64,000 nucleotides of DNA from Burkholderiales bacterium (GTDB lineage: Bacteria > Pseudomonadota > Gammaproteobacteria > Burkholderiales > Burkholderiaceae_C), in assembly GCA_016192425.1 (NCBI GenBank), contig JACPUE010000006.1:1-64000 (forward strand), in the 5' to 3' direction. Made by a program: the position numbers and the translations under genes. The notes under the pieces are model-generated. The model worked only from the letters and a program-made list of their open reading frames with translations. It searched no databases and had not been told where the DNA came from. Positions 1 to 64,000 of the stretch are shown here, one piece after another (within the stretch, counting starts at the first letter, position 1; each line of letters begins with the position of its first letter).

Positions 1-1970
1 CACAACATATAAAACTGCGGTTCACTCATGTAGTGAGCGTAGCGATCGACAGCTTCCTCATCAGACAAAATCACCCGCTCATAACTCTCGCCGTCGCTGG
101 GCTTCACAGCACCAAACCACTTGAATCTCGGCGCAACGACCTGGACAGGATGGGTTGCCGAAATGACACCCTGGGCGGTTGCCTCGAGTGTTGTTTCCCC
201 CTCCACAAGGCCTGTCACTGGAACCGTCACCATGCTGGCTCCCGCAGGGATGGTGACACGCTCAGGCACCGTGCAGACGCTTCCTGAGGAGCATTTCAAG
301 GAAACTTCCAGTGGCACATTGTCAAAAACACCTGCCCCTTCCTTGGTTCGCGCAATGGATATGCCATGGTTTTTTTGCATGCCACTCCCCACTACAACCA
401 CAGGATCAGCGTAGAAAACCAGCACCACCGGCATGCGAACCGACACGTATGCCGAAGAGTCCAAGGCACCTGCAGCAGTGACTCGAACCCATGTATTGCC
501 TTTGTATACGCCGCGCACAGCTATGCCATCCTGCAACTTGGTCGCGCCCTCCGGCACTTTGACTACGGTCTGTACAGGGCTGACGATGTTCGTGTTCAAA
601 GACTCCACATTCACATCAAGCCCATCCACCGGAGCGGGATACGAAAGCGTCAAATCCGTAGATTTTGTCTCTCCCGCAACAATGGCATCCGCAAGCTTTC
701 CAGCGTTCAAATTCAACTGCATTGGGTTTGAGGTGACCCGCTTGGAAATTCGCTTGTAACCCGCACTGCTTGCTGTCAAATCAAACCCGCCAGATGTGGT
801 CGGCTTGAAATTGAATGCAACCTCTTGCTGACCCTCAGGAATTACAACTTCACTCGGCAGTTCGGCCCATCCCGATGGCTCGGTAGCCAATTGGGCCTTG
901 ACCCCTCCCTGGGGCGCCGGGGCAGGCAAACGCACTTTTGCTCGATAACTCATTTGCGTTGCCACGCCCCAATGTTGCGCATCAATGTCCAGTGCCGGCA
1001 ACTCGAAAACCCTGAAATCTGCTTGTGCAGCGCCCAGTTCTGCCTGATCCACTTTCAGCAGACCCGATCCAGTCTGCTGCCCTTGAACAGAAAAAGATAC
1101 TTCCTTGAGTCCTTCAGCAATGACCAACTCTGAGGGGCTTGTGATATACCCTGCAGGCGTAGAAGTGACATTGAGGGTTTTTCCTCCAGTCGAGGCGGGC
1201 TCATCAAGAATGAGCTTTACAGCGGCAGATTCACCCACTCCCACTTGGAAATTCTGTGGCTCAATACGTAATTGATTGCCTGCACCCACCTCAACAAGCC
1301 CACTTTCGATCAGGTATGGTATTCCTTTCAACCCCCATTCAATTTGCCCCGTAACAACTCCAGACGGAAGAAGAATGGCATTAATATCATTACCGACTGC
1401 TTGATTACCAAAACCTGTCGGGGAAGATTTCAAATCAGATTTAATCGCAGGACCAGTATTGTTGACGATTGTCACCCGATTGAACACCGGAGATGCCCCC
1501 TGGACAACAATGCCACTCCCATATTCAAAACGCATGTTTTCAAGAATGGTTTCTGGACTTCTTGTCCCCTGCAAAAACCTCCAAGCCCCCCAATCACCAA
1601 GAGCTTTTACCGGATTATTTGAGGTCACCAGAATGGGTTTTCCGGCCGTCCCAATTGCCTTCAAGGCCCCTTGCCGAACTGCAAAAGATGCGCCAGGCTC
1701 CATACGGACCTCCACCCCAGCCTCAATCGTCAGCGTGGCCCCTTGATCCAGTTCTACATTTCCCTGCAGAATGTAAGGAGAGTCACTGAGGCGCCAGACC
1801 GTGTCGACCGAAACAATGCCTGAAAATCGCGTTTCGGCTGCATAGGCTGAACCGTTTGAACCAAGCGCAATGCCAAAGAAAAGCAGAAAAAGTGCAACCA
1901 GCCGCACAAATAAATTTCCCGAACAGAATACTTGCGCAGGAGGCTTTTTTCCTTGAAGTGTCATGAGCAT
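1..1970 (-). CDS. Large secreted beta-helix / Ig-like surface protein, C-terminus outside the window
   Basis: The frame is open from an ATG at 1970 to the left edge, about 656 codons, so the protein is incomplete. A second in-frame ATG lies at 1964; the first has AAAGA five bases upstream. Residues about 20-40 form a hydrophobic signal peptide ending near AYA-AE. The next 150 residues have parallel beta-helix character (LTIEAGVEVRMEPGASF, then a GT.GKPILVTS segment). After that come repeated beta-rich blocks ending in phrases such as 'PSEVVIPEGQQEVAFNF' and 'PERVTIPAGASMVTVPV', resembling bacterial Ig-like or invasin-like modules. No catalytic motif is visible. Exported adhesin or surface structural protein is inference. 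Its GC content looks lower than that of the housekeeping genes to the right, which fits the neighbouring island remains. Confidence 0.7.
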   Translation of the reverse strand, partial: MLMTLQGKKPPAQVFCSGNLFVRLVALFLLFFGIALGSNGSAYAAETRFSGIVSVDTVWRLSDSPYILQGNVELDQGATLTIEAGVEVRMEPGASFAVRQGALKAIGTAGKPILVTSNNPVKALGDWGAWRFLQGTRSPETILENMRFEYGSGIVVQGASPVFNRVTIVNNTGPAIKSDLKSSPTGFGNQAVGNDINAILLPSGVVTGQIEWGLKGIPYLIESGLVEVGAGNQLRIEPQNFQVGVGESAAVKLILDEPASTGGKTLNVTSTPAGYITSPSELVIAEGLKEVSFSVQGQQTGSGLLKVDQAELGAAQADFRVFELPALDIDAQHWGVATQMSYRAKVRLPAPAPQGGVKAQLATEPSGWAELPSEVVIPEGQQEVAFNFKPTTSGGFDLTASSAGYKRISKRVTSNPMQLNLNAGKLADAIVAGETKSTDLTLSYPAPVDGLDVNVESLNTNIVSPVQTVVKVPEGATKLQDGIAVRGVYKGNTWVRVTAAGALDSSAYVSVRMPVVLVFYADPVVVVGSGMQKNHGISIARTKEGAGVFDNVPLEVSLKCSSGSVCTVPERVTIPAGASMVTVPVTGLVEGETTLEATAQGVISATHPVQVVAPRFKWFGAVKPSDGESYERVILSDEEAVDRYAHYMSEPQFYML

Positions 1971-2556
1971 GCCAATCTTTTCTTTCTTGTCAGATTCAAT
2001 GCAGGACGCCAAGCAACAATAAATACCCAAACAGCAACTCGTTTTCGCGCAATACTCCACACTGTGCTGCAGGTTGCAAAACCCACATCACTCAAAGCAT
2101 TGAAGGAAGAACCAGTTGCCTGGTGTACACTACCTAGTGTGCTTGACGAAAATCAAGCACTTGGGTTTATGCGAGATGCGTGAAGTACACGTTCGCACTC
2201 AGACAGATCGGTCAGCCGACCGATCATGGTTTGGAATCCCTCTCTTTATCGGGAAAATGTACCATGCAGCCATGTGTAAACCATTGGTATAAGCGCAGTT
2301 CAATTGCAACAAAATGCAAGCCCCTGCGGAACCCCGCCTATTACCCATAGCATCAAAGTGGATATGCATGTGAAGCACTGCTTTGTGCGGGCGGAGGGAT
2401 CAAAGCAGCCGAGCATGCCCACAAAGTGCGCACCTGCTAGGCGTCCGTCGAAAATTCTGTGCAGACGGGGTCACGCGCTGCTTGCGGATATTCCACACTT
2501 TGGTTCATGATCTGTCCCACGCTACATTGCACACCATGCGTGAAGGAGGGACTGCC
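1971..2556. other. Gene-free stretch with two short perfect inverted repeats
   Basis: No convincing gene is seen in these 586 bases. Two perfect hairpins are present: GTGCTTGA and TCAAGCAC around CGAAAA (2139-2160), and GATCGGTC and GACCGATC around AGCC (2206-2225). Neither is followed by a T-run on either strand, so operator or structural roles are as likely as termination. The segment should contain the promoter of the leftward secreted-protein gene. Confidence 0.4.
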
Positions 2557-3703
2557 ATGCTCCAGTTGGATGTCAATGAAGACAGCGTCGTTCTCGTACG
2601 CTTGAGGGCTTCGAGTTCGCCCGCCGCGTTTGAGGACGCTATTCGCAAGGCTGCTCCCGCATTGGTGGGCTCTCTCCTCTCATGGGCTGGTGGCGACTGG
2701 TTTGCCGTTGCGCAGGATGCAATCCCTATGCTCGACGGGTCGGACGGCATGGCGATGGTCGATATGGTCAAAGTCGTCGATGCCGCCGGGTTTGCAGCCA
2801 TTGCATCACTTCGCGACTCCCAGGCGGGAGCGAGCAGCTTTGATCTGCGTGATCGTGGCGTACAAGCTGCTGGCCCCGTCATGGTGGAGCCTCCCGAGTT
2901 CAGTTGGGACGGACAGTACCAAGGAAGTCCCATCAAGATCGACTGGCATGTGGCCTCCATCGGTTTGCCCCTCGCCTGGCAAGCGTTGGGGGCCGCGGGC
3001 CCCAGTGCCTAATTGAGTATCCATTTTTCGGTGCTGCGCCTGGTGCTTCCATCATTCCTTATCGCATCACGGACTCCGTCATCATTGACCATGTCCCTGA
3101 TCTCCTGGCCGAGGCCATTACGGATGCGGTGAACAAGGGGGCAGAGGTCATCAGCATCAGCTTGGGGGCTCTGCGGCCAGACAAGCGCGTTGCCAAAGCC
3201 GTGCAGCACGCCTACCAACAAGGTGTCATTGTCTGCGCAGCAGCCGGACAGGTGTTCAGGGAAGTCATCTATCCAGGCCGTTTCAACTGCGTGATCACAG
3301 TGGGAAGTGCCACGACCATGGATGGTCGCAGTTTCCATCCATGGCGTGTAGTTGCGCGCGGGCCAGATGTCGACATCTGCGGTCCGGCGGATCAAATTCG
3401 GCGCCCAACCACTGTTATGTCGGGAGGAGGCACGAAGTTCCTCATCTCAGGTCCGGGGGACGGCACATCGTTTGCGCCGGTATAGCCGTGTTGTGGCTGG
3501 CCAGGCGCTCCACTGAGTTGAACAGCCTGTATGGAAATGCGCGATGGGCCCGTGTGGAAGCCTTTAGAAGACTGCTGACCTCGACTGCAGCGGTTCCTGA
3601 CGGCTGGCCCACTGACACTTATGGGGCAGGCGTATATCAGGCCGATGCCCTGATGGCAGCAGCATTGCCAAGTCTTGTCGAGCTTGAAGAGAGATTTGAT
3701 TAG
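2557..3703 (+). pseudogene. Broken subtilisin-like (S8) serine protease
   Basis: Three consecutive reading frames carry pieces of one S8 protease. Frame one (start ATG 2557, GGAGGG upstream) gives an N-terminal region ending 'IDWHVASIGLPLAWQALGAAG'. Frame two (about 3005-3485) resumes with 'GAAPGASIIPYRI', passes 'VNKGAEVISISLGA' and reaches the catalytic-serine motif GTSFAP. Frame three (about 3460-3703) gives the C-terminal helix and ends at TAG 3703. The segment that should hold the catalytic Asp and His (DTG and HGTHVAG motifs) is missing at the first junction, so there is an internal deletion as well as two frameshifts. An active enzyme cannot be made. The gene sits beside an integrase stub at tRNA-Pro and is probably cargo of a decayed island. 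Confidence 0.8.
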
Positions 3704-3995
3704 TTCGGCTGATCAGATCCATCGGTGCGCGCACTAGGGCACGTTTGGCCTCATCACGGCGACGGCGTGCCTCAAGGAGAGTCACTTGGGGGTAGGTGCC
3801 AAGACTCAGGCGCTTCTCTTTTCCGTCCGATCGGTACTTGAGGCGCCACCACTTTCCGCCAGATGGCGAAACTTCCAGGTACATGCCCTCGCCATCGAAG
3901 AGTTTTCGTGGCTTTTCAGCGGGCTTGGCTGAGCGGATGGCTGCGTCTGTCAGGGGCCTGGGGGCAACTTTCCAGGGTGGGGGCAACAGCCCCAA
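3564..3995 (-). pseudogene. N-terminal stub of a P4-type tyrosine integrase
   Basis: The translation 'LTDAAIRSAKPAEKPRKLFD' followed by 'GMYLEVSPSGGKWWRLKYR' and 'LSLGTYPQVTLLEARRRRDEAKR' is the N-terminal arm-binding domain (DUF4102) of P4-like integrases. Similarity stops near 3720. The remaining codons run antisense to the end of the protease pseudogene, so the catalytic domain with R-H-R-Y is gone. No ATG or GTG start is in frame; the open frame begins with TTG inside an inverted repeat. Its position just off the 3' end of tRNA-Pro is the classic place for an island integrase, so this marks a former integration event followed by deletion. Confidence 0.8.
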
Positions 3996-4006
3996 AAGTT
4001 GCCCCC
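3960..4006. repeat. 12-bp perfect inverted repeat at the integrase start
   Basis: GGGGGCAACTTT (3960-3971) is mirrored by AAAGTTGCCCCC (3995-4006), and a third partial copy GGGGGCAAC lies in the 23-bp loop. It spans the integrase start region next to tRNA-Pro. Integrase arm sites or an int operator are possible, but this is inference. Confidence 0.5.
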
Positions 4007-4120
4007 ATTATCGCTTGGCTGCCAGCGGATTCAGGTGGACGCCAGGAGACGACAAAACATTCTGTACAAAGAGAAAATCCGCCAGGTCCAGATGTTGGTG
4101 GACGCTGGCGGACGTATAAA

Positions 4121-4197
4121 TGGTCGGAGCGGCGGGATTCGAACTCGCGACCCTCTGCTCCCAAAGCAGATGCGCTACCAGGCTGCGCTACGCTCCG
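4121..4197 (-). tRNA. tRNA-Pro (anticodon TGG)
   Basis: The reverse complement folds as a 77-nt tRNA with acceptor stem CGGAGCG/CGCTCCG, anticodon stem-loop CTGCTTTGGGAGCAG, T-loop GTTCGAATC and an encoded CCA end. Anticodon TGG reads proline codons. The 3' end points at the integrase stub, so this is the likely attachment gene of the left-hand island. It lies downstream of infA on the same strand. Confidence 0.95.
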
Positions 4198-4270
4198 ACA
4201 AGCTGGCATTCTAACCCGACTCGCGCCCTGTTTCGGGCCTGGACGGGCAGAAGAACGCCGAAATCAAGCC

Positions 4271-4534
4271 TTATCGGCCACCAGTCGGCCCGCCAGCGCC
4301 CGGACCGGGGCGGCCTGCCAGATGGCGGAAGGTGATGCGGCCCTTGGTCAAGTCGTAGGGTGAGAGTTCGAGCGAGACCTTGTCGCCCGCCAGGATGCGG
4401 ATGTGGTGCTTGCGCATCTTGCCGCCGGTGTAGGCGATGAGTTGGTGCCCGTTGTCCAGGGTGACGCGAAAGCGCGAGTCCGGCAGCACTTCGGTCACGC
4501 TGCCTTGCATTTCAATCAGTTCTTCTTTGGCCAT
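4271..4534 (-). CDS. infA: Translation initiation factor IF-1
   Basis: The 87-residue product begins [19 protein letters not shown] and carries the OB-fold core '[19 protein letters not shown]' and '[10 protein letters not shown]' of IF-1, which binds the 30S A site during initiation. The start is ATG 4534, preceded by AGAGATTGAAC; an in-frame TTG at 4540 is not preferred. The usual factor has about 72 residues. This one carries an extra 15-residue Gly/Pro-rich tail after 'RITFR', a variant I associate with second IF-1 copies in beta-proteobacteria. tRNA-Pro follows 73 bases downstream on the same strand and could share the transcript. Confidence 0.93.
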
Positions 4535-4761
4535 GTTCAATCTCTAAAAAACAATTCAATCCGTATACGGCGCCTGCGAAATCGGGTGAGCCACAGGCGC
4601 AAGCGCCTGTCCGGTGGAGCAGGCGCAGTGTGCTTTGCGTGCTGTGGGGTTCGCTGCACCCGGGGCGCAGTTCAGGAAGAAGGCCGGGAGAGACGGCTCC
4701 AATGGACAGGCAAGGCGCTGTGCATGAGCCTTGGGATTGTACCGCGATGCGGCCGCCTTGA

Positions 4762-5937
4762 CTACGGTGCTGCGGCGCCCGCCTCCCCCATGGGGAGCGC
4801 CAGGGCCAGGGCGCGCATCAGGTCCGACTGCGTGATGACACCCACCAGCCGCGACTGCGCATCCACCACGGGAATGTGATGGTGTCCGCCGCGCGAAAAC
4901 AGGGGCACCAGGTCCATGACAGGCTGCTGGGCGTCCACCACCTGCGCCTGTCGGCTCATGATCTCCTCCACCCGCGATGGCTGACCCGAGCGCCCCCGGA
5001 TCAGGGTGCGCAGACGCCGCCCCAGGCCTTCGTGCGTGTCGAGGCTGGCCGACCGCATGAAATCCGCCACGGTGACGATACCCAGCACTGCGGCCTGCCC
5101 ATCCACCACCGGCAGCGCCTTGATATGCTCGCGCCGCATCAAGGCCCAGGCATCCTTCAGCGCCGCACCGGGTTCCACGGCCATGGGCGGCCGGGACATG
5201 ATGTCGGTGCAGCGCAACTCGCCCAGCGTGCGCTGGAAGGCGGCCCGCCCAGCCATGTGCAGCAATCCCGCCAGATCGGCACGGCTGATGTCCAGCACCT
5301 GGTTGTAATGCGCCAGCGCCGCATCGAGGTCCGCCTCGGTGAACTGCCCGGCACCCGCCGCCCGGCCATCACGCCGCGGGCGCTGGGGATGCGGGTAGCT
5401 GCGCCCGGTGGCGTTGTTGTAGGCAATGCCCACCAGCAGCAGCACGAGCACATTGAATAACACCGGAAACAGCAGCAGGTGCGCATCCTCACCGGGGTTG
5501 AGCACCACGAACAGCGCCATCGCCGCACCCGGCGGATGCAGGCAGCGCAGCGACACCATCACCAGCACGGCGGCCGCCACTGCCAGCGCCGCCGCTACGG
5601 CGGGCTCCGGCACCAGGGCAGCACAGGCCAGGCCTACCAGCACTGACAAGGTATTGCCCCCCAGCACCGGCCAGGGCTGCGCCAGCGGGCTGGACGGCAT
5701 GGCGAACACCAGTGCGGCGCTGGCACCCAGCGAGGCCACCATCCAGTGCCCACCCGCAGGAGGAATATGGCTCCACCAGCGCGCCAGCAAGGCCGCCAAC
5801 AGGACTCCCAAGGCCGCGCCCAGCGCCACACGCGCCCGTTCACGGCCACTGATACCCACGGGGGCGGGCCAAAAATTGCGCAGCCAGGCGCCACGCATGG
5901 CGTGCGTCGTTTCAGAGTCGGGAAAGGGGAAAGGCAT
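4762..5937 (-). CDS. HPP-family integral membrane protein with two C-terminal CBS domains
   Basis: About 391 residues from ATG 5937. The N-terminal half has five hydrophobic segments and the family-naming motif 'SLRCLHPPGAAMALF'. The C-terminal part (about residues 245-385) has two CBS repeats, each with the 'DIMSRPPMAVEP...' and 'ALPVVDG...GIVTVADFMRS' pattern ('EEIMSRQAQVV' and 'HHIPVVDAQSRLVGVITQSDLMR' in the second). CBS pairs usually bind adenine nucleotides, so ligand-gated transport is plausible. Some HPP proteins have been linked to nitrite transport in plants and cyanobacteria, but the substrate here is unknown. A start at the MRGAWLRNF methionine 13 codons downstream is also possible. 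It is divergent from psd. Confidence 0.85.
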   Translation of the reverse strand: MPFPFPDSETTHAMRGAWLRNFWPAPVGISGRERARVALGAALGVLLAALLARWWSHIPPAGGHWMVASLGASAALVFAMPSSPLAQPWPVLGGNTLSVLVGLACAALVPEPAVAAALAVAAAVLVMVSLRCLHPPGAAMALFVVLNPGEDAHLLLFPVLFNVLVLLLVGIAYNNATGRSYPHPQRPRRDGRAAGAGQFTEADLDAALAHYNQVLDISRADLAGLLHMAGRAAFQRTLGELRCTDIMSRPPMAVEPGAALKDAWALMRREHIKALPVVDGQAAVLGIVTVADFMRSASLDTHEGLGRRLRTLIRGRSGQPSRVEEIMSRQAQVVDAQQPVMDLVPLFSRGGHHHIPVVDAQSRLVGVITQSDLMRALALALPMGEAGAAAP

Positions 5938-6121
5938 TCGAGAACATCCGGTCCTGCCGGGCAAAACACATGCACCCAGGTGCCGCATGGCACGGGGGAA
6001 CGCAGGGGCAGCATTGTGCCTGCAGGCGCCATGGTCGGCGGCGGCACGCCGATTGACCCTGGCGCACGAAGGCCAACGCGCCGATAGAATGGCGCGCTTG
6101 CCCCACTCCCCCCTTCCCACC

Positions 6122-6967
6122 GTGTCCGACCGCCTTGCCGTCCTGCCGCAGTACCTGATGCCCAAACGCGCCCTGACCGTCGCCGCGGGCCGCATCGCCT
6201 CGGCACGCGCCGGCGCCCTCACCACGGCGCTGATCCGCCGCTTCGTGGCCCGCTATGGGGTGGACATGGCAGAAGCGGCCAACCCGGATCCGGCCAGCTA
6301 CGCCAGCTTCAACGAGTTCTTCACCCGGCCGCTCAAGCCCGGTGCGCGCCCGCTGGCTGCCGCCGACCTGGTCTGCCCGGTCGATGGCGCCATCAGCCAG
6401 TTCGGCCCGGTGCAGGGCGACCAGATTTTCCAGGCCAAGGGCCACCACTACACCACCACGGCACTGGTCGGGGGCGATGCGCAACTGGCCGCAGAATTCG
6501 AGGGTGGCCATTTCGCCACCCTCTACCTGAGCCCGCGCGACTACCACCGCATCCACATGCCCTGCGATGGGCGGCTGCGCCGCATGGTGTACGTGCCCGG
6601 CGACCTGTTCTCGGTCAACCCGACCACCGCGCGCGGCGTGCCCGGCCTGTTTGCGCGCAACGAGCGCGTGGTCTGCATCTTCGACGGTGCCCACGGCCCG
6701 TTTGTGCTGGTGCTGGTGGGTGCCACCATCGTGGGCAGCATGGCCACGGTATGGCACGGCCTGGTGAACCCGCCGCGCCCCGGCACCGTGCGCCAGTGGA
6801 ACTATGCCGACCCATCCATCGTGCTGAAACAGGGCGACGAGATGGGCCGCTTCCTGCTCGGCTCGACCGTCGTCATGCTGTTCCCGCGCGGGCCCTTGCA
6901 GTTCAACCCGGCCTGGAGCCCCGCCGGCGCCATCCGCATGGGCGAGGCCATGGCCACGCGCGGCTGA
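6122..6967 (+). CDS. psd: Phosphatidylserine decarboxylase proenzyme
   Basis: Makes phosphatidylethanolamine from phosphatidylserine at the inner membrane. The product of about 281 residues contains 'CPVDGAISQFG', 'YLSPRDYHRIHMP' and 'GDLFSVNP', all typical of prokaryotic PSD. The self-cleavage motif LGST is near residue 247, where serine becomes the pyruvoyl group. A GTG start at 6122 (VSDRLAVLPQYLMPKR) matches family N-termini; an in-frame ATG at 6089 would add eleven residues. It is divergent from the HPP/CBS gene, and an intergenic gap of about 60 bases separates it from the U32 gene downstream. Confidence 0.93.
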   Translation: MSDRLAVLPQYLMPKRALTVAAGRIASARAGALTTALIRRFVARYGVDMAEAANPDPASYASFNEFFTRPLKPGARPLAAADLVCPVDGAISQFGPVQGDQIFQAKGHHYTTTALVGGDAQLAAEFEGGHFATLYLSPRDYHRIHMPCDGRLRRMVYVPGDLFSVNPTTARGVPGLFARNERVVCIFDGAHGPFVLVLVGATIVGSMATVWHGLVNPPRPGTVRQWNYADPSIVLKQGDEMGRFLLGSTVVMLFPRGPLQFNPAWSPAGAIRMGEAMATRG

Positions 6968-7026
6968 GCCGTCCCCCAAAGCCTGCCGCCAGCGCGTCCG
7001 GCAGGGGCGCGGGATAATTCCGCCCC

Positions 7027-9018
7027 ATGTCCCTGCTGCCCCACCAGATCGAGCTGCTTTCCCCCGCGCGCGATGCCGACATCGGCATCGAGGCCGTCAA
7101 CCATGGCGCCGACGCCGTCTACATCGGCGGCCCGGCCTTCGGCGCGCGCGCCGGGGCGGGCAACGACATCCGCGACCTGGAACGCCTGATCGCCCACGCC
7201 CACCGCTTCCACAGCCGCGTGTTCATCACGCTCAACACCATCCTGCGCGACGACGAGTTGGAGGGCGCGCGCCAGATGGCCTGGCAGGTCTACAACGCCG
7301 GGGCCGACGCGCTCATCATCCAGGACATGGGCCTGCTGGAACTGGACCTGCCGCCCATCCAGCTGCACGCCAGCACCCAGACCGACATCCGCACGCCCGA
7401 GAAGGCGCGCTTCCTGCAGGACTGCGGCCTGTCGCAGATCGTGCTGGCGCGCGAGCTCACCGTGCAACAGATCGCCGCCGTGCGTGCCGCCACCGACCCG
7501 CAGCGCTGCGCCATCGAGTTCTTCATCCACGGCGCACTGTGCGTGGCCTACAGCGGCCAGTGCTACATCAGCCACGCGCAAACTGGCCGCAGCGCCAACC
7601 GGGGCGACTGCAGCCAGGCCTGCCGCCTGCCCTACCAGGTGACGGACGCGCAGGGCCGCTTCATTGCGCACGACAAGCATGTGCTCTCGATGAAGGACAA
7701 CAACCAGAGCGACAACCTGCGCGCGCTCATAGCCGCTGGCGTGCGCAGCTTCAAGATCGAGGGCCGCTACAAGGACATGGGCTATGTGAAGAACATCACC
7801 GCCCACTACCGCAAGCTGCTTGACGAGATTCTCGACGAGCGCGAGGCCTCGGGCGACCCGCTGGCGCGCGCGTCCAGCGGCCGCACCACCTTCACCTTCA
7901 CGCCCGACCCGCTGCAGAACTTCAACCGCGAGTTCACCGACTACTTCGTCAACGGCCGCAAGGAAGACATCGGCGCCTTCGACACACCCAAGAACCCCGG
8001 CCAGGCCATCGGCTGGGTCACCAAGCTGGGGCCGAATTTCGTCGAGCTGGAAGTGAGCGACCCGGCCACCGTGCTGCACAACGGCGACGGCCTGTGCTAC
8101 TACGACCTGCAGAAGGAACTGGTGGGCCTGCAGATCAACCGCGCCGAACCTGTGTCCCCGCGCGGCGGCCGGCAGTGGCGCGTGTTCCCCAAGGACCCGA
8201 TGGAGGGCTTCAAGGACCTCCGCAAGGGCACCGAGGTCAACCGCAACCGCGACATGGACTGGGTGCGCACGCTGGAGAAGAAGTCCAGCGACCGGCGCAT
8301 TGGCCTGTGGGCGCAGTTTGCCGAGACGGCCAACGGCTTCGCCCTCACGCTGACCGACGAGGACGGCTTTACCGGCAGCGCCCAGGCCGCCCTGCCCCAC
8401 GAGGCGGCGCAGGACACCGCCAAGGCAGAGGCCAGCCTGCGCGAGCAGCTCGGGCGCTTTGGTGCCAGCATCTTCGCCGTGCACGACATCGCGCTGCAAC
8501 TCTCGCAGCCCTGGTTCGTCCCCGCCTCCAGTCTGAACGCACTGCGCCGCGACGCCCTCGCCGCGCTGGAAGCCGCGCGCACCCAGGATCTTGCGCGCCT
8601 CCCACGCGCCACGCCCATGGAACCACCCGTGCCCTACCCCGAGGACACGCTCTCCTACCTCGCCAACGTGTTCAACCACAAGGCGCGCGACTTCTACGCG
8701 CGCCACGGCGTGAAGGTGATCGCCGCCGCCTACGAGAGCCACGAGGAGGAAGGCGAGGTCAGCCTCATGATCACCAAGCACTGCGTGCGCTACTCCATGA
8801 GCCTGTGCCCCAAGCAGGCCAAGGGCGTGACGGGTGTGCAGGGCACCATCCGTGCCGAGCCGCTGCAGCTCATCAACGGCAAGGAAAAACTCACCCTGCG
8901 CTTCGACTGCAAGCCCTGCGAGATGCACGTGGTGGGCAAGATCAAGCGCCAGGTGCTGAACCAGGCGCAGGAGCTGCCCCTGACCTTCTACAGGGCACGC
9001 TCCTCGGCACCCCATTGA
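7027..9018 (+). CDS. rlhA: Peptidase U32-family protein, RlhA-like 23S rRNA hydroxylation factor
   Basis: The 663-residue product opens 'IELLSPARDADIGIEAVNHGADAVYIGG', the TIM-barrel N-terminus of the U32 family. The family signature with clustered cysteines, 'EFFIHGALCVAYSGQCY', is near residues 165-182 and is followed by 'NRGDCSQACRLPY'. Its length fits E. coli RlhA (YdcP, about 653 residues), which is needed for 5-hydroxycytidine at 23S C2501, rather than the shorter TrhP, UbiU and UbiV. The C-terminal third ('HEEEGEVSLMITKHCVRYS...CKPCEMHV') adds further cysteines that may ligate Fe-S. The name rests on length and architecture; TrhP-like tRNA hydroxylation is the alternative. Confidence 0.82.
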   Translation: MSLLPHQIELLSPARDADIGIEAVNHGADAVYIGGPAFGARAGAGNDIRDLERLIAHAHRFHSRVFITLNTILRDDELEGARQMAWQVYNAGADALIIQDMGLLELDLPPIQLHASTQTDIRTPEKARFLQDCGLSQIVLARELTVQQIAAVRAATDPQRCAIEFFIHGALCVAYSGQCYISHAQTGRSANRGDCSQACRLPYQVTDAQGRFIAHDKHVLSMKDNNQSDNLRALIAAGVRSFKIEGRYKDMGYVKNITAHYRKLLDEILDEREASGDPLARASSGRTTFTFTPDPLQNFNREFTDYFVNGRKEDIGAFDTPKNPGQAIGWVTKLGPNFVELEVSDPATVLHNGDGLCYYDLQKELVGLQINRAEPVSPRGGRQWRVFPKDPMEGFKDLRKGTEVNRNRDMDWVRTLEKKSSDRRIGLWAQFAETANGFALTLTDEDGFTGSAQAALPHEAAQDTAKAEASLREQLGRFGASIFAVHDIALQLSQPWFVPASSLNALRRDALAALEAARTQDLARLPRATPMEPPVPYPEDTLSYLANVFNHKARDFYARHGVKVIAAAYESHEEEGEVSLMITKHCVRYSMSLCPKQAKGVTGVQGTIRAEPLQLINGKEKLTLRFDCKPCEMHVVGKIKRQVLNQAQELPLTFYRARSSAPH

Positions 9019-9031
9019 ATCAAAATTCAGA

Positions 9032-9089
9032 CAAAAAATACCTCCAGCGCCCTACCATCAAGCGTAAGCAGCTATTGATTTAATAGCAA
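9032..9089 (+). repeat. Dispersed AGCAGCTAT...ATAGCA repeat, copy A
   Basis: The segment contains CCTCCAGCGCCCT, AAGCGTAAGCAGCTATTG and ATAGCAAG, closely matching copies near 15331, 22070, 23184, 26462, 44180 and 62768. It lies 14 bases after the rlhA stop. The terminal ATAGC/GCTAT pairing could form a small hairpin. Confidence 0.8.
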
Positions 9090-9182
9090 GATCCCTCCCC
9101 CCAGAGCAAGCGGACCGGCACCGCGCGGGGCCGTACACTGGGGCAGTCATCATCCGCAAGAACGGCTTGCAGACTGCACCCC

Positions 9183-11880
9183 ATGGCGATCGACACCGCA
9201 CCGACCACCGCCTCCCACGACGCCCACCTGCGCGACGCGCAGGACCTGGCCCAGGCCCACGGCGTCAACCCTGACACCGGCCTGCATGCCGACGAGGCCA
9301 CGCGCCGCGCCGCACAGCACGGCACCAACGAGCTGGAAGACCATGCCCGGCGCAGCCCGCTGGCGCTGCTGGCCGACCAGTTCAAGGACTTCATGGTGCT
9401 GGTGCTGCTGGGCGCGGCCGGGGTCTCGGGCCTGGTGGGCGACCTGACGGACACGCTGGTCATCCTGGTTATCGTGGTGCTCAACGCCGCCATCGGCTTC
9501 GTGCAGGCCTGGCGCGCCGACCAGGCCCTGGCCGCGCTGCGGCGCCTGGCGGCGGCGCACGCCACCGTGCTGCGCGGTGGCGAGGTGCAGGCGGTGCCCG
9601 CCAGCGCGCTGGTGCCCGGCGACATCGTGCTGCTGGAGGCCGGCAACCAAATCCCGGCGGACCTGCGCCTGATCGAGATCGCGCAACTGCAGGTGGACGA
9701 ATCGGCGCTCACCGGCGAATCGGTCACCGTGGCCAAGCAGACCGGTACCCTGGCCGCGCAAGACGCCAGCGCCCTGGGCGACCGCGTGAACATGGCCTTC
9801 AAGGGCACCACGGCCACCCACGGCCGCGCGCGCGGCCTGGTGGTGGCCATTGGCATGCACACCGAGCTGGGCAAGGTGGCCCGCCTGCTGGAAGGCGAGG
9901 ACCGCGGCACCCCGCTGCAGCTGCGCCTGGCGGCGTTCGGCAAGCGGCTGGCGCTGGCCGTGCTGGGCATCTGCGCCATCGTCTTCGTGGTGGGCGTGCT
10001 GCGCGGCGAGGCGCCGCTGCTCATGGCGCTCACCGCCATCAGCCTGGCCGTGGCCGCCATCCCCGAGGCGCTGCCCGCCGTGGTCACGGTGCTGCTGGCG
10101 CTGGGCGCGCGCCGCATGGTGGCCGTCAACGCGCTGGTGCGCCGCCTGCCGTCGGTGGAGACTTTGGGCTCGGTCACCACCATCTGCTCCGACAAGACCG
10201 GCACGCTCACGCAGAACCGCATGCACGCCGAGCTGCTGCTGGCCCAGGGCCAGCGCTGGACACCCGGCGACGCCCTGCCCGGCGCCGTGCACCGCGAGGC
10301 CCTGCGCGCCGCCGCGCTGTGCAACGACGCCACCTGCCACACCGAAAACGATGGCGACCGGGCCGCCACCGTCTGGCTTGGCGACCCCACCGAAACCGCC
10401 CTGGTGCTGGCCGCGCACGCTGCGCGGGCTGGACAAGGCCGCGCTCGACGCCGCCAGCCCGCGCGTGCAGGAGCAGCCCTTCGATTCGGAGCGCAAGCGC
10501 ATGACCACCTTCCACCGCGTGGCTGGCGGCTTCGTGGCCTACACCAAGGGCGCGCCCGAGTCCGTGCTGCCGCGCTGCGCGGCGCAGTGGACGCCCGAGG
10601 GCCGCGCGCCGCTCGACAACGCCGCGCTGCTGGCCCAGGCCCACCAGGTCGCCGAGCAAGGCCTGCGCGTGCTGGCCCTGGCGCGGCGCAGCCATGCCCG
10701 CCTGCCCGACACCAACGCCCTTGACGCGGTGGAGAGCGAACTCGAACTGCTGGGCCTGGTGGCCCTGATCGACCCGCCCCGGCCCGAAGCCGTGGCCGCC
10801 GTGCGCGACTGCATCAGCGCGGGCATCACCCCGGTGATGATCACCGGCGACCACCCCGCCACCGCGCGCGCCATCGCGCACCGGCTGGGCATCGTGGACT
10901 CCGCCGATGCCCCCGTGCTCACTGGCGCCGACCTGGCCCGGCTGGACGACGCCACGCTGGGCGCGCACGTAGAGCAGGTGCACGTGTACGCCCGCGTGGA
11001 TCCGGCGCAGAAAATCCGCATCGTCGAGGCGCTGCAGGCGCGCGGCCATTTCGTGGCCATGACGGGCGATGGCGTGAACGACGCGCCGGCCTTGAAGCGC
11101 GCCGACATCGGCGTGGCCATGGGCCAGGGCGGCACCGACGTGGCGCGCGAGGCCAGCAGCCTGGTGCTGCTGGACGACAACTTTGCCACCATCGTCGCGG
11201 CGGTGAAGGAGGGGCGCCGCATCTACGACAACATCCGCAAGTTCGTGCGCTACGCCATGACCGGCAACTCGGGCGAGATCTGGACCATCTTCCTCGCCCC
11301 ACTGCTGCTGCTGCCCATTCCCCTGCTGCCCATCCACATCCTGTGGGTCAACCTCGTCACCGACGGCCTGCCCGGCCTGGCGCTGGCGGCCGAACCGGCC
11401 GAGCGCGGCATCATGCAGCGCCCGCCGCGCGCGCCCAGCGAGAGCCTGTTCGCCCACGGCATGTGGCAGCACATCCTGTTCATGGGGCTGCTGATCGCCG
11501 GCCTGTGCCTGGCCGTGCAGGCCTGGGCCCTGTCCACCGGCAACGCACACTGGCAGACCATGGTGTTCACGGTGCTGACCCTGGCGCAGATGGCGCATGT
11601 GGTGGGCATCCGCTCCGAGGTGGATCCCGTCTGGCGCCTGGGGCCCAACCGCCCGCTGCTATACGCGGTGCTGCTGACCCTTGCACTGCAGATGGCCACC
11701 ATCTACGTACCCGCGCTCAACCCCGTCTTCAAGACCCAGCCGCTGGATCTGCCCGATCTGGCCGTATGCCTGGGCGCGGCGCTGATCGTGTACCTGGCGG
11801 TGGAACTGGAGAAAGCCTGGCGCTGCCGCAAGGCCGCCGCGCTGGCGATGGACGCACCAGACGCCCCCCCGCGGCGGTGA
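9183..11880 (+). pseudogene. P2A-type (Ca2+-like) cation-transporting ATPase, split by one frameshift
   Basis: The frame opened by ATG 9183 encodes the N-terminal domain, the actuator TGES motif, the membrane motif PEALPAVVTVLLALGARRM and the phosphorylation motif CSDKTGTLTQN (about residue 336), then 'GDPTETALVLAAH'. Homology moves to the +1 frame near 10410-10435 and continues as 'LDKAALDAASPRVQEQPFDSERKRM', then KGAPE, MITGDHPATA, TGDGVNDAPALKRADIGVAMG and the C-terminal transmembrane region with 'NLVTDGLPGLAL', ending at 11880. Everything needed for a pump of about 895 residues is present apart from the one-base discrepancy. The motifs place it with SERCA/PMCA-like P2A pumps. Either a recent mutation or a sequencing or assembly error is possible; no slippery heptamer is obvious in the G/C-rich junction. 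Confidence 0.8.
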
Positions 11881-11910
11881 TGGCCCGCAGAGGCAGCACC
11901 GCTTGCCTCT

Positions 11911-12576
11911 TCAACTGGCCGCCAGCGGAGCATCCCGTGCAATCCACTCCGCCACGCCTTCGCTCAATTGCTGAGCCTTGAAGCCCTGGTCTTGCAACAG
12001 GCGCACAGCGTCCGCCGACATGAGGCAGAACGGCCCACGGCAATAGGCCACGATGGGTTTGTCCCGGGGCAGTTCCGCCAGGCGCATGCGCAGCTCAGCC
12101 AGCGGCATGGAGCGTGCAAACGGAAGGTGCGCCTGTTCGTATTCGCCCGGTGGGCGCACGTCGATGACGACGATATTTCCTTCACGCGCCTGGCGCAGCA
12201 ACTGTGCGTGGTCTTGCCCCCGCCATTCGCCCTGCGAATCGCGCAGTTGCCGCAAGGCGTCTTGCAGTTCGAACAGACGGTCCTGCGCCACGCTGCGCAA
12301 CTGCACCCACAAACGCGCCACATCAGGGCTGGCCAGTCGATAGATGATGTGCTTGCCCTGCCGCTCGGTATCCACGAGCCGCGCCACCCGTAGCTCCTTG
12401 AGGTGCGCACTGGCCAGCTTGACGCTGATGGACGCCTCTTGTGCCAGCAATTCCACGGTCTTGGGCGCCTGGCACAACAGTTCAATCAACTCCAAACGCT
12501 TGGGGCTGGCGGTGGCCTTGGCAATGCGGGCAACCTGCTCGTACAGGGCGCCCTTGGCGACAGGGGGAGAACGCAT
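11911..12576 (-). CDS. ArsR-family regulator fused to a rhodanese domain
   Basis: A 221-residue fusion. Residues about 12-95 form a winged helix (recognition region 'SISVKLASAHLKELRVARLVDTE', then the wing 'GKHIIYRL'). Residues about 120-221 form a rhodanese domain with 'VVIDVRPPGEYEQAHLPFA' and the active loop CRGPFC (Cys179, with Cys184 nearby). This fusion suggests a repressor whose sulfurtransferase cysteine senses or carries sulfane sulfur, but the effector is not shown. It is divergent from an MFS transporter, and the shared region holds a perfect palindrome over both predicted promoters, which fits autoregulation plus control of the transporter. Confidence 0.9.
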   Translation of the reverse strand: MRSPPVAKGALYEQVARIAKATASPKRLELIELLCQAPKTVELLAQEASISVKLASAHLKELRVARLVDTERQGKHIIYRLASPDVARLWVQLRSVAQDRLFELQDALRQLRDSQGEWRGQDHAQLLRQAREGNIVVIDVRPPGEYEQAHLPFARSMPLAELRMRLAELPRDKPIVAYCRGPFCLMSADAVRLLQDQGFKAQQLSEGVAEWIARDAPLAAS

Positions 12577-12631
12577 GGCAGCCTAACAAAAAGAGAAAAA
12601 GAGGTGTGGGGAATGGCGGGCAAGTGGGCTA

Positions 12632-12679
12632 TTGAGATTGTATGTTGCCCGTGATACATTCCAAAGATCATTGGAATGT
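12632..12679. promoter_or_regulatory. Divergent promoters overlapping a 9-bp palindromic operator
   Basis: ACATTCCAA (12656-12664) and TTGGAATGT (12671-12679) form a perfect inverted repeat with a 6-bp spacer. On the plus strand TTGAGA (12632-12637), a 17-bp spacer and TACATT (12655-12660) form a candidate promoter whose -10 lies in the left arm. On the minus strand TTTGGA (12665-12660) and TACAAT (12642-12637) are also 17 bp apart. A dimer bound here would block both, as expected for the adjacent ArsR regulator. The assignment is inference from position and symmetry. Confidence 0.65.
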
Positions 12680-12695
12680 TTGATGAAACCATCTT

Positions 12696-13922
12696 ATGAA
12701 AACCTTGTTCATCCGGAACGGCTCACCGTATGGAGACGAGCGCACCGAAATACGCAACGTCCTGCTGCTGGCCAACGCACAGGCCCTGTTCCAGACCGCA
12801 TCGGTCATGGTGATGACGCTCTCGGGCCTGGTGGGCCTGGAATTGGCCACGGACAAACGGCTGGCCACCTTGCCCATCGCCCTGATGATGGTGGCAGCCG
12901 CGGCCACCATGATCCCCGCCTCCATGCTCATGCAACGCTGGGGCCGCAAAGCAGGCTTTGCCCTGGGCACGGCCCTGGGCTGCGCCGCAGGGCTGGGGGC
13001 TGCCGGGGCCATAGCCCTTCAGAGCTTTGCACTCTTTGTGCTTGCAAACATGCTGGTGGGGGCCTACCAAGGTTTCGCGCAGTACTACCGTTTTGCGGCG
13101 GCAGACGTGGCCAGCACCGCCTTCAAGAGCCGCGCGATTTCCTGGGTGATCGCTGGCGGGGTATTTGCCGCATTGGCCGGGCCCAACACCGCGCGCTGGA
13201 CGCAAAATCTAGGCCCCGTGCCCTTTGCCGCCTCCTTTGTCGCCCTGTTCGCCATCAGCCTGGTGGCGCTGCTGGTGGTGACGCGCGTGCAGATTCCCCC
13301 CATGGCGGCGGGCATGGCCCAGGGGCCAGCACGTCCGCTGCGGACCATCATGCGCCAACCGGTGTTCCTCACGGCGCTGGTTGGATCGTCCGTGGGCTAT
13401 GGGGTGATGATCATGGTGATGACAGCCACGCCACTGGCCATGCAGATCTGCGGGCAACCGCTGGGCGCTTCCGCCACCGTCATCCAGTGGCATGTTCTGG
13501 GCATGTTTGTGCCTTCGTTCTTCACCGGCAACCTGATCCGCCGCTACGGTGCGCTCAAGATCATGGCCACAGGCATTGCCTTGCTGGTGGGGCATGTGGC
13601 CATCGCCCTCAGCGGGGTGGAATACCTGCACTTTCTTTCAGGGCTGATCCTTCTGGGAGTGGGTTGGAACTTCCTGTTTGTCGGCGGCACCGCCCTGCTT
13701 ACCGAAGCCTACCAGCCCAGCGAACGCGCCAAGACCCAGGCAGCCCACGATTTCCTGATGTTCGGCGTGGTCAGCCTGGCATCCTTTTCGGCAGGGGGCT
13801 TGCTGAACGGATGGGGCTGGGGGTCGGTCAACATCACGGCTCTGCCGTTTCTGGCCTTGGCGCTTGCCGCCGTGTGGGGCCTGGCCTGGCACAGAGGGAA
13901 AGCCACCGTAGGCGCGGGCTGA
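12696..13922 (+). CDS. Major facilitator superfamily transporter
   Basis: A 408-residue, very hydrophobic protein with roughly twelve membrane spans in two halves. It has the inter-helix motif 'LMQRWGRKAGFALG' after the second span and a related 'LIRRYGALKIMATG' in the second half, as in MFS carriers. ATG 12696 lies about 29 bases after the predicted transcription start inside the palindrome. Co-regulation with the ArsR-rhodanese protein suggests export of a sulfur compound, a metalloid or a toxic organic, but the sequence does not identify a substrate. Confidence 0.85.
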   Translation: MKTLFIRNGSPYGDERTEIRNVLLLANAQALFQTASVMVMTLSGLVGLELATDKRLATLPIALMMVAAAATMIPASMLMQRWGRKAGFALGTALGCAAGLGAAGAIALQSFALFVLANMLVGAYQGFAQYYRFAAADVASTAFKSRAISWVIAGGVFAALAGPNTARWTQNLGPVPFAASFVALFAISLVALLVVTRVQIPPMAAGMAQGPARPLRTIMRQPVFLTALVGSSVGYGVMIMVMTATPLAMQICGQPLGASATVIQWHVLGMFVPSFFTGNLIRRYGALKIMATGIALLVGHVAIALSGVEYLHFLSGLILLGVGWNFLFVGGTALLTEAYQPSERAKTQAAHDFLMFGVVSLASFSAGGLLNGWGWGSVNITALPFLALALAAVWGLAWHRGKATVGAG

Positions 13923-14001
13923 CGCGCAGGGCACAATGGGTGCCCGTGCCGCGCTTGCTGCGGCCCCCCCACCCTACTGCAACCTGAACTGTCATCCAGC
14001 C

Positions 14002-15285
14002 ATGCAATTCGAAACCCTGGCCGTCCACGGCGGCTACACGCCCGAGCCCACCACCCATTCCGTCGCCGTGCCGCTGTACCAGACGGTGGCCTACGCGTTC
14101 GACAGCGCCCAGCACGGCGCCGACCTGTTTGACCTGAAGGTGCCGGGCAACATCTACACCCGCATCATGAACCCGACCACCGACGTGCTGGAAAAGCGCG
14201 TCGCGGCACTGGAGGGCGGCATCGGCGCGCTGGCCATGGCCTCGGGCATGGCGGCCATCACGGCGGCCATCCAGACCATTGCCGAAACCGGTGACAACAT
14301 CGTCTCGGCCAGCACGCTCTACGGCGGCACCTACAACCTGTTCGCCCACACCTTCCCGCAGCAGGGCATCGAGGTGCGCTTTGCCGACCCGCGCGACCCC
14401 GCCAGCTTCGCCCAGCTGATCGACGCGCGCACCAAGGCGGTGTACTGCGAATCCATCGGCAACCCGCTGGGCAACGTGACCGACATCGCCGCGCTGGCCC
14501 AGGTGGCGCATGCGCATGGCGTGCCGCTGATCGTGGACAACACCGTGCCCAGCCCCTACCTGTGCCGCCCCATCGAGCACGGCGCCGACATCGTGGTGCA
14601 CGCGCTCACCAAGTACATGAACGGCCACGGCAACAGCATCGGCGGCATCATCGTCGACAGCGGCAAGTTCCCCTGGGCCCAGCACAAGGAACGCTTCAAG
14701 CGCCTGAACGAGCCCGACGTGAGCTACCACGGCGTGGTCTATACCGAGGCCCTGGGCCCGGCCGCCTACATCGCCCGCGCACGCGTGGTGCCGCTGCGCA
14801 ACATGGGCGCGGCGCTCTCGCCGTTCAACGCCTGGCTCACGCTGCAGGGCATCGAAACCCTGCCGCTGCGCATGGACCGCGTCTGTGACAACACCCTGGC
14901 GCTGGCCAAGACCCTGCAGGCCCACCCCAAGGTCGAATGGGTGCGCTACGCGGGCTTGCCCGACCACGCCGACCACGCCGTGGTGCAGCGCCAGATGGGG
15001 GGCCGCGCCTCGGGCATCCTGAGTTTCGGCCTCAAGAGCAGCGATGCCGACCCGCGCGCCGCGGGCGCACGCTTCCTCGATGCGCTGCAGCTGTTCACAC
15101 GCCTGGTGAACATCGGCGACGCCAAGTCGCTGGCCACGCACCCGGCGTCCACCACGCACCGCCAGCTCAACCCCGAGGAACTGGCCAAGGCCGGCGTGAG
15201 CGAGAACATGGTGCGCCTGTCGGTGGGCATCGAGCACCTGCAAGACCTGCAGGTCGACCTGGCCCAGGCGCTGGACAAGGTCTGA
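14002..15285 (+). CDS. metY: O-acetylhomoserine sulfhydrylase (PLP-dependent)
   Basis: The 427-residue product starts MQFETLAVHGGYTPEPTTHSVAVPLYQTVAYAF, diagnostic of the Cys/Met PLP family and specifically of the O-acetylhomoserine branch. It has 'SRIMNPT'-like 'TRIMNPTTDVLEKRVAALEGG', a PLP-contacting 'VDNTVPSPYLCRPIEHGADIVVHALTKYMNGHG' with the Schiff-base lysine near residue 203, and a C-terminal 'SVGIEHLQDLQVDLAQAL'. It makes homocysteine from O-acetylhomoserine and sulfide in methionine synthesis. ATG 14002 is chosen over an upstream in-frame ATG at 13936 because family N-termini begin at MQFETL. No SAM riboswitch was recognised in the short leader. Confidence 0.94.
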   Translation: MQFETLAVHGGYTPEPTTHSVAVPLYQTVAYAFDSAQHGADLFDLKVPGNIYTRIMNPTTDVLEKRVAALEGGIGALAMASGMAAITAAIQTIAETGDNIVSASTLYGGTYNLFAHTFPQQGIEVRFADPRDPASFAQLIDARTKAVYCESIGNPLGNVTDIAALAQVAHAHGVPLIVDNTVPSPYLCRPIEHGADIVVHALTKYMNGHGNSIGGIIVDSGKFPWAQHKERFKRLNEPDVSYHGVVYTEALGPAAYIARARVVPLRNMGAALSPFNAWLTLQGIETLPLRMDRVCDNTLALAKTLQAHPKVEWVRYAGLPDHADHAVVQRQMGGRASGILSFGLKSSDADPRAAGARFLDALQLFTRLVNIGDAKSLATHPASTTHRQLNPEELAKAGVSENMVRLSVGIEHLQDLQVDLAQALDKV

Positions 15286-15296
15286 CAGACCTGCTG

Positions 15297-15325
15297 CCCG
15301 GGCCTTGGCTGGCCCGGGTGGTTTT
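15297..15325 (+). terminator. Likely intrinsic terminator after metY
   Basis: CCCGGGCC (15297-15304) pairs with GGCCCGGG (15311-15318) around TTGGCT and is followed by TGGTTTTGGG. The T-tract is short and interrupted, so termination strength is uncertain. A dispersed-repeat copy follows directly. Confidence 0.6.
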
Positions 15326-15330
15326 GGGTA

Positions 15331-15388
15331 TTTTTGGCATCCAACGCCCTATTCATAAGCGTTAGCAGCTATTGTTTTTATAGCAAAT
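15331..15388 (+). repeat. Dispersed AGCAGCTAT...ATAGCA repeat, copy B
   Basis: TTTTTGGCATCCAACGCCCT, then AAGCGTTAGCAGCTATTG and ATAGCAAA, same orientation as copy A. It sits between the metY terminator and the start of the diguanylate cyclase gene (ATG 15397), so it forms most of that gene's leader. Confidence 0.8.
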
Positions 15389-15396
15389 TATCCCCT

Positions 15397-17250
15397 ATGC
15401 CCTGGATTGCCCGCCTCCGCCTTCTTGTGCTGGTGTTCTGGGCTCTGCTGCCGGGCGGCATGGCGGCGGCACATGCTGCAAGCGCTGGGGCATTGGACGT
15501 GGCCCCCATGCCGCTCCCGGTGCTCTCCCTCACGCACCATGTGGCCACGCTGGAAGACCCTGGCGGACGGCTGACCCTGCAGGACGTGCTGCGCCCCGAG
15601 CTTGCCGCGCGTTTTGCCAGCGGCCACCCGGCCGCCGAAGCCTTCAACCACGGCATCACGCCCTCGGCCTGGTGGTTCCGCATCACGCTGCGCAACCCGC
15701 TGCCCCAGGCACAGCAGCGGCTGCTGGAAGTCGGCTACGCGCGGCTGTCCCAGGTCAGCCTGCACCAGTTGTTGCCCGATGGCAGCGTGCATACCGTGGA
15801 CACAGGCGTGACCGCACCCTTTGCCAGCCGCCCCCTGGCCCACCGGTTCTTCGTGTTTCCGATCACGCTGGCCCCAGGCTCGGAACAAACCCTGTACCTG
15901 CGCGTGCAGTCGCTCACCGCCTTCATCGTGCCGCTGCGGCTATGGGAACCCCAGGCCTTCCACCACCAGGCCCGCAACGACTACCTCGCCCAGGCCTGGT
16001 ACCTGGGCATGGCCACGGCCATGGTGCTGTTCAACCTGCTGCTGTTCGTGCGCCTGGGCGACCGCATCTACATCCACTACGTCGCCTTCGCACTGTGCAT
16101 GGCGTTTGCCGTGGCGGCGCAAAACGGGCTGGTCAAGGAATTCCTGCCCCTGCAGGCACCGTGGTGGTCCGACCTGGCCTCTACCTTCGGCTATTCGCTG
16201 GCCATTGCCACGGGGCTGCAGTTCATGCGCCACATGCTCGGCACGGCGCACACCCAGCCCCTGTGGGACCGCGTGCTGCGCCCGCTGGTGGCGTTCTTCG
16301 TGCTCAGCCCGGTGGTGTTTGTGTGGACGGGGCAGACCTTCATCCCGAGCGCCGCCGTGGTGTACCTGGGCGCTGTGCTGGTGGCAGTGGCCACGGCCCT
16401 GCGCGGGGTATGGCAGCGCCAGCGCAGCGCCTACTTCTTCATGGCAGCGTTTGGGCTGCTGGCGCTGGGCGCCATGGCCAATGCCGTGCGTGCCATGGGG
16501 CTGCTGCCCACCAACGGGCTCACTGCCAACGCCATGCAGATCGGCTCCGCACTGGAGATGGTGCTGCTGGCCTTTGCGCTGGCCGACCGCTTCAACGAAA
16601 TGCGGCGCGAGAAGGCGGGCATCCAGAAAAAACTGCTCACCACCCAGCAAACCCTGATCGATAACCTGCGCCAATCCGAACAAGTGCTGGAGCAGCGCGT
16701 GCAAGAGCGCACGCAAGAGCTGCAGCAGCTCAACCAGAAGCTGGCCGCACTGAGCATGACCGACGGCCTGACCGGCATTGCCAACCGGCGCCATTTCGAT
16801 GAAATACTGGCCACCGAATGGCACCGCGCGCAGCGCAGCGGACAGCCGCTCACGCTGGCGCTGCTCGACGTGGACTGGTTCAAGTCCTACAACGACCACT
16901 ATGGCCACCTGGCCGGAGACGAATGCCTGCGCAGCATTGCCCATGTGCTGGCACAGAGCGCGGTGCGCTCTGGCGACCTGGTGGCCCGCTATGGCGGCGA
17001 AGAATTCGCTTTTCTGGCGCCCGACACCGACGCTGCCGGCGTAGTGGAGGTAGCGCATCGCATCCAGGCCACGCTGGCCCAACTGGCCCTGCCGCACGGG
17101 ACGTCGGCATACCAGCATGTCACGGTAAGCATCGGCCTGGCCAGTGTGGTGCCCTCACTGCACGACACGCCAGACACCCTGGTGCGCCTGGCCGACCAGG
17201 CGCTGTACCGCGCCAAGACCGAAGGGCGCAACCGCATCGTGCTGGCCTGA
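15397..17250 (+). CDS. Membrane diguanylate cyclase, 7TM-DISM sensor with GGDEF domain
   Basis: A 617-residue protein starting at ATG 15397. A signal sequence ends near AAAHAA. Residues about 40-190 are an extracytoplasmic 7TMR-DISM domain ('GITPSAWWFRITLRNP', 'YLRVQSLTAFIVPLRLW'), followed by seven membrane segments to about residue 400. A short coiled coil rich in Gln and Glu ('VLEQRVQERTQELQQLNQKL') leads into a GGDEF domain starting 'LSMTDGLTGIANRRHFDE'. The active loop is GGEEF (about 533-537), and the inhibitory I-site RSGD lies five residues before it, so both catalysis and product inhibition should be intact. It makes cyclic di-GMP. The ligand is unknown. Confidence 0.92.
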   Translation: MPWIARLRLLVLVFWALLPGGMAAAHAASAGALDVAPMPLPVLSLTHHVATLEDPGGRLTLQDVLRPELAARFASGHPAAEAFNHGITPSAWWFRITLRNPLPQAQQRLLEVGYARLSQVSLHQLLPDGSVHTVDTGVTAPFASRPLAHRFFVFPITLAPGSEQTLYLRVQSLTAFIVPLRLWEPQAFHHQARNDYLAQAWYLGMATAMVLFNLLLFVRLGDRIYIHYVAFALCMAFAVAAQNGLVKEFLPLQAPWWSDLASTFGYSLAIATGLQFMRHMLGTAHTQPLWDRVLRPLVAFFVLSPVVFVWTGQTFIPSAAVVYLGAVLVAVATALRGVWQRQRSAYFFMAAFGLLALGAMANAVRAMGLLPTNGLTANAMQIGSALEMVLLAFALADRFNEMRREKAGIQKKLLTTQQTLIDNLRQSEQVLEQRVQERTQELQQLNQKLAALSMTDGLTGIANRRHFDEILATEWHRAQRSGQPLTLALLDVDWFKSYNDHYGHLAGDECLRSIAHVLAQSAVRSGDLVARYGGEEFAFLAPDTDAAGVVEVAHRIQATLAQLALPHGTSAYQHVTVSIGLASVVPSLHDTPDTLVRLADQALYRAKTEGRNRIVLA

Positions 17251-17429
17251 GCGGCAGCTCGCCAGCCGCCCTGACAGCTCTCTGACGGCGCGTGAAAAAG
17301 CTTCACGCACCCGCCCAAGCCTTTTCACAGCACGAACCGCGCCGGTTCCCTACAGTCATGCCCGCGCCGCGCCAATGGCCCAAAGCCATGGATGCGCCTA
17401 TCCTTGCAAAAAAACATTGGAGACTTTCC

Positions 17430-19091
17430 ATGACCTGGCAGCAAATCTACGACCCCTTCGGCAACATGATCCTCTCCACCCTGCTGGCCGCCGTGCCTGT
17501 GGTGGTGATGCTTGTCTGCCTGGGCTTCCTGCACATCAAGGCCCACATTGCCGCAGGCCTGGGCCTGGTGGCGGCCTTTGCCGTGGCAGTGCTTGCCTAC
17601 GGCATGCCCGCAGACATGGCGGGGCGTGCTGCGCTGTTCGGCGGCTTCACCGGGCTGCTGCCGATTGGCTGGATCGTGCTCAACATCATCTTCCTGCAGC
17701 AGCTGGCCGAGCAGAACGGCAGCTTCAAGGTGCTGCAGGACTCTCTCTCGGGCATCACCGAAGACCGCCGCCTGCAACTGCTGCTCATCGCCTTCTGCTT
17801 TGGCGCATTCTTCGAAGGCGCAGCCGGCTTCGGCACACCCGTGGCCGTGACCGCCGGCATCCTCATCGGGCTGGGCTTCTCGCCCCTGGCCGCATCAGGC
17901 CTGAGCCTGATCGCCAACACCGCGCCCGTGGCCTTTGGCGCACTGGGCACGCCGGTCATCACGCTGGCCAAGGTGCATGGCTACGACCTGATGGAAGTGA
18001 CCGCAATGATCGGCCGCCAACTGCCCTTCTTCTCCCTGATGGTGCCGTTCTGGCTGATCTGGGCCTTCGCCGGGCGCAAGGCCATGATGGAAATCTGGCC
18101 CGCCATCCTGGTGACCGGCCTGTCCTTCGCCATTCCGCAGTTCCTGGTGTCCAACTACATCGGCCCCGAGCTGGTGGACATCATCGCCGCCATCGTTTCC
18201 ATGGTGGCGCTGGTGCTGTTCCTGCGCGTCTGGCAGCCCAAGAAAATCTGGCGCTCAACCTCGCTCAAAGGCCATGAACGCACTGGCGGCGAAGCCTTGG
18301 AACCCGTGGCCGTGGTGCGCCACAGCCCCGCCGAGCTGGTGCGCGCCTGGACGCCCTGGCTCATCCTGACCGTGTTCGTCTTCGTCTGGGGCCTGCCGCC
18401 CGTGAAGGCCGCGCTCAACGGCATCTTCGCACCCAGCTTCCCCATGCAAGGCCTGCACAACCTGATCCTCAAGATGCCCCCCGTGGTGCCCACGCCGCAC
18501 AAAGAGGCCGCCGTGTACGTGCTCAACCTGCTGTCTGCCACCGGCACCGGCATCCTGCTGGCGGCCATCGTGGGCGCGCTGGTCATGAAGTACAACCCGC
18601 TGGAAATCGTGCGCACCTTCTTCCGCACCCTTTGGCTGGTGCGCTACTCGCTGCTCACCATCGTGCTGATGCTGGCGCTGGGCACCCTCACCCGCTATTC
18701 GGGCACCGACACCACGCTGGGCCTGGCCTTTGCCAACACCGGCGTGCTCTACCCCTTCTTCGGCACGCTCATGGGCTGGATCGGCGTGGCCATGACGGGC
18801 TCGGACACCGCCTCCAACGTGCTGTTCGGCGGCATGCAGAAAGTGGCAGCAGAGCAACTGGGCCTCTCGCCCAACCTGATGGGCGCGGCCAACAGCTCGG
18901 GCGGCGTGATGGGCAAAATGATCGACGCCCAGTCCATCGTGGTGGCCTCCACCGCCACACGCTGGTTCGACCACGAAGGCGACATCCTGCGCTACGTGTT
19001 CTTCCACTCCATCGCACTGGCCTGCCTGGTGGGCCTGTACGTCACGCTGCAGGCATACGTCTGGCCATTCACCCTGACCGTGGTGCACTGA
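17430..19091 (+). CDS. lldP: L-lactate permease family transporter
   Basis: A 553-residue polytopic membrane protein of the LctP family. It has the characteristic 'FCFGAFFEGAAGFGTPVAVTAGILIGLGF', 'APVAFGALGTPVITLA' and 'MTGSDTASNVLFGGMQ...NSSGGVMGKMIDAQSIVVA' blocks. GGAG eight bases before ATG 17430 sets the start; an in-frame ATG further upstream has no such site. The family moves L-lactate, D-lactate and glycolate with protons. No lactate dehydrogenase gene is adjacent, so glycolate or another 2-hydroxy acid remains possible. A GCGTGAA/TTCACGC inverted repeat at 17290-17308 lies in the leader. A strong terminator follows 59 bases after the stop. Confidence 0.9.
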   Translation: MTWQQIYDPFGNMILSTLLAAVPVVVMLVCLGFLHIKAHIAAGLGLVAAFAVAVLAYGMPADMAGRAALFGGFTGLLPIGWIVLNIIFLQQLAEQNGSFKVLQDSLSGITEDRRLQLLLIAFCFGAFFEGAAGFGTPVAVTAGILIGLGFSPLAASGLSLIANTAPVAFGALGTPVITLAKVHGYDLMEVTAMIGRQLPFFSLMVPFWLIWAFAGRKAMMEIWPAILVTGLSFAIPQFLVSNYIGPELVDIIAAIVSMVALVLFLRVWQPKKIWRSTSLKGHERTGGEALEPVAVVRHSPAELVRAWTPWLILTVFVFVWGLPPVKAALNGIFAPSFPMQGLHNLILKMPPVVPTPHKEAAVYVLNLLSATGTGILLAAIVGALVMKYNPLEIVRTFFRTLWLVRYSLLTIVLMLALGTLTRYSGTDTTLGLAFANTGVLYPFFGTLMGWIGVAMTGSDTASNVLFGGMQKVAAEQLGLSPNLMGAANSSGGVMGKMIDAQSIVVASTATRWFDHEGDILRYVFFHSIALACLVGLYVTLQAYVWPFTLTVVH

Positions 19092-19150
19092 GCAAAGCCT
19101 GCCCTGCAGGCCAAGCACCCCCCATCGGGCCCCACACGCCCAAAACACAC

Positions 19151-19176
19151 AAGCCGGCGCATGCGCCGGCTTTTGC
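19151..19176 (+). terminator. Intrinsic terminator after lactate permease
   Basis: A perfect palindrome with stem GCCGGCGC/GCGCCGGC and an AT centre is followed by TTTTGCTTT, 59 bases past the permease stop. Confidence 0.8.
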
Positions 19177-19289
19177 TTTGCGGGGGCTGCCGATCCGGGC
19201 AAGCCAACGCTGCTGTGCATTCCATGGCCGCTTGAGGGGAATTGCAGCAGGCATTTGCCATCCAAGACGACTGGTCATATTATTTATCC

Positions 19290-19925
19290 ATGTCCCGCAC
19301 CGCCGACAAAACCGACATCCCCCTGCGCCTGACCCAGGCGGGCCGCGATCTGTTCTCGCGCCAGGGTTACAACGCCACCGGCATCCAGGCCATCACCGAC
19401 CATGCCGGTGTGCCCAAGGGCTCGTTCTACAACCACTTCGAGAGCAAGGAAGCCTTTGCGGTGGCCATCATCGGGCAGTACGCCGAGCATTTGCAGCTTT
19501 CCTGGCAGGCCATGATGGCTGCCGCACCCGCGCAGCCTATGGCGGCCATCCGCTTTGTCTTCGACCAGATGATTGCGTACCACGAGCGCAAGGAGTTGCA
19601 GGCCGGTTGCCTGGTGGGCAACTTTGCTGCCGAGATGGCGCTGGCCAGCGACGCTTGCCGCCAGGGCCTGCTGCAGGCGCAACTGGCATGGCGTGAGCGC
19701 CTGGCCCGCATGATCGAACACGCCCAGGCCGCTGGCGAGGTTCGATCGGATCTGCCCGCCCCCGTGCTCGCGGCCCTGGCCTGGGACACCTGGGAAGGCG
19801 CCCTGCTGCGCATGAAGCTCGAAAAATCCACCGCACCGCTGCGCGAAAGCATGGCCTTGGTGCTTGACCACCTGTTCCAGCCCGCTGCAGCTGCAGCGGG
19901 CACTCTGCCCACCACCAAGGAGTAA
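19290..19925 (+). CDS. nemR: TetR-family regulator, NemR-like
   Basis: A 211-residue protein. Residues about 12-58 are the TetR helix-turn-helix ('LFSRQGYNATGIQAITDHAGVPKGSFYNHFESKEAF'). The ligand-binding part carries 'CLVGNFAAEMALASDACR', which includes a cysteine placed as in thiol-reactive TetR regulators such as NemR and AcuR. The next gene, six bases downstream, encodes an old yellow enzyme, and its ribosome-binding site AAGGAG overlaps the end of this gene. The pair therefore looks like a nemRA-type operon responding to electrophiles. An AT-rich tract just before ATG 19290 is a likely operator. The effector is inferred. Confidence 0.82.
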   Translation: MSRTADKTDIPLRLTQAGRDLFSRQGYNATGIQAITDHAGVPKGSFYNHFESKEAFAVAIIGQYAEHLQLSWQAMMAAAPAQPMAAIRFVFDQMIAYHERKELQAGCLVGNFAAEMALASDACRQGLLQAQLAWRERLARMIEHAQAAGEVRSDLPAPVLAALAWDTWEGALLRMKLEKSTAPLRESMALVLDHLFQPAAAAAGTLPTTKE

Positions 19926-19931
19926 GCCGCT

Positions 19932-21041
19932 ATGGGTATCCCCGCAGAAACCTTCGCCACCGACGCCCTGTTCCAGCCCCTCAAGCTGGGCCGCATCGAC
20001 GTTGCCAACCGCATGGCCATGGCCCCGCTCACGCGCAGCCGCGCCAACGATGCGCTGGAGCCCACCGGCATGGTGGTCGAGTACTACCGCCAGCGCGCCA
20101 GCGTCGGCCTCATCATCACCGAGGCCACGCAGATCTCCGACACCGCCCAGGGCTACACCCACACGCCGGGCCTGCACACCCCCGGCCAGATCGCCGCCTG
20201 GAAGCAGGTGACGGATGCCGTGCACGCCCAAGGCGGCAAGATCTTCGTGCAGCTCTGGCACACGGGCCGCATGTCGCACAACGCCTTCCAGCCCAACCAG
20301 CAGGCGCCCGTGGCTCCCTCGGCCATCGCCCCCAAGGCCAAGACCTACATCGTCGGCCAGGGCTATGTGGACTGCGCCGTGCCGCGCGCGCTGGAAACCG
20401 CCGAGATCGCCGGCGTGGTGAACGACTTCCGCCAGGCCGCCGCCAATGCCGTTGCAGCGGGTTTTGACGGCGTGGAAATCCACGGCGCCCACGGCTACCT
20501 GATCGACGCCTTCCTGCGCGACGGCTCCAACCACCGCACCGACCAGTACGGCGGCAGCATCGAGAACCGCGCCCGCTTCCTGCTTGAAGTGATGGCCGCC
20601 GTGACGCAGGAGATCGGCGCCGAGCGCGTGGGCATCCGCCTCTCGCCGGTCTCGCCCGTCAACGACTCGTCGGAAAGCAATCCGCAACCGCTGTTCGAAC
20701 ATGTGGTGCGCGAGCTGGAGAAGCTCCACCCGGTCTACATCCACGTGGTGGAGGGCTACACCGGCGGCCCGCGCGACAACGCCCCGTTCGACTACGAGGC
20801 CCTGCACCGCCTGTATTCGGGCGTGTGGATGCTGAACAACGGCTACACCAAGGAGATGGCCGTCGAAGCCCTGCGCAGCGGCCGCGCCGACATGGTGTCG
20901 TTTGGCCGCGCCATGATCACCACACCGGACCTGCCGCGGCGCTTGCGTGACAACCTGCCGCTGAACGAGCCCTTCGCCGACGCGCCCGTATACGGCGGCA
21001 CCAGCCCGCACGGCTACACCGACTACCCTGCCCTTCCCTGA
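19932..21041 (+). CDS. nemA: Old yellow enzyme family NADH:flavin oxidoreductase (NemA-like)
   Basis: A 369-residue FMN TIM-barrel enzyme. Motifs include 'RIDVANRMAMAPLTRSRA', 'IFVQLWHTGRMSH', 'VEIHGAHGYLIDAFL' (the two His that bind the phenolic or nitro ligand, and the proton-donor Tyr) and 'TDQYGGSIENRARFLLEV'. The C-terminus has 'RADMVSFGRAMITTPDLPRRL'. NemA-type enzymes reduce activated alkenes such as N-ethylmaleimide, as well as nitro-esters. Start ATG 19932 follows AAGGAGTAAGCCGCT. Probably translated from the same transcript as the upstream regulator. Confidence 0.93.
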   Translation: MGIPAETFATDALFQPLKLGRIDVANRMAMAPLTRSRANDALEPTGMVVEYYRQRASVGLIITEATQISDTAQGYTHTPGLHTPGQIAAWKQVTDAVHAQGGKIFVQLWHTGRMSHNAFQPNQQAPVAPSAIAPKAKTYIVGQGYVDCAVPRALETAEIAGVVNDFRQAAANAVAAGFDGVEIHGAHGYLIDAFLRDGSNHRTDQYGGSIENRARFLLEVMAAVTQEIGAERVGIRLSPVSPVNDSSESNPQPLFEHVVRELEKLHPVYIHVVEGYTGGPRDNAPFDYEALHRLYSGVWMLNNGYTKEMAVEALRSGRADMVSFGRAMITTPDLPRRLRDNLPLNEPFADAPVYGGTSPHGYTDYPALP

Positions 21042-21068
21042 CCCCGGAGCACACTGCGCTGCGCCTTC

Positions 21069-22046
21069 TCAGCGCTTGCGCAGTTTCTGGAGCACGGTGA
21101 CAGCGCCCAGCACCAGCGCACCGGCCACGATGCCCGCCACGCCGTTGAGCCCGTTGGTGGCCAGCGCCTGCCACAGGCCACCCAGCGCACCCTGGCCCAC
21201 GGCAGCGCCCGCGCCCTCAATGGCATGGTGCAGCGGCGCAATGCCGTGCACCAGGATGCCGCCGCCGACCAGGAACATGGCTGCAGTGCCCGCCACCGTC
21301 AGAAACTTCATCAGCCAAGGCGCCGCAGCCACCAGCCCCCGGCCCAGGGTTTGCGCAGCGCTGCTGCCCTTGCGGCTGAGCCACAGGCCCAGGTCGTCGA
21401 GCTTGACGATGCCGCCCACCAGGCCATACACCCCGGCGGTCATCACAATGGCAATGCCCACCAGCACCGCCACCTGCTGCAGGAACGGCGCAGACGCCAC
21501 CGTGCCCAGCGCAATCACGATGATTTCCGCCGACAGGATGAAGTCGGTGCGCACCGCGCCCTGGATTTTTTCCTTTTCGAACGCCACCAGATCCACCACC
21601 GGGTTGGCGTTGGCCTGCGCGTGGCTGGCGTGTTCGGCCTCGTCCTCAGCCGCGCTGTGCAGGAACTTGTGCGCGAGCTTTTCCACGCCCTCAAAGCACA
21701 GAAAAGCACCGCCCAGCATCAGCAGCGGCGTGATGAGCCAGGGCACAAAGGCGCTGATGGCCAGCGCCGCAGGCACCAGGATGGCCTTGTTGACCAGCGA
21801 GCCCTTAGCCACGGCCCACACCACCGGCAGTTCGCGCTCGGCACGCACACCGGCCACTTGCTGCGCATTGAGCGCCAGGTCGTCGCCCAGCACCCCTGCC
21901 GTCTTCTGCGTGGCCACCTTGGTCATGGCCGCCACATCGTCGGCCACGGTGGCGCTCTTTTTGGCGGCCAACTGGGTCATGGCGGCCACGTCATCGAGGA
22001 TGGTGGCAATGTCGTCCAGCAAGGTCAGCAGACTGGCTCCGGCCAT
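21069..22046 (-). CDS. yedI: DUF808 family inner-membrane protein (YedI-like)
   Basis: A 325-residue protein starting [39 protein letters not shown], the hallmark DUF808 N-terminus. About six hydrophobic segments follow, including '[21 protein letters not shown]' and '[47 protein letters not shown]'. The molecular role of the family is not known. AAGGACC upstream of ATG 22046 supports the start. It is convergent with the OYE gene. A copy of the dispersed repeat lies in its upstream region, between it and rhuM. Confidence 0.88.
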
Positions 22047-22069
22047 GGGATGGTCCTTAAAAAAAATGA

Positions 22070-22130
22070 TTAAATTGGAGCCTGGCGCTTATATATAAAG
22101 CGCCAGCAGCTATATTTTTGATAGCAAATA
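22070..22130 (+). repeat. Dispersed AGCAGCTAT...ATAGCA repeat, copy C
   Basis: Contains GGCGCTTATATATAAAGCGC (a local palindrome), CAGCAGCTATATTTTTG and ATAGCAAA. It lies ten bases after the rhuM stop (rhuM is read leftwards). Direct-repeat partner of copy D on the other side of rhuM. Confidence 0.75.
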
Positions 22131-22140
22131 ATGAAACCTG

Positions 22141-23088
22141 CTACTCGCCATTGAGCGAGGCATCGTCAGCCTCCATCCGCTGGAGCAGCCGGTCGAAGTC
22201 GCTCTCGAACAAGCGATCCTGAACGATGCGGTATTTCTCAAACTCGCATTCCGCATGGGTCTTGGCGATCTCTGCCGTGACCTTGCCCGCGTCCTGCAGC
22301 ACCTCCCGGTCTGTGGCTTCGATGAAGCGGTTGAGACGGGTTTCCCAGTCCTGCATGGTCATGGGAATCTTGCGCTGCGCCATGTCTTCTGCCACATCCA
22401 GATAGGCGTTCACCAGGCGCGAAAGCTGTGCCATCTCGGCTTCGGTCAGGTAATTCTTGGCCACCACCAAGTGCAGCTTGTTTTGCACAGTGGCGAAGAA
22501 TCGCTTCGTGGCTTGCGCCGTCACGTCGTAGTCAATCGCCGTGGCGTAAATGTCTGTGATCTTTTGGTAGAACTTGCGCTCCGAGATACGAATCTCGCGG
22601 ATGCGCTGCAATTGCTCTTCAAAATACTGATCGGTGAGCACGGAACCACCGGCCTTGATGCGCTCATCGTCCATCACGTAGGCTTTGATGGTGAATTGCT
22701 CAATGATGCCCGTGGCCCATTTGCGGAACTGCACCGCCCGCTCGGAATTGACCTTGTAGCCCACGGCGATGATGGCGGGCAGCTTGTAGTGCTGGGTGTC
22801 GTAGGTCTTGCCGTCGGCGGCAGTTATTCGAAATTTTCGAACAACTGAAGTCTCCTCCAGTTCACTGTCACCAAACACCTTTTTCAGGTGGTAGTTGATG
22901 GTGTGGGTCTCCACGTCGTACAGCACACCCATCATCTTCTGGGTCAGCCAGATGTTTTCATCGGCATACACCGCTTCCACGCCACCCTGGCCGCTGGCGG
23001 CAACGAAGGTCAGGTACTCGGCCGCAGAGGAGCGGGCGAGGGAACCCTCGGGTTTCTTGGCGGACTGGGGTGGTTTGCCAGGTGTCAT
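22141..23088 (-). CDS. rhuM: RhuM-family protein
   Basis: A 315-residue protein matching the RhuM virulence-associated family. It has 'YADENIWLTQKMMGVLYDVETHTINYHLKKVF', 'ELEETSVVRKFRITAADGKTYDTQHYKLPAIIAVGYKVNSERAVQFRKWAT' and the C-terminal 'YDVTAQATKRFFATVQNKLHLVVAKNYLTEAEMAQLSRLVNAYLDVAEDMA'. The N-terminal part resembles phage KilA-N/BRO-type modules. The family was named from a Salmonella pathogenicity island and is often found on mobile or defence islands; its biochemical role is unresolved. GAGG lies eight bases before ATG 23088. The gene stands alone between two direct copies of the dispersed repeat, in an otherwise conserved housekeeping neighbourhood, which points to acquisition. 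Confidence 0.88.
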   Translation of the reverse strand: MTPGKPPQSAKKPEGSLARSSAAEYLTFVAASGQGGVEAVYADENIWLTQKMMGVLYDVETHTINYHLKKVFGDSELEETSVVRKFRITAADGKTYDTQHYKLPAIIAVGYKVNSERAVQFRKWATGIIEQFTIKAYVMDDERIKAGGSVLTDQYFEEQLQRIREIRISERKFYQKITDIYATAIDYDVTAQATKRFFATVQNKLHLVVAKNYLTEAEMAQLSRLVNAYLDVAEDMAQRKIPMTMQDWETRLNRFIEATDREVLQDAGKVTAEIAKTHAECEFEKYRIVQDRLFESDFDRLLQRMEADDASLNGE

Positions 23089-23183
23089 GCTTTACCTCGC
23101 TGACGTTGCAACAGTCGCAAACAGGTCGCCTTGCAATACGTTGGTTTGCTTTGGGCTTCAGCGGGCATCTCCGCAGAGCATCC

Positions 23184-23241
23184 TACAAAAAGCTGCAGGC
23201 CCTTTTCCATCAATCGCTGGCAGCTATTGTTTTAATAGTGA
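23184..23241 (+). repeat. Dispersed AGCAGCTAT...ATAGCA repeat, copy D
   Basis: Contains AAAAGCTGCAGGCCCTTTTC, then GCTGGCAGCTATTG and ATAGTGA, a somewhat diverged copy between the purL stop and the rhuM start. Same orientation as copy C. Confidence 0.65.
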
Positions 23242-23258
23242 AGCGTGACGCCGGAATG

Positions 23259-26200
23259 TCACCCCACCCACTTGCGCGCATTGCGCCACAGCCGCATCCA
23301 GGGGCTGAAGGCGCTGGGGCTGCCCGCGGCGGCGTGGTCCATCCAGCTCATCTGGATGTTGCGGAACACGCGCTCGGGGTGCGGCATCATGGCCGTGAAG
23401 CGGCCGTCCGCGGTGGTCACCGCCGTCAGGCCGCCGGGGCTGCCGTTGGGGTTGAACGGGTACTGCTCGGTGGCCGCGCCCGCGTGGTCCACAAAGCGCA
23501 TGGCCGCGATGGCCTGGTTGGCGTTGCCCCGGTACTTGAAGTTGGCATAGCCCTCGCCGTGCGCCACGGCGATGGGCAGGCGGCTGCCTGCCATGCCTTG
23601 CAGGAACAGGCTGGGCGATTCGAGCACTTCCACCAGCGACAGGCGGGCCTCGAAGCGCTCGCTCTGGTTGGTGGTGAAGCGCGGCCAATCCTGCGCGCCG
23701 GGGATGATGTCGGCCAGTTCGGCGAACATCTGGCAGCCGTTGCACACGCCCAGGCCAAAGGTGTCCTGGCGCGCGAAGAAGCCCTGGAACTGCTCGGCCA
23801 GCACCGGGTTGAAGGTGATGGAACGCGCCCAGCCGATGCCCGCGCCCAGCGTGTCGCCGTAGCTGAAGCCGCCGCAGGCCACGACGCCCTTGAAATCCTC
23901 CAGGCGGGCGCGGCCGCTCTGCAGGTCGGTCATGTGCACGTCGTGCGCCTCGAAGCCCGCTTCGGTGAAGGCGTAGGCCATTTCCACGTGCGAGTTCACG
24001 CCCTGCTCGCGCAGCACGGCCACCTTGGGTTTGGAAAGGTTGAGGTACGGCGCGGCAACGTCCTGGGCCGGATCGAACGTGAGGTGCACGTGCAGGCCCG
24101 CATCGCCTGGGGCACCGGCAGCCGCGTGTTCGGCGTCGGCGCAGGCGGGGTTGTCGCGGCGCTGGCAGATCTGCCAGCTCACGCTGTCCCAGACCTGGTT
24201 CAGGTCTTCGAGCTTGGCACTGAAGATGGCCTTGGCGTCGCGCCACACCTGCAGTTCGCCCTTGCCCGCGGCAATGGGGCTGGCTGCGGGCCGCGTCTTG
24301 CCCACGAAATGGCTGCAGGCCGAGAGGCCGTGGGCGCGCAGGGTTTGCATGATGTCGTTGCGCTCGGCGGTGCGTACCTGCAGCACCACGCCCAGTTCTT
24401 CGCTGAACAGCGCCTTGAGCGTCAGCTCGTCGCGCCGCCCGCCCACCTGCTGTGCCCAGTTCTTGGCGTCGCCCGTGTCCATGCGGCTGTCGTGGATGCC
24501 GTCGCCCTCGGTGACCAGCATGTCCACGTTCAGCGCCACGCCCACGTGGCCCGCAAAGGCCATCTCGGCCACGGCGGCGAGCAGGCCGCCGTCGCTGCGG
24601 TCATGGTAGGCCAGGATCTGGCCCTTGGCGCGCAGCGCGTTCACGGCGTCCACCAAACGCACCAGGTCTTGCGCGTCGTCCAGGTCGGGCACCTCGTCGC
24701 CCGCCTGATCCAGCACTTGGCCCAGGATGCTGCCGCCCATGCGGTACTTGCCGCGTCCCAGGTCGATGAGCACCAGGGTGGTGTCGGGCTCGGTGGCGTC
24801 AAGCTGCGGCGTGAGCGTGCCGCGCACGTCCTGCAGCGTGGCAAAGCTGCTCACGATCAGGCTCACAGGCGAGACCACCTTGCGGTTCGTGTCGCCGTCC
24901 TTCCACTGCGTGCGCATGGACAGGCTGTCCTTGCCCACGGGGATGCTGATGCCCAGTTGCGGGCACAACTCCATGCCCACGGCCTTGACGGTGGCGTACA
25001 GGTCGGCGTCCTCGCCGCTCTCGCCGCAGGCGGCCATCCAGTTGGCCGACAGCTTCACACGTGGCAGCTCGATGGGTGCAGCGAGCAGGTTGGTGATGCT
25101 TTCGGCCACCGCCATGCGGCCCGAAGCGGCGGCGTTCAGGGCGGCCAGCGGCGTGCGCTCGCCCATGGCCATGGCCTCGCCCGCAAAGCCCTTGTAGTCG
25201 GCCAGCGTGACGGCGCAATCGGCCACAGGCACCTGCCAGGGGCCTACCATCTGGTCGCGGTGCGTGAGGCCGCCCACGGTGCGGTCGCCGATGGTGACGA
25301 GGAAGCGCTTGGACGCCACGGTGGGGTGGCTCAGCACGTCGATCACGGCCTTTTGCAGCGGCACGCCGGTCAGGTCGATGGGCTGAAGCGGGCGCTGCAC
25401 GCTGGCCACGTCGCGGTGCATCTTGGGCGGCTTGCCCAGCAGCACGGACATGGGCATGTTGACAGGCGCCCCCACGCTCCCCACTGCGTGTGGTTCGCTG
25501 CCCCCCAAGGGGGCCGCGCTTGCTTGGGGCGGCCCGGCGCGGCGCGCCGCCGCCCCCTCAAAAGCGTCCTCGAAGGCCACCACCAGGTCACGCTCTTCGG
25601 TGGCCACCCCAATCACGGCAAAGGGGCAGCGCTCACGTTCGCAAAAACGCCGAAACAACTCCAGCGATTCGGGCGCAATGGCCAACACGTAGCGTTCCTG
25701 GCTTTCGTTGCTCCAGATTTCCTTGGGCGCCAGGCCCGATTCTTCGAGCGGCACGGAGCGCAAATCAAAGCGTGCGCCCCGGCCCGCGTCATTCGTCAGC
25801 TCGGGGAAGGCGTTGGACAGGCCGCCCGCGCCCACGTCATGGATGGCCAGGATGGGGTTGACCTCGCCCTGCGCCCAGCAGTGGTTGATGACCTCCTGCG
25901 CGCGGCGCTCGATCTCGGGGTTGCCGCGCTGCACGGAGTCAAAGTCCAGCTCGGCGGCGTTCTGGCCCGTGGCCATGGAGCTGGCCGCGCCGCCGCCCAT
26001 GCCGATGCGCATGCCGGGGCCGCCCAGTTGCACCAGCAGCGTGCCCGCGGGGAATTCAATCTTGTGCGTGAGCCGCGCGTCAATGCTGCCCAGCCCGCCC
26101 GCGATCATGATGGGCTTGTGGTAGCCGCGCTGCACACCGCCCACCTGCTGCTCGTATTCGCGGAAATAGCCCGCCAGGTTGGGGCGGCCAAACTCGTTGT

Positions 26201-27362
26201 TGAACGCGGCGCCGCCCAACGGCCCCTCGGTCATGATCTGCAGCGGGCTGGCAATGTGCTCGGGCTTGCCGCCGGGCTGGTCGCTCAGGCCGCCCCAGAG
26301 CTTGGACACGGTGAAGCCCGTGAGGCCCGCCTTGGGTTCGGAGCCGCGCCCGGTAGCGCCCTCGTCGCGGATCTCGCCGCCCGCGCCGGTGGAGGCGCCG
26401 GGGAAGGGCGAGATGGCCGTGGGGTGGTTGTGCGTTTCCACCTTCATCAGCACATGCTGCAGAATGCTATCTTTTTGATAGCTGCTTGCGCTTATTCCTT
26501 GGGCGCTGGAGGCCATTTTTGCCACAAAACGCTCGACCGTATGGCCTTCCATCACCGAAGCGTTGTCGGAGTAGGCCACCACAGTGTGCTGCGGGCTGGT
26601 CTGGTGCGTGTGGCGGATCATGCCGAACAGGCTCTTGTCCTGCGCCACGCCGTCGATGGTGAACTGGGCGTTGAAGATCTTGTGGCGGCAGTGCTCGCTG
26701 TTGGCCTGCGCGAACATCATCAGTTCCACGTCCGTGGGGTTGCGCTGCAGGCCCTGGAAGGCGTTGACGAGGTAGTCGATCTCGTCGTCGGCCAGCGCCA
26801 GGCCCCAGCGGGTGTTGGCATCCTCCAGCGCTGCGCGGCCGCCGCCGAGCACGTCCACATGCTCCATGGGCTGGGGCGGCAGTTCGGAGAACAGTGCCTG
26901 CGCGTCGGCCAGGTCGAACAGCACGGACTCGGTCATGCGGTCGTGCAGCAGTGCGGCCACCTGGGCCCGCTGCTCTGGCGACAGCGTGGGGCGGCTCAGC
27001 AGGCCGTGCTGCATCTGCACGCGGTATTCCAAGACCCGCTCGACGCGGCGCACCTGCAGACCGCAGTTGCGCGCAATGTCGGTGGCCTTGGAGGCCCAGG
27101 GCGACACCGTGCCCAGGCGCGGCGTGACGATGATGGCCGCGCCATCCTGCGGGCCCTGGTACGGGTCGCCGTAGGTCAGCAGTGCGGCCAGGCGCTCGTG
27201 CTGCCCGGGCGTAGGAGGTGCGTCGGTGGCCACCAGGTGTACGAAGCGCGCCGCGATGGCGGCAATCTTCGGGTGGATGGCTTCGAGTGCGGGCTGGAGT
27301 TGCTGGGCGCGAAAGGGGCTGAGGGCGTTGCCGCCCGCAATCGTGGTCAGGTGCAAGGTCAC
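23259..27362 (-). CDS. purL: Phosphoribosylformylglycinamidine synthase (FGAM synthase), carrying two in-frame repeat insertions
   Basis: Fourth step of purine synthesis: FGAR + Gln + ATP to FGAM. The single-chain type has an N-terminal PurS-like part, two AIR-synthase-like halves ('[36 protein letters not shown]', '[11 protein letters not shown]') and a C-terminal glutamine amidotransferase with '[13 protein letters not shown]', nucleophile motif VCNGCQ and 'AVAHGEGYA'. The length is 1367 residues against about 1295 in E. coli. Part of the excess comes from two segments that are dispersed repeats read as protein: '[17 protein letters not shown]' before LMKVETH (DNA 26462-26519) and '[21 protein letters not shown]' before [10 protein letters not shown] (about 25466-25560). 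Both keep the frame. GTG 27362 ([11 protein letters not shown]) is the likely start; the frame is open further upstream, but that part is not conserved. Divergent from map. Confidence 0.95.
25466..25560 (-). repeat. Second-type dispersed repeat (GGCAGCGAACCACACG...) inside purL
   Basis: On the coding strand the block reads from a GC-rich palindromic part (GGCGGCGCGCCGC) through GGCCGCCCCAAGCAAGCG and CCCCCTTGGGGGGCAGCG to ACCACACGCAGTGGGGAGCG, patterns I recognise as a common intergenic element in Comamonadaceae. Here it encodes about 30 in-frame residues with no counterpart in typical PurL. Boundaries are approximate. Confidence 0.7.
26462..26519 (-). repeat. Dispersed AGCAGCTAT...ATAGCA repeat, copy E, inside purL
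   Basis: On the coding strand: AAAAATGGCCTCCAGCGCCC, then AATAAGCGCAAGCAGCTATC and ATAGCATTC. This aligns almost base for base with copy A at 9032 (AAAAATACCTCCAGCGCCC, AAGCGTAAGCAGCTATTG, ATAGCAAG). It is translated in frame within FGAM synthase. Confidence 0.85.
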
Positions 27363-27516
27363 TTTGACGGCCTGGGTGGGTGGTGTGGGAGAAGAGGCGC
27401 CTGCAGGCAGGCGGTTTCGGGGCGTTGCCACGGGAACCGGCGATTTTACCGGGCGGGGGGAAGGACATGGGGCCCGCGCCAGCACGGCATGCAGGCCGAT
27501 GGGATAATTGCGCCGC

Positions 27517-28332
27517 ATGAGCATCACCATCAAAGACGCCGAGGGCATCGCTGGCATGCGCAAGGCCTGCCGCCTCGCATCGGAAGTTCTGGACTACATC
27601 GCCCCGCACATCCAGCCGGGCATCACCACCGCTGAAATCGACCGCCTGGGCGCCGAATGCATGGCCCGCCAGGGCACACGCTCGGCCACCATTGGCTACC
27701 AGCCGCCGGGCTACCCGGCCTACCCTGCTTCGCTGTGCACCTCGGTCAACCATGTGGTGTGCCACGGCATCCCCAACGACAAGCCGCTCAAGAAAGGCGA
27801 CATCGTCAACGTGGACGTCACCGTCATCACCGACGAGGGCTGGTACGGCGACAACAGCCGCATGTACCTGATCGGCGAATGTTCCATTGCCGCCAAGCGC
27901 CTGTGCGCCATCACCTTCGAGGCCATGTGGCACGGCATCCTGCAGGTGCGGCCCGGCGCGCGCCTGGGCGACATTGGCCACGCGATCCAGAAGTTCGCCG
28001 AAGGCCACGGTTTTTCGATCGTGCGCGAATTCTGCGGCCACGGCATCGGCAAGAACTTCCACGAAGAACCCCAGGTGCTGCACTACGGCCGCCCCGGCAC
28101 GCTTGAAGAGCGCAAGCCCGGCATGGTGTTCACCATCGAGCCCATGATCAACGCGGGCCGCCGCGACATCAAGGAACTGGGCAACGACGGCTGGACCATC
28201 GTCACCAAGGACCACAGCCTGTCGGCCCAATGGGAGCACACAGTGCTGGTCACGCCCACGGGCTACGAGGTGATGACGCTCTCGGCCGGCTCGCCCCCAC
28301 TGCCCTCCTTCGTTACAGCCACAGCGACCTAA
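27517..28332 (+). CDS. map: Methionine aminopeptidase type I
   Basis: Removes the initiator methionine from nascent proteins. The 271-residue product has the pita-bread fold motifs in order: '[14 protein letters not shown]' (His), '[23 protein letters not shown]' (metal Asp pair), '[21 protein letters not shown]' (metal His) and '[11 protein letters not shown]...[13 protein letters not shown]' (two metal Glu). ATG 27517 is preferred to an in-frame ATG nine bases earlier because [17 protein letters not shown] matches family starts. It is divergent from purL and lies 35 bases upstream of glnD on the same strand, so map-glnD may be cotranscribed. Confidence 0.95.
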
Positions 28333-28367
28333 GATTCGCGCGCACGCTTCTTGCATGGGGTGACGCC

Positions 28368-30953
28368 ATGACCGAACTCCAAGCCCTGCGCGACACCTAC
28401 CGCCAACACAAAGCCGCCCTGCTGGCCAGCCTGCAGGCCCAGGGCGCATCGACCCGCGGCATCCATGTGCTGCTGCGCAAGTTTTCCCGTCTGGCCGATG
28501 GCCTGCTCACCACCCTGTGGCAGCGCGCCGGCCTGCCGCCGGGCCTGGCCCTGGCCGCCGTGGGCGGCTTTGGGCGCGAGCAGTTGTTTCCGCACTCCGA
28601 CATCGACGTGCTGGTGCTGCTGCCTACCGACCTGCCCGCACCGGACACGGTGCGCGAACAGGTGGAGGCCTTCATCCGCAGTTGCTGGGACGCAGGGCTG
28701 GAGATCGGCTCCAGCGTGCGCAGCGTGGAAGAATGCCTCAGCGAAGCCGCCAGCGACGTGACGGTGCAGACCTCGCTGCTCGAAGCGCGGCGTGTGTGCG
28801 GAGATGCTGCCCTGTTTGCGCGCTTTGAGCACCAGTTTGGTGCACAAATCGACCCACACGCCTTTCTGGTAGCCAAGACGCTGGAGATGCGCCAGCGCCA
28901 CACCAAGCACGAAAACACCCCCTACGCACTGGAGCCCAACTGCAAGGAATCGCCCGGCGGCCTGCGCGACCTGCACCTGATCCTGTGGGTGGCACGCGCC
29001 GCAGGCCTGGGCAAGCGCTGGGAAGAACTGGCCCACAGCGGCCTGGCTACGCCGTATGAGGTGCGCCAGATCCAGCGCAACGAGGCGCTGCTGTTCCTCA
29101 TCCGCGCACGCCTGCACGCCTTGGCCGGGCGGCGCGAAGACCGGCTGGTGTTCGACCTGCAGACCGCCGTGGCCGAGTCCTTCGGCTACCGCACCCAATC
29201 ACCCGAGGGCGCACGCTTTCCGCTGCGCGCCAGCGAGACCCTGATGCGGCGCTACTACTGGGCGGCCAAGGCCGTCACGCAGCTGTGCCAGATCCTGCTG
29301 CTCAACATCGAAGAGCGCCTGAACCCGCCCACCCAGGCGCCGCAGCCCATCAACGAGCGCTTTCTGGACAAGAACGGCCTGATTGAGGTGGCCAGCGACG
29401 ACCTGTACCTGCGCGACCCGCACGCCATCCTCGAAACCTTTTTGCTCTACCAAAGCTCCACCGGGCTGCAGAACCTCTCGGCGCGCACGCTGCGCGCGCT
29501 GTACAACGCACGCAGCGTGATGGACGCCGCCTTCCGGCGCGACCCGGTGAACCGCGCGGCCTTCCTGCGCATCCTGCAGCAGCCCTCGGGCATCACGCAC
29601 GCCATGCGGCTGATGAACCAGACCTCCGTGCTGGGGCGCTACCTGTGGCCGTTCCGGCGCATCGTGGGGCAAATGCAGCACGACCTGTTCCACGCCTACA
29701 CCGTGGATCAGCACATTCTCATGGTGCTGCGCAACATGCGGCGCTTTTTCATTGCCGAACACGCGCACGAATACCCGTTCTGCTCGCAGCTCGCGGGCGG
29801 CTGGGACAAGCCCTGGGTGCTGTTCGTGGCCGCGCTGTTCCACGACATCGGCAAGGGCCGCGGCGGCGACCACTCGCAGGTCGGCGCCGTCGAAGCCCGA
29901 CGCTTTTGCCGCCAGCACGGCGTGGAGCGCGAGGACGCCAGGCTCATCGAATTCCTGGTGCGCGCGCACCTCACCATGAGCAACGTGGCGCAAAAGCAGG
30001 ACCTCTCGGATCCCGACGTCATCACCGCCTTTGCACGCCACGTAGGCAACGAGCGCTACCTCACGGCACTGTACCTGCTCACCGTGGCCGACATCCGGGG
30101 CACCAGCCCCAAGGTGTGGAACGCCTGGAAAGGCAAGCTGCTCGAAGACCTGTACCGCGCCACGCTGCGCGTGCTGGGCGGCCGTGCCCCCGACGCGCAG
30201 GCCATCGTCGAAGCACGCAAGCGCGAAGCGCTGGTGCTGCTGGCCCTGAGCGCCCTGCCCTTTGAAGCGCAGAAAAAGCTCTGGGACACGCTGGACGTAA
30301 GCTACTTCATGCGCCACGAGGCTGCCGACATTGCCTGGCACACGCGCCACCTCTCGCGCCACGTGGGCACCCTGCAGCCCGTAGTGCGCGCGCGCCAGTC
30401 GCTCGCGGGCGAAGGCCTGCAGGTGCTGGTGTATGCCCCCGACCAGAGCGATCTGTTCGCACGCATCTGCGGCTACTTCGACCGCGCGGGCTTTTCCATC
30501 CTGGATGCACGCGTGCACACGGCCCACAACGGCTACGCGCTCGACACCTTCCAGGTCGTCAGCGCCACGCTGCAGGGCCACTACCGCGAACTCACGCACA
30601 TGGTCGAGAACGACCTCACCCACGCCATCGTGCAGGGCGGCCCGCTGCCCGAGCCGGGGCGCAAGCGCGTGTCACGCCGCGTCAAGAGCTTCCCCATCAC
30701 CCCGCGCGTGACGCTGCGCCCCGACGAAAAGGCCCAGCGCTGGCTGCTGGGCATCTCGGCCAGCGACCGCGCCGGCCTGCTCTACCTCGTGGCGCGCGTG
30801 CTGGCACGCCACAAGCTGAGCGTACAACTGGCCAAGGTCAGCACCCTGGGCGAGCGGGTGGAAGACACCTTCCTCATCCAGGGCGCAGAGCTGCAGAACA
30901 ACCAGCGCCAGATCGAGATCGAGACCGAAGTGCTGGAGGCGCTGGCGGAGTGA
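28368..30953 (+). CDS. glnD: Bifunctional [protein-PII] uridylyltransferase/uridylyl-removing enzyme
   Basis: The nitrogen sensor that uridylylates PII when glutamine is low and deuridylylates it when glutamine is high. In the 861-residue product the nucleotidyltransferase motif '[19 protein letters not shown]' is at about 66-84. The GlnD uridylyltransferase linker follows ('[19 protein letters not shown]'). The HD hydrolase motif '[13 protein letters not shown]' is near residue 490. Two ACT domains start near 685 ('[20 protein letters not shown]') and 790 ('[18 protein letters not shown]'), where glutamine is sensed. All catalytic residues expected in each domain can be seen. ATG 28368 is chosen over the longer upstream frame, which overlaps map. 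Confidence 0.96.
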
Positions 30954-30968
30954 TGCGCAGGGGCTGCG

Positions 30969-32078
30969 CTACGGCAGTACCAACCCGTCCATGCGCACCA
31001 CCTCGAAGTTTCGGCCCGCCACCTGGCGCAGTTCGGACACCAGGCGATCATTGTTCCAGCGCTCATCCGGCACGCCGCTGAGGTACCAGTTGGAGCCGTT
31101 GTCCGCCACCATCATTCCGTAGGTCTGCAGGGCCGTGAGGATGGCGCGGGTTTCGCTGGAAAAACCCGCAGGAATGGCATAGCTGGCCTTGAGCCGCACG
31201 CGCATGCCCATGGGCGGCAGGTCGGGACTGGTGTTGCTCGACGCCCAGTGCGTGGCGGGCGGCACATAGGCGCGGCGCGTTCGGCCCACCGTAAAGCGCA
31301 GCGCGTGGCGGATGCCGCCCGGGCCCAGGGATGCCTCGTCGTAGCGCACCAGCCCAGGGAAGATAGGCAGGCCCGCCGCGTCGGCACTGGTCCAGCGCGG
31401 CTGCGCCGTGGGGCGCACGTTGTTGCTGTCCAGGTGGAACACCGCGCCGCCCGATGCACGCCAGCTGCCGTCAGGCTGCGGGTAGCTGTTGGCGGTTTCG
31501 TACAGCCGGTGGTTGTCGCGGTCGATGACGATCACATGGCGGTCGCCCGTGCTGCCCGGCCCGCCCTCGATGGGCGCGTTGGGCGGAAACGGATAGGGGC
31601 CGGGGTCGCTCTCCGAAGCGTAGTCGGTGAACTGCACGGCCACCCGCGCCTGGGTGCCCGCCACCACCATGTACGGAATGCCGATGGGCTGCCCCTCGTA
31701 CAGCCCGGCACCAAAGTCGGGGTGCAGGCCCCGGTCCAGGCCGATGCTGGCGATCAGCGCATCGGAATTCGGATCGACCGGCTGCGCGCTGACGTCGGTG
31801 TTCCACGCATTGCTGGCCGGGAACGGTAACGCACCATGGAGCGATGCCCCCACCCCCAGCGCCGCGCCGCGCAGATCCCCATAGACCCCATTGCCGGGCG
31901 CAGGCGTTTGTGGGTTGGCCGGCACCGCAGGCGCAGGTGCAGGTACAACGGGGGTGGCAGGCGCATCAGCGCCGCCACCCCCGCCGCAGGCGGAAACCGC
32001 AGCGCCAAGGCACAGCAGCGCAAGGCCATGGTGCAAGCAGCGCAAACGCCGGGAAACGGGGAAGAAAGGGATGGGCAT
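30969..32078 (-). CDS. Putative outer-membrane or periplasmic lipoprotein of unknown function
   Basis: A 369-residue protein from ATG 32078 (GGAGAG upstream). Its signal sequence ends in the lipobox AVSAC (Cys31), followed by Gly and then a Pro/Ala/Val-rich linker to about residue 65. The mature part is globular and rich in Trp, Tyr and Gly, with 'FPASNAWNTDVSAQPVDPNSDALIASIG', 'GDRHVIVIDRDNHRLYETANS' and 'RFTVGRTRRAYVPPATHWASS'. I do not recognise a named enzyme family with confidence. The protein is probably anchored to the outer membrane, facing the periplasm. It is convergent with glnD, with only 15 bases between the stop codons. Confidence 0.75.
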   Translation of the reverse strand: MPIPFFPVSRRLRCLHHGLALLCLGAAVSACGGGGGADAPATPVVPAPAPAVPANPQTPAPGNGVYGDLRGAALGVGASLHGALPFPASNAWNTDVSAQPVDPNSDALIASIGLDRGLHPDFGAGLYEGQPIGIPYMVVAGTQARVAVQFTDYASESDPGPYPFPPNAPIEGGPGSTGDRHVIVIDRDNHRLYETANSYPQPDGSWRASGGAVFHLDSNNVRPTAQPRWTSADAAGLPIFPGLVRYDEASLGPGGIRHALRFTVGRTRRAYVPPATHWASSNTSPDLPPMGMRVRLKASYAIPAGFSSETRAILTALQTYGMMVADNGSNWYLSGVPDERWNNDRLVSELRQVAGRNFEVVRMDGLVLP

Positions 32079-32148
32079 CACGGGTACTCTCCAGGGCAAG
32101 TGCGCAGTGTGCCGCAATCTGGCCATCGTGCGCACAAGCCCTGGGCCG

Positions 32149-34500
<2,352 letters not shown>

Positions 34501-34558
34501 GTGAACTCCTTTGTGCTTGCAGGTCAGGGATAGGGTCTAGTTCAGGGCGGTGCGGGCT

Positions 34559-34918
34559 TTATTCAACAGGCTCGCAAAGGCATTGCAGCGGATGGCCCGC
34601 CTGGCGGGCGGCATCCAGCACCAGATGCACCTTGGTGTGGGCAATGTCGCGCGGATACACGCCGCAGATGCCTTTGCCGTCCAGGTGGATCTTGAGCATG
34701 ATCTGGGTGGCGGTTTCGCGGTCTTTGTGGAAAAACTCCTGCAGAACGACCACCACGAACTCCATGGGGGTGTAGTCGTCGTTGAGCATCAAGACCTGAA
34801 ACATCTGCGGGGGCTTGACCTTTTGCGGCACCCGTTCGAGCACGACCGAACCGCCGTCGTCCGGCACGGGCGGCTTGACGACCGGCCCGGGAGGGGGAGA
34901 TGGTGGTTTGGTAGCCAT
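34559..34918 (-). CDS. clpS: ATP-dependent Clp protease adaptor ClpS
   Basis: The adaptor that delivers N-degron substrates to ClpAP. The 119-residue product has a flexible Pro-rich N-terminus, then '[59 protein letters not shown]'. This contains the NDD-Y-T-P-M-E-F substrate-binding motif and the H-x-x-G-x-x-x-x-G element. ATG 34918 ([11 protein letters not shown]) is chosen; an in-frame ATG three codons upstream is possible. First gene of the clpS-clpA pair. Confidence 0.95.
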
Positions 34919-35008
34919 GGATTTCATTCTAGCGAGCAGAAAACGCAATTGCAGGGTCAAGAAATTTGACCATTCAGGTCTATTTCAAGGTCTCGGGTCA
35001 CCGTTTGG

Positions 35009-38000
35009 TCATTCATATACCACGGTGACGTCGCCGCCACCCGCCTGGGCGCGCCAGGCGGCCAAGGCAGCGTCTGTGGGGTAGGTGCGGAAGGCCTCGC
35101 CCAGTTGCAGCTCGGCGCAGGCGCTGTCGCCGTCCTGCGCGCAGCGCACACCCAGGCGCACGCGCAGGCCATGCTGCAGTTCGCCGTGCTCGGTGGATTC
35201 CTTGCGCGGCGGGTGTTCGCGCAGCAGCCGCGCCACATCGGGCGGCGGGTGGCCCACTGCCACGCGCAGGTATTTGCCGAAGCGGCAGCGCCCCCCCGCC
35301 AGGTCGTGTACCTGCTGGACGATGAAGCGCGCCTCAAAACCATTGCGCCCCGGCTGCAGGCGGCCGGTCACGATGACGAGTTCGTCGTCCTTGAGCAGGT
35401 CGCGGTGCGCCTGCACCACGGCATCGCTGGCCGAAGCCTCCACGCGGGAGGCCCCGTCCTCCAGCACAAAAATCCCCTGGCGTCCGCGCTGGCCGTTGAC
35501 CACGCGAAAATCGCACACGATGCCGGCCACGGTCTGCGGCTCGCGGGTGTCCACCAGGTCGGCGATGCGGGTGCGCACAAAGCTGGCCAGCTCCCGCGCA
35601 GCCTCGTCAAACAAGTGGCCCGACAGGTAAAAGCCCAGTGCGGTCTTTTCCTGCATGAGCTGCTCGCGCACGCCCCAGGGCGGTGCTTCGGCCAGGTCCG
35701 GCTCCTGCGTGCTGGAACCCTGGGCGTCCTCTCCCATCATGTCGAACAGACCGCCCTGGTTGGCATTGGAATGCTGGGCCGCGGCGTAGTCGAACGCCCG
35801 GTCGATGGACGCGGACAGCGCCGCACGGTTGCGGTGCAGGCCGTCAAACGCCCCGGCCTTGATCAGCGCATCGACCGTGCGCTTGTTGATGCGCCCCCGG
35901 TCCACGCGCACACAGAAGTCAAACAGGCTGGCGAACGGCCCGCGCACACTGCCCCTGGGGCCCTCACCCTGCCCTTCGCGCGCAGCCACAATAGCCTCGA
36001 TGGCCTGCTGCCCCGTGCCCTTGACGGCGCCCAGCCCATAACGGATCACGGTGTCGCTCACGGGCTCGAAGCGGTACCGGCCACGGTTGATGTCCGGCGG
36101 CTCGAACTGCATGCCAAAGTGCTTGGTGGCGTCTTCGTACAACACCTTGAGCTTGTCGGTGTCGTCCATTTCCACGGTCATGTTGGCGCAGAAGAACTCG
36201 GCCGTGTAGTGCACCTTGAGCCAGCCCGTGTGGTAGGCCAGCAGCGAGTACGCAGCGGCGTGCGACTTGTTGAAGCCATAGCCCGCGAACTTCTCCATCA
36301 GGTCGAACACTTCGTCGGCCTTCTCCTGGCCGATGCCCTTTTCTGCCGCGCCCTTGCGGAAGATGGCCCGGTGCTCGGCCATCTCCTCGGCCTTTTTCTT
36401 GCCCATGGCGCGGCGCAGCATGTCGGCGCCGCCCAGGCTGTAGCCGCCCAGCACCTGGGCGGTCTGCATCACCTGCTCCTGGTAGACCATGATGCCGTAG
36501 GTCTCGGCCAGCACCGGTTCCACCAGCGGGTGGGGGTACTCCACCACTTCCTTGCCGTGCTTGCGCGCCACGAAGCTGGGGATCAGGTCCATCGGGCCGG
36601 GGCGGTACAGGGCGTTCAGGGCGATCAGGTCTTCCAGGCGGCTGGGGCGCGCTTCCTTGAGCATGCCCTGCATGCCCCGGCTTTCAAACTGGAACACGGC
36701 CTCGGTCTTGCCCTCGGAGAAAAGGCGGTAGGTGGGGCCGTCGTCCAGCGGGATGTTCTCAAAGGCAAAGTGCTCCTGGCCCTTGTGGCGCTGGACGATG
36801 AATTCCTTGGCAATCTCCAGGATGGTGAGCGTGGCCAGGCCCAGAAAGTCGAACTTCACCAGGCCGATGGCCTCGACGTCGTCCTTGTCGAACTGGCTCA
36901 CGGCCGACTCGCTGCCGGGCTGCTGGTACAGCGGGCAGAAGTCGGTGAGCTTGCCCGGCGCAATCAGCACCCCGCCCGCGTGCATGCCGATGTTGCGCGT
37001 CATACCCTCGAGCTTTTGCGCCATCTCGATGACGGTGCGCACGTCCTCTTCCTTGCGCACGCGCTCGTAGAGCATCGGTTCGAGCTCCAGCGCGTAGTTG
37101 TTCTTGTCGCCGTCCTTCTTGGTCTCGGGCGGATAGGCCAGGGTGTAGGTCTGGCCGGGCTTGGCCGGTACCAGCTTGGAGATGCCGTCGCAAAAGGTGT
37201 AGCTCAGATCCATCACCCGGCCGACGTCGCGGATGGCGGCCTTGGCAGCCATGGTGCCGAAGGTGGCAATCTGGCTCACGGCGTCCTTGCCGTACTTGTC
37301 CTTCACGTAGTCGATGACGCGGTCGCGGTTGGCCTGGCAAAAGTCGATGTCGAAGTCGGGCATGGACACCCGCTCGGGGTTCAAAAACCGCTCGAACAGC
37401 AGGTTGTACTGCAGCGGGTCCAGGTCGGTGATCTTGAGCGCATAGGCCACCAGCGATCCCGCGCCCGAACCGCGCCCCGGCCCCACGGGACAGCCATTGT
37501 TCTTGGCCCACTGGATGAAGTCGCCCACGATGAGGAAGTAGCCGGGAAATCCCATCTTGAGGATGGTGCCCAGCTCGAACTCCAGCCGCTCCACGTAGCG
37601 CGGGCGTTGCCGGTCGCGCTCGGCGGCATCGGGGTACAGGTGCTGCAGGCGTTCTTCCAGGCCGTCGTGCGAGACTTTTCGGAAGAACTCTTCGATGGTC
37701 ATGCCCCCAGGAATGGGGAAGTTGGGCAACTGCGGCTTACCCAGCACCAGGGTGAGGTTGCAGCGCTTGGCAATTTCCACCGTGTTGGCCAGGGCCGAGG
37801 GCACATCGGCAAACAGGGCCTGCATTTGCGCGCTGGTCTTGAAATACTGCTCGCGCGTGAAGCGCCGCACCCGGCGCGGGTTCGCCAGGATTTCGCCTTC
37901 GGCAATGCACACGCGCGCCTCGTGCGCCTCAAAATCCTCCTCGGTGGCAAACTGCACCGGATGGGTGGCCACGACCGGCAGGTTCAGCCGCGCCGCCAGG

Positions 38001-38545
38001 GGCACGGCAGCGGCGACATGGGCTTCGTCCTCTGGGCGCCCGGCGCGCTGGATCTCCAGGTAAAAACGGTGCGGGAACACACCCGCCAACCGCAGCGCAA
38101 GGCCTGCAGCGCCCGCCTCGTCACCACGCATCAATGCCAGCCCCACCGGCCCGGCCTGGGCGCCCGAAAGGGCAATCAAACCAGGCGAGAGCTCCTCCAG
38201 CCAGGCCCAGGTACACAGCGCCTGGCCTTTGGCAGCGTTGCACGTCCAGGCGCGGGCCAGCAATTCGGACAGGTTGAGGTAGCCCTGGCTTCCCTGCACC
38301 AGCAGCACCAGGCGCGCAGGCGGCTGGCCGCCCTCGCCTTCGAGCACGATTTCGGCACCCAGAATGGGCTTGACGCCCTTGCCGCGCGCGGTCTTGTAGA
38401 ACTTGACGGCGCCAAAGAGGTTGTTGAGGTCGGAAATAGCCAGTGCGGGCTGGCCATCGGCTGCGGCGCTGGCCACCGCTTCGTCAATCCGGTTGGTTCC
38501 GTCCACGACGGAAAATTCGGTGTGCAGGCGCAAATGGACAAACAT
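35009..38545 (-). CDS. dnaE: DNA polymerase III alpha subunit
   Basis: The replicative polymerase, 1178 residues from ATG 38545 ('MFVHLRLHTEFSVVDGTNRIDEAV', start of the PHP domain). The catalytic palm follows: 'VGPGRGSGAGSLVAYALKITDLDPL' and 'ERVSMPDFDIDFCQANRDRVIDYV', with the PDFDIDF catalytic aspartates near residues 400-406. Further on are 'YGFNKSHAAAYSLLAYHTGWLKVHY', a helix-hairpin-helix region and an OB domain ('TVAGIVCDFRVVNGQRGRQGIFVLEDG'). The size matches DnaE1. It is divergent from bamD and ends 90 bases before the clpS start. Confidence 0.97.
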   Translation of the reverse strand: MFVHLRLHTEFSVVDGTNRIDEAVASAAADGQPALAISDLNNLFGAVKFYKTARGKGVKPILGAEIVLEGEGGQPPARLVLLVQGSQGYLNLSELLARAWTCNAAKGQALCTWAWLEELSPGLIALSGAQAGPVGLALMRGDEAGAAGLALRLAGVFPHRFYLEIQRAGRPEDEAHVAAAVPLAARLNLPVVATHPVQFATEEDFEAHEARVCIAEGEILANPRRVRRFTREQYFKTSAQMQALFADVPSALANTVEIAKRCNLTLVLGKPQLPNFPIPGGMTIEEFFRKVSHDGLEERLQHLYPDAAERDRQRPRYVERLEFELGTILKMGFPGYFLIVGDFIQWAKNNGCPVGPGRGSGAGSLVAYALKITDLDPLQYNLLFERFLNPERVSMPDFDIDFCQANRDRVIDYVKDKYGKDAVSQIATFGTMAAKAAIRDVGRVMDLSYTFCDGISKLVPAKPGQTYTLAYPPETKKDGDKNNYALELEPMLYERVRKEEDVRTVIEMAQKLEGMTRNIGMHAGGVLIAPGKLTDFCPLYQQPGSESAVSQFDKDDVEAIGLVKFDFLGLATLTILEIAKEFIVQRHKGQEHFAFENIPLDDGPTYRLFSEGKTEAVFQFESRGMQGMLKEARPSRLEDLIALNALYRPGPMDLIPSFVARKHGKEVVEYPHPLVEPVLAETYGIMVYQEQVMQTAQVLGGYSLGGADMLRRAMGKKKAEEMAEHRAIFRKGAAEKGIGQEKADEVFDLMEKFAGYGFNKSHAAAYSLLAYHTGWLKVHYTAEFFCANMTVEMDDTDKLKVLYEDATKHFGMQFEPPDINRGRYRFEPVSDTVIRYGLGAVKGTGQQAIEAIVAAREGQGEGPRGSVRGPFASLFDFCVRVDRGRINKRTVDALIKAGAFDGLHRNRAALSASIDRAFDYAAAQHSNANQGGLFDMMGEDAQGSSTQEPDLAEAPPWGVREQLMQEKTALGFYLSGHLFDEAARELASFVRTRIADLVDTREPQTVAGIVCDFRVVNGQRGRQGIFVLEDGASRVEASASDAVVQAHRDLLKDDELVIVTGRLQPGRNGFEARFIVQQVHDLAGGRCRFGKYLRVAVGHPPPDVARLLREHPPRKESTEHGELQHGLRVRLGVRCAQDGDSACAELQLGEAFRTYPTDAALAAWRAQAGGGDVTVVYE

Positions 38546-38695
38546 GGCCGCATTGTAGAAAGCCCCTGCAGCCATTTCCTGCAGGCCGGGCAGCCCACCC
38601 TGCCATCGCTACAATCCCTTGGCTGCAAATCAGCCCTGCCGGTGCCTGTGGGCACCGCCGACCCCATGCCTCTTCCCGCCAGAAAGCTGCCTGCC

Positions 38696-39496
38696 ATGTT
38701 GCGAGCCCCTTTTTCCATCGTTTCGGCCCTGCTAGTCGCCAGCCTGCTGGCGGCCGGCTGCTCCAGCACCCCCGAAGACAAAACCGCAGGCTGGACGACC
38801 GACCGCATCTACGCCGAGGCCCGCGATGAACTCAACAGCGGCGGCTATGACGCCGCCGTGCCGCTGCTGGAAAAGCTCGAAGGCCGCGCCGCAGGCACGC
38901 CCCTGGCGCAGCAGGCCCAGCTCGACAAGGCCTACGCGCAGTACAAGGCCAATGAAAAAGCCCAGGCCATCGCCACGCTGGACCGCTTCATGAAGCTGCA
39001 CCCGGTCAGCCCTGCCATCGACTACGCGCTGTACCTCAAGGGCCTGGTCAACTTCAACGACAACCTGGGCATGTTCTCCTGGGTATCGCGCCAGGACCTG
39101 TCGGAGCGCGACCAGAAGGCGGCCAAGGATTCCTACGAGTCCTTCCGCGAGCTGGTGACACGCTTCCCCGATTCGCGCTATGCGCAGGATTCCCGCCAGC
39201 GCATGACCTACATCATCAATTCGCTGGCGCAATACGAGGTGCATGTGGCGCGCTACTACTTCCAGCGCGGCGCCTATGTGGCAGCGATCAGTCGGGCCCA
39301 GACAGCGCTGAGTGACTACGAAGCCGTACCCTCCCACGAGGAAGCGCTGTACATCCTGGTGCAGTCCTACGACGCCCTGGGCATGGTCCAGTTGCGCGAC
39401 GACACACGCCGCGTGCTGGACAAGAACTACCCCAACAGCAGCTACATCGCCAACGGATTCAAGGGCAAGAGCGATCCATGGTGGAAGTTCTGGTGA
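38696..39496 (+). CDS. bamD: Outer-membrane assembly lipoprotein BamD
   Basis: An essential component of the BAM machine that inserts beta-barrel proteins. The 266-residue product has a lipoprotein signal ending LLAAGC (Cys22) and then TPR repeats ('YAEARDELNSGGYDAAVPLLEKLEGRAAGTPLAQQAQLDKAYAQYKANEKAQAIATLDRFMKLHP', 'YALYLKGLVNFNDN', 'YESFRELVTRFPDSRYAQDSRQRMTYI'). A typical aromatic C-terminus (DPWWKFW) closes it. The in-frame ATG at 38666 would put extra residues before the signal peptide, so 38696 is chosen. The last 38 bases overlap the 3' end of the convergent helicase gene. Confidence 0.95.
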   Translation: MLRAPFSIVSALLVASLLAAGCSSTPEDKTAGWTTDRIYAEARDELNSGGYDAAVPLLEKLEGRAAGTPLAQQAQLDKAYAQYKANEKAQAIATLDRFMKLHPVSPAIDYALYLKGLVNFNDNLGMFSWVSRQDLSERDQKAAKDSYESFRELVTRFPDSRYAQDSRQRMTYIINSLAQYEVHVARYYFQRGAYVAAISRAQTALSDYEAVPSHEEALYILVQSYDALGMVQLRDDTRRVLDKNYPNSSYIANGFKGKSDPWWKFW

Positions 39497-41516
39497 CCAG
39501 CGCCTGCAGCGCGTCGTCGAATTCCTCTTCTGACCCCAGCCTGCGCATAGTCGGCAGGGCCGCCATCAGGCGTTTGCCGTAGCCCCGGTCCAGCAGGCGC
39601 GTATCGGCCACCACCAGAATCCCCGCATCGGTTTCGTGCCGTATCAGTCGGCCCGCGCCCTGCTTGAGCGCCACAGCGGCTTCGGGCAAGGCGTGGTCAC
39701 GGAACGGGCTGCGCCCGGCCTGCTGCAAGCGCTGCGCATGCGCCTGCACCAGGGGGTCGGTGGGCACCGGGAACGGCAGCTTGTCGATGACCACGAGTTG
39801 CAGCGCATCGCCGGGCACATCCACCCCCTCCCAGAACGACACCGAGGCCACGAGCACGCAGCCCGGCGCACCCAGGGTGCAGCCCTGGCGAAAGCGCTCC
39901 ATCAGGCCATGCCGGGTGCCCTCGCCCTGCACCAACACCTGCAGCCCAGGCAAGCGGGTGCGCAGCACCTCGCCCAGCACCCGCAGCGCCCGCAGGCTGG
40001 TGGTGAGCACCAGCGTTCGGCCTTGCAGGCGTGAGGCCACCTGGGCCACCCACGCCCCCAAGGCAGCGCTGTGGGCTGCGTCGGTGGGTGGAGGCAGACT
40101 GCGTGGTACGTAGAGCGCAGCCTGGCGCTCCAGGTCAAAAGGGCTGGGCAAGCGCAGGATGCGCGCCTGGGCCAGCCCCAGGGGCTCGGTGAACCAGCTC
40201 AGCGCATCGTCTGTCCCCAGCGTGGCCGAGGTGAAGACCCAGGCCCTGGGCGGTGCAGCCTGCTCGGCACCCGGCGGAGGCTGCACGGCATCCGGCGGCC
40301 GCATCCAGCCCTGCACCACCGGGGCCAGGTCCAGCGGTGCCTCGACCAGCCGTGCCTGCAGGCCCACTTCCACCCAGCGCACACCCTCGGCCAGGCCGGG
40401 CGTGGCAAAGCGCCGTGCCAGTGCGCGCAGGGCCTGGGTTCGCTCGTGCAGGCGGACAAAGTCGGGCGCCATTTCCTGCACGGCGGCCAAGGATTCACAA
40501 GCCTGGGCGCACACCTTGTCCAGGCCTTCCAGCGCATCGGACCATTCGGCAGGGTCTGCGCCTTGTGGCGTGGCGTCCGTCCAGGTCAGCCGTGTGCCCG
40601 TGGGGTGCGCGCCGCACGCCAGGCGCAAGCGGCGGGCAAGCTGCTCCAGGTCGTGGTGCAGGCCTTGCCAATCGGCCATGCCACGGGCGCGTTGCAGGCC
40701 TGCGCTGCGCAGGTCGCGTGCCAGATCCAGAACCTGGGCGCTGCCCAGGGATTGGCCCAGAAACTGCACCCCGGTCTCCTTGATCTGGTGGGCTTCGTCG
40801 AACACCACCACGCGCACCTCGGGCAGCAGCTCGGCCATGCCGGTCTCGCGCAGGGCCTGGTCGGCAAAGAACAAATGGTGGTTGACCACCACCACATCGG
40901 CCGCCATGGCCTCGCGCCGCGCCTGGAACACATGGCAGCGCCGGAACTGCGGGCAGTGGCTGCCCAGGCAGTTGTCGCGCGTGGAGCTCACCCAGGGGAG
41001 AATGGCCGAGCGTTCATCCAGGCCCGGCAGTTCTGCCAGGTCGCCGCTGCAGGTGGCCTGTGCCCAGGTTTCCACCCGCGCCAGGGCCTGGGCCAGGCTG
41101 GCATCGCAGGCAGCGCTGTCCTGTCGGCTTTGCTCCAGGCGGTGCAGGCACAGGTAGCTGGAGCGTCCCTTGAGCAAGGCAGCGCGCCCCGGCAGGCCCA
41201 GTGCCTGCGCCAGCCGGGGCAGGTCGCGGTTGAAAAGCTGGTCCTGCAAGGCCTTGGTAGCGGTGGAGATCAGCACGCGCTCGCCACTGAGCAGCGCCGG
41301 AACCAGGTAGGCATAGGTCTTGCCGACGCCCGTGCCTGCCTCGGCCACCAACGCCCCGCCCTGCACCACTGTGTCTGCCACGGCCAGCGCCATGGCCGTC
41401 TGCCCAGGGCGCTGGCGAAAACCCGGCAAGGCCTGTGCCAAGGGGCCGCCATCGGCAAAGCAGTGTTGCACCGCGTCGTGCAGCGCGCCAAGAGGGCTGG
41501 GGTGATGTGTGGGCAC
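39459..41516 (-). CDS. yoaA: ATP-dependent DNA helicase of the DinG/YoaA (XPD-like) family
   Basis: About 685 residues. Walker A is 'VAEAGTGVGKTYAYLVPALLSG' and the DEAH box is 'VVFDEAHQ'. Between them sit the four spaced cysteines of the Fe-S domain (C in 'SSYLCLHRLEQ', then 'CDASL', 'CLGSHC', 'RRCHVF'). The C-terminal helicase half has 'VFTSATLG', 'SFWEGVDVPGDALQLVVIDKLPF' and 'QGAGRLIRHETDAGILVVADTRL' with the arginine finger. Likely a 5'-3' helicase for repair or replication-stress tolerance. The frame stays open to an alternative GTG at 41546; neither start has a good ribosome-binding site. The 3' end overlaps bamD. Confidence 0.9.
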   Translation of the reverse strand: MPTHHPSPLGALHDAVQHCFADGGPLAQALPGFRQRPGQTAMALAVADTVVQGGALVAEAGTGVGKTYAYLVPALLSGERVLISTATKALQDQLFNRDLPRLAQALGLPGRAALLKGRSSYLCLHRLEQSRQDSAACDASLAQALARVETWAQATCSGDLAELPGLDERSAILPWVSSTRDNCLGSHCPQFRRCHVFQARREAMAADVVVVNHHLFFADQALRETGMAELLPEVRVVVFDEAHQIKETGVQFLGQSLGSAQVLDLARDLRSAGLQRARGMADWQGLHHDLEQLARRLRLACGAHPTGTRLTWTDATPQGADPAEWSDALEGLDKVCAQACESLAAVQEMAPDFVRLHERTQALRALARRFATPGLAEGVRWVEVGLQARLVEAPLDLAPVVQGWMRPPDAVQPPPGAEQAAPPRAWVFTSATLGTDDALSWFTEPLGLAQARILRLPSPFDLERQAALYVPRSLPPPTDAAHSAALGAWVAQVASRLQGRTLVLTTSLRALRVLGEVLRTRLPGLQVLVQGEGTRHGLMERFRQGCTLGAPGCVLVASVSFWEGVDVPGDALQLVVIDKLPFPVPTDPLVQAHAQRLQQAGRSPFRDHALPEAAVALKQGAGRLIRHETDAGILVVADTRLLDRGYGKRLMAALPTMRRLGSEEEFDDALQALVTRTSTMDRSCP

Positions 41517-41620
41517 AGAATCGCAGTACGATGGCAAAAAAGCCACAGCGCATTCGATAATAAGCGAGCTTGTGCCCTATTCTTGGGCTCGGCAGGCCGC
41601 CACACACCACAATCCACGCC

Positions 41621-42433
41621 ATGTCCAGACCGATTCGCCTCAGTGCCTCCACCGGCATCCACAAGGGTGACCGCGAATACCAGCAAGACCAGGTGGCTTT
41701 GCTGTCGCACCCGCGCTACAACGGCTGCGTACTGGCTGTGCTGGCCGACGGCATGGGCGGGCGCAGCGGCGGGCGCAAGGCGTCCGACCAGGTCATGCTG
41801 ACCGCACGCCAGTTGTTCGACCGCTATTCGCCCGAGACCGATGATCCCGTGGCCATGCTCAAGAACCTGGTGCAGGAGTCGCACATCGTCATCCGGCTCA
41901 CGGCCATCACGTCCGAGCAGGAACCGCACAGCACCATTGCCGCCTTCCTGATCAACCCCCGTGGCGACTGCCACTGGATCCACGCAGGCGACTCACGCAT
42001 CTACCACTTCCAGAACGGCCGCATGATGCACCGCACCAGCGACCACTCCTACGTGCAGGCGCTGGTGGACCGGGGCGAGATCACCGAGGCCGAGGCCAAT
42101 ACCCACCCGCACTCGAACATTCTGGTGGGCTGCCTGGGCACCGAAAGCGACCCGCCCATGACCACGCACATGATCCACCAGCTCATGCCGGGCGATGTGC
42201 TGCTGGCCTGCAGCGACGGGGTGTGGCACTACTTTTCCCCCACCGAACTGGCGTCGGTGGTGGAGTCGCTGACGCCCAGGGAGTCGACTGAATTCCTGAT
42301 CGAAAAAGCCCGCATCCGTGCACGCGGCACCGGGGACAACCTCTCACTGGCCATCGTCAAGATCGAGGCGCTGGTGGAAGAGAAAAAGCCGCTGCCACCA
42401 GCCCCGTTTTTCAAACCCCCTGCAGCCGTTTGA
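41621..42433 (+). CDS. PP2C-family serine/threonine protein phosphatase
   Basis: A 270-residue stand-alone PPM/PP2C domain: 'GDREYQQDQVALL' (the first metal-binding region, with D in place of the common N), 'VLADGMGGRSGGRKASD', 'WIHAGDSRIYHFQNGRM', 'LLACSDGVWHYFSPTEL' and 'RARGTGDNLSLAIVKIE' (the DNxT-type motif, here DNLS). The metal-binding aspartates are conserved, so activity is expected. Such stand-alone phosphatases often oppose a Hanks-type kinase, but no kinase or FHA gene is in the window, so the partner is unknown. ATG 41621 starts the conserved part. Confidence 0.9.
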   Translation: MSRPIRLSASTGIHKGDREYQQDQVALLSHPRYNGCVLAVLADGMGGRSGGRKASDQVMLTARQLFDRYSPETDDPVAMLKNLVQESHIVIRLTAITSEQEPHSTIAAFLINPRGDCHWIHAGDSRIYHFQNGRMMHRTSDHSYVQALVDRGEITEAEANTHPHSNILVGCLGTESDPPMTTHMIHQLMPGDVLLACSDGVWHYFSPTELASVVESLTPRESTEFLIEKARIRARGTGDNLSLAIVKIEALVEEKKPLPPAPFFKPPAAV

Positions 42434-42446
42434 CCCGGCCGCCCCT

Positions 42447-43070
42447 TCACTGTGCAGCCGACGCTGCAGGCAAAGGCGCCGCTGGAGGGCGCCCACGGGC
42501 TGCATCTGCGGCTTTGCGGGCATCGCGCTGGGCCTTGCGCTGGCGGGCAGCCTCTTCTTTTTCCAGGTGCTCGCGGCGCTGCGCGCTTGCGTGTTCCTGC
42601 AGCGCCGCACGGCGCCTGGCTTTGTCGGCCTGCACCTGTTGCTGCTTTTGTGCATGCGCACGTGGATCCATCGAAGGGGCTGGCGCCGCCTTGGCTTGCC
42701 TGGCCGCCCCCCCACTGGCGGCCCCTGCGGGCGCTTGGAGGGCGTGTTCCTGCTGGCGTTGTTCGACGGCCTGGAGGCGGTGCTGTGCGCGCTCTTGCCG
42801 CTGCGCTTCGTCCAGGCGTTCTTCCTGCTGGCGCAGGCTGTTGAGGCGCTGGCGTGCCTGCCTGCGTACGGCGCGCAGGCAGTCTTCCACCGCAAAACGT
42901 TGCTGGCACTGTGCTTCTTCAAGTGCCTGCTGCTGCGTGGCAGCCGTGCGCTCACGGGCGATGCGCGCTCGTTCAAGCTGCGGCGGCGCGTCGGGCTCGG
43001 CGTCCTGGGCACTGGCCGTGTGCCAAAACCCCAGCGCAACCAGGCAGCAGGCTAAGACCGGTTTCTTCAT
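42447..43070 (-). CDS. Secreted Gln/Arg/Ala-rich coiled-coil protein, translationally coupled to zapE
   Basis: A 207-residue protein with a clean signal peptide (MKKPVLACCLVALGFWHTASAQ). The remainder is almost entirely charged or Gln-rich helix ('LEEAQCQQRFAVEDCLRAVRRQARQRLNSLRQQEERLDEAQRQERAQ' and later 'RRAALQEHASAQRREHLEKEEAARQRKAQRDARKAADAARG'). It has two cysteines, CQQRFAVEDC, nine residues apart. No known domain is recognised. Its ATG overlaps the zapE stop in an ATGA, which implies coupled translation. Similar architecture is seen in periplasmic or envelope-spacer proteins, but the function is unknown. Confidence 0.8.
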   Translation of the reverse strand: MKKPVLACCLVALGFWHTASAQDAEPDAPPQLERARIARERTAATQQQALEEAQCQQRFAVEDCLRAVRRQARQRLNSLRQQEERLDEAQRQERAQHRLQAVEQRQQEHALQAPAGAASGGAARQAKAAPAPSMDPRAHAQKQQQVQADKARRRAALQEHASAQRREHLEKEEAARQRKAQRDARKAADAARGRPPAAPLPAASAAQ

Positions 43071-44176
43071 GTCAACCCCGTATCCACTACACGGCGCTCC
43101 AGCGCCAGGAATTCCTTGGACTGCATCTCGTTGAGCCGCGAGACCGTGCGTGGGAATTCGTGGGCCAGCGGGCCATCGGTATAAAGCTGTTCGGGCGCCA
43201 CGGCCGCTGACAGGATGAGCTTGACGCGGCGGTCGTACAGCACGTCGATCAGCCAGGTAAAACGCCGCGCAGGCGAGGCCATGCTCACGGGCATGTGGGG
43301 CACATCGGAGAGCAGCACGGTATGGAACTGCGATGCGATCTCCAGGTAGTCGTTCTGCGAGCGCGGGCCGCCGCACAGCGTTTTGAAATCGAACCAGACC
43401 ACGCCGCCCGCCTTGCGCCGCGCCTGGATCTCGCGCGCCTCGATATTCAGCACCGGGTCTTCGTCATGCACCTCGGCCAGTTGGTCGAAGGCCGCGTTCA
43501 TCGCCACGTCTGCCTCGGGGCCCAGGGGCGTGTGGTAGAGCTTGACCTGCTCCAGCGTGCGCCGCCGGTAGTCGGTGCCGTTGTCCACGTTGATGACTTC
43601 GAGCTTCTGCTTGAGCAGCGCAATGGCGGGCAGGATGCGGTCGCGGTGCAGGCCGTTGGGGTACAGGCCGTCCGGCTCGAAATTGGACGTGGTGACAAAG
43701 CCCACGCCGTTGTCGAACAGCGCCGCCAGCAGGCGGTGCAGGATCATGGCGTCGGTGATGTCCGCCACATGGAATTCGTCGAAGCAGATGAGCTTGTAGC
43801 GCTTGGCAATGCGCTGGCCCAGCACGTCCAGCGGGTTCTGCGTGCCCTGCAGCGCCGCCAGCTCGCGGTGCACCTCGCGCATGAATTCATGGAAGTGCAA
43901 ACGCACCTTGCGCTTGAGCGGCACGGCGTTGAAGAAGCAGTCCATGAGGAAGCTCTTGCCGCGCCCCACCCCGCCATACATGTACACGCCGCGCGGAATG
44001 TCGGGCCGGTGGATGAGCTTCTTGAGTGCGTTCGAGCGCTGCGTCTTGTAGGCAGCCCATTCGCGCGCACAGCGGTCCAGCGCCTCCACAGCGCGCAGTT
44101 GCGCGGGGTCGCTCTGGAAACCCTTGGCCTCCAATTCGGCCTGGTAGGCGGCCTTGACGCTGGCAATGGGACTCAT
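43067..44176 (-). CDS. zapE: Cell division protein ZapE (AFG1-like ATPase)
   Basis: A 369-residue P-loop ATPase. Walker A is 'YMYGGVGRGKSFLMDCFF' near residues 67-80 and Walker B is 'KLICFDEFHVADITDAMIL'. 'FVTTSNFEPDGLYPNGLHRDRILPAI' and 'RFTWLIDVLYDRRVKLILSAA' are AFG1/ZapE hallmarks. In E. coli ZapE binds FtsZ and the insertase YidC under low oxygen or stress. It lies upstream of a secreted coiled-coil gene with an ATGA overlap. A repeat-derived hairpin separates it from lpdA. Confidence 0.95.
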   Translation of the reverse strand: MSPIASVKAAYQAELEAKGFQSDPAQLRAVEALDRCAREWAAYKTQRSNALKKLIHRPDIPRGVYMYGGVGRGKSFLMDCFFNAVPLKRKVRLHFHEFMREVHRELAALQGTQNPLDVLGQRIAKRYKLICFDEFHVADITDAMILHRLLAALFDNGVGFVTTSNFEPDGLYPNGLHRDRILPAIALLKQKLEVINVDNGTDYRRRTLEQVKLYHTPLGPEADVAMNAAFDQLAEVHDEDPVLNIEAREIQARRKAGGVVWFDFKTLCGGPRSQNDYLEIASQFHTVLLSDVPHMPVSMASPARRFTWLIDVLYDRRVKLILSAAVAPEQLYTDGPLAHEFPRTVSRLNEMQSKEFLALERRVVDTGLT

Positions 44177-44179
44177 ATG

Positions 44180-44235
44180 CTATAAAAACAATAGCTGCTA
44201 GCGCCCTATTTACGGGCGCTAGCAGCTATTTTTCC
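44180..44235. terminator. Dispersed-repeat copy F: 17-bp perfect inverted repeat between lpdA and zapE
   Basis: Arms 44190-44206 and 44214-44230 are exact reverse complements around TATTTAC (left arm AATAGCTGCTAGCGCCC). On the minus strand the hairpin is followed by GTTTTTATAGC, so it can act as an intrinsic terminator for lpdA. The sequence is the same repeat family (AGCAGCTAT/ATAGC) arranged as a full palindrome. Confidence 0.75.
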
Positions 44236-44240
44236 TCAAA

Positions 44241-45698
<1,458 letters not shown>

Positions 45699-45835
45699 GG
45701 TTATCTCGTTCATTCAGTTGGAGAAAGACCCACCGGCGGACGTGGCACAAGCCAGCCGCACATGTGGGTCAATGCAATGCATATCAAAGGGCGCTATGCG
45801 CCACCCCCCATCGGCCTTTGAGACGCGCGCGGCCA

Positions 45836-45948
45836 TACCAGTGACCGCCGCGCAAGGGCCGCCCCGCCGCGCTGGCGGTGTCCCCCTTCCCGAATTGCGC
45901 AGCAATTCGAGAGAAGGGGGAAGGCGCGAAGCGACTCAGGGGGTTGCA
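45836..45948. repeat. Third type of intergenic repeat between sucB and lpdA
   Basis: A structured GC-rich block: CCCCCTTC and GAAGGGGG enclose GAATTGC-GCA-GCAATTC (45882-45920). It is flanked by GCCGCCCCGCCGCGCTGGCG and GGCGCGAAGCGACTCAGGGG. I recognise the latter phrase as recurrent in Comamonadaceae intergenic regions. It sits in the 252-bp gap between sucB and lpdA and could attenuate lpdA transcription. No gene is seen in the gap. Confidence 0.6.
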
Positions 45949-45950
45949 TC

Positions 45951-47237
45951 TCAAATATCAAACAGCAGGCGGGACGGGTCTTCCAGCGCGTCCTTCATGG
46001 CGACCAGGCCCAGCACGGCTTCGCGGCCGTCGATGATGCGGTGATCGTAGGACATGGCGAGGTAGTTCATCGGGCGCACCACGACCTGGCCGTTCTCCAC
46101 CACGGCACGGTCCTTGGTGGCGTGCACACCCAGGATGGCCGACTGCGGCGGGTTGATGATGGGGGTGGACATCATCGAGCCGAAGGTGCCGCCGTTGGAG
46201 ATGGAGAAGGTGCCGCCGGTCATTTCCTCGATGCCCAGCTTGCCTTCGGCAGCCTTCTTGCCGAATTCGGCAATCTTCTTCTCGATGTCGGCGAAGCTCA
46301 TTTGGTCTGCGTTGCGCAGGATGGGCACCACCAGGCCGCGGGGCGAACCCACGGCGATACCGATGTCGAAGTAGCCGTGGTAGACGATGTCGTTGCCATC
46401 GACCGATGCGTTGAGCACGGGGAACTTCTTGAGGGCGTGCACGGCGGCCTTCACGAAGAAGCTCATGAAGCCGATCTTCACGCCGTGTTCCTTGGTGAAG
46501 GCATCCTGGAACTTCTTGCGCATCTCCATCACCGGGGCCATGTTCACTTCGTTGAACGTGGTCAGGCTGGCATTGGTGGATTGCGACTGCAGCAGGCGCT
46601 CGGCCACGCGGGCGCGCAGGCGGCTCATGGGCACGCGCTGCTCGGGGCGGTCGCCCAGGCTGGGGGCGGCAGGGGCGGCCACCTGGGGCAGTGCCTTGGT
46701 GGGCACGCCGGTGGGGATCACGCTGGCAGCAGCCGGGGCGGCAGGCTTGGCACCGCCCGCCACGGCAGCCAGCACATCGCCCTTGGTCACGCGGCCGTCC
46801 TTGCCGGTGCCAGCCACATCGCCGACGGACAGCTTGTTGTCGGCCAGCAGCTTGGCGGCTGCAGGCATGGCCACATCGCCCTTGGCGCCACCCGTTGCCG
46901 CAGCAGCGGCAGGTGCAGGCGCTGCAGCGGCAGCCACAGCGGCAGCCACAGGGGCAGCAGCAGCGGCTGCCGCAGGCGCGGCCGCACCGGCCTTGCCTTC
47001 GGTGTCGATCTTGGCGATGAGCTGCTCGGCCACCACGGTGCCACCATCGCCCACCACGATTTCGGCCAGCACACCGGCTGCGGGCGCGGGCACTTCGAGC
47101 ACGACCTTGTCGGTCTCGATCTCGATCAGGATTTCATCGGCGGCGACGGCCTCTCCGGCCTTCTTCTTCCAGTTCAGCATCGTGGCTTCGGCCACGGACT
47201 CGGACAGCTGGGGGACTTTGACTTCTACGATAGCCAT
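45951..47237 (-). CDS. sucB: 2-oxoglutarate dehydrogenase E2, dihydrolipoyllysine succinyltransferase
   Basis: The 428-residue E2 core of the 2-oxoglutarate dehydrogenase complex. The N-terminal lipoyl domain has the modified lysine in '[17 protein letters not shown]'. A long Ala/Pro linker follows, then a peripheral-subunit-binding domain ('[31 protein letters not shown]'), a second linker and the acyltransferase domain ending in '[19 protein letters not shown]' with the catalytic His and Asp. It is 53 bases downstream of sucA on the same strand. Confidence 0.96.
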
Positions 47238-47290
47238 TTTGATTTCTTTCCGAAAAAGGTGTTCTGTACTGAGTGAGGGGGTTTCCGGCC

Positions 47291-50170
47291 TTACTTGGTC
47301 AGGACAAAACCCTTGAGCTTGGCGAAGGCTGCATCGACCAGGGCCTTCTGTTGCTCCTGGTGCAGGTGCGAGTAGCCCACGGCAGGCGAAGCCGAGGCCG
47401 CACGACCGGCATAGCCGAGCTTCTGGCCTTCAAGCATGTTCTCGTGGATGTTGTGCTGGATGAAGAACCAGGCGCCCTGGTTCTGCGGCTCGTCCTGGCA
47501 CCACACGATCTCGGTGGCATGGGCGTACTTCTTGAGTTCGGCCGCGAATGCCTTGTGCGGGAAGGGATAGAGCTGCTCCACGCGGATGATGGCCACATCG
47601 CCAATTTCATTCTCGGTGCGCTTCTTCACGAGGTCGTAGTACACCTTGCCCGAGCAGGCAATCACGCGCTTGACCTTGTCGGCCTTCTTGCAGATCGCTT
47701 GATCCTGCTCAGGAATCACGGTCTGGAAGGCGCCCTTGGTGAACTCGGACAGCGGCGAGGTGGCGTCCTTGTTGCGCAGCAGGCTCTTGGGCGTAAAGAT
47801 GACCAGGGGCTTGCGCAGGTTGCGCACCATCTGGCGGCGCAACACATGGAAGATCTGGCTGGCCGTGGTGGGCTGCACGATCTGCATATTGGCGTCTGCG
47901 GCCAGCTGCATGAAGCGTTCGACACGCGCAGAGCTGTGCTCGGGGCCCTGGCCTTCGTAGCCGTGCGGCAGCATCAGCGTGATGCCGTTGACGCGGCCCC
48001 ACTTGACCTCACCCGAAGCGATGAACTGGTCGATCACCACCTGCGCGCCGTTGGCGAAGTCGCCAAACTGGGCTTCCCAGATCACCAGGGTGTTCGGGTC
48101 GTTGGAGGCGTAGCCGTACTCGAAGCCCAGCACTGCCTCTTCGGACAGGATGGAGTCGATCACGACGAACGGAGCCTGGTTCTCGGCCACGTTCTGCAGG
48201 GGCACGTAGGTGCCGGTGTCCCACTTCTCGCGCTTCTGGTCGTGGATCACGGCGTGGCGGTGCGTGAAGGTGCCCCGGCCGCAGTCCTCGCCCGACAGGC
48301 GCACGGGGTAGCCGCTGGCCACGAGCGAGGCAAAGGCCATGTGTTCGCCCATGCCCCAGTCCACCGGAATGTCGCCCCGGCCCATGGCAGCGCGGTCGTC
48401 ATAGACTTTTTTCACCAACTGGTGCGGGGTGACGGTGTCGGGCAGCGTGGTGAGCTTTTCCGACAGGCGCTTCCATTCGGTCAGGGGAATTGCGGTATCG
48501 CCCGCATCGGTCCACTTCTTGCCCAGGAACGGGCTCCAGTCCACCGCGTACTTGCTCTTGAAGTTGGTCAGCACCGGATCGACCGTGTGCTTGCCTGCAT
48601 CCATGGCGGCGCGGTAGGCCTTGACCATTTCGTCCGGGCCGTCCGCCGCCAGCACGCCCTGGGTCACCAGCTTGTCGCCATAGAATCTGCGCGTTCCGGG
48701 GTGGGCGGCGATTTTCTTGTACATCAGGGGCTGGGTCAGCGCGGGCGTATCTTGCTCGTTGTGGCCCAGCTTGCGGAAGCAGGTGATGTCCACCACCACG
48801 TCCTGGCGGAATTCCATGCGGAACTCCAGGGCCAATTGCGTAGCCAGCACCACGGCTTCAGGGTCGTCGCCGTTGACGTGCAGCACTGGGGACTCGACCA
48901 TCTTGACGATGTCGGTACAGAAAGTGCTGGAGCGCATGTCGCGCGGGTCGGAGGTGGTGAAGCCGATCTGGTTGTTGATGATCAGGTGCACCGTGCCGCC
49001 GGTGGTGTAGCCACGGGTCTGGGCCAGGCACAGGGTTTCCTGGTTCACGCCCTGGCCGCCAAAAGCAGCGTCGCCGTGCACCAGCACGGGCAGCACCTGG
49101 TCGCCCCGGGCGTCGCCACGGCGGTCCATGCGTGCACGCACCGAGCCTTCGACCACGGGGTTGACGATTTCCAGGTGCGAAGGGTTGAAGGCCAGGCTCA
49201 GGTGCACCGGGCCGCCGGGGGTGGACACGTCCGAGCTGAAGCCCTGGTGGTACTTCACGTCGCCTGCAGGCAGGTCTTCTGGGGCCGTGTGGTCGAATTC
49301 AGCGAACAGGTCAGCGGGCATCTTGCCCAAGGTGTTGACCAGCACGTTCAGACGGCCACGGTGGGCCATGCCGATCACGATTTCCTGCACGCCCTTGGCG
49401 CCAGCCTGCTGGATCAATTCGTCCATGGCAGCGATGAAGCTCTCGCCGCCTTCCAGCGAGAAGCGCTTCTGGCCCACGTATTTGGTGTGCAGAAAGCGCT
49501 CCAGGCCTTCGGCGGCCGTCAGGCGATCCAGGATCTGCTTCTTTTTCTCGGCGCTGAATTGGGGCTTGCCGCGGATGGATTCCAGTTTTTGCTGCCACCA
49601 GCGTTTTTCTGCCTGGTCAGAGGTGTACATGAACTCGGCACCCAAGGTGCCGCAGTAGGTCTCGTGCAGCGCGTTGATGAGCTCGCGCAGCGACATCTTG
49701 TCCTTGCCAAAAAAGGTGTTGCTCGTATCGAACACCGTTTCCTGGTCAGCGTCGCTGAAGCCATAGAACGACGGCTCCAGTTCGGGAATGGCGGGACGCT
49801 CCGTGCGCTTGAGGGGATCCAGATCGGCCCAGCGCTGGCCCACGTTGCGGTAGGCGGCAATCAGTTGCTGCACCGCCGTGCGCTTGCGGCCCATCTCGGC
49901 GTTTTCGCTGGCCACCACCACCTTGGTGCCACCGGCCTTGGCGCGCTCGGCAAAGGCATTGATGACGGGCATGTGGGGCACGTCGCGGGCATTGCTGCCA
50001 TCGACGGCAGGCACGTGCTGCAGCGCATCGAAGTATTCGCGCCAGGTGTCGGGCACGCTGCCCGGATTGGCCAGATAGTTTTCGTACATCTCTTCGACAT
50101 AGGGCGCATTGCCGCCGAAGAGGTAGGTATTGCCTTGATAGGCTTGATAGACGGATGTCGTATCGCTCAT
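47291..50170 (-). CDS. sucA: 2-oxoglutarate dehydrogenase E1
   Basis: The thiamine-diphosphate decarboxylase of the TCA cycle, 959 residues. The N-terminal helix carries '[33 protein letters not shown]'-type sequence (here '[20 protein letters not shown]'). The ThDP site is '[14 protein letters not shown]' and the '[17 protein letters not shown]' region, and the transketolase-like half has '[19 protein letters not shown]', '[20 protein letters not shown]' and '[31 protein letters not shown]'. First gene of sucA-sucB-lpdA. The 257-bp gap upstream to the divergent PerM gene should hold its promoter; no other feature was recognised there. Confidence 0.97.
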
Positions 50171-50427
50171 GTTCCGCTGACCTCCGTCTCCCTGGGGGAG
50201 ACATTAGCTGGTTGAAAAAACCTTCCGCGACACGGCTGAACCGGTTGGCGGATGCGACTGTGGCTGGGGAAGGGCCGAGTACGGGCGCCATTGTGCCACT
50301 GTTCGCCCCAGGCCGCTTGTGGTTTTTCCTATCGCGGCCCGGTGCCCGCCCGCAGGAACGCTGCAACCGGTTGGCAGCCACAGAGGTGGCGTACATTCGC
50401 ATTCTGTTTCAACGGACTGCGCTGGCC

Positions 50428-51474
50428 ATGTCAACTCCCACTCTGCAGAACAAAACCTTCTTGCTCCTGCTGGTCGCCGTGTCGCTGGCGTTCGGTGCCA
50501 TTCTCTGGCCCTACTACGAAGCGGTGTTCTGGGGCGTGGCCTTGGCCATCCTGTTCATGCCCTTGCACCGGCGCATGCTGGCTCGCATGCCCGGCAAGCC
50601 CACCCGTGCGGCACTGGCCACGCTACTGCTGTGCCTGGTGGTGGTCATTCTTCCGCTGGCGCTGATTGGTATCTCGCTGATCCAGGAGGCCACACACATC
50701 TATGAGCGTCTGCGCTCGGGCCAGTTGAACTTTGGCGCCTACCTGGAACAGGTCATTGCCGCGCTGCCCAGCTGGATGGTCAACATGCTCGACAAGATGG
50801 AACTGACCAGCGTGGCTGCGGTGCAGCACAAGCTGTCGGCATTCTCTGTGCAGGCTGGCCAGGTGATTGCCACCCAGGCCCTGAACATCGGCCAGAACAC
50901 CCTGCAGTTCGCCGTGGGGTTTGGCGTAATGATGTACCTGCTGTTCTTCCTGCTGCGCGATGGGCACGCACTGGGCAAACGTATCCATCGCGCGATTCCT
51001 CTGGACGATCAGCACAAGCGCGATCTCAGCACCAAGTTCATCACCGTGATCCGGGCCACGCTCAAGGGCAACCTGATGGTGGCCGCAGTGCAAGGCATGC
51101 TCGGGGGATTCATCTTCTGGGTGCTGGGCATCCAGGCCCCGGTGCTGTGGGGCGTGCTGATGGCGTTTCTTTCACTCTTGCCCGCCGTGGGCGCAGGCCT
51201 GATCTGGGGGCCGGTGGCCATTTACTTCCTGGCCACAGGGGCACTATGGCAGGCTGGGGTGCTGACTGCGTTTGGCGTGGGCGTGATCGGGCTGGTGGAC
51301 AACCTGCTGCGCCCTTTGCTTGTGGGCAAGGACACCAAGATGCCCGACTACGTGGTGTTGATCTCCACATTGGGGGGCATGACGCTGTTCGGTATCAACG
51401 GCTTTGTCATCGGGCCGGTGATCGCGGCACTGTTCATGGCCTGCTGGGACCTGGCAACGCCCAAGGCGCCCTGA
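50428..51474 (+). CDS. AI-2E/PerM family transporter-like membrane protein
   Basis: A 348-residue protein with about eight membrane spans: two N-terminal pairs, an extracytoplasmic or amphipathic middle part (about 75-150), then a conserved C-terminal block 'GNLMVAAVQGMLGGFIFWVLGIQAPVLWGVLMAFLSLLPAVGAGLIWGPVAIYF' and 'GLVDNLLRPLLVGKDTKMPDYVVLISTLGGMTLFGINGFVIGPVIAALF'. These are the signatures of the AI-2E transporter/PerM family. E. coli TqsA exports AI-2, but most members have unknown substrates, and no quorum-sensing gene lies nearby. ATG 50428 starts the conserved region. Confidence 0.88.
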   Translation: MSTPTLQNKTFLLLLVAVSLAFGAILWPYYEAVFWGVALAILFMPLHRRMLARMPGKPTRAALATLLLCLVVVILPLALIGISLIQEATHIYERLRSGQLNFGAYLEQVIAALPSWMVNMLDKMELTSVAAVQHKLSAFSVQAGQVIATQALNIGQNTLQFAVGFGVMMYLLFFLLRDGHALGKRIHRAIPLDDQHKRDLSTKFITVIRATLKGNLMVAAVQGMLGGFIFWVLGIQAPVLWGVLMAFLSLLPAVGAGLIWGPVAIYFLATGALWQAGVLTAFGVGVIGLVDNLLRPLLVGKDTKMPDYVVLISTLGGMTLFGINGFVIGPVIAALFMACWDLATPKAP

Positions 51475-51476
51475 GA

Positions 51477-53435
51477 TCAATGGGCAATGCCCATTTCGCG
51501 CAGTTTCCGATAGAGCGTGCTGCGGCCTATGCCCAGCATGCGCGCGGCTTCTGAATGGTTGCCGGCACAAGACTGCAGCGCGCGCGCAATGCTCTGGCGC
51601 GAGAGCGTGCGCAGGTCGGTGGGCAATTCGGCTTGTGGTGGTGGAGCCTCCATGGTTACGGCGCGCAGATCCAGTGCCAGGTCGTCGGGCAGGTGGTGCC
51701 AGTCAACCATGTTTTCGTGCGCGTCCAGCAAGGCACAGGCCGTGCGCAAGGCGCTGGCCAATTGCCGTACGTTGCCAGGCCAGGGGTATGCGCGCAGACG
51801 CTGGCGCAACTCCGTGGCAATGGTCAAGGGCCTGTGCGGCATGAGTTTCTGCAGTTGGCTGTCGAGCAGGTGATCGAAGTCAGTCCTCTCACGCAGCGCA
51901 GGCAGGCACAGGGTCAGGCCATTGAGACGGTAGTAGAGGTCTTCGCGGAAACGCCCCTCCTGGATCTCGCGCAGCAAGTGGCGATGGGTGGCACAGACCA
52001 GCGCAAAATCGACGGCAACCGGCTTGGCTCCGCCCAGGGGCGTCACTTCGCGGTCTTGCAGCACACGCAGCAGGCGGGCTTGCAAGGACAGGGGCATGTC
52101 ACCGATTTCGTCGAGGAACAGGGTTCCCCCATCGGCCTCACGGATGCGCCCCGGCGCCCCCTCGCGCCGAGCGCCCGTGAAAGCGCCCGACTGGTAGCCA
52201 AACAGTTCCGCTTCTATCAGTGATTCGGGCAACGCCGCGCAGTTGACCGCGACAAAGGCTTTGTGCTGCCGTGGCCCGCTCTGGTGCAGGGCGCGCGCGA
52301 ACACCTCTTTGCCCACACCCGACTCTCCCTGCAACAACAAGGGAATGGGCTTGTCCACCACCTTGCGCGCCCGCGCGATGGCCGAGTGCAGCACGGCATC
52401 ACCCGTATCGATGCGTACCAATGCATCCACCTGCACTGCCACAGTGTCATTGGGCGCCTGCGGTGCACTGAACGGTGCCTGAAGAACCCGGCCGGTCTCA
52501 GCCTTGGCCCACAAGGTGTGGCCCCCCAGGGTATGCACCACCCGTGCCACTGAAGTCGGCCGCTGACACCATTCCAACAACTGTTGCAGCGGTTCCACCA
52601 GAACCTCCCCGATGCGCAAGCTGCCCAGGCCACTCCATTGGAAGCCCAGCAATTGGAGCGCCGTGACACTGGCTCCCACCAGCACCCCGTCTTCGCGCAC
52701 AGCCAGCAGTCCTTCGGTCACCGTGCCCAGCCCCTCAGGCTGCGCGTGCAGGCGCAGGCGCAGGCCACTCCAGTGGCGCGGGTCGTGCCGGGTATCGAAC
52801 AGGCGGTGCTCAATGATCCGCACGGCCGAGCGCACCAGGCCCAGCGTGTGCCGATGGTAGCCACGGTGGTCTCCCGACACATCCAGCACGCCCAGCAGTC
52901 GGCCATCGGGGGCATGGATGGGCGCAGCCGCACAGGTCAGAAAACCATTGCGTTCCAAAAAATGTTCCTGCGCATGCACCACAAGGGCCCGGTCGTCGGT
53001 CAGTGCCGTGCCGATGGCGTTGGTGCCCCGGTACTGCTCGCTCCAGGTGGCTCCAGGGCGCAGCGCCACCCGCTCGGCGCGGCCCATGAACCGGGGGTCG
53101 CCCAAGGCGTGCAAGAGCATTCCATCGGTTCCAGCCAGCACTACCATGCTGTCCGTTTCACAGGTCTGTTCGAGCAAGAACTCCATCACGGGCCGGGCAT
53201 AGGCGACCAGCTCGCGCTGTTGCTCCAGGGCCCTGGCCAGTTGGGCTCCTGAGGCATGCGGTGCGCCTGGGGTACGCCCACAGGGCTGGAGCCCCGCATC
53301 CCAGCTGCGCTGCCAGGAACGCTGAAGCTCTGCGGGAATCAAGTCCGGCGGCAAGGCTCCCGCATTCATCAGGTGCGAGCGCGCCCTGCGCAACGCGGCT
53401 GGAACCGTGCGTTCTGAATAAACCGAGGAAGGCAT
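51477..53435 (-). CDS. acoR: Sigma-54-dependent activator, AcoR-like
   Basis: A 652-residue enhancer-binding protein. The N-terminal half has a GAF-type sensor ('LEQTCETDSMVVLAGTDGMLLHALGDPRF', 'TNAIGTALTDDRALVVHAQEHFLERNGFLTCAAAPIHAPDG'). The AAA+ domain has Walker A 'LLLQGESGVGKEVFARALH', the sigma-54 contact motif GAFTGA and Walker B 'GGTLFLDEIGDMPLSLQ'. A Fis-type helix-turn-helix ends the protein ('CAGNHSEAARMLGIGRSTLYRKLREMG'). AGGAGA eight bases before ATG 53435 fixes the start. Divergent from the aldehyde dehydrogenase, whose promoter is of the -24/-12 type, so that gene is the probable target; acetaldehyde, ethanol or acetoin is the expected signal. Confidence 0.92.
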   Translation of the reverse strand: MPSSVYSERTVPAALRRARSHLMNAGALPPDLIPAELQRSWQRSWDAGLQPCGRTPGAPHASGAQLARALEQQRELVAYARPVMEFLLEQTCETDSMVVLAGTDGMLLHALGDPRFMGRAERVALRPGATWSEQYRGTNAIGTALTDDRALVVHAQEHFLERNGFLTCAAAPIHAPDGRLLGVLDVSGDHRGYHRHTLGLVRSAVRIIEHRLFDTRHDPRHWSGLRLRLHAQPEGLGTVTEGLLAVREDGVLVGASVTALQLLGFQWSGLGSLRIGEVLVEPLQQLLEWCQRPTSVARVVHTLGGHTLWAKAETGRVLQAPFSAPQAPNDTVAVQVDALVRIDTGDAVLHSAIARARKVVDKPIPLLLQGESGVGKEVFARALHQSGPRQHKAFVAVNCAALPESLIEAELFGYQSGAFTGARREGAPGRIREADGGTLFLDEIGDMPLSLQARLLRVLQDREVTPLGGAKPVAVDFALVCATHRHLLREIQEGRFREDLYYRLNGLTLCLPALRERTDFDHLLDSQLQKLMPHRPLTIATELRQRLRAYPWPGNVRQLASALRTACALLDAHENMVDWHHLPDDLALDLRAVTMEAPPPQAELPTDLRTLSRQSIARALQSCAGNHSEAARMLGIGRSTLYRKLREMGIAH

Positions 53436-53575
53436 GGCCGTTTGTCTCCTGTGTTCCAAGCTCGGGGCGGGTACGCCGCCTCCGGCATCGCCTCCGTGGC
53501 ATGGAGGCAATGGGCCCATTGTGCGCCAGTCTGCACTTCCACTTCAGCGCGGGAACCCGGTGCACTGTGCCGTAT

Positions 53576-53665
53576 TGGAACAGCGGACGCAACAAGCTGA
53601 CACACCGGTACAGCTCCGTGGAACACCTTGGCCCATCCTGCGCATGGATTGAAGGGCCAGGAACA
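53576..53665 (+). promoter_or_regulatory. Three phased GGAACA repeats, candidate activator sites
   Basis: GGAACA occurs at 53576, 53619 and 53660, spaced 43 and 41 bp (about four helical turns), just upstream of the sigma-54 promoter; an inverted TGTTCC is at 53452. Regular spacing on one face of the helix fits enhancer sites for the divergent AcoR-like activator. The 331-bp gap 53436-53766 contains no gene. Confidence 0.45.
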
Positions 53666-53677
53666 GCTGACCCAGGG

Positions 53678-53694
53678 TGGCACGCATCCTGCAA
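53678..53694 (+). promoter_or_regulatory. Sigma-54 (-24/-12) promoter of the aldehyde dehydrogenase gene
   Basis: TGGCACGCATCCTGCAA matches the sigma-54 consensus, with invariant GG and GC separated by exactly 10 bp. Transcription would start near 53705, about 60 bases before ATG 53767. The neighbouring activator carries GAFTGA, which supports the call. Confidence 0.85.
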
Positions 53695-53766
53695 TAGAGG
53701 GATAACACGTCGCTCAACCACTGCGGCGGGTTGATTTTGTTCATCCATTCCACAAGGAGACTTCAG

Positions 53767-55287
53767 ATGCTGTACGCCCCCCCCGGCTCCCCCGACGCCA
53801 AGGTCCAATACAAGGCCCGCTACGACAACTTCATCGGTGGCAAGTTCGTCCCTCCCGTCAAGGGCGCGTACTTCGACGTGCTCACGCCCATCACCGGCAA
53901 GGCCTACACCCAGGCCGCACGTTCCACGGCTGAAGACATCGAGCTGGCCCTGGACGCCGCCCATGCGGCTGCACCGCAATGGGGGCGCACCCCGGCCGCG
54001 GATCGCGCCAACCTGCTGCTCAAGATTGCCGATCGCATCGAGCAAAACCTTGAAAAGCTGGCCTACGCCGAAACCGTGGACAACGGCAAGGCGATCCGCG
54101 AAACGCTGAACGCCGACATTCCCCTCACCGTGGATCACTTCCGCTACTTCGCTGGCTGCCTGCGCTCGCAGGAAGGCAGCCTGAGCGAGATCGACGCCGA
54201 CACGGTGGCCTACCACTTCCATGAGCCCCTGGGTGTGGTCGGGCAGATCATTCCCTGGAACTTCCCCATCCTGATGGCAGCCTGGAAGCTGGCTCCCGCA
54301 CTGGCTGCAGGCAACTGCGTGATCCTCAAGCCGGCTGAATCCACGCCCATCTCGATCCTGGTGCTCATCGAGCTGATCGCCGATCTGCTGCCCGCAGGCG
54401 TGCTCAACGTTGTCAATGGCTATGGCCGCGAGGCTGGCATGCCGCTGGCATCGAGCCGCCGCATCGCCAAGATCGCGTTCACCGGCTCCACCGCCACCGG
54501 CAAGGTGATTGCCCAGGCAGCTGCCAACAACCTGATTCCGGCTACGCTGGAACTGGGTGGCAAGTCGCCCAACATCTTCTTTGCCGATGTGGCCGACGCC
54601 GATGACGACTTCTTCGACAAAGCCATCGAAGGCCTGGTGCTGTTTGCCTTCAACCAGGGCGAAGTCTGCACCTGCCCCTCGCGCGCCCTCATCCAGGAAT
54701 CGATCTACGACAAGTTCATGGACCGTGCCCTGGCACGCGTGCGCGCCATCAAGCAAGGCAGCCCTCTGGACACCGACAGCATGATGGGCGCACAGGCTTC
54801 CATCGAGCAGATGAAGAAGATCGAGAGCTATCTGAGCCTGGGCAAGGAAGAAGGCGCACAGGTGCTTACGGGCGGCGACCGCGCACAGTTGCCTGGCGAC
54901 CTGGCAGGTGGCTACTACATTCAGCCCACCCTGTTCAAGGGCCACAACAAGATGCGCATCTTCCAGGAAGAGATCTTCGGCCCCGTGCTGGCAGTGACCA
55001 CCTTCAAGGACGAAGCCGAAGCCCTGGCCATCGCCAACGACACCCTGTACGGGCTGGGCGCAGGCGTGTGGTCGCGTGACGGCAGCCGCGCCTACCGCAT
55101 GGGCCGTGGCATCCAGGCTGGCCGCGTATGGACCAACTGCTACCACGCCTACCCCGCGCACGCTGCCTTCGGTGGCTACAAGGAGTCGGGCATTGGCCGC
55201 GAGACGCACAAGGTCATGCTGGACCACTACCAACAGACCAAGAACCTGCTGGTGAGCTACAGCCCCAAGGCTCTGGGCTTCTTCTGA
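53767..55287 (+). CDS. aldB: NAD-dependent aldehyde dehydrogenase (AcoD/AldB/ExaC type)
   Basis: Oxidises acetaldehyde and similar aldehydes to the acid. The 506-residue product starts '[45 protein letters not shown]', typical of the acetaldehyde dehydrogenase II subgroup. It has the NAD motif '[25 protein letters not shown]', '[11 protein letters not shown]', the general-base Glu in 'LELGGKSPN' and the nucleophile Cys in '[11 protein letters not shown]', with a doubled cysteine (C-T-C) characteristic of this subgroup. AAGGAG precedes ATG 53767. Controlled by a sigma-54 promoter and probably by the divergent AcoR-like protein. Confidence 0.95.
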
Positions 55288-55312
55288 GGGCTTTTGAAAA
55301 GCCTGTTCTCAT

Positions 55313-55341
55313 GGGGCGATCTGCGGATCGCCCCTTTTTTT
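55313..55341 (+). terminator. Strong intrinsic terminator between aldB and the DUF779 gene
   Basis: GGGGCGATC (55313-55321), loop TGCG, GATCGCCCC (55326-55334), then seven T. The next gene's ribosome-binding site (GAAGGAG) begins right after the T-run, so the hairpin should set a lower level for that gene unless it has its own promoter. Confidence 0.88.
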
Positions 55342-55356
55342 CGAAGGAGCGCCAAG

Positions 55357-55725
55357 ATGGTCGAACGCGTCGTAGCCACCCCGCAAGCCCTGGCCGTGAT
55401 CGAACGGCTCAAGGCACAGCATGGGGTTCCGCTCATGTTTTACCAATCGCACGGTTGCTGCGACGGCAGCAGCCCCATGTGCTACCTGGAAGGCGAACTC
55501 TCACCCAGCCGCTATGACCTGCTCATCGGGACCATCGGTGGCTGCCCTTTTTATGTGAGCGAAAGCCAGTGGGAACACCTGAAGCAGCGCCAGCTGGTCA
55601 TCGATGTCATACAGGGAAGCGGCGCGAGCTTTTCCCTCGAAGGCCCTGAAGGGGTCAGCTTTGTCACCGGCTCCCGCGCCTACAGCCCGCAGGAGTGGCA
55701 AGAACTGCAGGCTCAATCGTCCTGA
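55357..55725 (+). CDS. DUF779 family protein accompanying the aldehyde dehydrogenase
   Basis: A 122-residue protein with the family core '[31 protein letters not shown]' (three cysteines, two adjacent) and '[41 protein letters not shown]'. DUF779 genes are recurrently found directly after AldB/AcoD-type aldehyde dehydrogenases, but the function is not established; the Cys cluster suggests metal binding or redox. GAAGGAG before ATG 55357 sets the start; an upstream in-frame ATG lies before the terminator hairpin and is unlikely. The 3' end overlaps def by 13 bases. Confidence 0.9.
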
Positions 55726-56252
55726 TCCTGTGCCATGCCCGGAAACAGCACATCCGTGAAACCGAACTGCGTGAAGTCCTGCATGCGCATGGGGTACAGA
55801 ATGCCGGCCAGGTGGTCACATTCGTGCTGCACCACCCGCGCATGAAAACCCTCGGCCTCGCGGGCAATAATGCGGCCTTGCAGATCGAAACCGGTATAGC
55901 GGATGCGCAGCCAGCGCGGCACCTTTCCGCGCAAGCCGGGCACGGACAGGCATCCCTCCCAGTCCAGAGCCGTTTCGGCCCCCAGGGGCGTGACCACCGG
56001 ATTGATCAACACAGTGAGAGGCACCAGGGGCCGATCGGGATAGCGTGGGTTGGGGCTGTCTGACCCAAACACCACCACCTGCAGATCCACCCCAATTTGC
56101 GGTGCAGCCAATCCGGCCCCACTGGCATGGCGCATGGTGTCCTGCATGTCCTGCACCAATTGGCGCAGCTCCGGGGTATCGAAATCCTGCACCGGACGCG
56201 CCACGCACAACAGCCGCGCCTCGCCCATTTTGAGAATGGAATGAATGGTCAT
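55713..56252 (-). CDS. def: Peptide deformylase
   Basis: Removes the formyl group from nascent chains. The 179-residue product has all three metal motifs: '[10 protein letters not shown]', '[11 protein letters not shown]' and '[13 protein letters not shown]'. The N-terminus '[21 protein letters not shown]' is the type seen in secondary deformylases (the primary gene usually sits with fmt), and no fmt is nearby, so this may be one of two copies. Convergent with the DUF779 gene, with overlapping ends. Confidence 0.94.
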
Positions 56253-56405
56253 GTGTCTTGCTCATGGGCCGCTGCTTTGCAGGGCTTGTGATCCTGTGTC
56301 GGACAAGTTCCAGGGAGCATAACCGCCCTGGCGACGGGTGAATGGGAGCGTACTCACCACCACTGCGGGCACAATGGTTACCAGCGATTACGCCATTCCA
56401 GCCCC

Positions 56406-56846
56406 ATGGACTCCCTTCCAGGCCCACCCCACGCCTCTCGGCACCAAGTCACACCGCCGCCAGCGCACCCACCATTGCCCAAGCTGATGCGCTGGGCATT
56501 GCTGGCCTTTGCCATCCTGTGCCTGGGCCTGGGGGTGATCGGTGTATTCGTACCCGGCCTGCCTACGACCGTGTTCATTCTGATGGCCGCATGGGCAGCC
56601 GCACGCAGTTCACCCCGATTGCATGAATGGCTCTGGTACCACCCCTTGTTCGGCGTCATGCTGCGCGATTGGGCCAATGGAGGCTGCGTAGGACGCCGAT
56701 CCAAATGGAATGCCACGGTTCTGATGTCTGTTTGCGCAGCCATCCTTTTCTGGACCAGCAGCAAGCTCTGGGTTGCCATCATGGCCACCAGCTTCATGGC
56801 CTGCGTGCTGGTGTGGCTCTGGCTGCGCCCCGAACCCGGGGGCTGA
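56406..56846 (+). CDS. ybaN: DUF454/YbaN family small inner-membrane protein
   Basis: A 146-residue protein with 'LLAFAILCLGLGVIGVFVPGLPTTVFILMAAWAAARSSPRLHEWLWYHPLFGVMLRDW', the diagnostic DUF454 block. It has two more hydrophobic segments in the C-terminal third. A 26-residue Pro/His-rich N-terminal extension precedes the conserved part; a start at the MRWALLAF methionine is possible. The family's role is unknown. Lies upstream of the tRNA-Asn pair. Confidence 0.85.
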   Translation: MDSLPGPPHASRHQVTPPPAHPPLPKLMRWALLAFAILCLGLGVIGVFVPGLPTTVFILMAAWAAARSSPRLHEWLWYHPLFGVMLRDWANGGCVGRRSKWNATVLMSVCAAILFWTSSKLWVAIMATSFMACVLVWLWLRPEPGG

Positions 56847-56891
56847 AGCCACTTTCGGCCACCCAAACGGCTTTGGGCTGTTTTTTGTGTA

Positions 56892-56897
56892 TATAAT
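56892..56897 (+). promoter_or_regulatory. -10 element of the tRNA-Asn promoter
   Basis: TATAAT, a perfect -10, lies 11 bases before the first tRNA-Asn. The -35 is not clear (GGCTTT or nearby TTTGGG at suboptimal spacing). Confidence 0.55.
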
Positions 56898-56908
56898 GTG
56901 AGGCTTGT

Positions 56909-56984
56909 TCCTCGATAGCTCAGTCGGTAGAGCGCCGGACTGTTAATCCGTAGGTCCCTGGTTCGAGCCCAGGTCGAGGAGCCA
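56909..56984 (+). tRNA. tRNA-Asn (GTT), first copy
   Basis: A 76-nt cloverleaf with acceptor stem TCCTCGA/TCGAGGA, anticodon loop CTGTTAATC (anticodon GTT), T-loop GTTCGAGCC and encoded CCA. It precedes an almost identical second copy by 17 bases. Confidence 0.95.
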
Positions 56985-57001
56985 AAAATTCATGCCGATT
57001 T

Positions 57002-57077
57002 TCCCCGATAGCTCAGTCGGTAGAGCGCCGGACTGTTAATCCGTAGGTCCCTGGTTCGAGCCCAGGTCGGGGAGCCA
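57002..57077 (+). tRNA. tRNA-Asn (GTT), second copy, prophage attachment gene
   Basis: Differs from the first copy at two bases only, which form a compensatory pair in the acceptor stem (TCCCCGA/TCGGGGA), so both copies look functional. The 3' half (57036-57077) is also the antisense of the last 13 codons and stop of the adjacent serine recombinase, marking the probable attL of the element to the right. Confidence 0.95.
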
Positions 57078-58604
57078 ATTACTGGCACTGCGAATCTTCG
57101 CACTGCCGGGCACCGTCACAAGACATTCGGGGTGGTAGTCCACCACCACCTCATCATCCTTGATGGTGATTTCTTTGACGAAGGCCCCCAAGAACTCGCG
57201 CAGCTTCTTGGGGTCTTGGCAGTCCATCACAAGCCCGCGCAACACCTCGGCAGCGTCCTCGGGGTCGATGTAGGGCATTTCTGCCAGATTCATGGGTTCC
57301 TCTTCCAGCGCCTGTAGCGAGGACTCCAGGGCCTTGATGCGTGCGTTCCAGTCCCGCAGGCGGTGCGTGAGGTCTGCGAGGTTGGGGGCGTCTTGGCCGT
57401 GGAGCTCCAGCAGCGCATAGAGGTTGGAGCGGGCTTTTTCGGCTGCACGAAGCTCGCCCACCAGCGCCGTGCGTCGGCCGGTGCGTTCTTTGGCCCAGTC
57501 TCCGCGCCGGGTCTGTGCTTCGGCAATGATGTCGGCCATGCGGTCTGGGGTGAGCACCTGATCCAGCAGCTCGGACAGCATCCAGTCGTCGAACAGGTCG
57601 GCGCGCACGCGCTTGAAGCCGCAGCGCTCTTTTCCGCTGAGCACGCCCCTGCATCCGTAGTAGTAGTAAACCCGGCTTCGCCCTGTACCGCTGCAAGTTT
57701 GCAACATGGAGCCACAGCAGCCGCAACGCAGCATGCCGGTGAAGGCGAGATTGCTTCGCGGCTGGCCGCCTACGTTCTCGGGGTGACGGTCGATCATGGT
57801 TTGCTGCACTTTCTCAAAATCGTCTGGGCTCACAAGTGCGGGGTGGCTGAGCACTTTTACCCAGTCTTCCACGGGGTTGACGGTGCGCTTGTTGGTGCGG
57901 TTGAAGACCGTCCAGCCCGCATACACCTGGTTGCGCAAGATGTAGTTCACCGCGTTCTTGGTGAATGGTTTGCCGCGCAGTGTCAGGCCCTGGCCGTTCA
58001 GGCTCAAGGCGATCAGCTTGCAGCCCGCCCCGCGCAACGACATGGAAAAGACCTGCTGCACTGCAGCCGACTCTGTAGGGTGCACCGCCAGGCGCTTGCG
58101 CTTGCCTTCCGCAACGGTCAGATACCCAAACGGCACCCGCCCACCCAGAAAGTAGCCCTCTCGGGCGGCCTTGAGCATGGAGCGCCTGGTGTCGCTGGCG
58201 ACCTGGCGCGAGTAGCGCTCATCGATGACGGCGCCGATGGCGTCCACAAACCAGCCGTCGTCGGTGCGCAGATCCACTTCGCTGCACGAATAGACCAGGC
58301 GGGTGCCGTAGCGCTCCAGCATGTGCTTGTAGTGCCCGGCGTCGAGGTGGTTGCGGGCGAAGCGGCTGGATGACCAGCAGATGAAGTAGTCCACGTCCAT
58401 CACGGCGCAGTAGTTCAGCGCCTCTTGGAACGATGGACGCCGGTCGGTGGTGCCCGAAAAACCACCGTCCACAAAGACCTTGGCCACCACGGCGCCCAGG
58501 GCCTCGGCCTTGGTGCGGCAGTGCTCGATCTGGCTTTCCACGGGCAGGCCATCGTCGGCCTGGCGCTTGGTGCTGACGCGGGCGTAAATGATGGCGCGCT
58601 TCAT
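57036..58604 (-). CDS. Large serine recombinase (prophage integrase)
   Basis: A 522-residue serine recombinase. The resolvase domain has the nucleophile in 'IIYARVSTKRQ' (Ser11), 'FVDGGFSGTTDRRPSFQEAL' and 'YFICWSSSRFARN'. The Recombinase domain follows (about 160-270, 'TKNAVNYILRNQVYAGWTVFNRTNKR'), then a zinc ribbon with CGCC and a second Cys pair ('LRCGCCGSMLQTC', 'GCRGVLSGKERC'), and a helical coiled-coil tail. The final residues 'NWLPDLGSNQGPTD' and the TAA stop are read from the tRNA-Asn sequence in antisense, so the gene end depends on the integration junction. The start at ATG 58604 overlaps the stop of the upstream small gene in an ATGA. Confidence 0.93.
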   Translation of the reverse strand: MKRAIIYARVSTKRQADDGLPVESQIEHCRTKAEALGAVVAKVFVDGGFSGTTDRRPSFQEALNYCAVMDVDYFICWSSSRFARNHLDAGHYKHMLERYGTRLVYSCSEVDLRTDDGWFVDAIGAVIDERYSRQVASDTRRSMLKAAREGYFLGGRVPFGYLTVAEGKRKRLAVHPTESAAVQQVFSMSLRGAGCKLIALSLNGQGLTLRGKPFTKNAVNYILRNQVYAGWTVFNRTNKRTVNPVEDWVKVLSHPALVSPDDFEKVQQTMIDRHPENVGGQPRSNLAFTGMLRCGCCGSMLQTCSGTGRSRVYYYYGCRGVLSGKERCGFKRVRADLFDDWMLSELLDQVLTPDRMADIIAEAQTRRGDWAKERTGRRTALVGELRAAEKARSNLYALLELHGQDAPNLADLTHRLRDWNARIKALESSLQALEEEPMNLAEMPYIDPEDAAEVLRGLVMDCQDPKKLREFLGAFVKEITIKDDEVVVDYHPECLVTVPGSAKIRSASNWLPDLGSNQGPTD

Positions 58605-59086
58605 GGCTTGACTCTACGTGGTTTGACGATGCGGCGAATGTGAGAAACGCTCAGGTTCTCACCAACCTCGACGGATACCCGCTCTCGAATCTGGCGCCCG
58701 GTAAGGCCCATGTCGGCAAGCGCCTCGATGAAGCGATTGCGCTGGTAGCGCTGGAAGCTGGAATACCGGCGCAACTGCACCTCGATCATGGATTCGGCCT
58801 CGCTGCGCATCTCCACGGCGGCGTCCAGGCGGCGCCACATTTGCATGAAAGGCTCATACCCCAGCTCGTGCGCGATTTCCAGCCACACCCTTGGCAGGCC
58901 CATGTCGGCCAACTCGCGCAAACGGGCATCGGCCCAAAGTTGGGACGGGGTGCATTCATCCAGGTACCCACCCCCCCCGGGCGGGGCCGTGACCGTGCTA
59001 TGCCGGGCCCCCACCCCCTGGCCGTGCACCAGGTCAACCCAGTCAAGCTGCGCGCCTGCAGGTGTCGCACTGCGCTTTTCATCCAT
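58601..59086 (-). CDS. Small phage protein with C-terminal helix-turn-helix-like region, coupled to the serine recombinase
   Basis: A 161-residue protein that I cannot place in a named family. The middle is helical and basic ('LADMGLPRVWLEIAHELGYEPFMQMWRRLDAAV'), followed by 'RRYSSFQRYQRNRFIEALADMGLTGRQIRERVSVEVGENLSVSHIRRIVKPRR', which looks like a helix-turn-helix ('TGRQIRERVSVEVGENLSVSHIRRIV'). The first 45 residues are low-complexity with a Gly run. Its stop overlaps the recombinase start (ATGA), so the two are made together; a regulatory or excision-factor role is a guess from that coupling. The 246-bp gap 59087-59332 upstream shows no gene. Confidence 0.7.
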   Translation of the reverse strand: MDEKRSATPAGAQLDWVDLVHGQGVGARHSTVTAPPGGGGYLDECTPSQLWADARLRELADMGLPRVWLEIAHELGYEPFMQMWRRLDAAVEMRSEAESMIEVQLRRYSSFQRYQRNRFIEALADMGLTGRQIRERVSVEVGENLSVSHIRRIVKPRRVKP

Positions 59087-59332
59087 GATGCGCCCCCCGT
59101 GCCAGAGGGAAGCGCATGCCGCTGGCTGCGCCTTTTGACAGAGTGCGCAGCAGCACCCCCGTGTGAGTTAGCCCGTTCTTGTTACAGTTTGCGGGATCGC
59201 ACGAGACCCCCTGTGCATGCCGGGGCTTTCGCTGTCGAAGGTGGACAGTATGGTGTTTGTGTGTACGCGCGCTACGGATGGGCATATGGGTTCAGGCCTT
59301 GATACCGTGGAGGAATGAGGGGGTGCGGACGA

Positions 59333-60358
59333 TCAGCCGGGCAGGCGCTTGAGCAGCTCGCTCACGGGCGTGCGAATCTTGGCCAGCGGGCTGTGCTCGT
59401 CCACGATGCGGGACTTCTTGCGGATGCTCAGTTCGGTGTAGATGGCCGTGCTCTTGGGGTCGGCGTGGCCCATCAGGTTCTGCACCGACAGCGTGGGCAC
59501 GTCGCCCTCGGTCAGTTCGGTGCCGAACAAGTGCCGCAGGGCGTGCGGGTGCAACTGCGCGGCCGGGATGCCCACGGCGCGCCCATAGTTCTGCACAATG
59601 TCATGGATGGACTGGCGGCCCAGGCGGCGCTCCTCGCCCCGAAACGCATGCTCCAGCACCGTGCTGTTGCGCGTGGACACGAACAGCACCTTGTCGGGCC
59701 GCCCCTGCCGGTTCACCGTCTCGCGGTCGATCTCGGCCAACTCCTCGTGGCCCAGGTACACCAACAGGATGGCCTCGGCCTCACGCGGCAACGGCACCAG
59801 GCGTTCCTTGTCGCCCTTCTCCCTGGTGCGCAGGTACATGCGGGAACGCCCGTTCAGCGTATCCCTGAACAGATCCCCCTCATTCAGCGCCACCAGTCCA
59901 GACACACGCAGGCCTGCGCCCAGCAACACGTGCAGGATGGCCGAGTCCCGGATTCCCTTGAACGTGGCCAGGTCAGGCGCACACATCAAGCGCTCGGCAT
60001 TGGCCAGGGTGATGACATTGGGCAGGGCCCTGCCGGTGCGGGGATGCTCCAGCGCCGTGGCGGTGTTGCGGTCGAGCAGGCCCCGATCAAGGCACCACTG
60101 ATAGAAGCCACGCACCGCCGATATGTAGGGCTTGCGGCTGCGGGCCACCACGCCCTTGCGGTGCAGCCACAGGCCACAGAACATATCCAGCTCATCCCCC
60201 GTGGCCTCCAGCAAAGGGCGCCCCTGCATGAACTCTTTGAGCCGCGCCATGGCCAGCCGGTAGGCCTCCAGAGTACGGGGACTGCGGTTCTGGTTCATCC
60301 GCAGGTATTCCATCCACGCATCAATCGCCACGTCATCCGTCCAACCTCTAGCCGCCAT
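59333..60358 (-). CDS. XerD-like tyrosine recombinase
   Basis: A 341-residue tyrosine recombinase from ATG 60358, with an excellent ribosome-binding site (GGAGG five bases upstream). The N-terminal SAM-like core-binding domain is 'AIDAWMEYLRMNQNRSPRTLEAYRLAMARLKEF'. The catalytic domain has 'HVLLGAGLRVSGLVAL' (Arg I), 'HPHALRHLFGTEL' (His-x-x-Arg) and 'LMGHADPKSTAIYTEL' (His and nucleophile Tyr). All catalytic residues are present. It is a second recombinase on an element that already has a serine integrase, so dimer resolution or a fossil of another element are possible roles. Confidence 0.9.
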   Translation of the reverse strand: MAARGWTDDVAIDAWMEYLRMNQNRSPRTLEAYRLAMARLKEFMQGRPLLEATGDELDMFCGLWLHRKGVVARSRKPYISAVRGFYQWCLDRGLLDRNTATALEHPRTGRALPNVITLANAERLMCAPDLATFKGIRDSAILHVLLGAGLRVSGLVALNEGDLFRDTLNGRSRMYLRTREKGDKERLVPLPREAEAILLVYLGHEELAEIDRETVNRQGRPDKVLFVSTRNSTVLEHAFRGEERRLGRQSIHDIVQNYGRAVGIPAAQLHPHALRHLFGTELTEGDVPTLSVQNLMGHADPKSTAIYTELSIRKKSRIVDEHSPLAKIRTPVSELLKRLPG

Positions 60359-60928
60359 GGGCACCTCCAGAAACGATGGCCGCAGGGGGTACACAGGCAT
60401 TTCTACCTGTGGGCCGTGGACAAGCCCCCCAGCCAGCCGCAAACCCGCGCCACACAAGGCTTTTGCCCAAATATTCAGCCACGAAAAACCCGTGGGGCAT
60501 GTCGCCGACTTGTGGACACAATTTGTTACTACGATTCCAACCCGTGGATGCCCCCCTGCGGCCTCCGCTCCTCTCTTTCCTCTCTCTCTCCTCTAAAAAA
60601 AGAAGAAGAAGAGAAGAAAAGGCCCAAGGCTCGGCCAAAGCCGGATATGGAGAAAAAGGCCCAATCCATGGGGAATTCAGGTCAACCCGTGGGGAATCCA
60701 CAGGTTTAAAACCAGCGCGGCGCTTAGAGCCATGCGGGTTTCGCTGAAAAACGGGGGTGCATCCACGGGTTTTTGGAGATGTGCCCGTATCCCGGCATTG
60801 CAAAAAGCTATGCCGCCCCCCCTGCCCTCCTGGGGTTGACCCCAATGTCCCAGGGACCTCTCTCGCTGGGGGGTGCGGGGGGCGAAACAAGCGGGCGATG
60901 CGCCGCGTGCATGAATCCATATCAGCCG
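60359..60928. other. Gene-poor segment with AACCCGTGG iterons and a purine/pyrimidine tract
   Basis: No convincing gene is present; the long open frame on the minus strand is low-complexity. AACCCGTGG occurs at 60487, 60539 and 60684, and inverted at 60763-60771. The second and fourth copies extend to a 13-bp match (AACCCGTGGATGC). A pyrimidine run (about 60572-60595) followed by A7 and a purine run (to about 60629) could form an imperfect hairpin or triplex. The segment may be a regulator, partition or replication site of the element, or a deletion junction. Confidence 0.5.
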
Positions 60929-61753
60929 CTACGCGGATGGCAGGAAGCGCCTGGCGGCGCGTAGGCCTCTGGAAGAAGGGGGGCATATCGTCACTCGCAA
61001 AGGCCATACGCTGATGCACATGTGATCCACCATGCCCAGCGCCACGCCCAGGTGCACGTCCACCGGGGGCAGCGTGTGGTATTCGCCCGTGTCGATCAGG
61101 CGCTGCAGCACGTCAGCGCCCTTGTACACGCCGCTGATGCGGATGGACGGCTTGAATTCGGTGGTCTTGCGGTCCACGCCCAGGCGCCGGGCCGCGCCCA
61201 GCATGGGCAGGAAGCGCGACATCAGCCGGTCCTGCGGCATGTCGTCGGTCTCCTCCAGGCTCGCCATGGTGATCGAGTCGCCGTCGATCTGGCTCATGAT
61301 CCCGTAGGCGCTGGCCTTGCTGCCGTTCACGAACTGGAACGACGTGTCCCGCAACTGCGGGCGCCCCTGCTTGTGGGCGATGTAGGCCGTCAGAATCTCG
61401 CTGCGCCGCACCCCGTCAATCAGGTAGTTCAGGTTGTTCTGGCTCTGCTGCATGCGCGGCGCCACGATGCCCAGCTCTTGGTGCGGCGTGGTGGCCAGCA
61501 TCTCCAGGTGGTACATCTCCTTCACCGCCGTCTTGCCCGTGCGTCGGCACGAAAAGTCCACCGTGTTCGGGTGCGCGTCCATTTCCTGCATCTTGAGGAT
61601 CTGGATCGGATCCAGCTCCACGTTGTGCACGTGCTTGTGCCACAAGGCATGGGGCCGAATGCCGGTCACCGGGTCTGGCACCGCAAAGCGCATGATCTCG
61701 CGCTCGGCGACGATGCTGCTCTTGACCCGCTGGGCGGCTGTGACGCGGCTCAC
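60929..61753 (-). pseudogene. Phage terminase large subunit, truncated after the ATPase domain
   Basis: The N-terminal 240 or so residues match terminase/helicase-type ATPases: 'HVHNVELDPIQILKMQEMDAHPNTVDFSCRRTGKTAVKEMYHLEMLA' (Walker A RRTGKT), 'ELGIVAPRMQQSQNNLNYLI' and the Walker B-like 'ITMASLEETDDMPQDRLMSRFLPMLG'. After 'VHLGVALGMVDHM' the sequence becomes Arg/Ser-rich and stops at 274 residues, without the C-terminal nuclease domain of a full terminase (about 500-600 residues). The start overlaps the previous gene's stop (ATGA). A deletion or frameshift has removed the rest, so DNA packaging by this prophage is not expected. Confidence 0.75.
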
Positions 61754-62700
61754 TTGTCACCCCCTCGCGCCTGGTGCTCCACCAGCACCGGGTCTGCCTT
61801 GGTGGCCTTGGTGGCCTGCGCAATCAGCGCCCGTGCGTTCTCGGTGGCCTCCAGCATGCGCTGGCCAAAGGCGGTCAGCGTCTCTTTGGACTCGGCATCG
61901 AGCTTGAGGCGGCCCAAGTCCTTCTCCTCGTCGTCGTCTGCCGCCTTCACCGTCATGCCCAGGTCGCTCATCGACAGGCCCAGGCGAGTAATCAGCTCGG
62001 TCAACGGCTTGAACGCCGGGTTGCTGGCGTAGTTGTAGATGTAGCGCTTGCTGCCGTCCTCGGCGGTGTAGGTCAGCGTCACGGGGTTGCCCTCGCGATC
62101 CAGCTCCACCTTGGGCGCCTTGATGAGCACGCCCAGGCCCAGCACCTCCTGAATGCACATCTGCAGCGTCGCCATCAGCGCGGCGTGCATGTCGGCATGC
62201 AAGGCGGTCAGAACCTTGGGGTCGCGCTGCTCGAACGCCGCATGGTGCAGCATGAAAATCTCGGTCTGCTTCACGCAGGCCGGTTGCTGCGCACACCAGG
62301 CGCGGTCCACGTCGCACCGGGCACAAAAAGAATACCCCCCCGCCTTGGCCGGAAAGTAGGTGGCAGTGCGCGCCGTGGCGCCGTGCTTCATGGCGTTGAA
62401 GCGCGTGCGCAGCGCCTCATGCGGGGTGGGGTGCCCCTCCAGGTTGGCCGTCACGGCGGCAAGGCCCTGGGGCGTTTTCGGCCCGGTCGAATGTTGGTGC
62501 GCCTTGAGCAATGCGCGCTCCCAGCTCGCCTGCGGCTGGTGCTCCGCCCCGCAGTGCGGGCAGTGGGCAAAGTAGCGGTACGGGTGGTGCGCCTGGTCGG
62601 GCGCGTCCTCGATCAGGTCAGGCTCGCCCTCAAACGCGCGGCGGCACTCACCGCAGCGGAAATTGACGTGGGAAATCTGCGCAGACCAGTCCTTGGGCAT
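61750..62700 (-). CDS. Phage protein with zinc-ribbon motifs, probable terminase small-subunit partner
   Basis: A 316-residue protein. The N-terminus has two CxxC pairs, 'FRCGECRRAFEG' and 'YFAHCPHCGAEHQ', and a further Cys cluster near the middle ('YSFCARCDVDRAWCAQQPAC'). A conserved block 'TRFNAMKHGATARTATYFPAK' precedes it, and a helical C-terminus follows ('ELITRLGLSMSDLGMTVKAADDDEEKDLGRL'). It lies immediately upstream of the terminase ATPase with a 4-bp overlap, which suggests a packaging partner. That role is inferred from position, not from a catalytic motif. Confidence 0.75.
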   Translation of the reverse strand: MPKDWSAQISHVNFRCGECRRAFEGEPDLIEDAPDQAHHPYRYFAHCPHCGAEHQPQASWERALLKAHQHSTGPKTPQGLAAVTANLEGHPTPHEALRTRFNAMKHGATARTATYFPAKAGGYSFCARCDVDRAWCAQQPACVKQTEIFMLHHAAFEQRDPKVLTALHADMHAALMATLQMCIQEVLGLGVLIKAPKVELDREGNPVTLTYTAEDGSKRYIYNYASNPAFKPLTELITRLGLSMSDLGMTVKAADDDEEKDLGRLKLDAESKETLTAFGQRMLEATENARALIAQATKATKADPVLVEHQARGGDK

Positions 62701-62767
62701 GCTGGCATATTGCCGCCTCTGGCTGGTGCAGAAAAAGGGGGTGAAATGACGCGCAGACGCTTTATTG

Positions 62768-62806
62768 GTAAGCGCGAAAAGCTATCAAAACTGGAGCAGT
62801 ATGAAG
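62768..62806 (+). repeat. Possible diverged copy G of the dispersed repeat
   Basis: GCTTTATTGGTAAGCGCGAA followed by AAGCTATCAAAACTGGAGCA aligns loosely with the GCGCCCT...AAGCG..AGCAGCTAT...ATAGCA family, between two phage genes. Boundaries and assignment are tentative. Confidence 0.4.
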
Positions 62807-63178
62807 CTAGCCCCAGCTACTAGAGCGATCTTTGTTCTTTCTGAGCGTGCGGCGGCAAAGCAGCACAAGATCCAGCGGGATGTCGGGAGGCGGTTTATCG
62901 ATGGCCTTGATGATGTCTGCCCCGGTCCAGTCCCTCAGCGTGGCAATGCCTCGGCTGGAAGACGGGAGCCGCCACCCGATGTCATTGGCCCATTGCGCGG
63001 CTTCGGTGGCATTGCCGTGAATCAGGTAGCGGCAGAGCAAGGCCATCATCCGCCCGTCTTGGGTGTCAATGCTTGCAGTGGCGCGCAACGCATCGATCTG
63101 GAGATCTATTGCGTCACGTTCTTTGGTAAGCAGCTCGATCAAGCCATCAATCGAATCCCAGGGAAGGACGCGAGGCAT
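62807..63178 (-). CDS. Hypothetical phage protein
   Basis: A 123-residue soluble protein. The first 35 residues are a helix ('DGLIELLTKERDAIDLQIDALRATASI'). 'LLCRYLIHGNATEAAQWANDIGWRLPSSSRGIATLRDWTGADIIKAI' looks like a compact helical domain, possibly DNA-binding ('TEAAQWANDIGWRLPSSSRGIATLRDW'). The basic end is 'CRRTLRKNKDRSSSW'. No named family is recognised. It lies between the zinc-ribbon phage gene and a small membrane protein, all read leftwards. Confidence 0.65.
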   Translation of the reverse strand: MPRVLPWDSIDGLIELLTKERDAIDLQIDALRATASIDTQDGRMMALLCRYLIHGNATEAAQWANDIGWRLPSSSRGIATLRDWTGADIIKAIDKPPPDIPLDLVLLCRRTLRKNKDRSSSWG

Positions 63179-63190
63179 GAATAAATCCGA

Positions 63191-63514
63191 CTATGGATTC
63201 ACGCCGTACTTGCTGGCGAAGTCCTGCCGCATCTTCTCGCAGGTTCCTGCGACAAATGACGCCGCTCCGTTCCTGGAGCGATCCGCCGAGGCCAGGGAAT
63301 CCTGACACATCTCATAGGCCCTGCGAGCCTGTGTCTTCTCCGGGTTTGAGTTCATGGCGCCAATGGCCATCACCAGCGCAAAGAGAGCAACTGGAACACC
63401 AAGAACCCAACGCCAAATCTTCGCCTTGGGCTTGACTCTGACCCCGCATGCAGGGCAATTTTCGGCCTCAGAACTGACTGTGCCACCACACTCTTTGCAA
63501 GTCACCAGCGCCAT
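63191..63514 (-). CDS. Small zinc-ribbon membrane protein
   Basis: A 107-residue protein starting 'MALVTCKECGGTVSSEAENCPACGVRVKPK', a CxxC...CxxC zinc ribbon of the kind found in small membrane-anchored proteins. One transmembrane helix follows ('WRWVLGVPVALFALVMAIGAM') and then a C-terminal region with two cysteines ('YEMCQDSLAS', 'VAGTCEKMRQDFASKYGV'). Function unknown. It could be phage-encoded superinfection exclusion or simply cargo. Confidence 0.7.
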   Translation of the reverse strand: MALVTCKECGGTVSSEAENCPACGVRVKPKAKIWRWVLGVPVALFALVMAIGAMNSNPEKTQARRAYEMCQDSLASADRSRNGAASFVAGTCEKMRQDFASKYGVNP

Positions 63515-63526
63515 AGGCCCTCCCGC

Positions 63527-63808
63527 CTAATGCATCAACTCCCACGCATCCGGCATCCCCAGCACCTGCGCAGTAACGCCCAGGCCCTGAATCGAAAGTT
63601 CCAACCGCCCCTGGATGCTCTCCAGCAGCACGGCCAGCCCCTCCCGGTCAGTCACTGAAAACGACGCCTCGGTTTCCCCGTTCAGCAGCCTCACCAGCAG
63701 GCAAGCCGCCCGGTAGCTGCTCCTGGCCTCCAGTGCGGCCTCGCGGAAATCCTCGTGCAACGCCCTCATGTCAACACCGCCTGCGGTGGAATTGGTTTCT
63801 AAATTCAT
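63527..63808 (-). CDS. Small phage protein, apparent target of the C4-type antisense RNA
   Basis: A 93-residue protein from ATG 63808, preceded by GAGG (63816-63819). The sequence is helical ('RALHEDFREAALEARSSYRAACLLVRLLNGETEASFSVTDREGLAVLLESIQGRLELSIQGLGV') with no recognised domain. Its ribosome-binding site lies inside ATGAGGCAC, which is exactly complementary to GTGCCTCAT in the structured RNA upstream, so translation may be controlled by it, as for the first gene of antirepressor operons in P1-like phages. Confidence 0.7.
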   Translation of the reverse strand: MNLETNSTAGGVDMRALHEDFREAALEARSSYRAACLLVRLLNGETEASFSVTDREGLAVLLESIQGRLELSIQGLGVTAQVLGMPDAWELMH

Positions 63809-63839
63809 GTCAGTGCCTCATTTGCGGTTTGAATACCGC

Positions 63840-63940
63840 CCTCCTGCTTCCAAACAGGGTGGCGGCCCGAACGTGGGTTGGAAGACCGATGAGGCACCGG
63901 CGAGCCTTGCGGCTCCCCACGCCCGAGCCGCCGAAAACGT
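63840..63940 (-). ncRNA. C4-type phage antisense RNA
   Basis: On the minus strand GGCGGC pairs with GCCGCC and CCCACG with CGTGGG to form the outer stem; GAGCC/GGCTC forms an inner hairpin around TTGC-type sequence. Two loop words are complementary to sequence just downstream. GTGCCTCAT (63889-63897) pairs with ATGAGGCAC at the ribosome-binding site of the next gene (63813-63821), and CTTCCAA (63878-63884) with TTGGAAG (63847-63853). A pair of a'/b' words matching a''/b'' targets is the defining plan of the C4 RNA of P1/P7-type phages. Ends are approximate, and identity with the Rfam C4 family is not tested. Confidence 0.65.
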
Positions 63941-64000
63941 GGCACAGACGCAAAAAAAGCCGCAACACCTACCAGTGGAGCGGCTCACGCCGCCTCATTC

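Follow-up and report, generated by a model that had tools for sequence, protein, structure and literature searches.

A dispersed palindromic repeat read in frame within purL tends to match the repeat dialect of its own genome

Why should an essential gene carry, in its reading frame, a copy of a repeat that is otherwise dispersed between genes? The original prediction for this locus was that purL, encoding FGAM synthase, had domesticated a mobile-like repeat without loss of frame. We examined it in the window, meaning the whole 64,000-nucleotide stretch analysed, which lies on contig C41 of a 3.67-Mb genome in 68 contigs (G000); named relatives place it in the Comamonadaceae. The repeat is indeed where it had been placed: an nhmmer profile trained on 94 copies, with the purL copy excluded, recovered it, the frame is open across it, and the ORF is PurL (Table 1). 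The intergenic copies claimed at 9032, 15331, 22070, 23184 and 44180 were likewise all recovered, the fourth as a weaker match. The GTG start given for purL, at about 27362, is a guess within an ORF that spans 23259-27563. The repeat segment directly precedes a 10-residue PurL stretch in the same reading frame. The window PurL also matched the Salmonella-type PurL structure 1t3t, which we take to come from Salmonella; an AlphaFold model of a PurL fragment had a mean pLDDT of 61.8, with the loop region mostly under 50-60.

Table 1. Coordinates of purL and of the repeat copies in the window.
Feature	Coordinates	Strand	Evidence
Repeat element inside purL, in frame, 20 residues	26463..26522	-	nhmmer 52.8 bits, model 3-62 of 63, purL not in training; exact pattern
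Exact core of the purL copy	26465-26486	-	exact pattern
purL, FGAM synthase (phosphoribosylformylglycinamidine synthase)	23259..27362	-	NCBIfam NF003672 2012 bits, TIGR01735 1770 bits
Degenerate copy about 20 nt past the purL stop codon	23187..23238	+	nhmmer 20.8 bits; orthologous position in G006, G017, G009, G004
Intergenic copy, 10 nt past a stop codon (own gene calls)	9032..9089	+	nhmmer 51.3 bits; also in G006
Intergenic copy	15330..15387	+	nhmmer 45.6 bits; also in G006
Intergenic copy	22069..22128	+	nhmmer 45.8 bits; also in G017, G004
Intergenic copy, near-perfect long palindrome	44176..44235	-	nhmmer 51.1 bits; also in G017

A genome-wide exact-pattern search of G000 for AGCAGCTAT-N7-ATAGCA returned 95 copies (47 forward, 48 reverse), against none for the reversed pattern. 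Within the window, the same arms with a spacer of 5 to 12 nt gave 5 matches, all with N7, and 0 in 100 shuffles; together with the 52.8 bits of the held-out profile, these counts place the match between the purL DNA and the genomic copies far above chance, as had been proposed. Alignment of the copies gives a motif some 60 nt long (GC content 41.5%) made of an A-rich lead, then GGCCTCYAGCGC..GCGC, then GCAGCTAT-N7-ATAGCA, a composite palindrome of two inverted repeats, AGCGC..GCGCT (in G000) and GCTAT-N7-ATAGC. In 342 kb of G000 (the window plus the surroundings of copies), the profile found 6 additional copies above 18 bits and none with the reversed control; extrapolation from these and the 95 exact copies puts the total at roughly 160. 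Exact copies are present in 23 of the 26 genomes of the genus and in 37 of 150 family genomes. No copy was found in a phage search, and a plasmid search found one, on a Diaphorobacter plasmid, where it covers the final 22 nt of cobN and extends to the annotated start of the next gene. An Rfam scan of the window at gathering score gave 5 matches, none of them at a repeat copy. Folded as a single strand, the purL copy reached -13.0 kcal/mol (5 of 200 shuffles were equally good) and the typed consensus -17.9 kcal/mol; the RNA fold of the 44176 copy was strong, at -34.9 kcal/mol, and covariation across the 95 copies amounted to a single weak pair. The modest folds of the purL copy and the consensus, with covariation nearly absent, favour recognition of the sequence over RNA structure.

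Seven window genes served to train a gene caller of our own, with which we determined the placement of the repeat for the 79 of 80 copies outside genes that had both neighbours called. The neighbours were convergent in 23 cases, co-oriented in 55 and divergent in 1, and the median distance was 3.5 nt to the 102 adjoining stop codons and 15 nt to the 57 starts. Intergenic copies thus lie close against stop codons and keep away from divergent promoters. About 1 copy in 7 lies in frame inside a gene: 13 of 95 according to a codon model trained on seven chosen window genes and 14 according to the gene caller, 12 being common to both. The thirteen genes encode PurL, MetG, LeuS, ThiL, RecC, RmlD, CobU, a MatE transporter, an enoyl-CoA hydratase (ECH), an acyl-CoA dehydrogenase, an SDR, a Glyoxalase_3 protein and a urate-oxidase-like protein; all 12 ORFs other than purL match Pfam families, and the element runs in the direction of the gene in 6 of the thirteen and opposite to it in 7. 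A KOPS-like strand-biased motif was considered and rejected. With dnaA located and the terminus assumed to lie opposite, the lagging strand carried 35 of 55 copies in G006 (p 0.058), 57 of the 84 listed, out of 91, in G132 (p 0.0014), 17 of 28 in G090 (p 0.34) and 21 of 38 in G038 (p 0.63). A dif pattern search gave no match.

If the repeat had been added to PurL, the length of the protein should tell. The loop delimited by MEG..HV, obtained from 20 of the 26 genus genomes, is 34 aa long in 17 members, where it matches the profile at 14-53 bits, and 29 aa long, with no match, in G001, G015 and G022, which have 0 exact copies each. The 17 residues said to have been added therefore overstate the case: the net gain is 5 aa relative to the genus members without exact copies and 7 aa relative to Salmonella PurL, not 17-20. 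We then compared 108 family PurLs (the 20 from the genus, the 28 best family matches and 60 chosen by hand), counting loops of at least 33 aa as long. The loop was long in 67 and short in 41, and exact-core repeats were present in 50 of the 67 long-loop genomes vs 2 of the 41 short-loop genomes (p=1.7e-13, a statistic that ignores phylogeny); when relaxed counts, from 29 genomes searched, were added, the figures became 60 of 67 vs 2 of 41. One of the two short-loop genomes with exact copies, G082, has an element-like loop of 31 aa (19.6 bits). The relaxed core GCTAT-N7-ATAGC was sought in 14 of the 17 long-loop genomes that have no exact copies: ten contained 13-278 (reversed 0-3), three 5-7 (reversed 0) and one 0, while fifteen short-loop or outgroup genomes contained 0-5. 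A long loop without good repeat evidence was seen in seven genomes: G064, G048, G161 and G129, which the relaxed search covered, and G097, G108 and G100, in which exact copies alone were sought. Relaxed counts of 278 in G166, 298 in G114 and 184 in G157, vs 2-3 reversed, indicate that some relatives carry many copies in other dialects.

Composition and phylogeny were also compared. A or T occupies 44% of third positions in long loops vs 11% before the loop, and 18% vs 12% in short-loop genes; among the 17 long-loop genus members, the figure was 45% of motif codons vs 12% of the region's other codons. Having or lacking exact copies makes no difference to the excess among long-loop genomes (p=0.95), but it does to the profile score (p=1.5e-6). 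The purL score rises with copy number, with a Spearman coefficient of 0.83 over 20 genomes and 0.72 over the 17 long loops. On a quick tree built from PurL minus the loop, with SH-aLRT support only and 55 of 104 inner branches weak, the loop changes between long and short 17 times, and the short-loop G001, G015 and G022 group with the long-loop G004 and G016 (SH-aLRT 95). In 5 independent long/short contrasts across well-supported branches, the repeats changed in the same direction in 3.9 and in the opposite direction in 0.0 on average, too few for a firm test (p 0.125).

The repeats vary from genus to genus, as dialects do, and this allowed us to ask which of them the purL loop resembles. Four clearly different subfamilies were read from aligned copies. 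Those of G166 read ..CGGCGTATTTATTGCCTATAGT-GCTAT, those of G058 ..CCCAGGTAAATACTGCTCAAGCA-GCTAT and most of those of G068 CCCAGCGTGAAATGGTC..GCTAT, and in all three genomes the purL loop fits, by eye, the genome's own copies; the 45-aa loop of G166 also has the CAAAAATATATG-like lead found in some G166 copies. For 14 genomes we scored the 60 nt before GCTAT, always excluding purL from the copies, which numbered from 1 per genome (five genomes) to 91 (G000; 30 or 25 randomly drawn). In 10 of the 14, the genome's copies ranked their own purL first among the 14 purLs, and 0 of 20,000 permutations did as well; elsewhere the own purL came second (G068), third (G066 and G086) or fifth (G161). In the reverse direction, own copies were the best for 9 of the 14 purLs. 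With the test restricted to the 9 genomes having at least 3 copies, and to 45 nt, the own purL was first in 8 of 9 (1 of 50,000 permutations). Thus, the purL loop tends to match the dialect of its own genome. The check originally suggested, whether relatives lack the insert or carry its residues in DNA unrelated to the repeat, had a third outcome: related residues are present in them, but the DNA of each relative tends to match its own repeat family. That a coding site in purL follows the repeats of its own genome across genera suggests a recogniser or drive common to both.

We next asked how the coding copies evolve. The 12 in-gene copies of G000 were compared with G017 and G006, two non-independent relatives, and motif positions were classed by an information profile built from 82 copies outside the in-gene list; since the copies had been chosen by their match in G000, the choice works against a finding of constraint. 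At codon positions 1/2/3, substitutions per site were 0.086/0.081/0.112 at high-information positions, 0.209/0.175/0.417 at low-information positions and 0.063/0.042/0.185 in the flanks. Overall, 87 of 936 high-information sites were substituted vs 110 of 432 low-information sites (p=2.5e-14). High-information third positions were substituted less often than those of the flanks (p=0.0013), and first plus second positions were slightly more variable than the flanks (p=0.0037; both p values from rounded counts). The positions that define the motif are therefore nearly without a third-position excess, a sign of selection on the DNA. In purL alone the pattern was weaker (high 0.139/0.062/0.210, low 0.175/0.354/0.446), and pairwise codon identity in purL showed no excess in the motif (0.698 vs 0.729 elsewhere).

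We favour, with a probability of about 0.6, the reading that a lineage-specific DNA recognition motif, REP-like in its size and placement, has long had one of its coding sites in this segment of purL, and that selection or drive acting at the DNA level keeps it there. This reading takes up what is directly observed: the membership of the segment in the repeat family, its spread over genera, dialect matching in most of the genomes tested, constraint independent of codon position in the in-gene copies compared and the association of loop length with repeats. A putative sequence-specific factor would recognise the motif; selection, or a drive (biased DNA uptake, for instance), would maintain the sites one by one and re-tune them when the specificity of the recogniser shifts. 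A tolerant PurL loop would accept whatever peptide the dialect spells, and in a lineage losing the system it would drop the motif and shrink by about 4-5 residues. Site-by-site upkeep by a reader of the motif fits best and also explains this joint loss; no such recogniser was found in this analysis. By our estimate, the motif holds more information than a single binding site would need at about 100 sites, which suits copying by descent too. Also weighing against the reading are the seven long-loop genomes short of repeat evidence, the four genomes whose own purL did not rank first, the small number of independent contrasts, the single weak covarying pair, an A/T excess indifferent to exact copies, and the weaker constraint pattern and lack of a codon-identity excess in purL.

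An alternative, which we regard as unlikely, is a selfish repeat resembling the Rickettsia palindromic elements (RPEs): a mobile palindrome that entered gene loops in frame, that of purL at an early stage of the family, and has since been retained or has decayed. According to the review PMC10969869, RPEs too are palindromes, and unrelated metabolic genes carry them as translated, in-frame parts. Such an origin would account for the three reading frames used by the in-frame copies (two sense, one antisense), for A/T-rich codons foreign to the host gene, for loops that are longer where elements exist and for the extra length over the motif relative to solved homologs, which is +7 aa in PurL and ThiL, +6 in LeuS, +12 in the SDR, about +14 in CobU and about +10 in the ECH. 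However, RmlD and the acyl-CoA dehydrogenase differ by only +2 and MatE by 0 or fewer, and none of the nine readable genes gains the expected 19-20 aa or so; the comparison leaves out RecC, Glyoxalase_3 and the urate-oxidase-like protein, and the MetG linker was unreadable. Pure in-frame insertion of a whole element was rejected on these differences, which run from 0 to 14 aa and are never about 20. The same conclusion comes from 50 orthologs of the 12 non-purL genes, taken from six genus members at 2 to 6 per gene, 44 of which align without gaps across the motif and its neighbourhood, so that the motif overlays native coding sequence. Gaps were confined to MetG in G001 (-3 aa), CobU in G001 (-5), G004, G016 and G009, and the urate-oxidase-like gene in G009 (-2). 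Even G001, with 0 exact copies, was gap-free in three of the five genes compared (LeuS, RmlD and MatE), and had no worthwhile motif score in any of the five.

Further observations stand against insertion. The positions are common to several species, and every new dialect would have to re-insert in frame at the same spot of purL. A profile search for PF01797 (Y1/RAYT-type) gave 0 matches in G000 despite its 95 copies, though 22 of the 26 genus genomes, element-bearing ones included, have at least 1. According to the available part of PMC10969869, RPEs are integrated insertions of about 150 bp, whereas the purL element is about 60 nt long, brings no whole-element gain, sits at positions shared between species and is under DNA-level constraint. 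Insertion of a mobile repeat followed by domestication, as originally proposed, is not supported: the segment is common to most element-bearing genera sampled, and no 57-60-nt gain is seen relative to element-free relatives. The orthologous positions of the window copies, the lack of a PF01797 match in G000 and the fact that no clean empty site was seen speak against it too, and the segment does not look like a recent in-frame arrival. Where relatives could be compared, they carry the window's repeats at matching places, with diverged flanks; none of the sites around them could be interpreted as cleanly empty, and at 9032 the aligned flanks are 202 nt apart in G001 vs 334 in G000, too diverged to read. 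Both purL sites, the one in the gene and the worn one past its stop codon, were seen at the same places in G006, G017, G009 and G004.

The preferred reading calls the motif REP-like, and the likeness is partial. REP/BIME elements, as defined in the available passages of PMC12306157, are short palindromic repeats of high copy number between genes and near stop codons, with a group 'within 15 nt of a stop codon'. A REP/RAYT system would have some 100 or more palindrome copies near gene ends, and G000 has 95 exact copies, or roughly 160 in all by extrapolation, with 23 convergent and 1 divergent among the 79. The purL element is unlike REP/BIME in its length of about 60 nt, its two overlapping inverted repeats, the roughly 1/7 of copies inside genes, the absence of PF01797 from G000 and the lineage dialects matched by a coding site. 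By eye, the copy alignment showed no GTAG or CGTC end tag of the REP/RAYT kind (PMC3733652, in part), and the names of Comamonadaceae were not found in the available text of that paper. A RAYT link was rejected, since PF01797 is absent from G000 and present in three genus genomes without exact copies (4 matches in G001, 4 in G015 and 3 in G022).

A special form of the preferred reading, rather improbable in our view, makes the element a relative of DUS/USS with a longer word and fewer copies: a DNA uptake signal whose sites biased uptake and recombination would pull towards the dialect of the receptor wherever the sequence permits. The DUS of Neisseriaceae, in the portions of PMC3630211 available, likewise form lineage dialects of a genome-wide motif that follow phylogeny, occur within genes and stand as inverted pairs with terminators at gene ends. 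Verminephrobacter eiseniae, listed as a member of the Comamonadaceae in a table of PMC3110155, is naturally transformable with a suspected sequence preference according to passages of PMC4212676, which name no uptake sequence proper to it. Against this, the element is about 60 nt long with 95-300 copies, vs about 10 nt and roughly 940-3800 copies for DUS (PMC3630211, in part), and most copies lie at gene ends. A DUS would be a word of some 10 nt with at least about 1000 copies, whereas the counts for this long motif range from 95 to about 300. The element differs from a DUS in its length, in its copies per genome and in the fraction of them lying at gene ends.

Gene conversion, by which dispersed copies including that in purL overwrite each other and purL would thereby track the dialect of the genome, appears very improbable. 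It would account for the dialect matching and for higher purL scores in genomes with more copies. It also predicts long shared tracts, whereas purL matches no other copy exactly over more than 22 nt (median over all copies, 24); moreover, by eye, the N7 spacer of each in-gene copy remains particular to its gene even though the arms conform to the consensus, and orthologous copies share private features. Finally, an accidental resemblance or protein convergence, although the PurL loop is variable and Ser/Ala-rich, is refuted by the shuffles (0 of 100) and reversed pattern (0), the held-out score of 52.8 bits, the dialect matching and the A/T third positions.

Related motifs have been recorded before. 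For Acidovorax ebreus and Polaromonas naphthalenivorans, the section on motifs of PMC5217627 (2017) lists spaced motifs as potentially novel and unexplained; it holds no in-frame, dialect or constraint analysis. The A. ebreus motif, GCTTAT-N5-AAGCG, has 114 copies there, 107 intergenic and 5 in genes, near gene ends, with 44 convergent, 4 divergent and 59 co-oriented neighbours. When the published string was compared with the G000 copies, it occurred exactly in 14 of 95 and in relaxed form in 59 of 95; the G000 sequence examined held 25 occurrences, 14 of them inside an exact-core copy. The A. ebreus motif is probably part of the purL-element family. The Polaromonas motif ATAGCT-N22-CAAAAG was found in 0 of 13 loci checked. 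BRE, in the available description of PMC3110155, is also a dispersed repeat of Comamonadaceae and Bordetella with some copies in genes, but is about 90 bp long with 69% GC in Bordetella, vs about 60 nt and 41.5% GC here. Among the top-ranked matches in the open literature, we found no paper on in-frame copies, dialects or a purL link of this family.

The usual view of dispersed palindromic repeats is that they are selfish or extragenic; here the coding site of an essential enzyme follows the repeats of its own genome. The locus offers an example of protein sequence shaped by selection at the DNA level, and it warns that an in-frame repeat need not be an insertion; the purL loop could serve as a built-in tracer of the recogniser or drive, through contrasts between genomes with and without repeats or across dialects. 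A broader proposal, possible though a little short of an even chance, is that the Comamonadaceae have a genome-wide 'address' system: a long palindromic word in genus dialects with a co-evolving reader, which might be an uptake receptor or a nucleoid or replication/segregation protein, whose sites would be written into PurL, LeuS and MetG at a cost in amino acids and rewritten when the dialect changes.

Several other features were noted in the window and its relatives. Past the glnD-like ORF, at the position orthologous to about 30960 of the window, G006 has about 150 nt of intergenic DNA with inverted repeats, GGGCCTGTTCACACTATT..AATAGTGTGAACAGGCCC, at its ends; it is absent at the same place in G000 and G017, is MITE-like and is unrelated to the purL repeat. 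An Ala-rich, low-complexity coding repeat (family D7; 46897-46992) lies in a gene that by eye is dihydrolipoamide acyltransferase-like. A sucA RNA motif (RF01070, 86.3 bits) at 50175-50257 on the minus strand stands just upstream of a minus-strand ORF starting at 50170 that appears to be sucA-like. A tandem pair of tRNA genes occupies 56908-57078 on the plus strand, the two being 97% alike over 78 nt with a start-to-start distance of 93 nt. Near the end of the window, at 63855-63938 on the minus strand, lies a C4 antisense RNA (RF01695, 59.5 bits), presumably an immunity RNA of the phage type.
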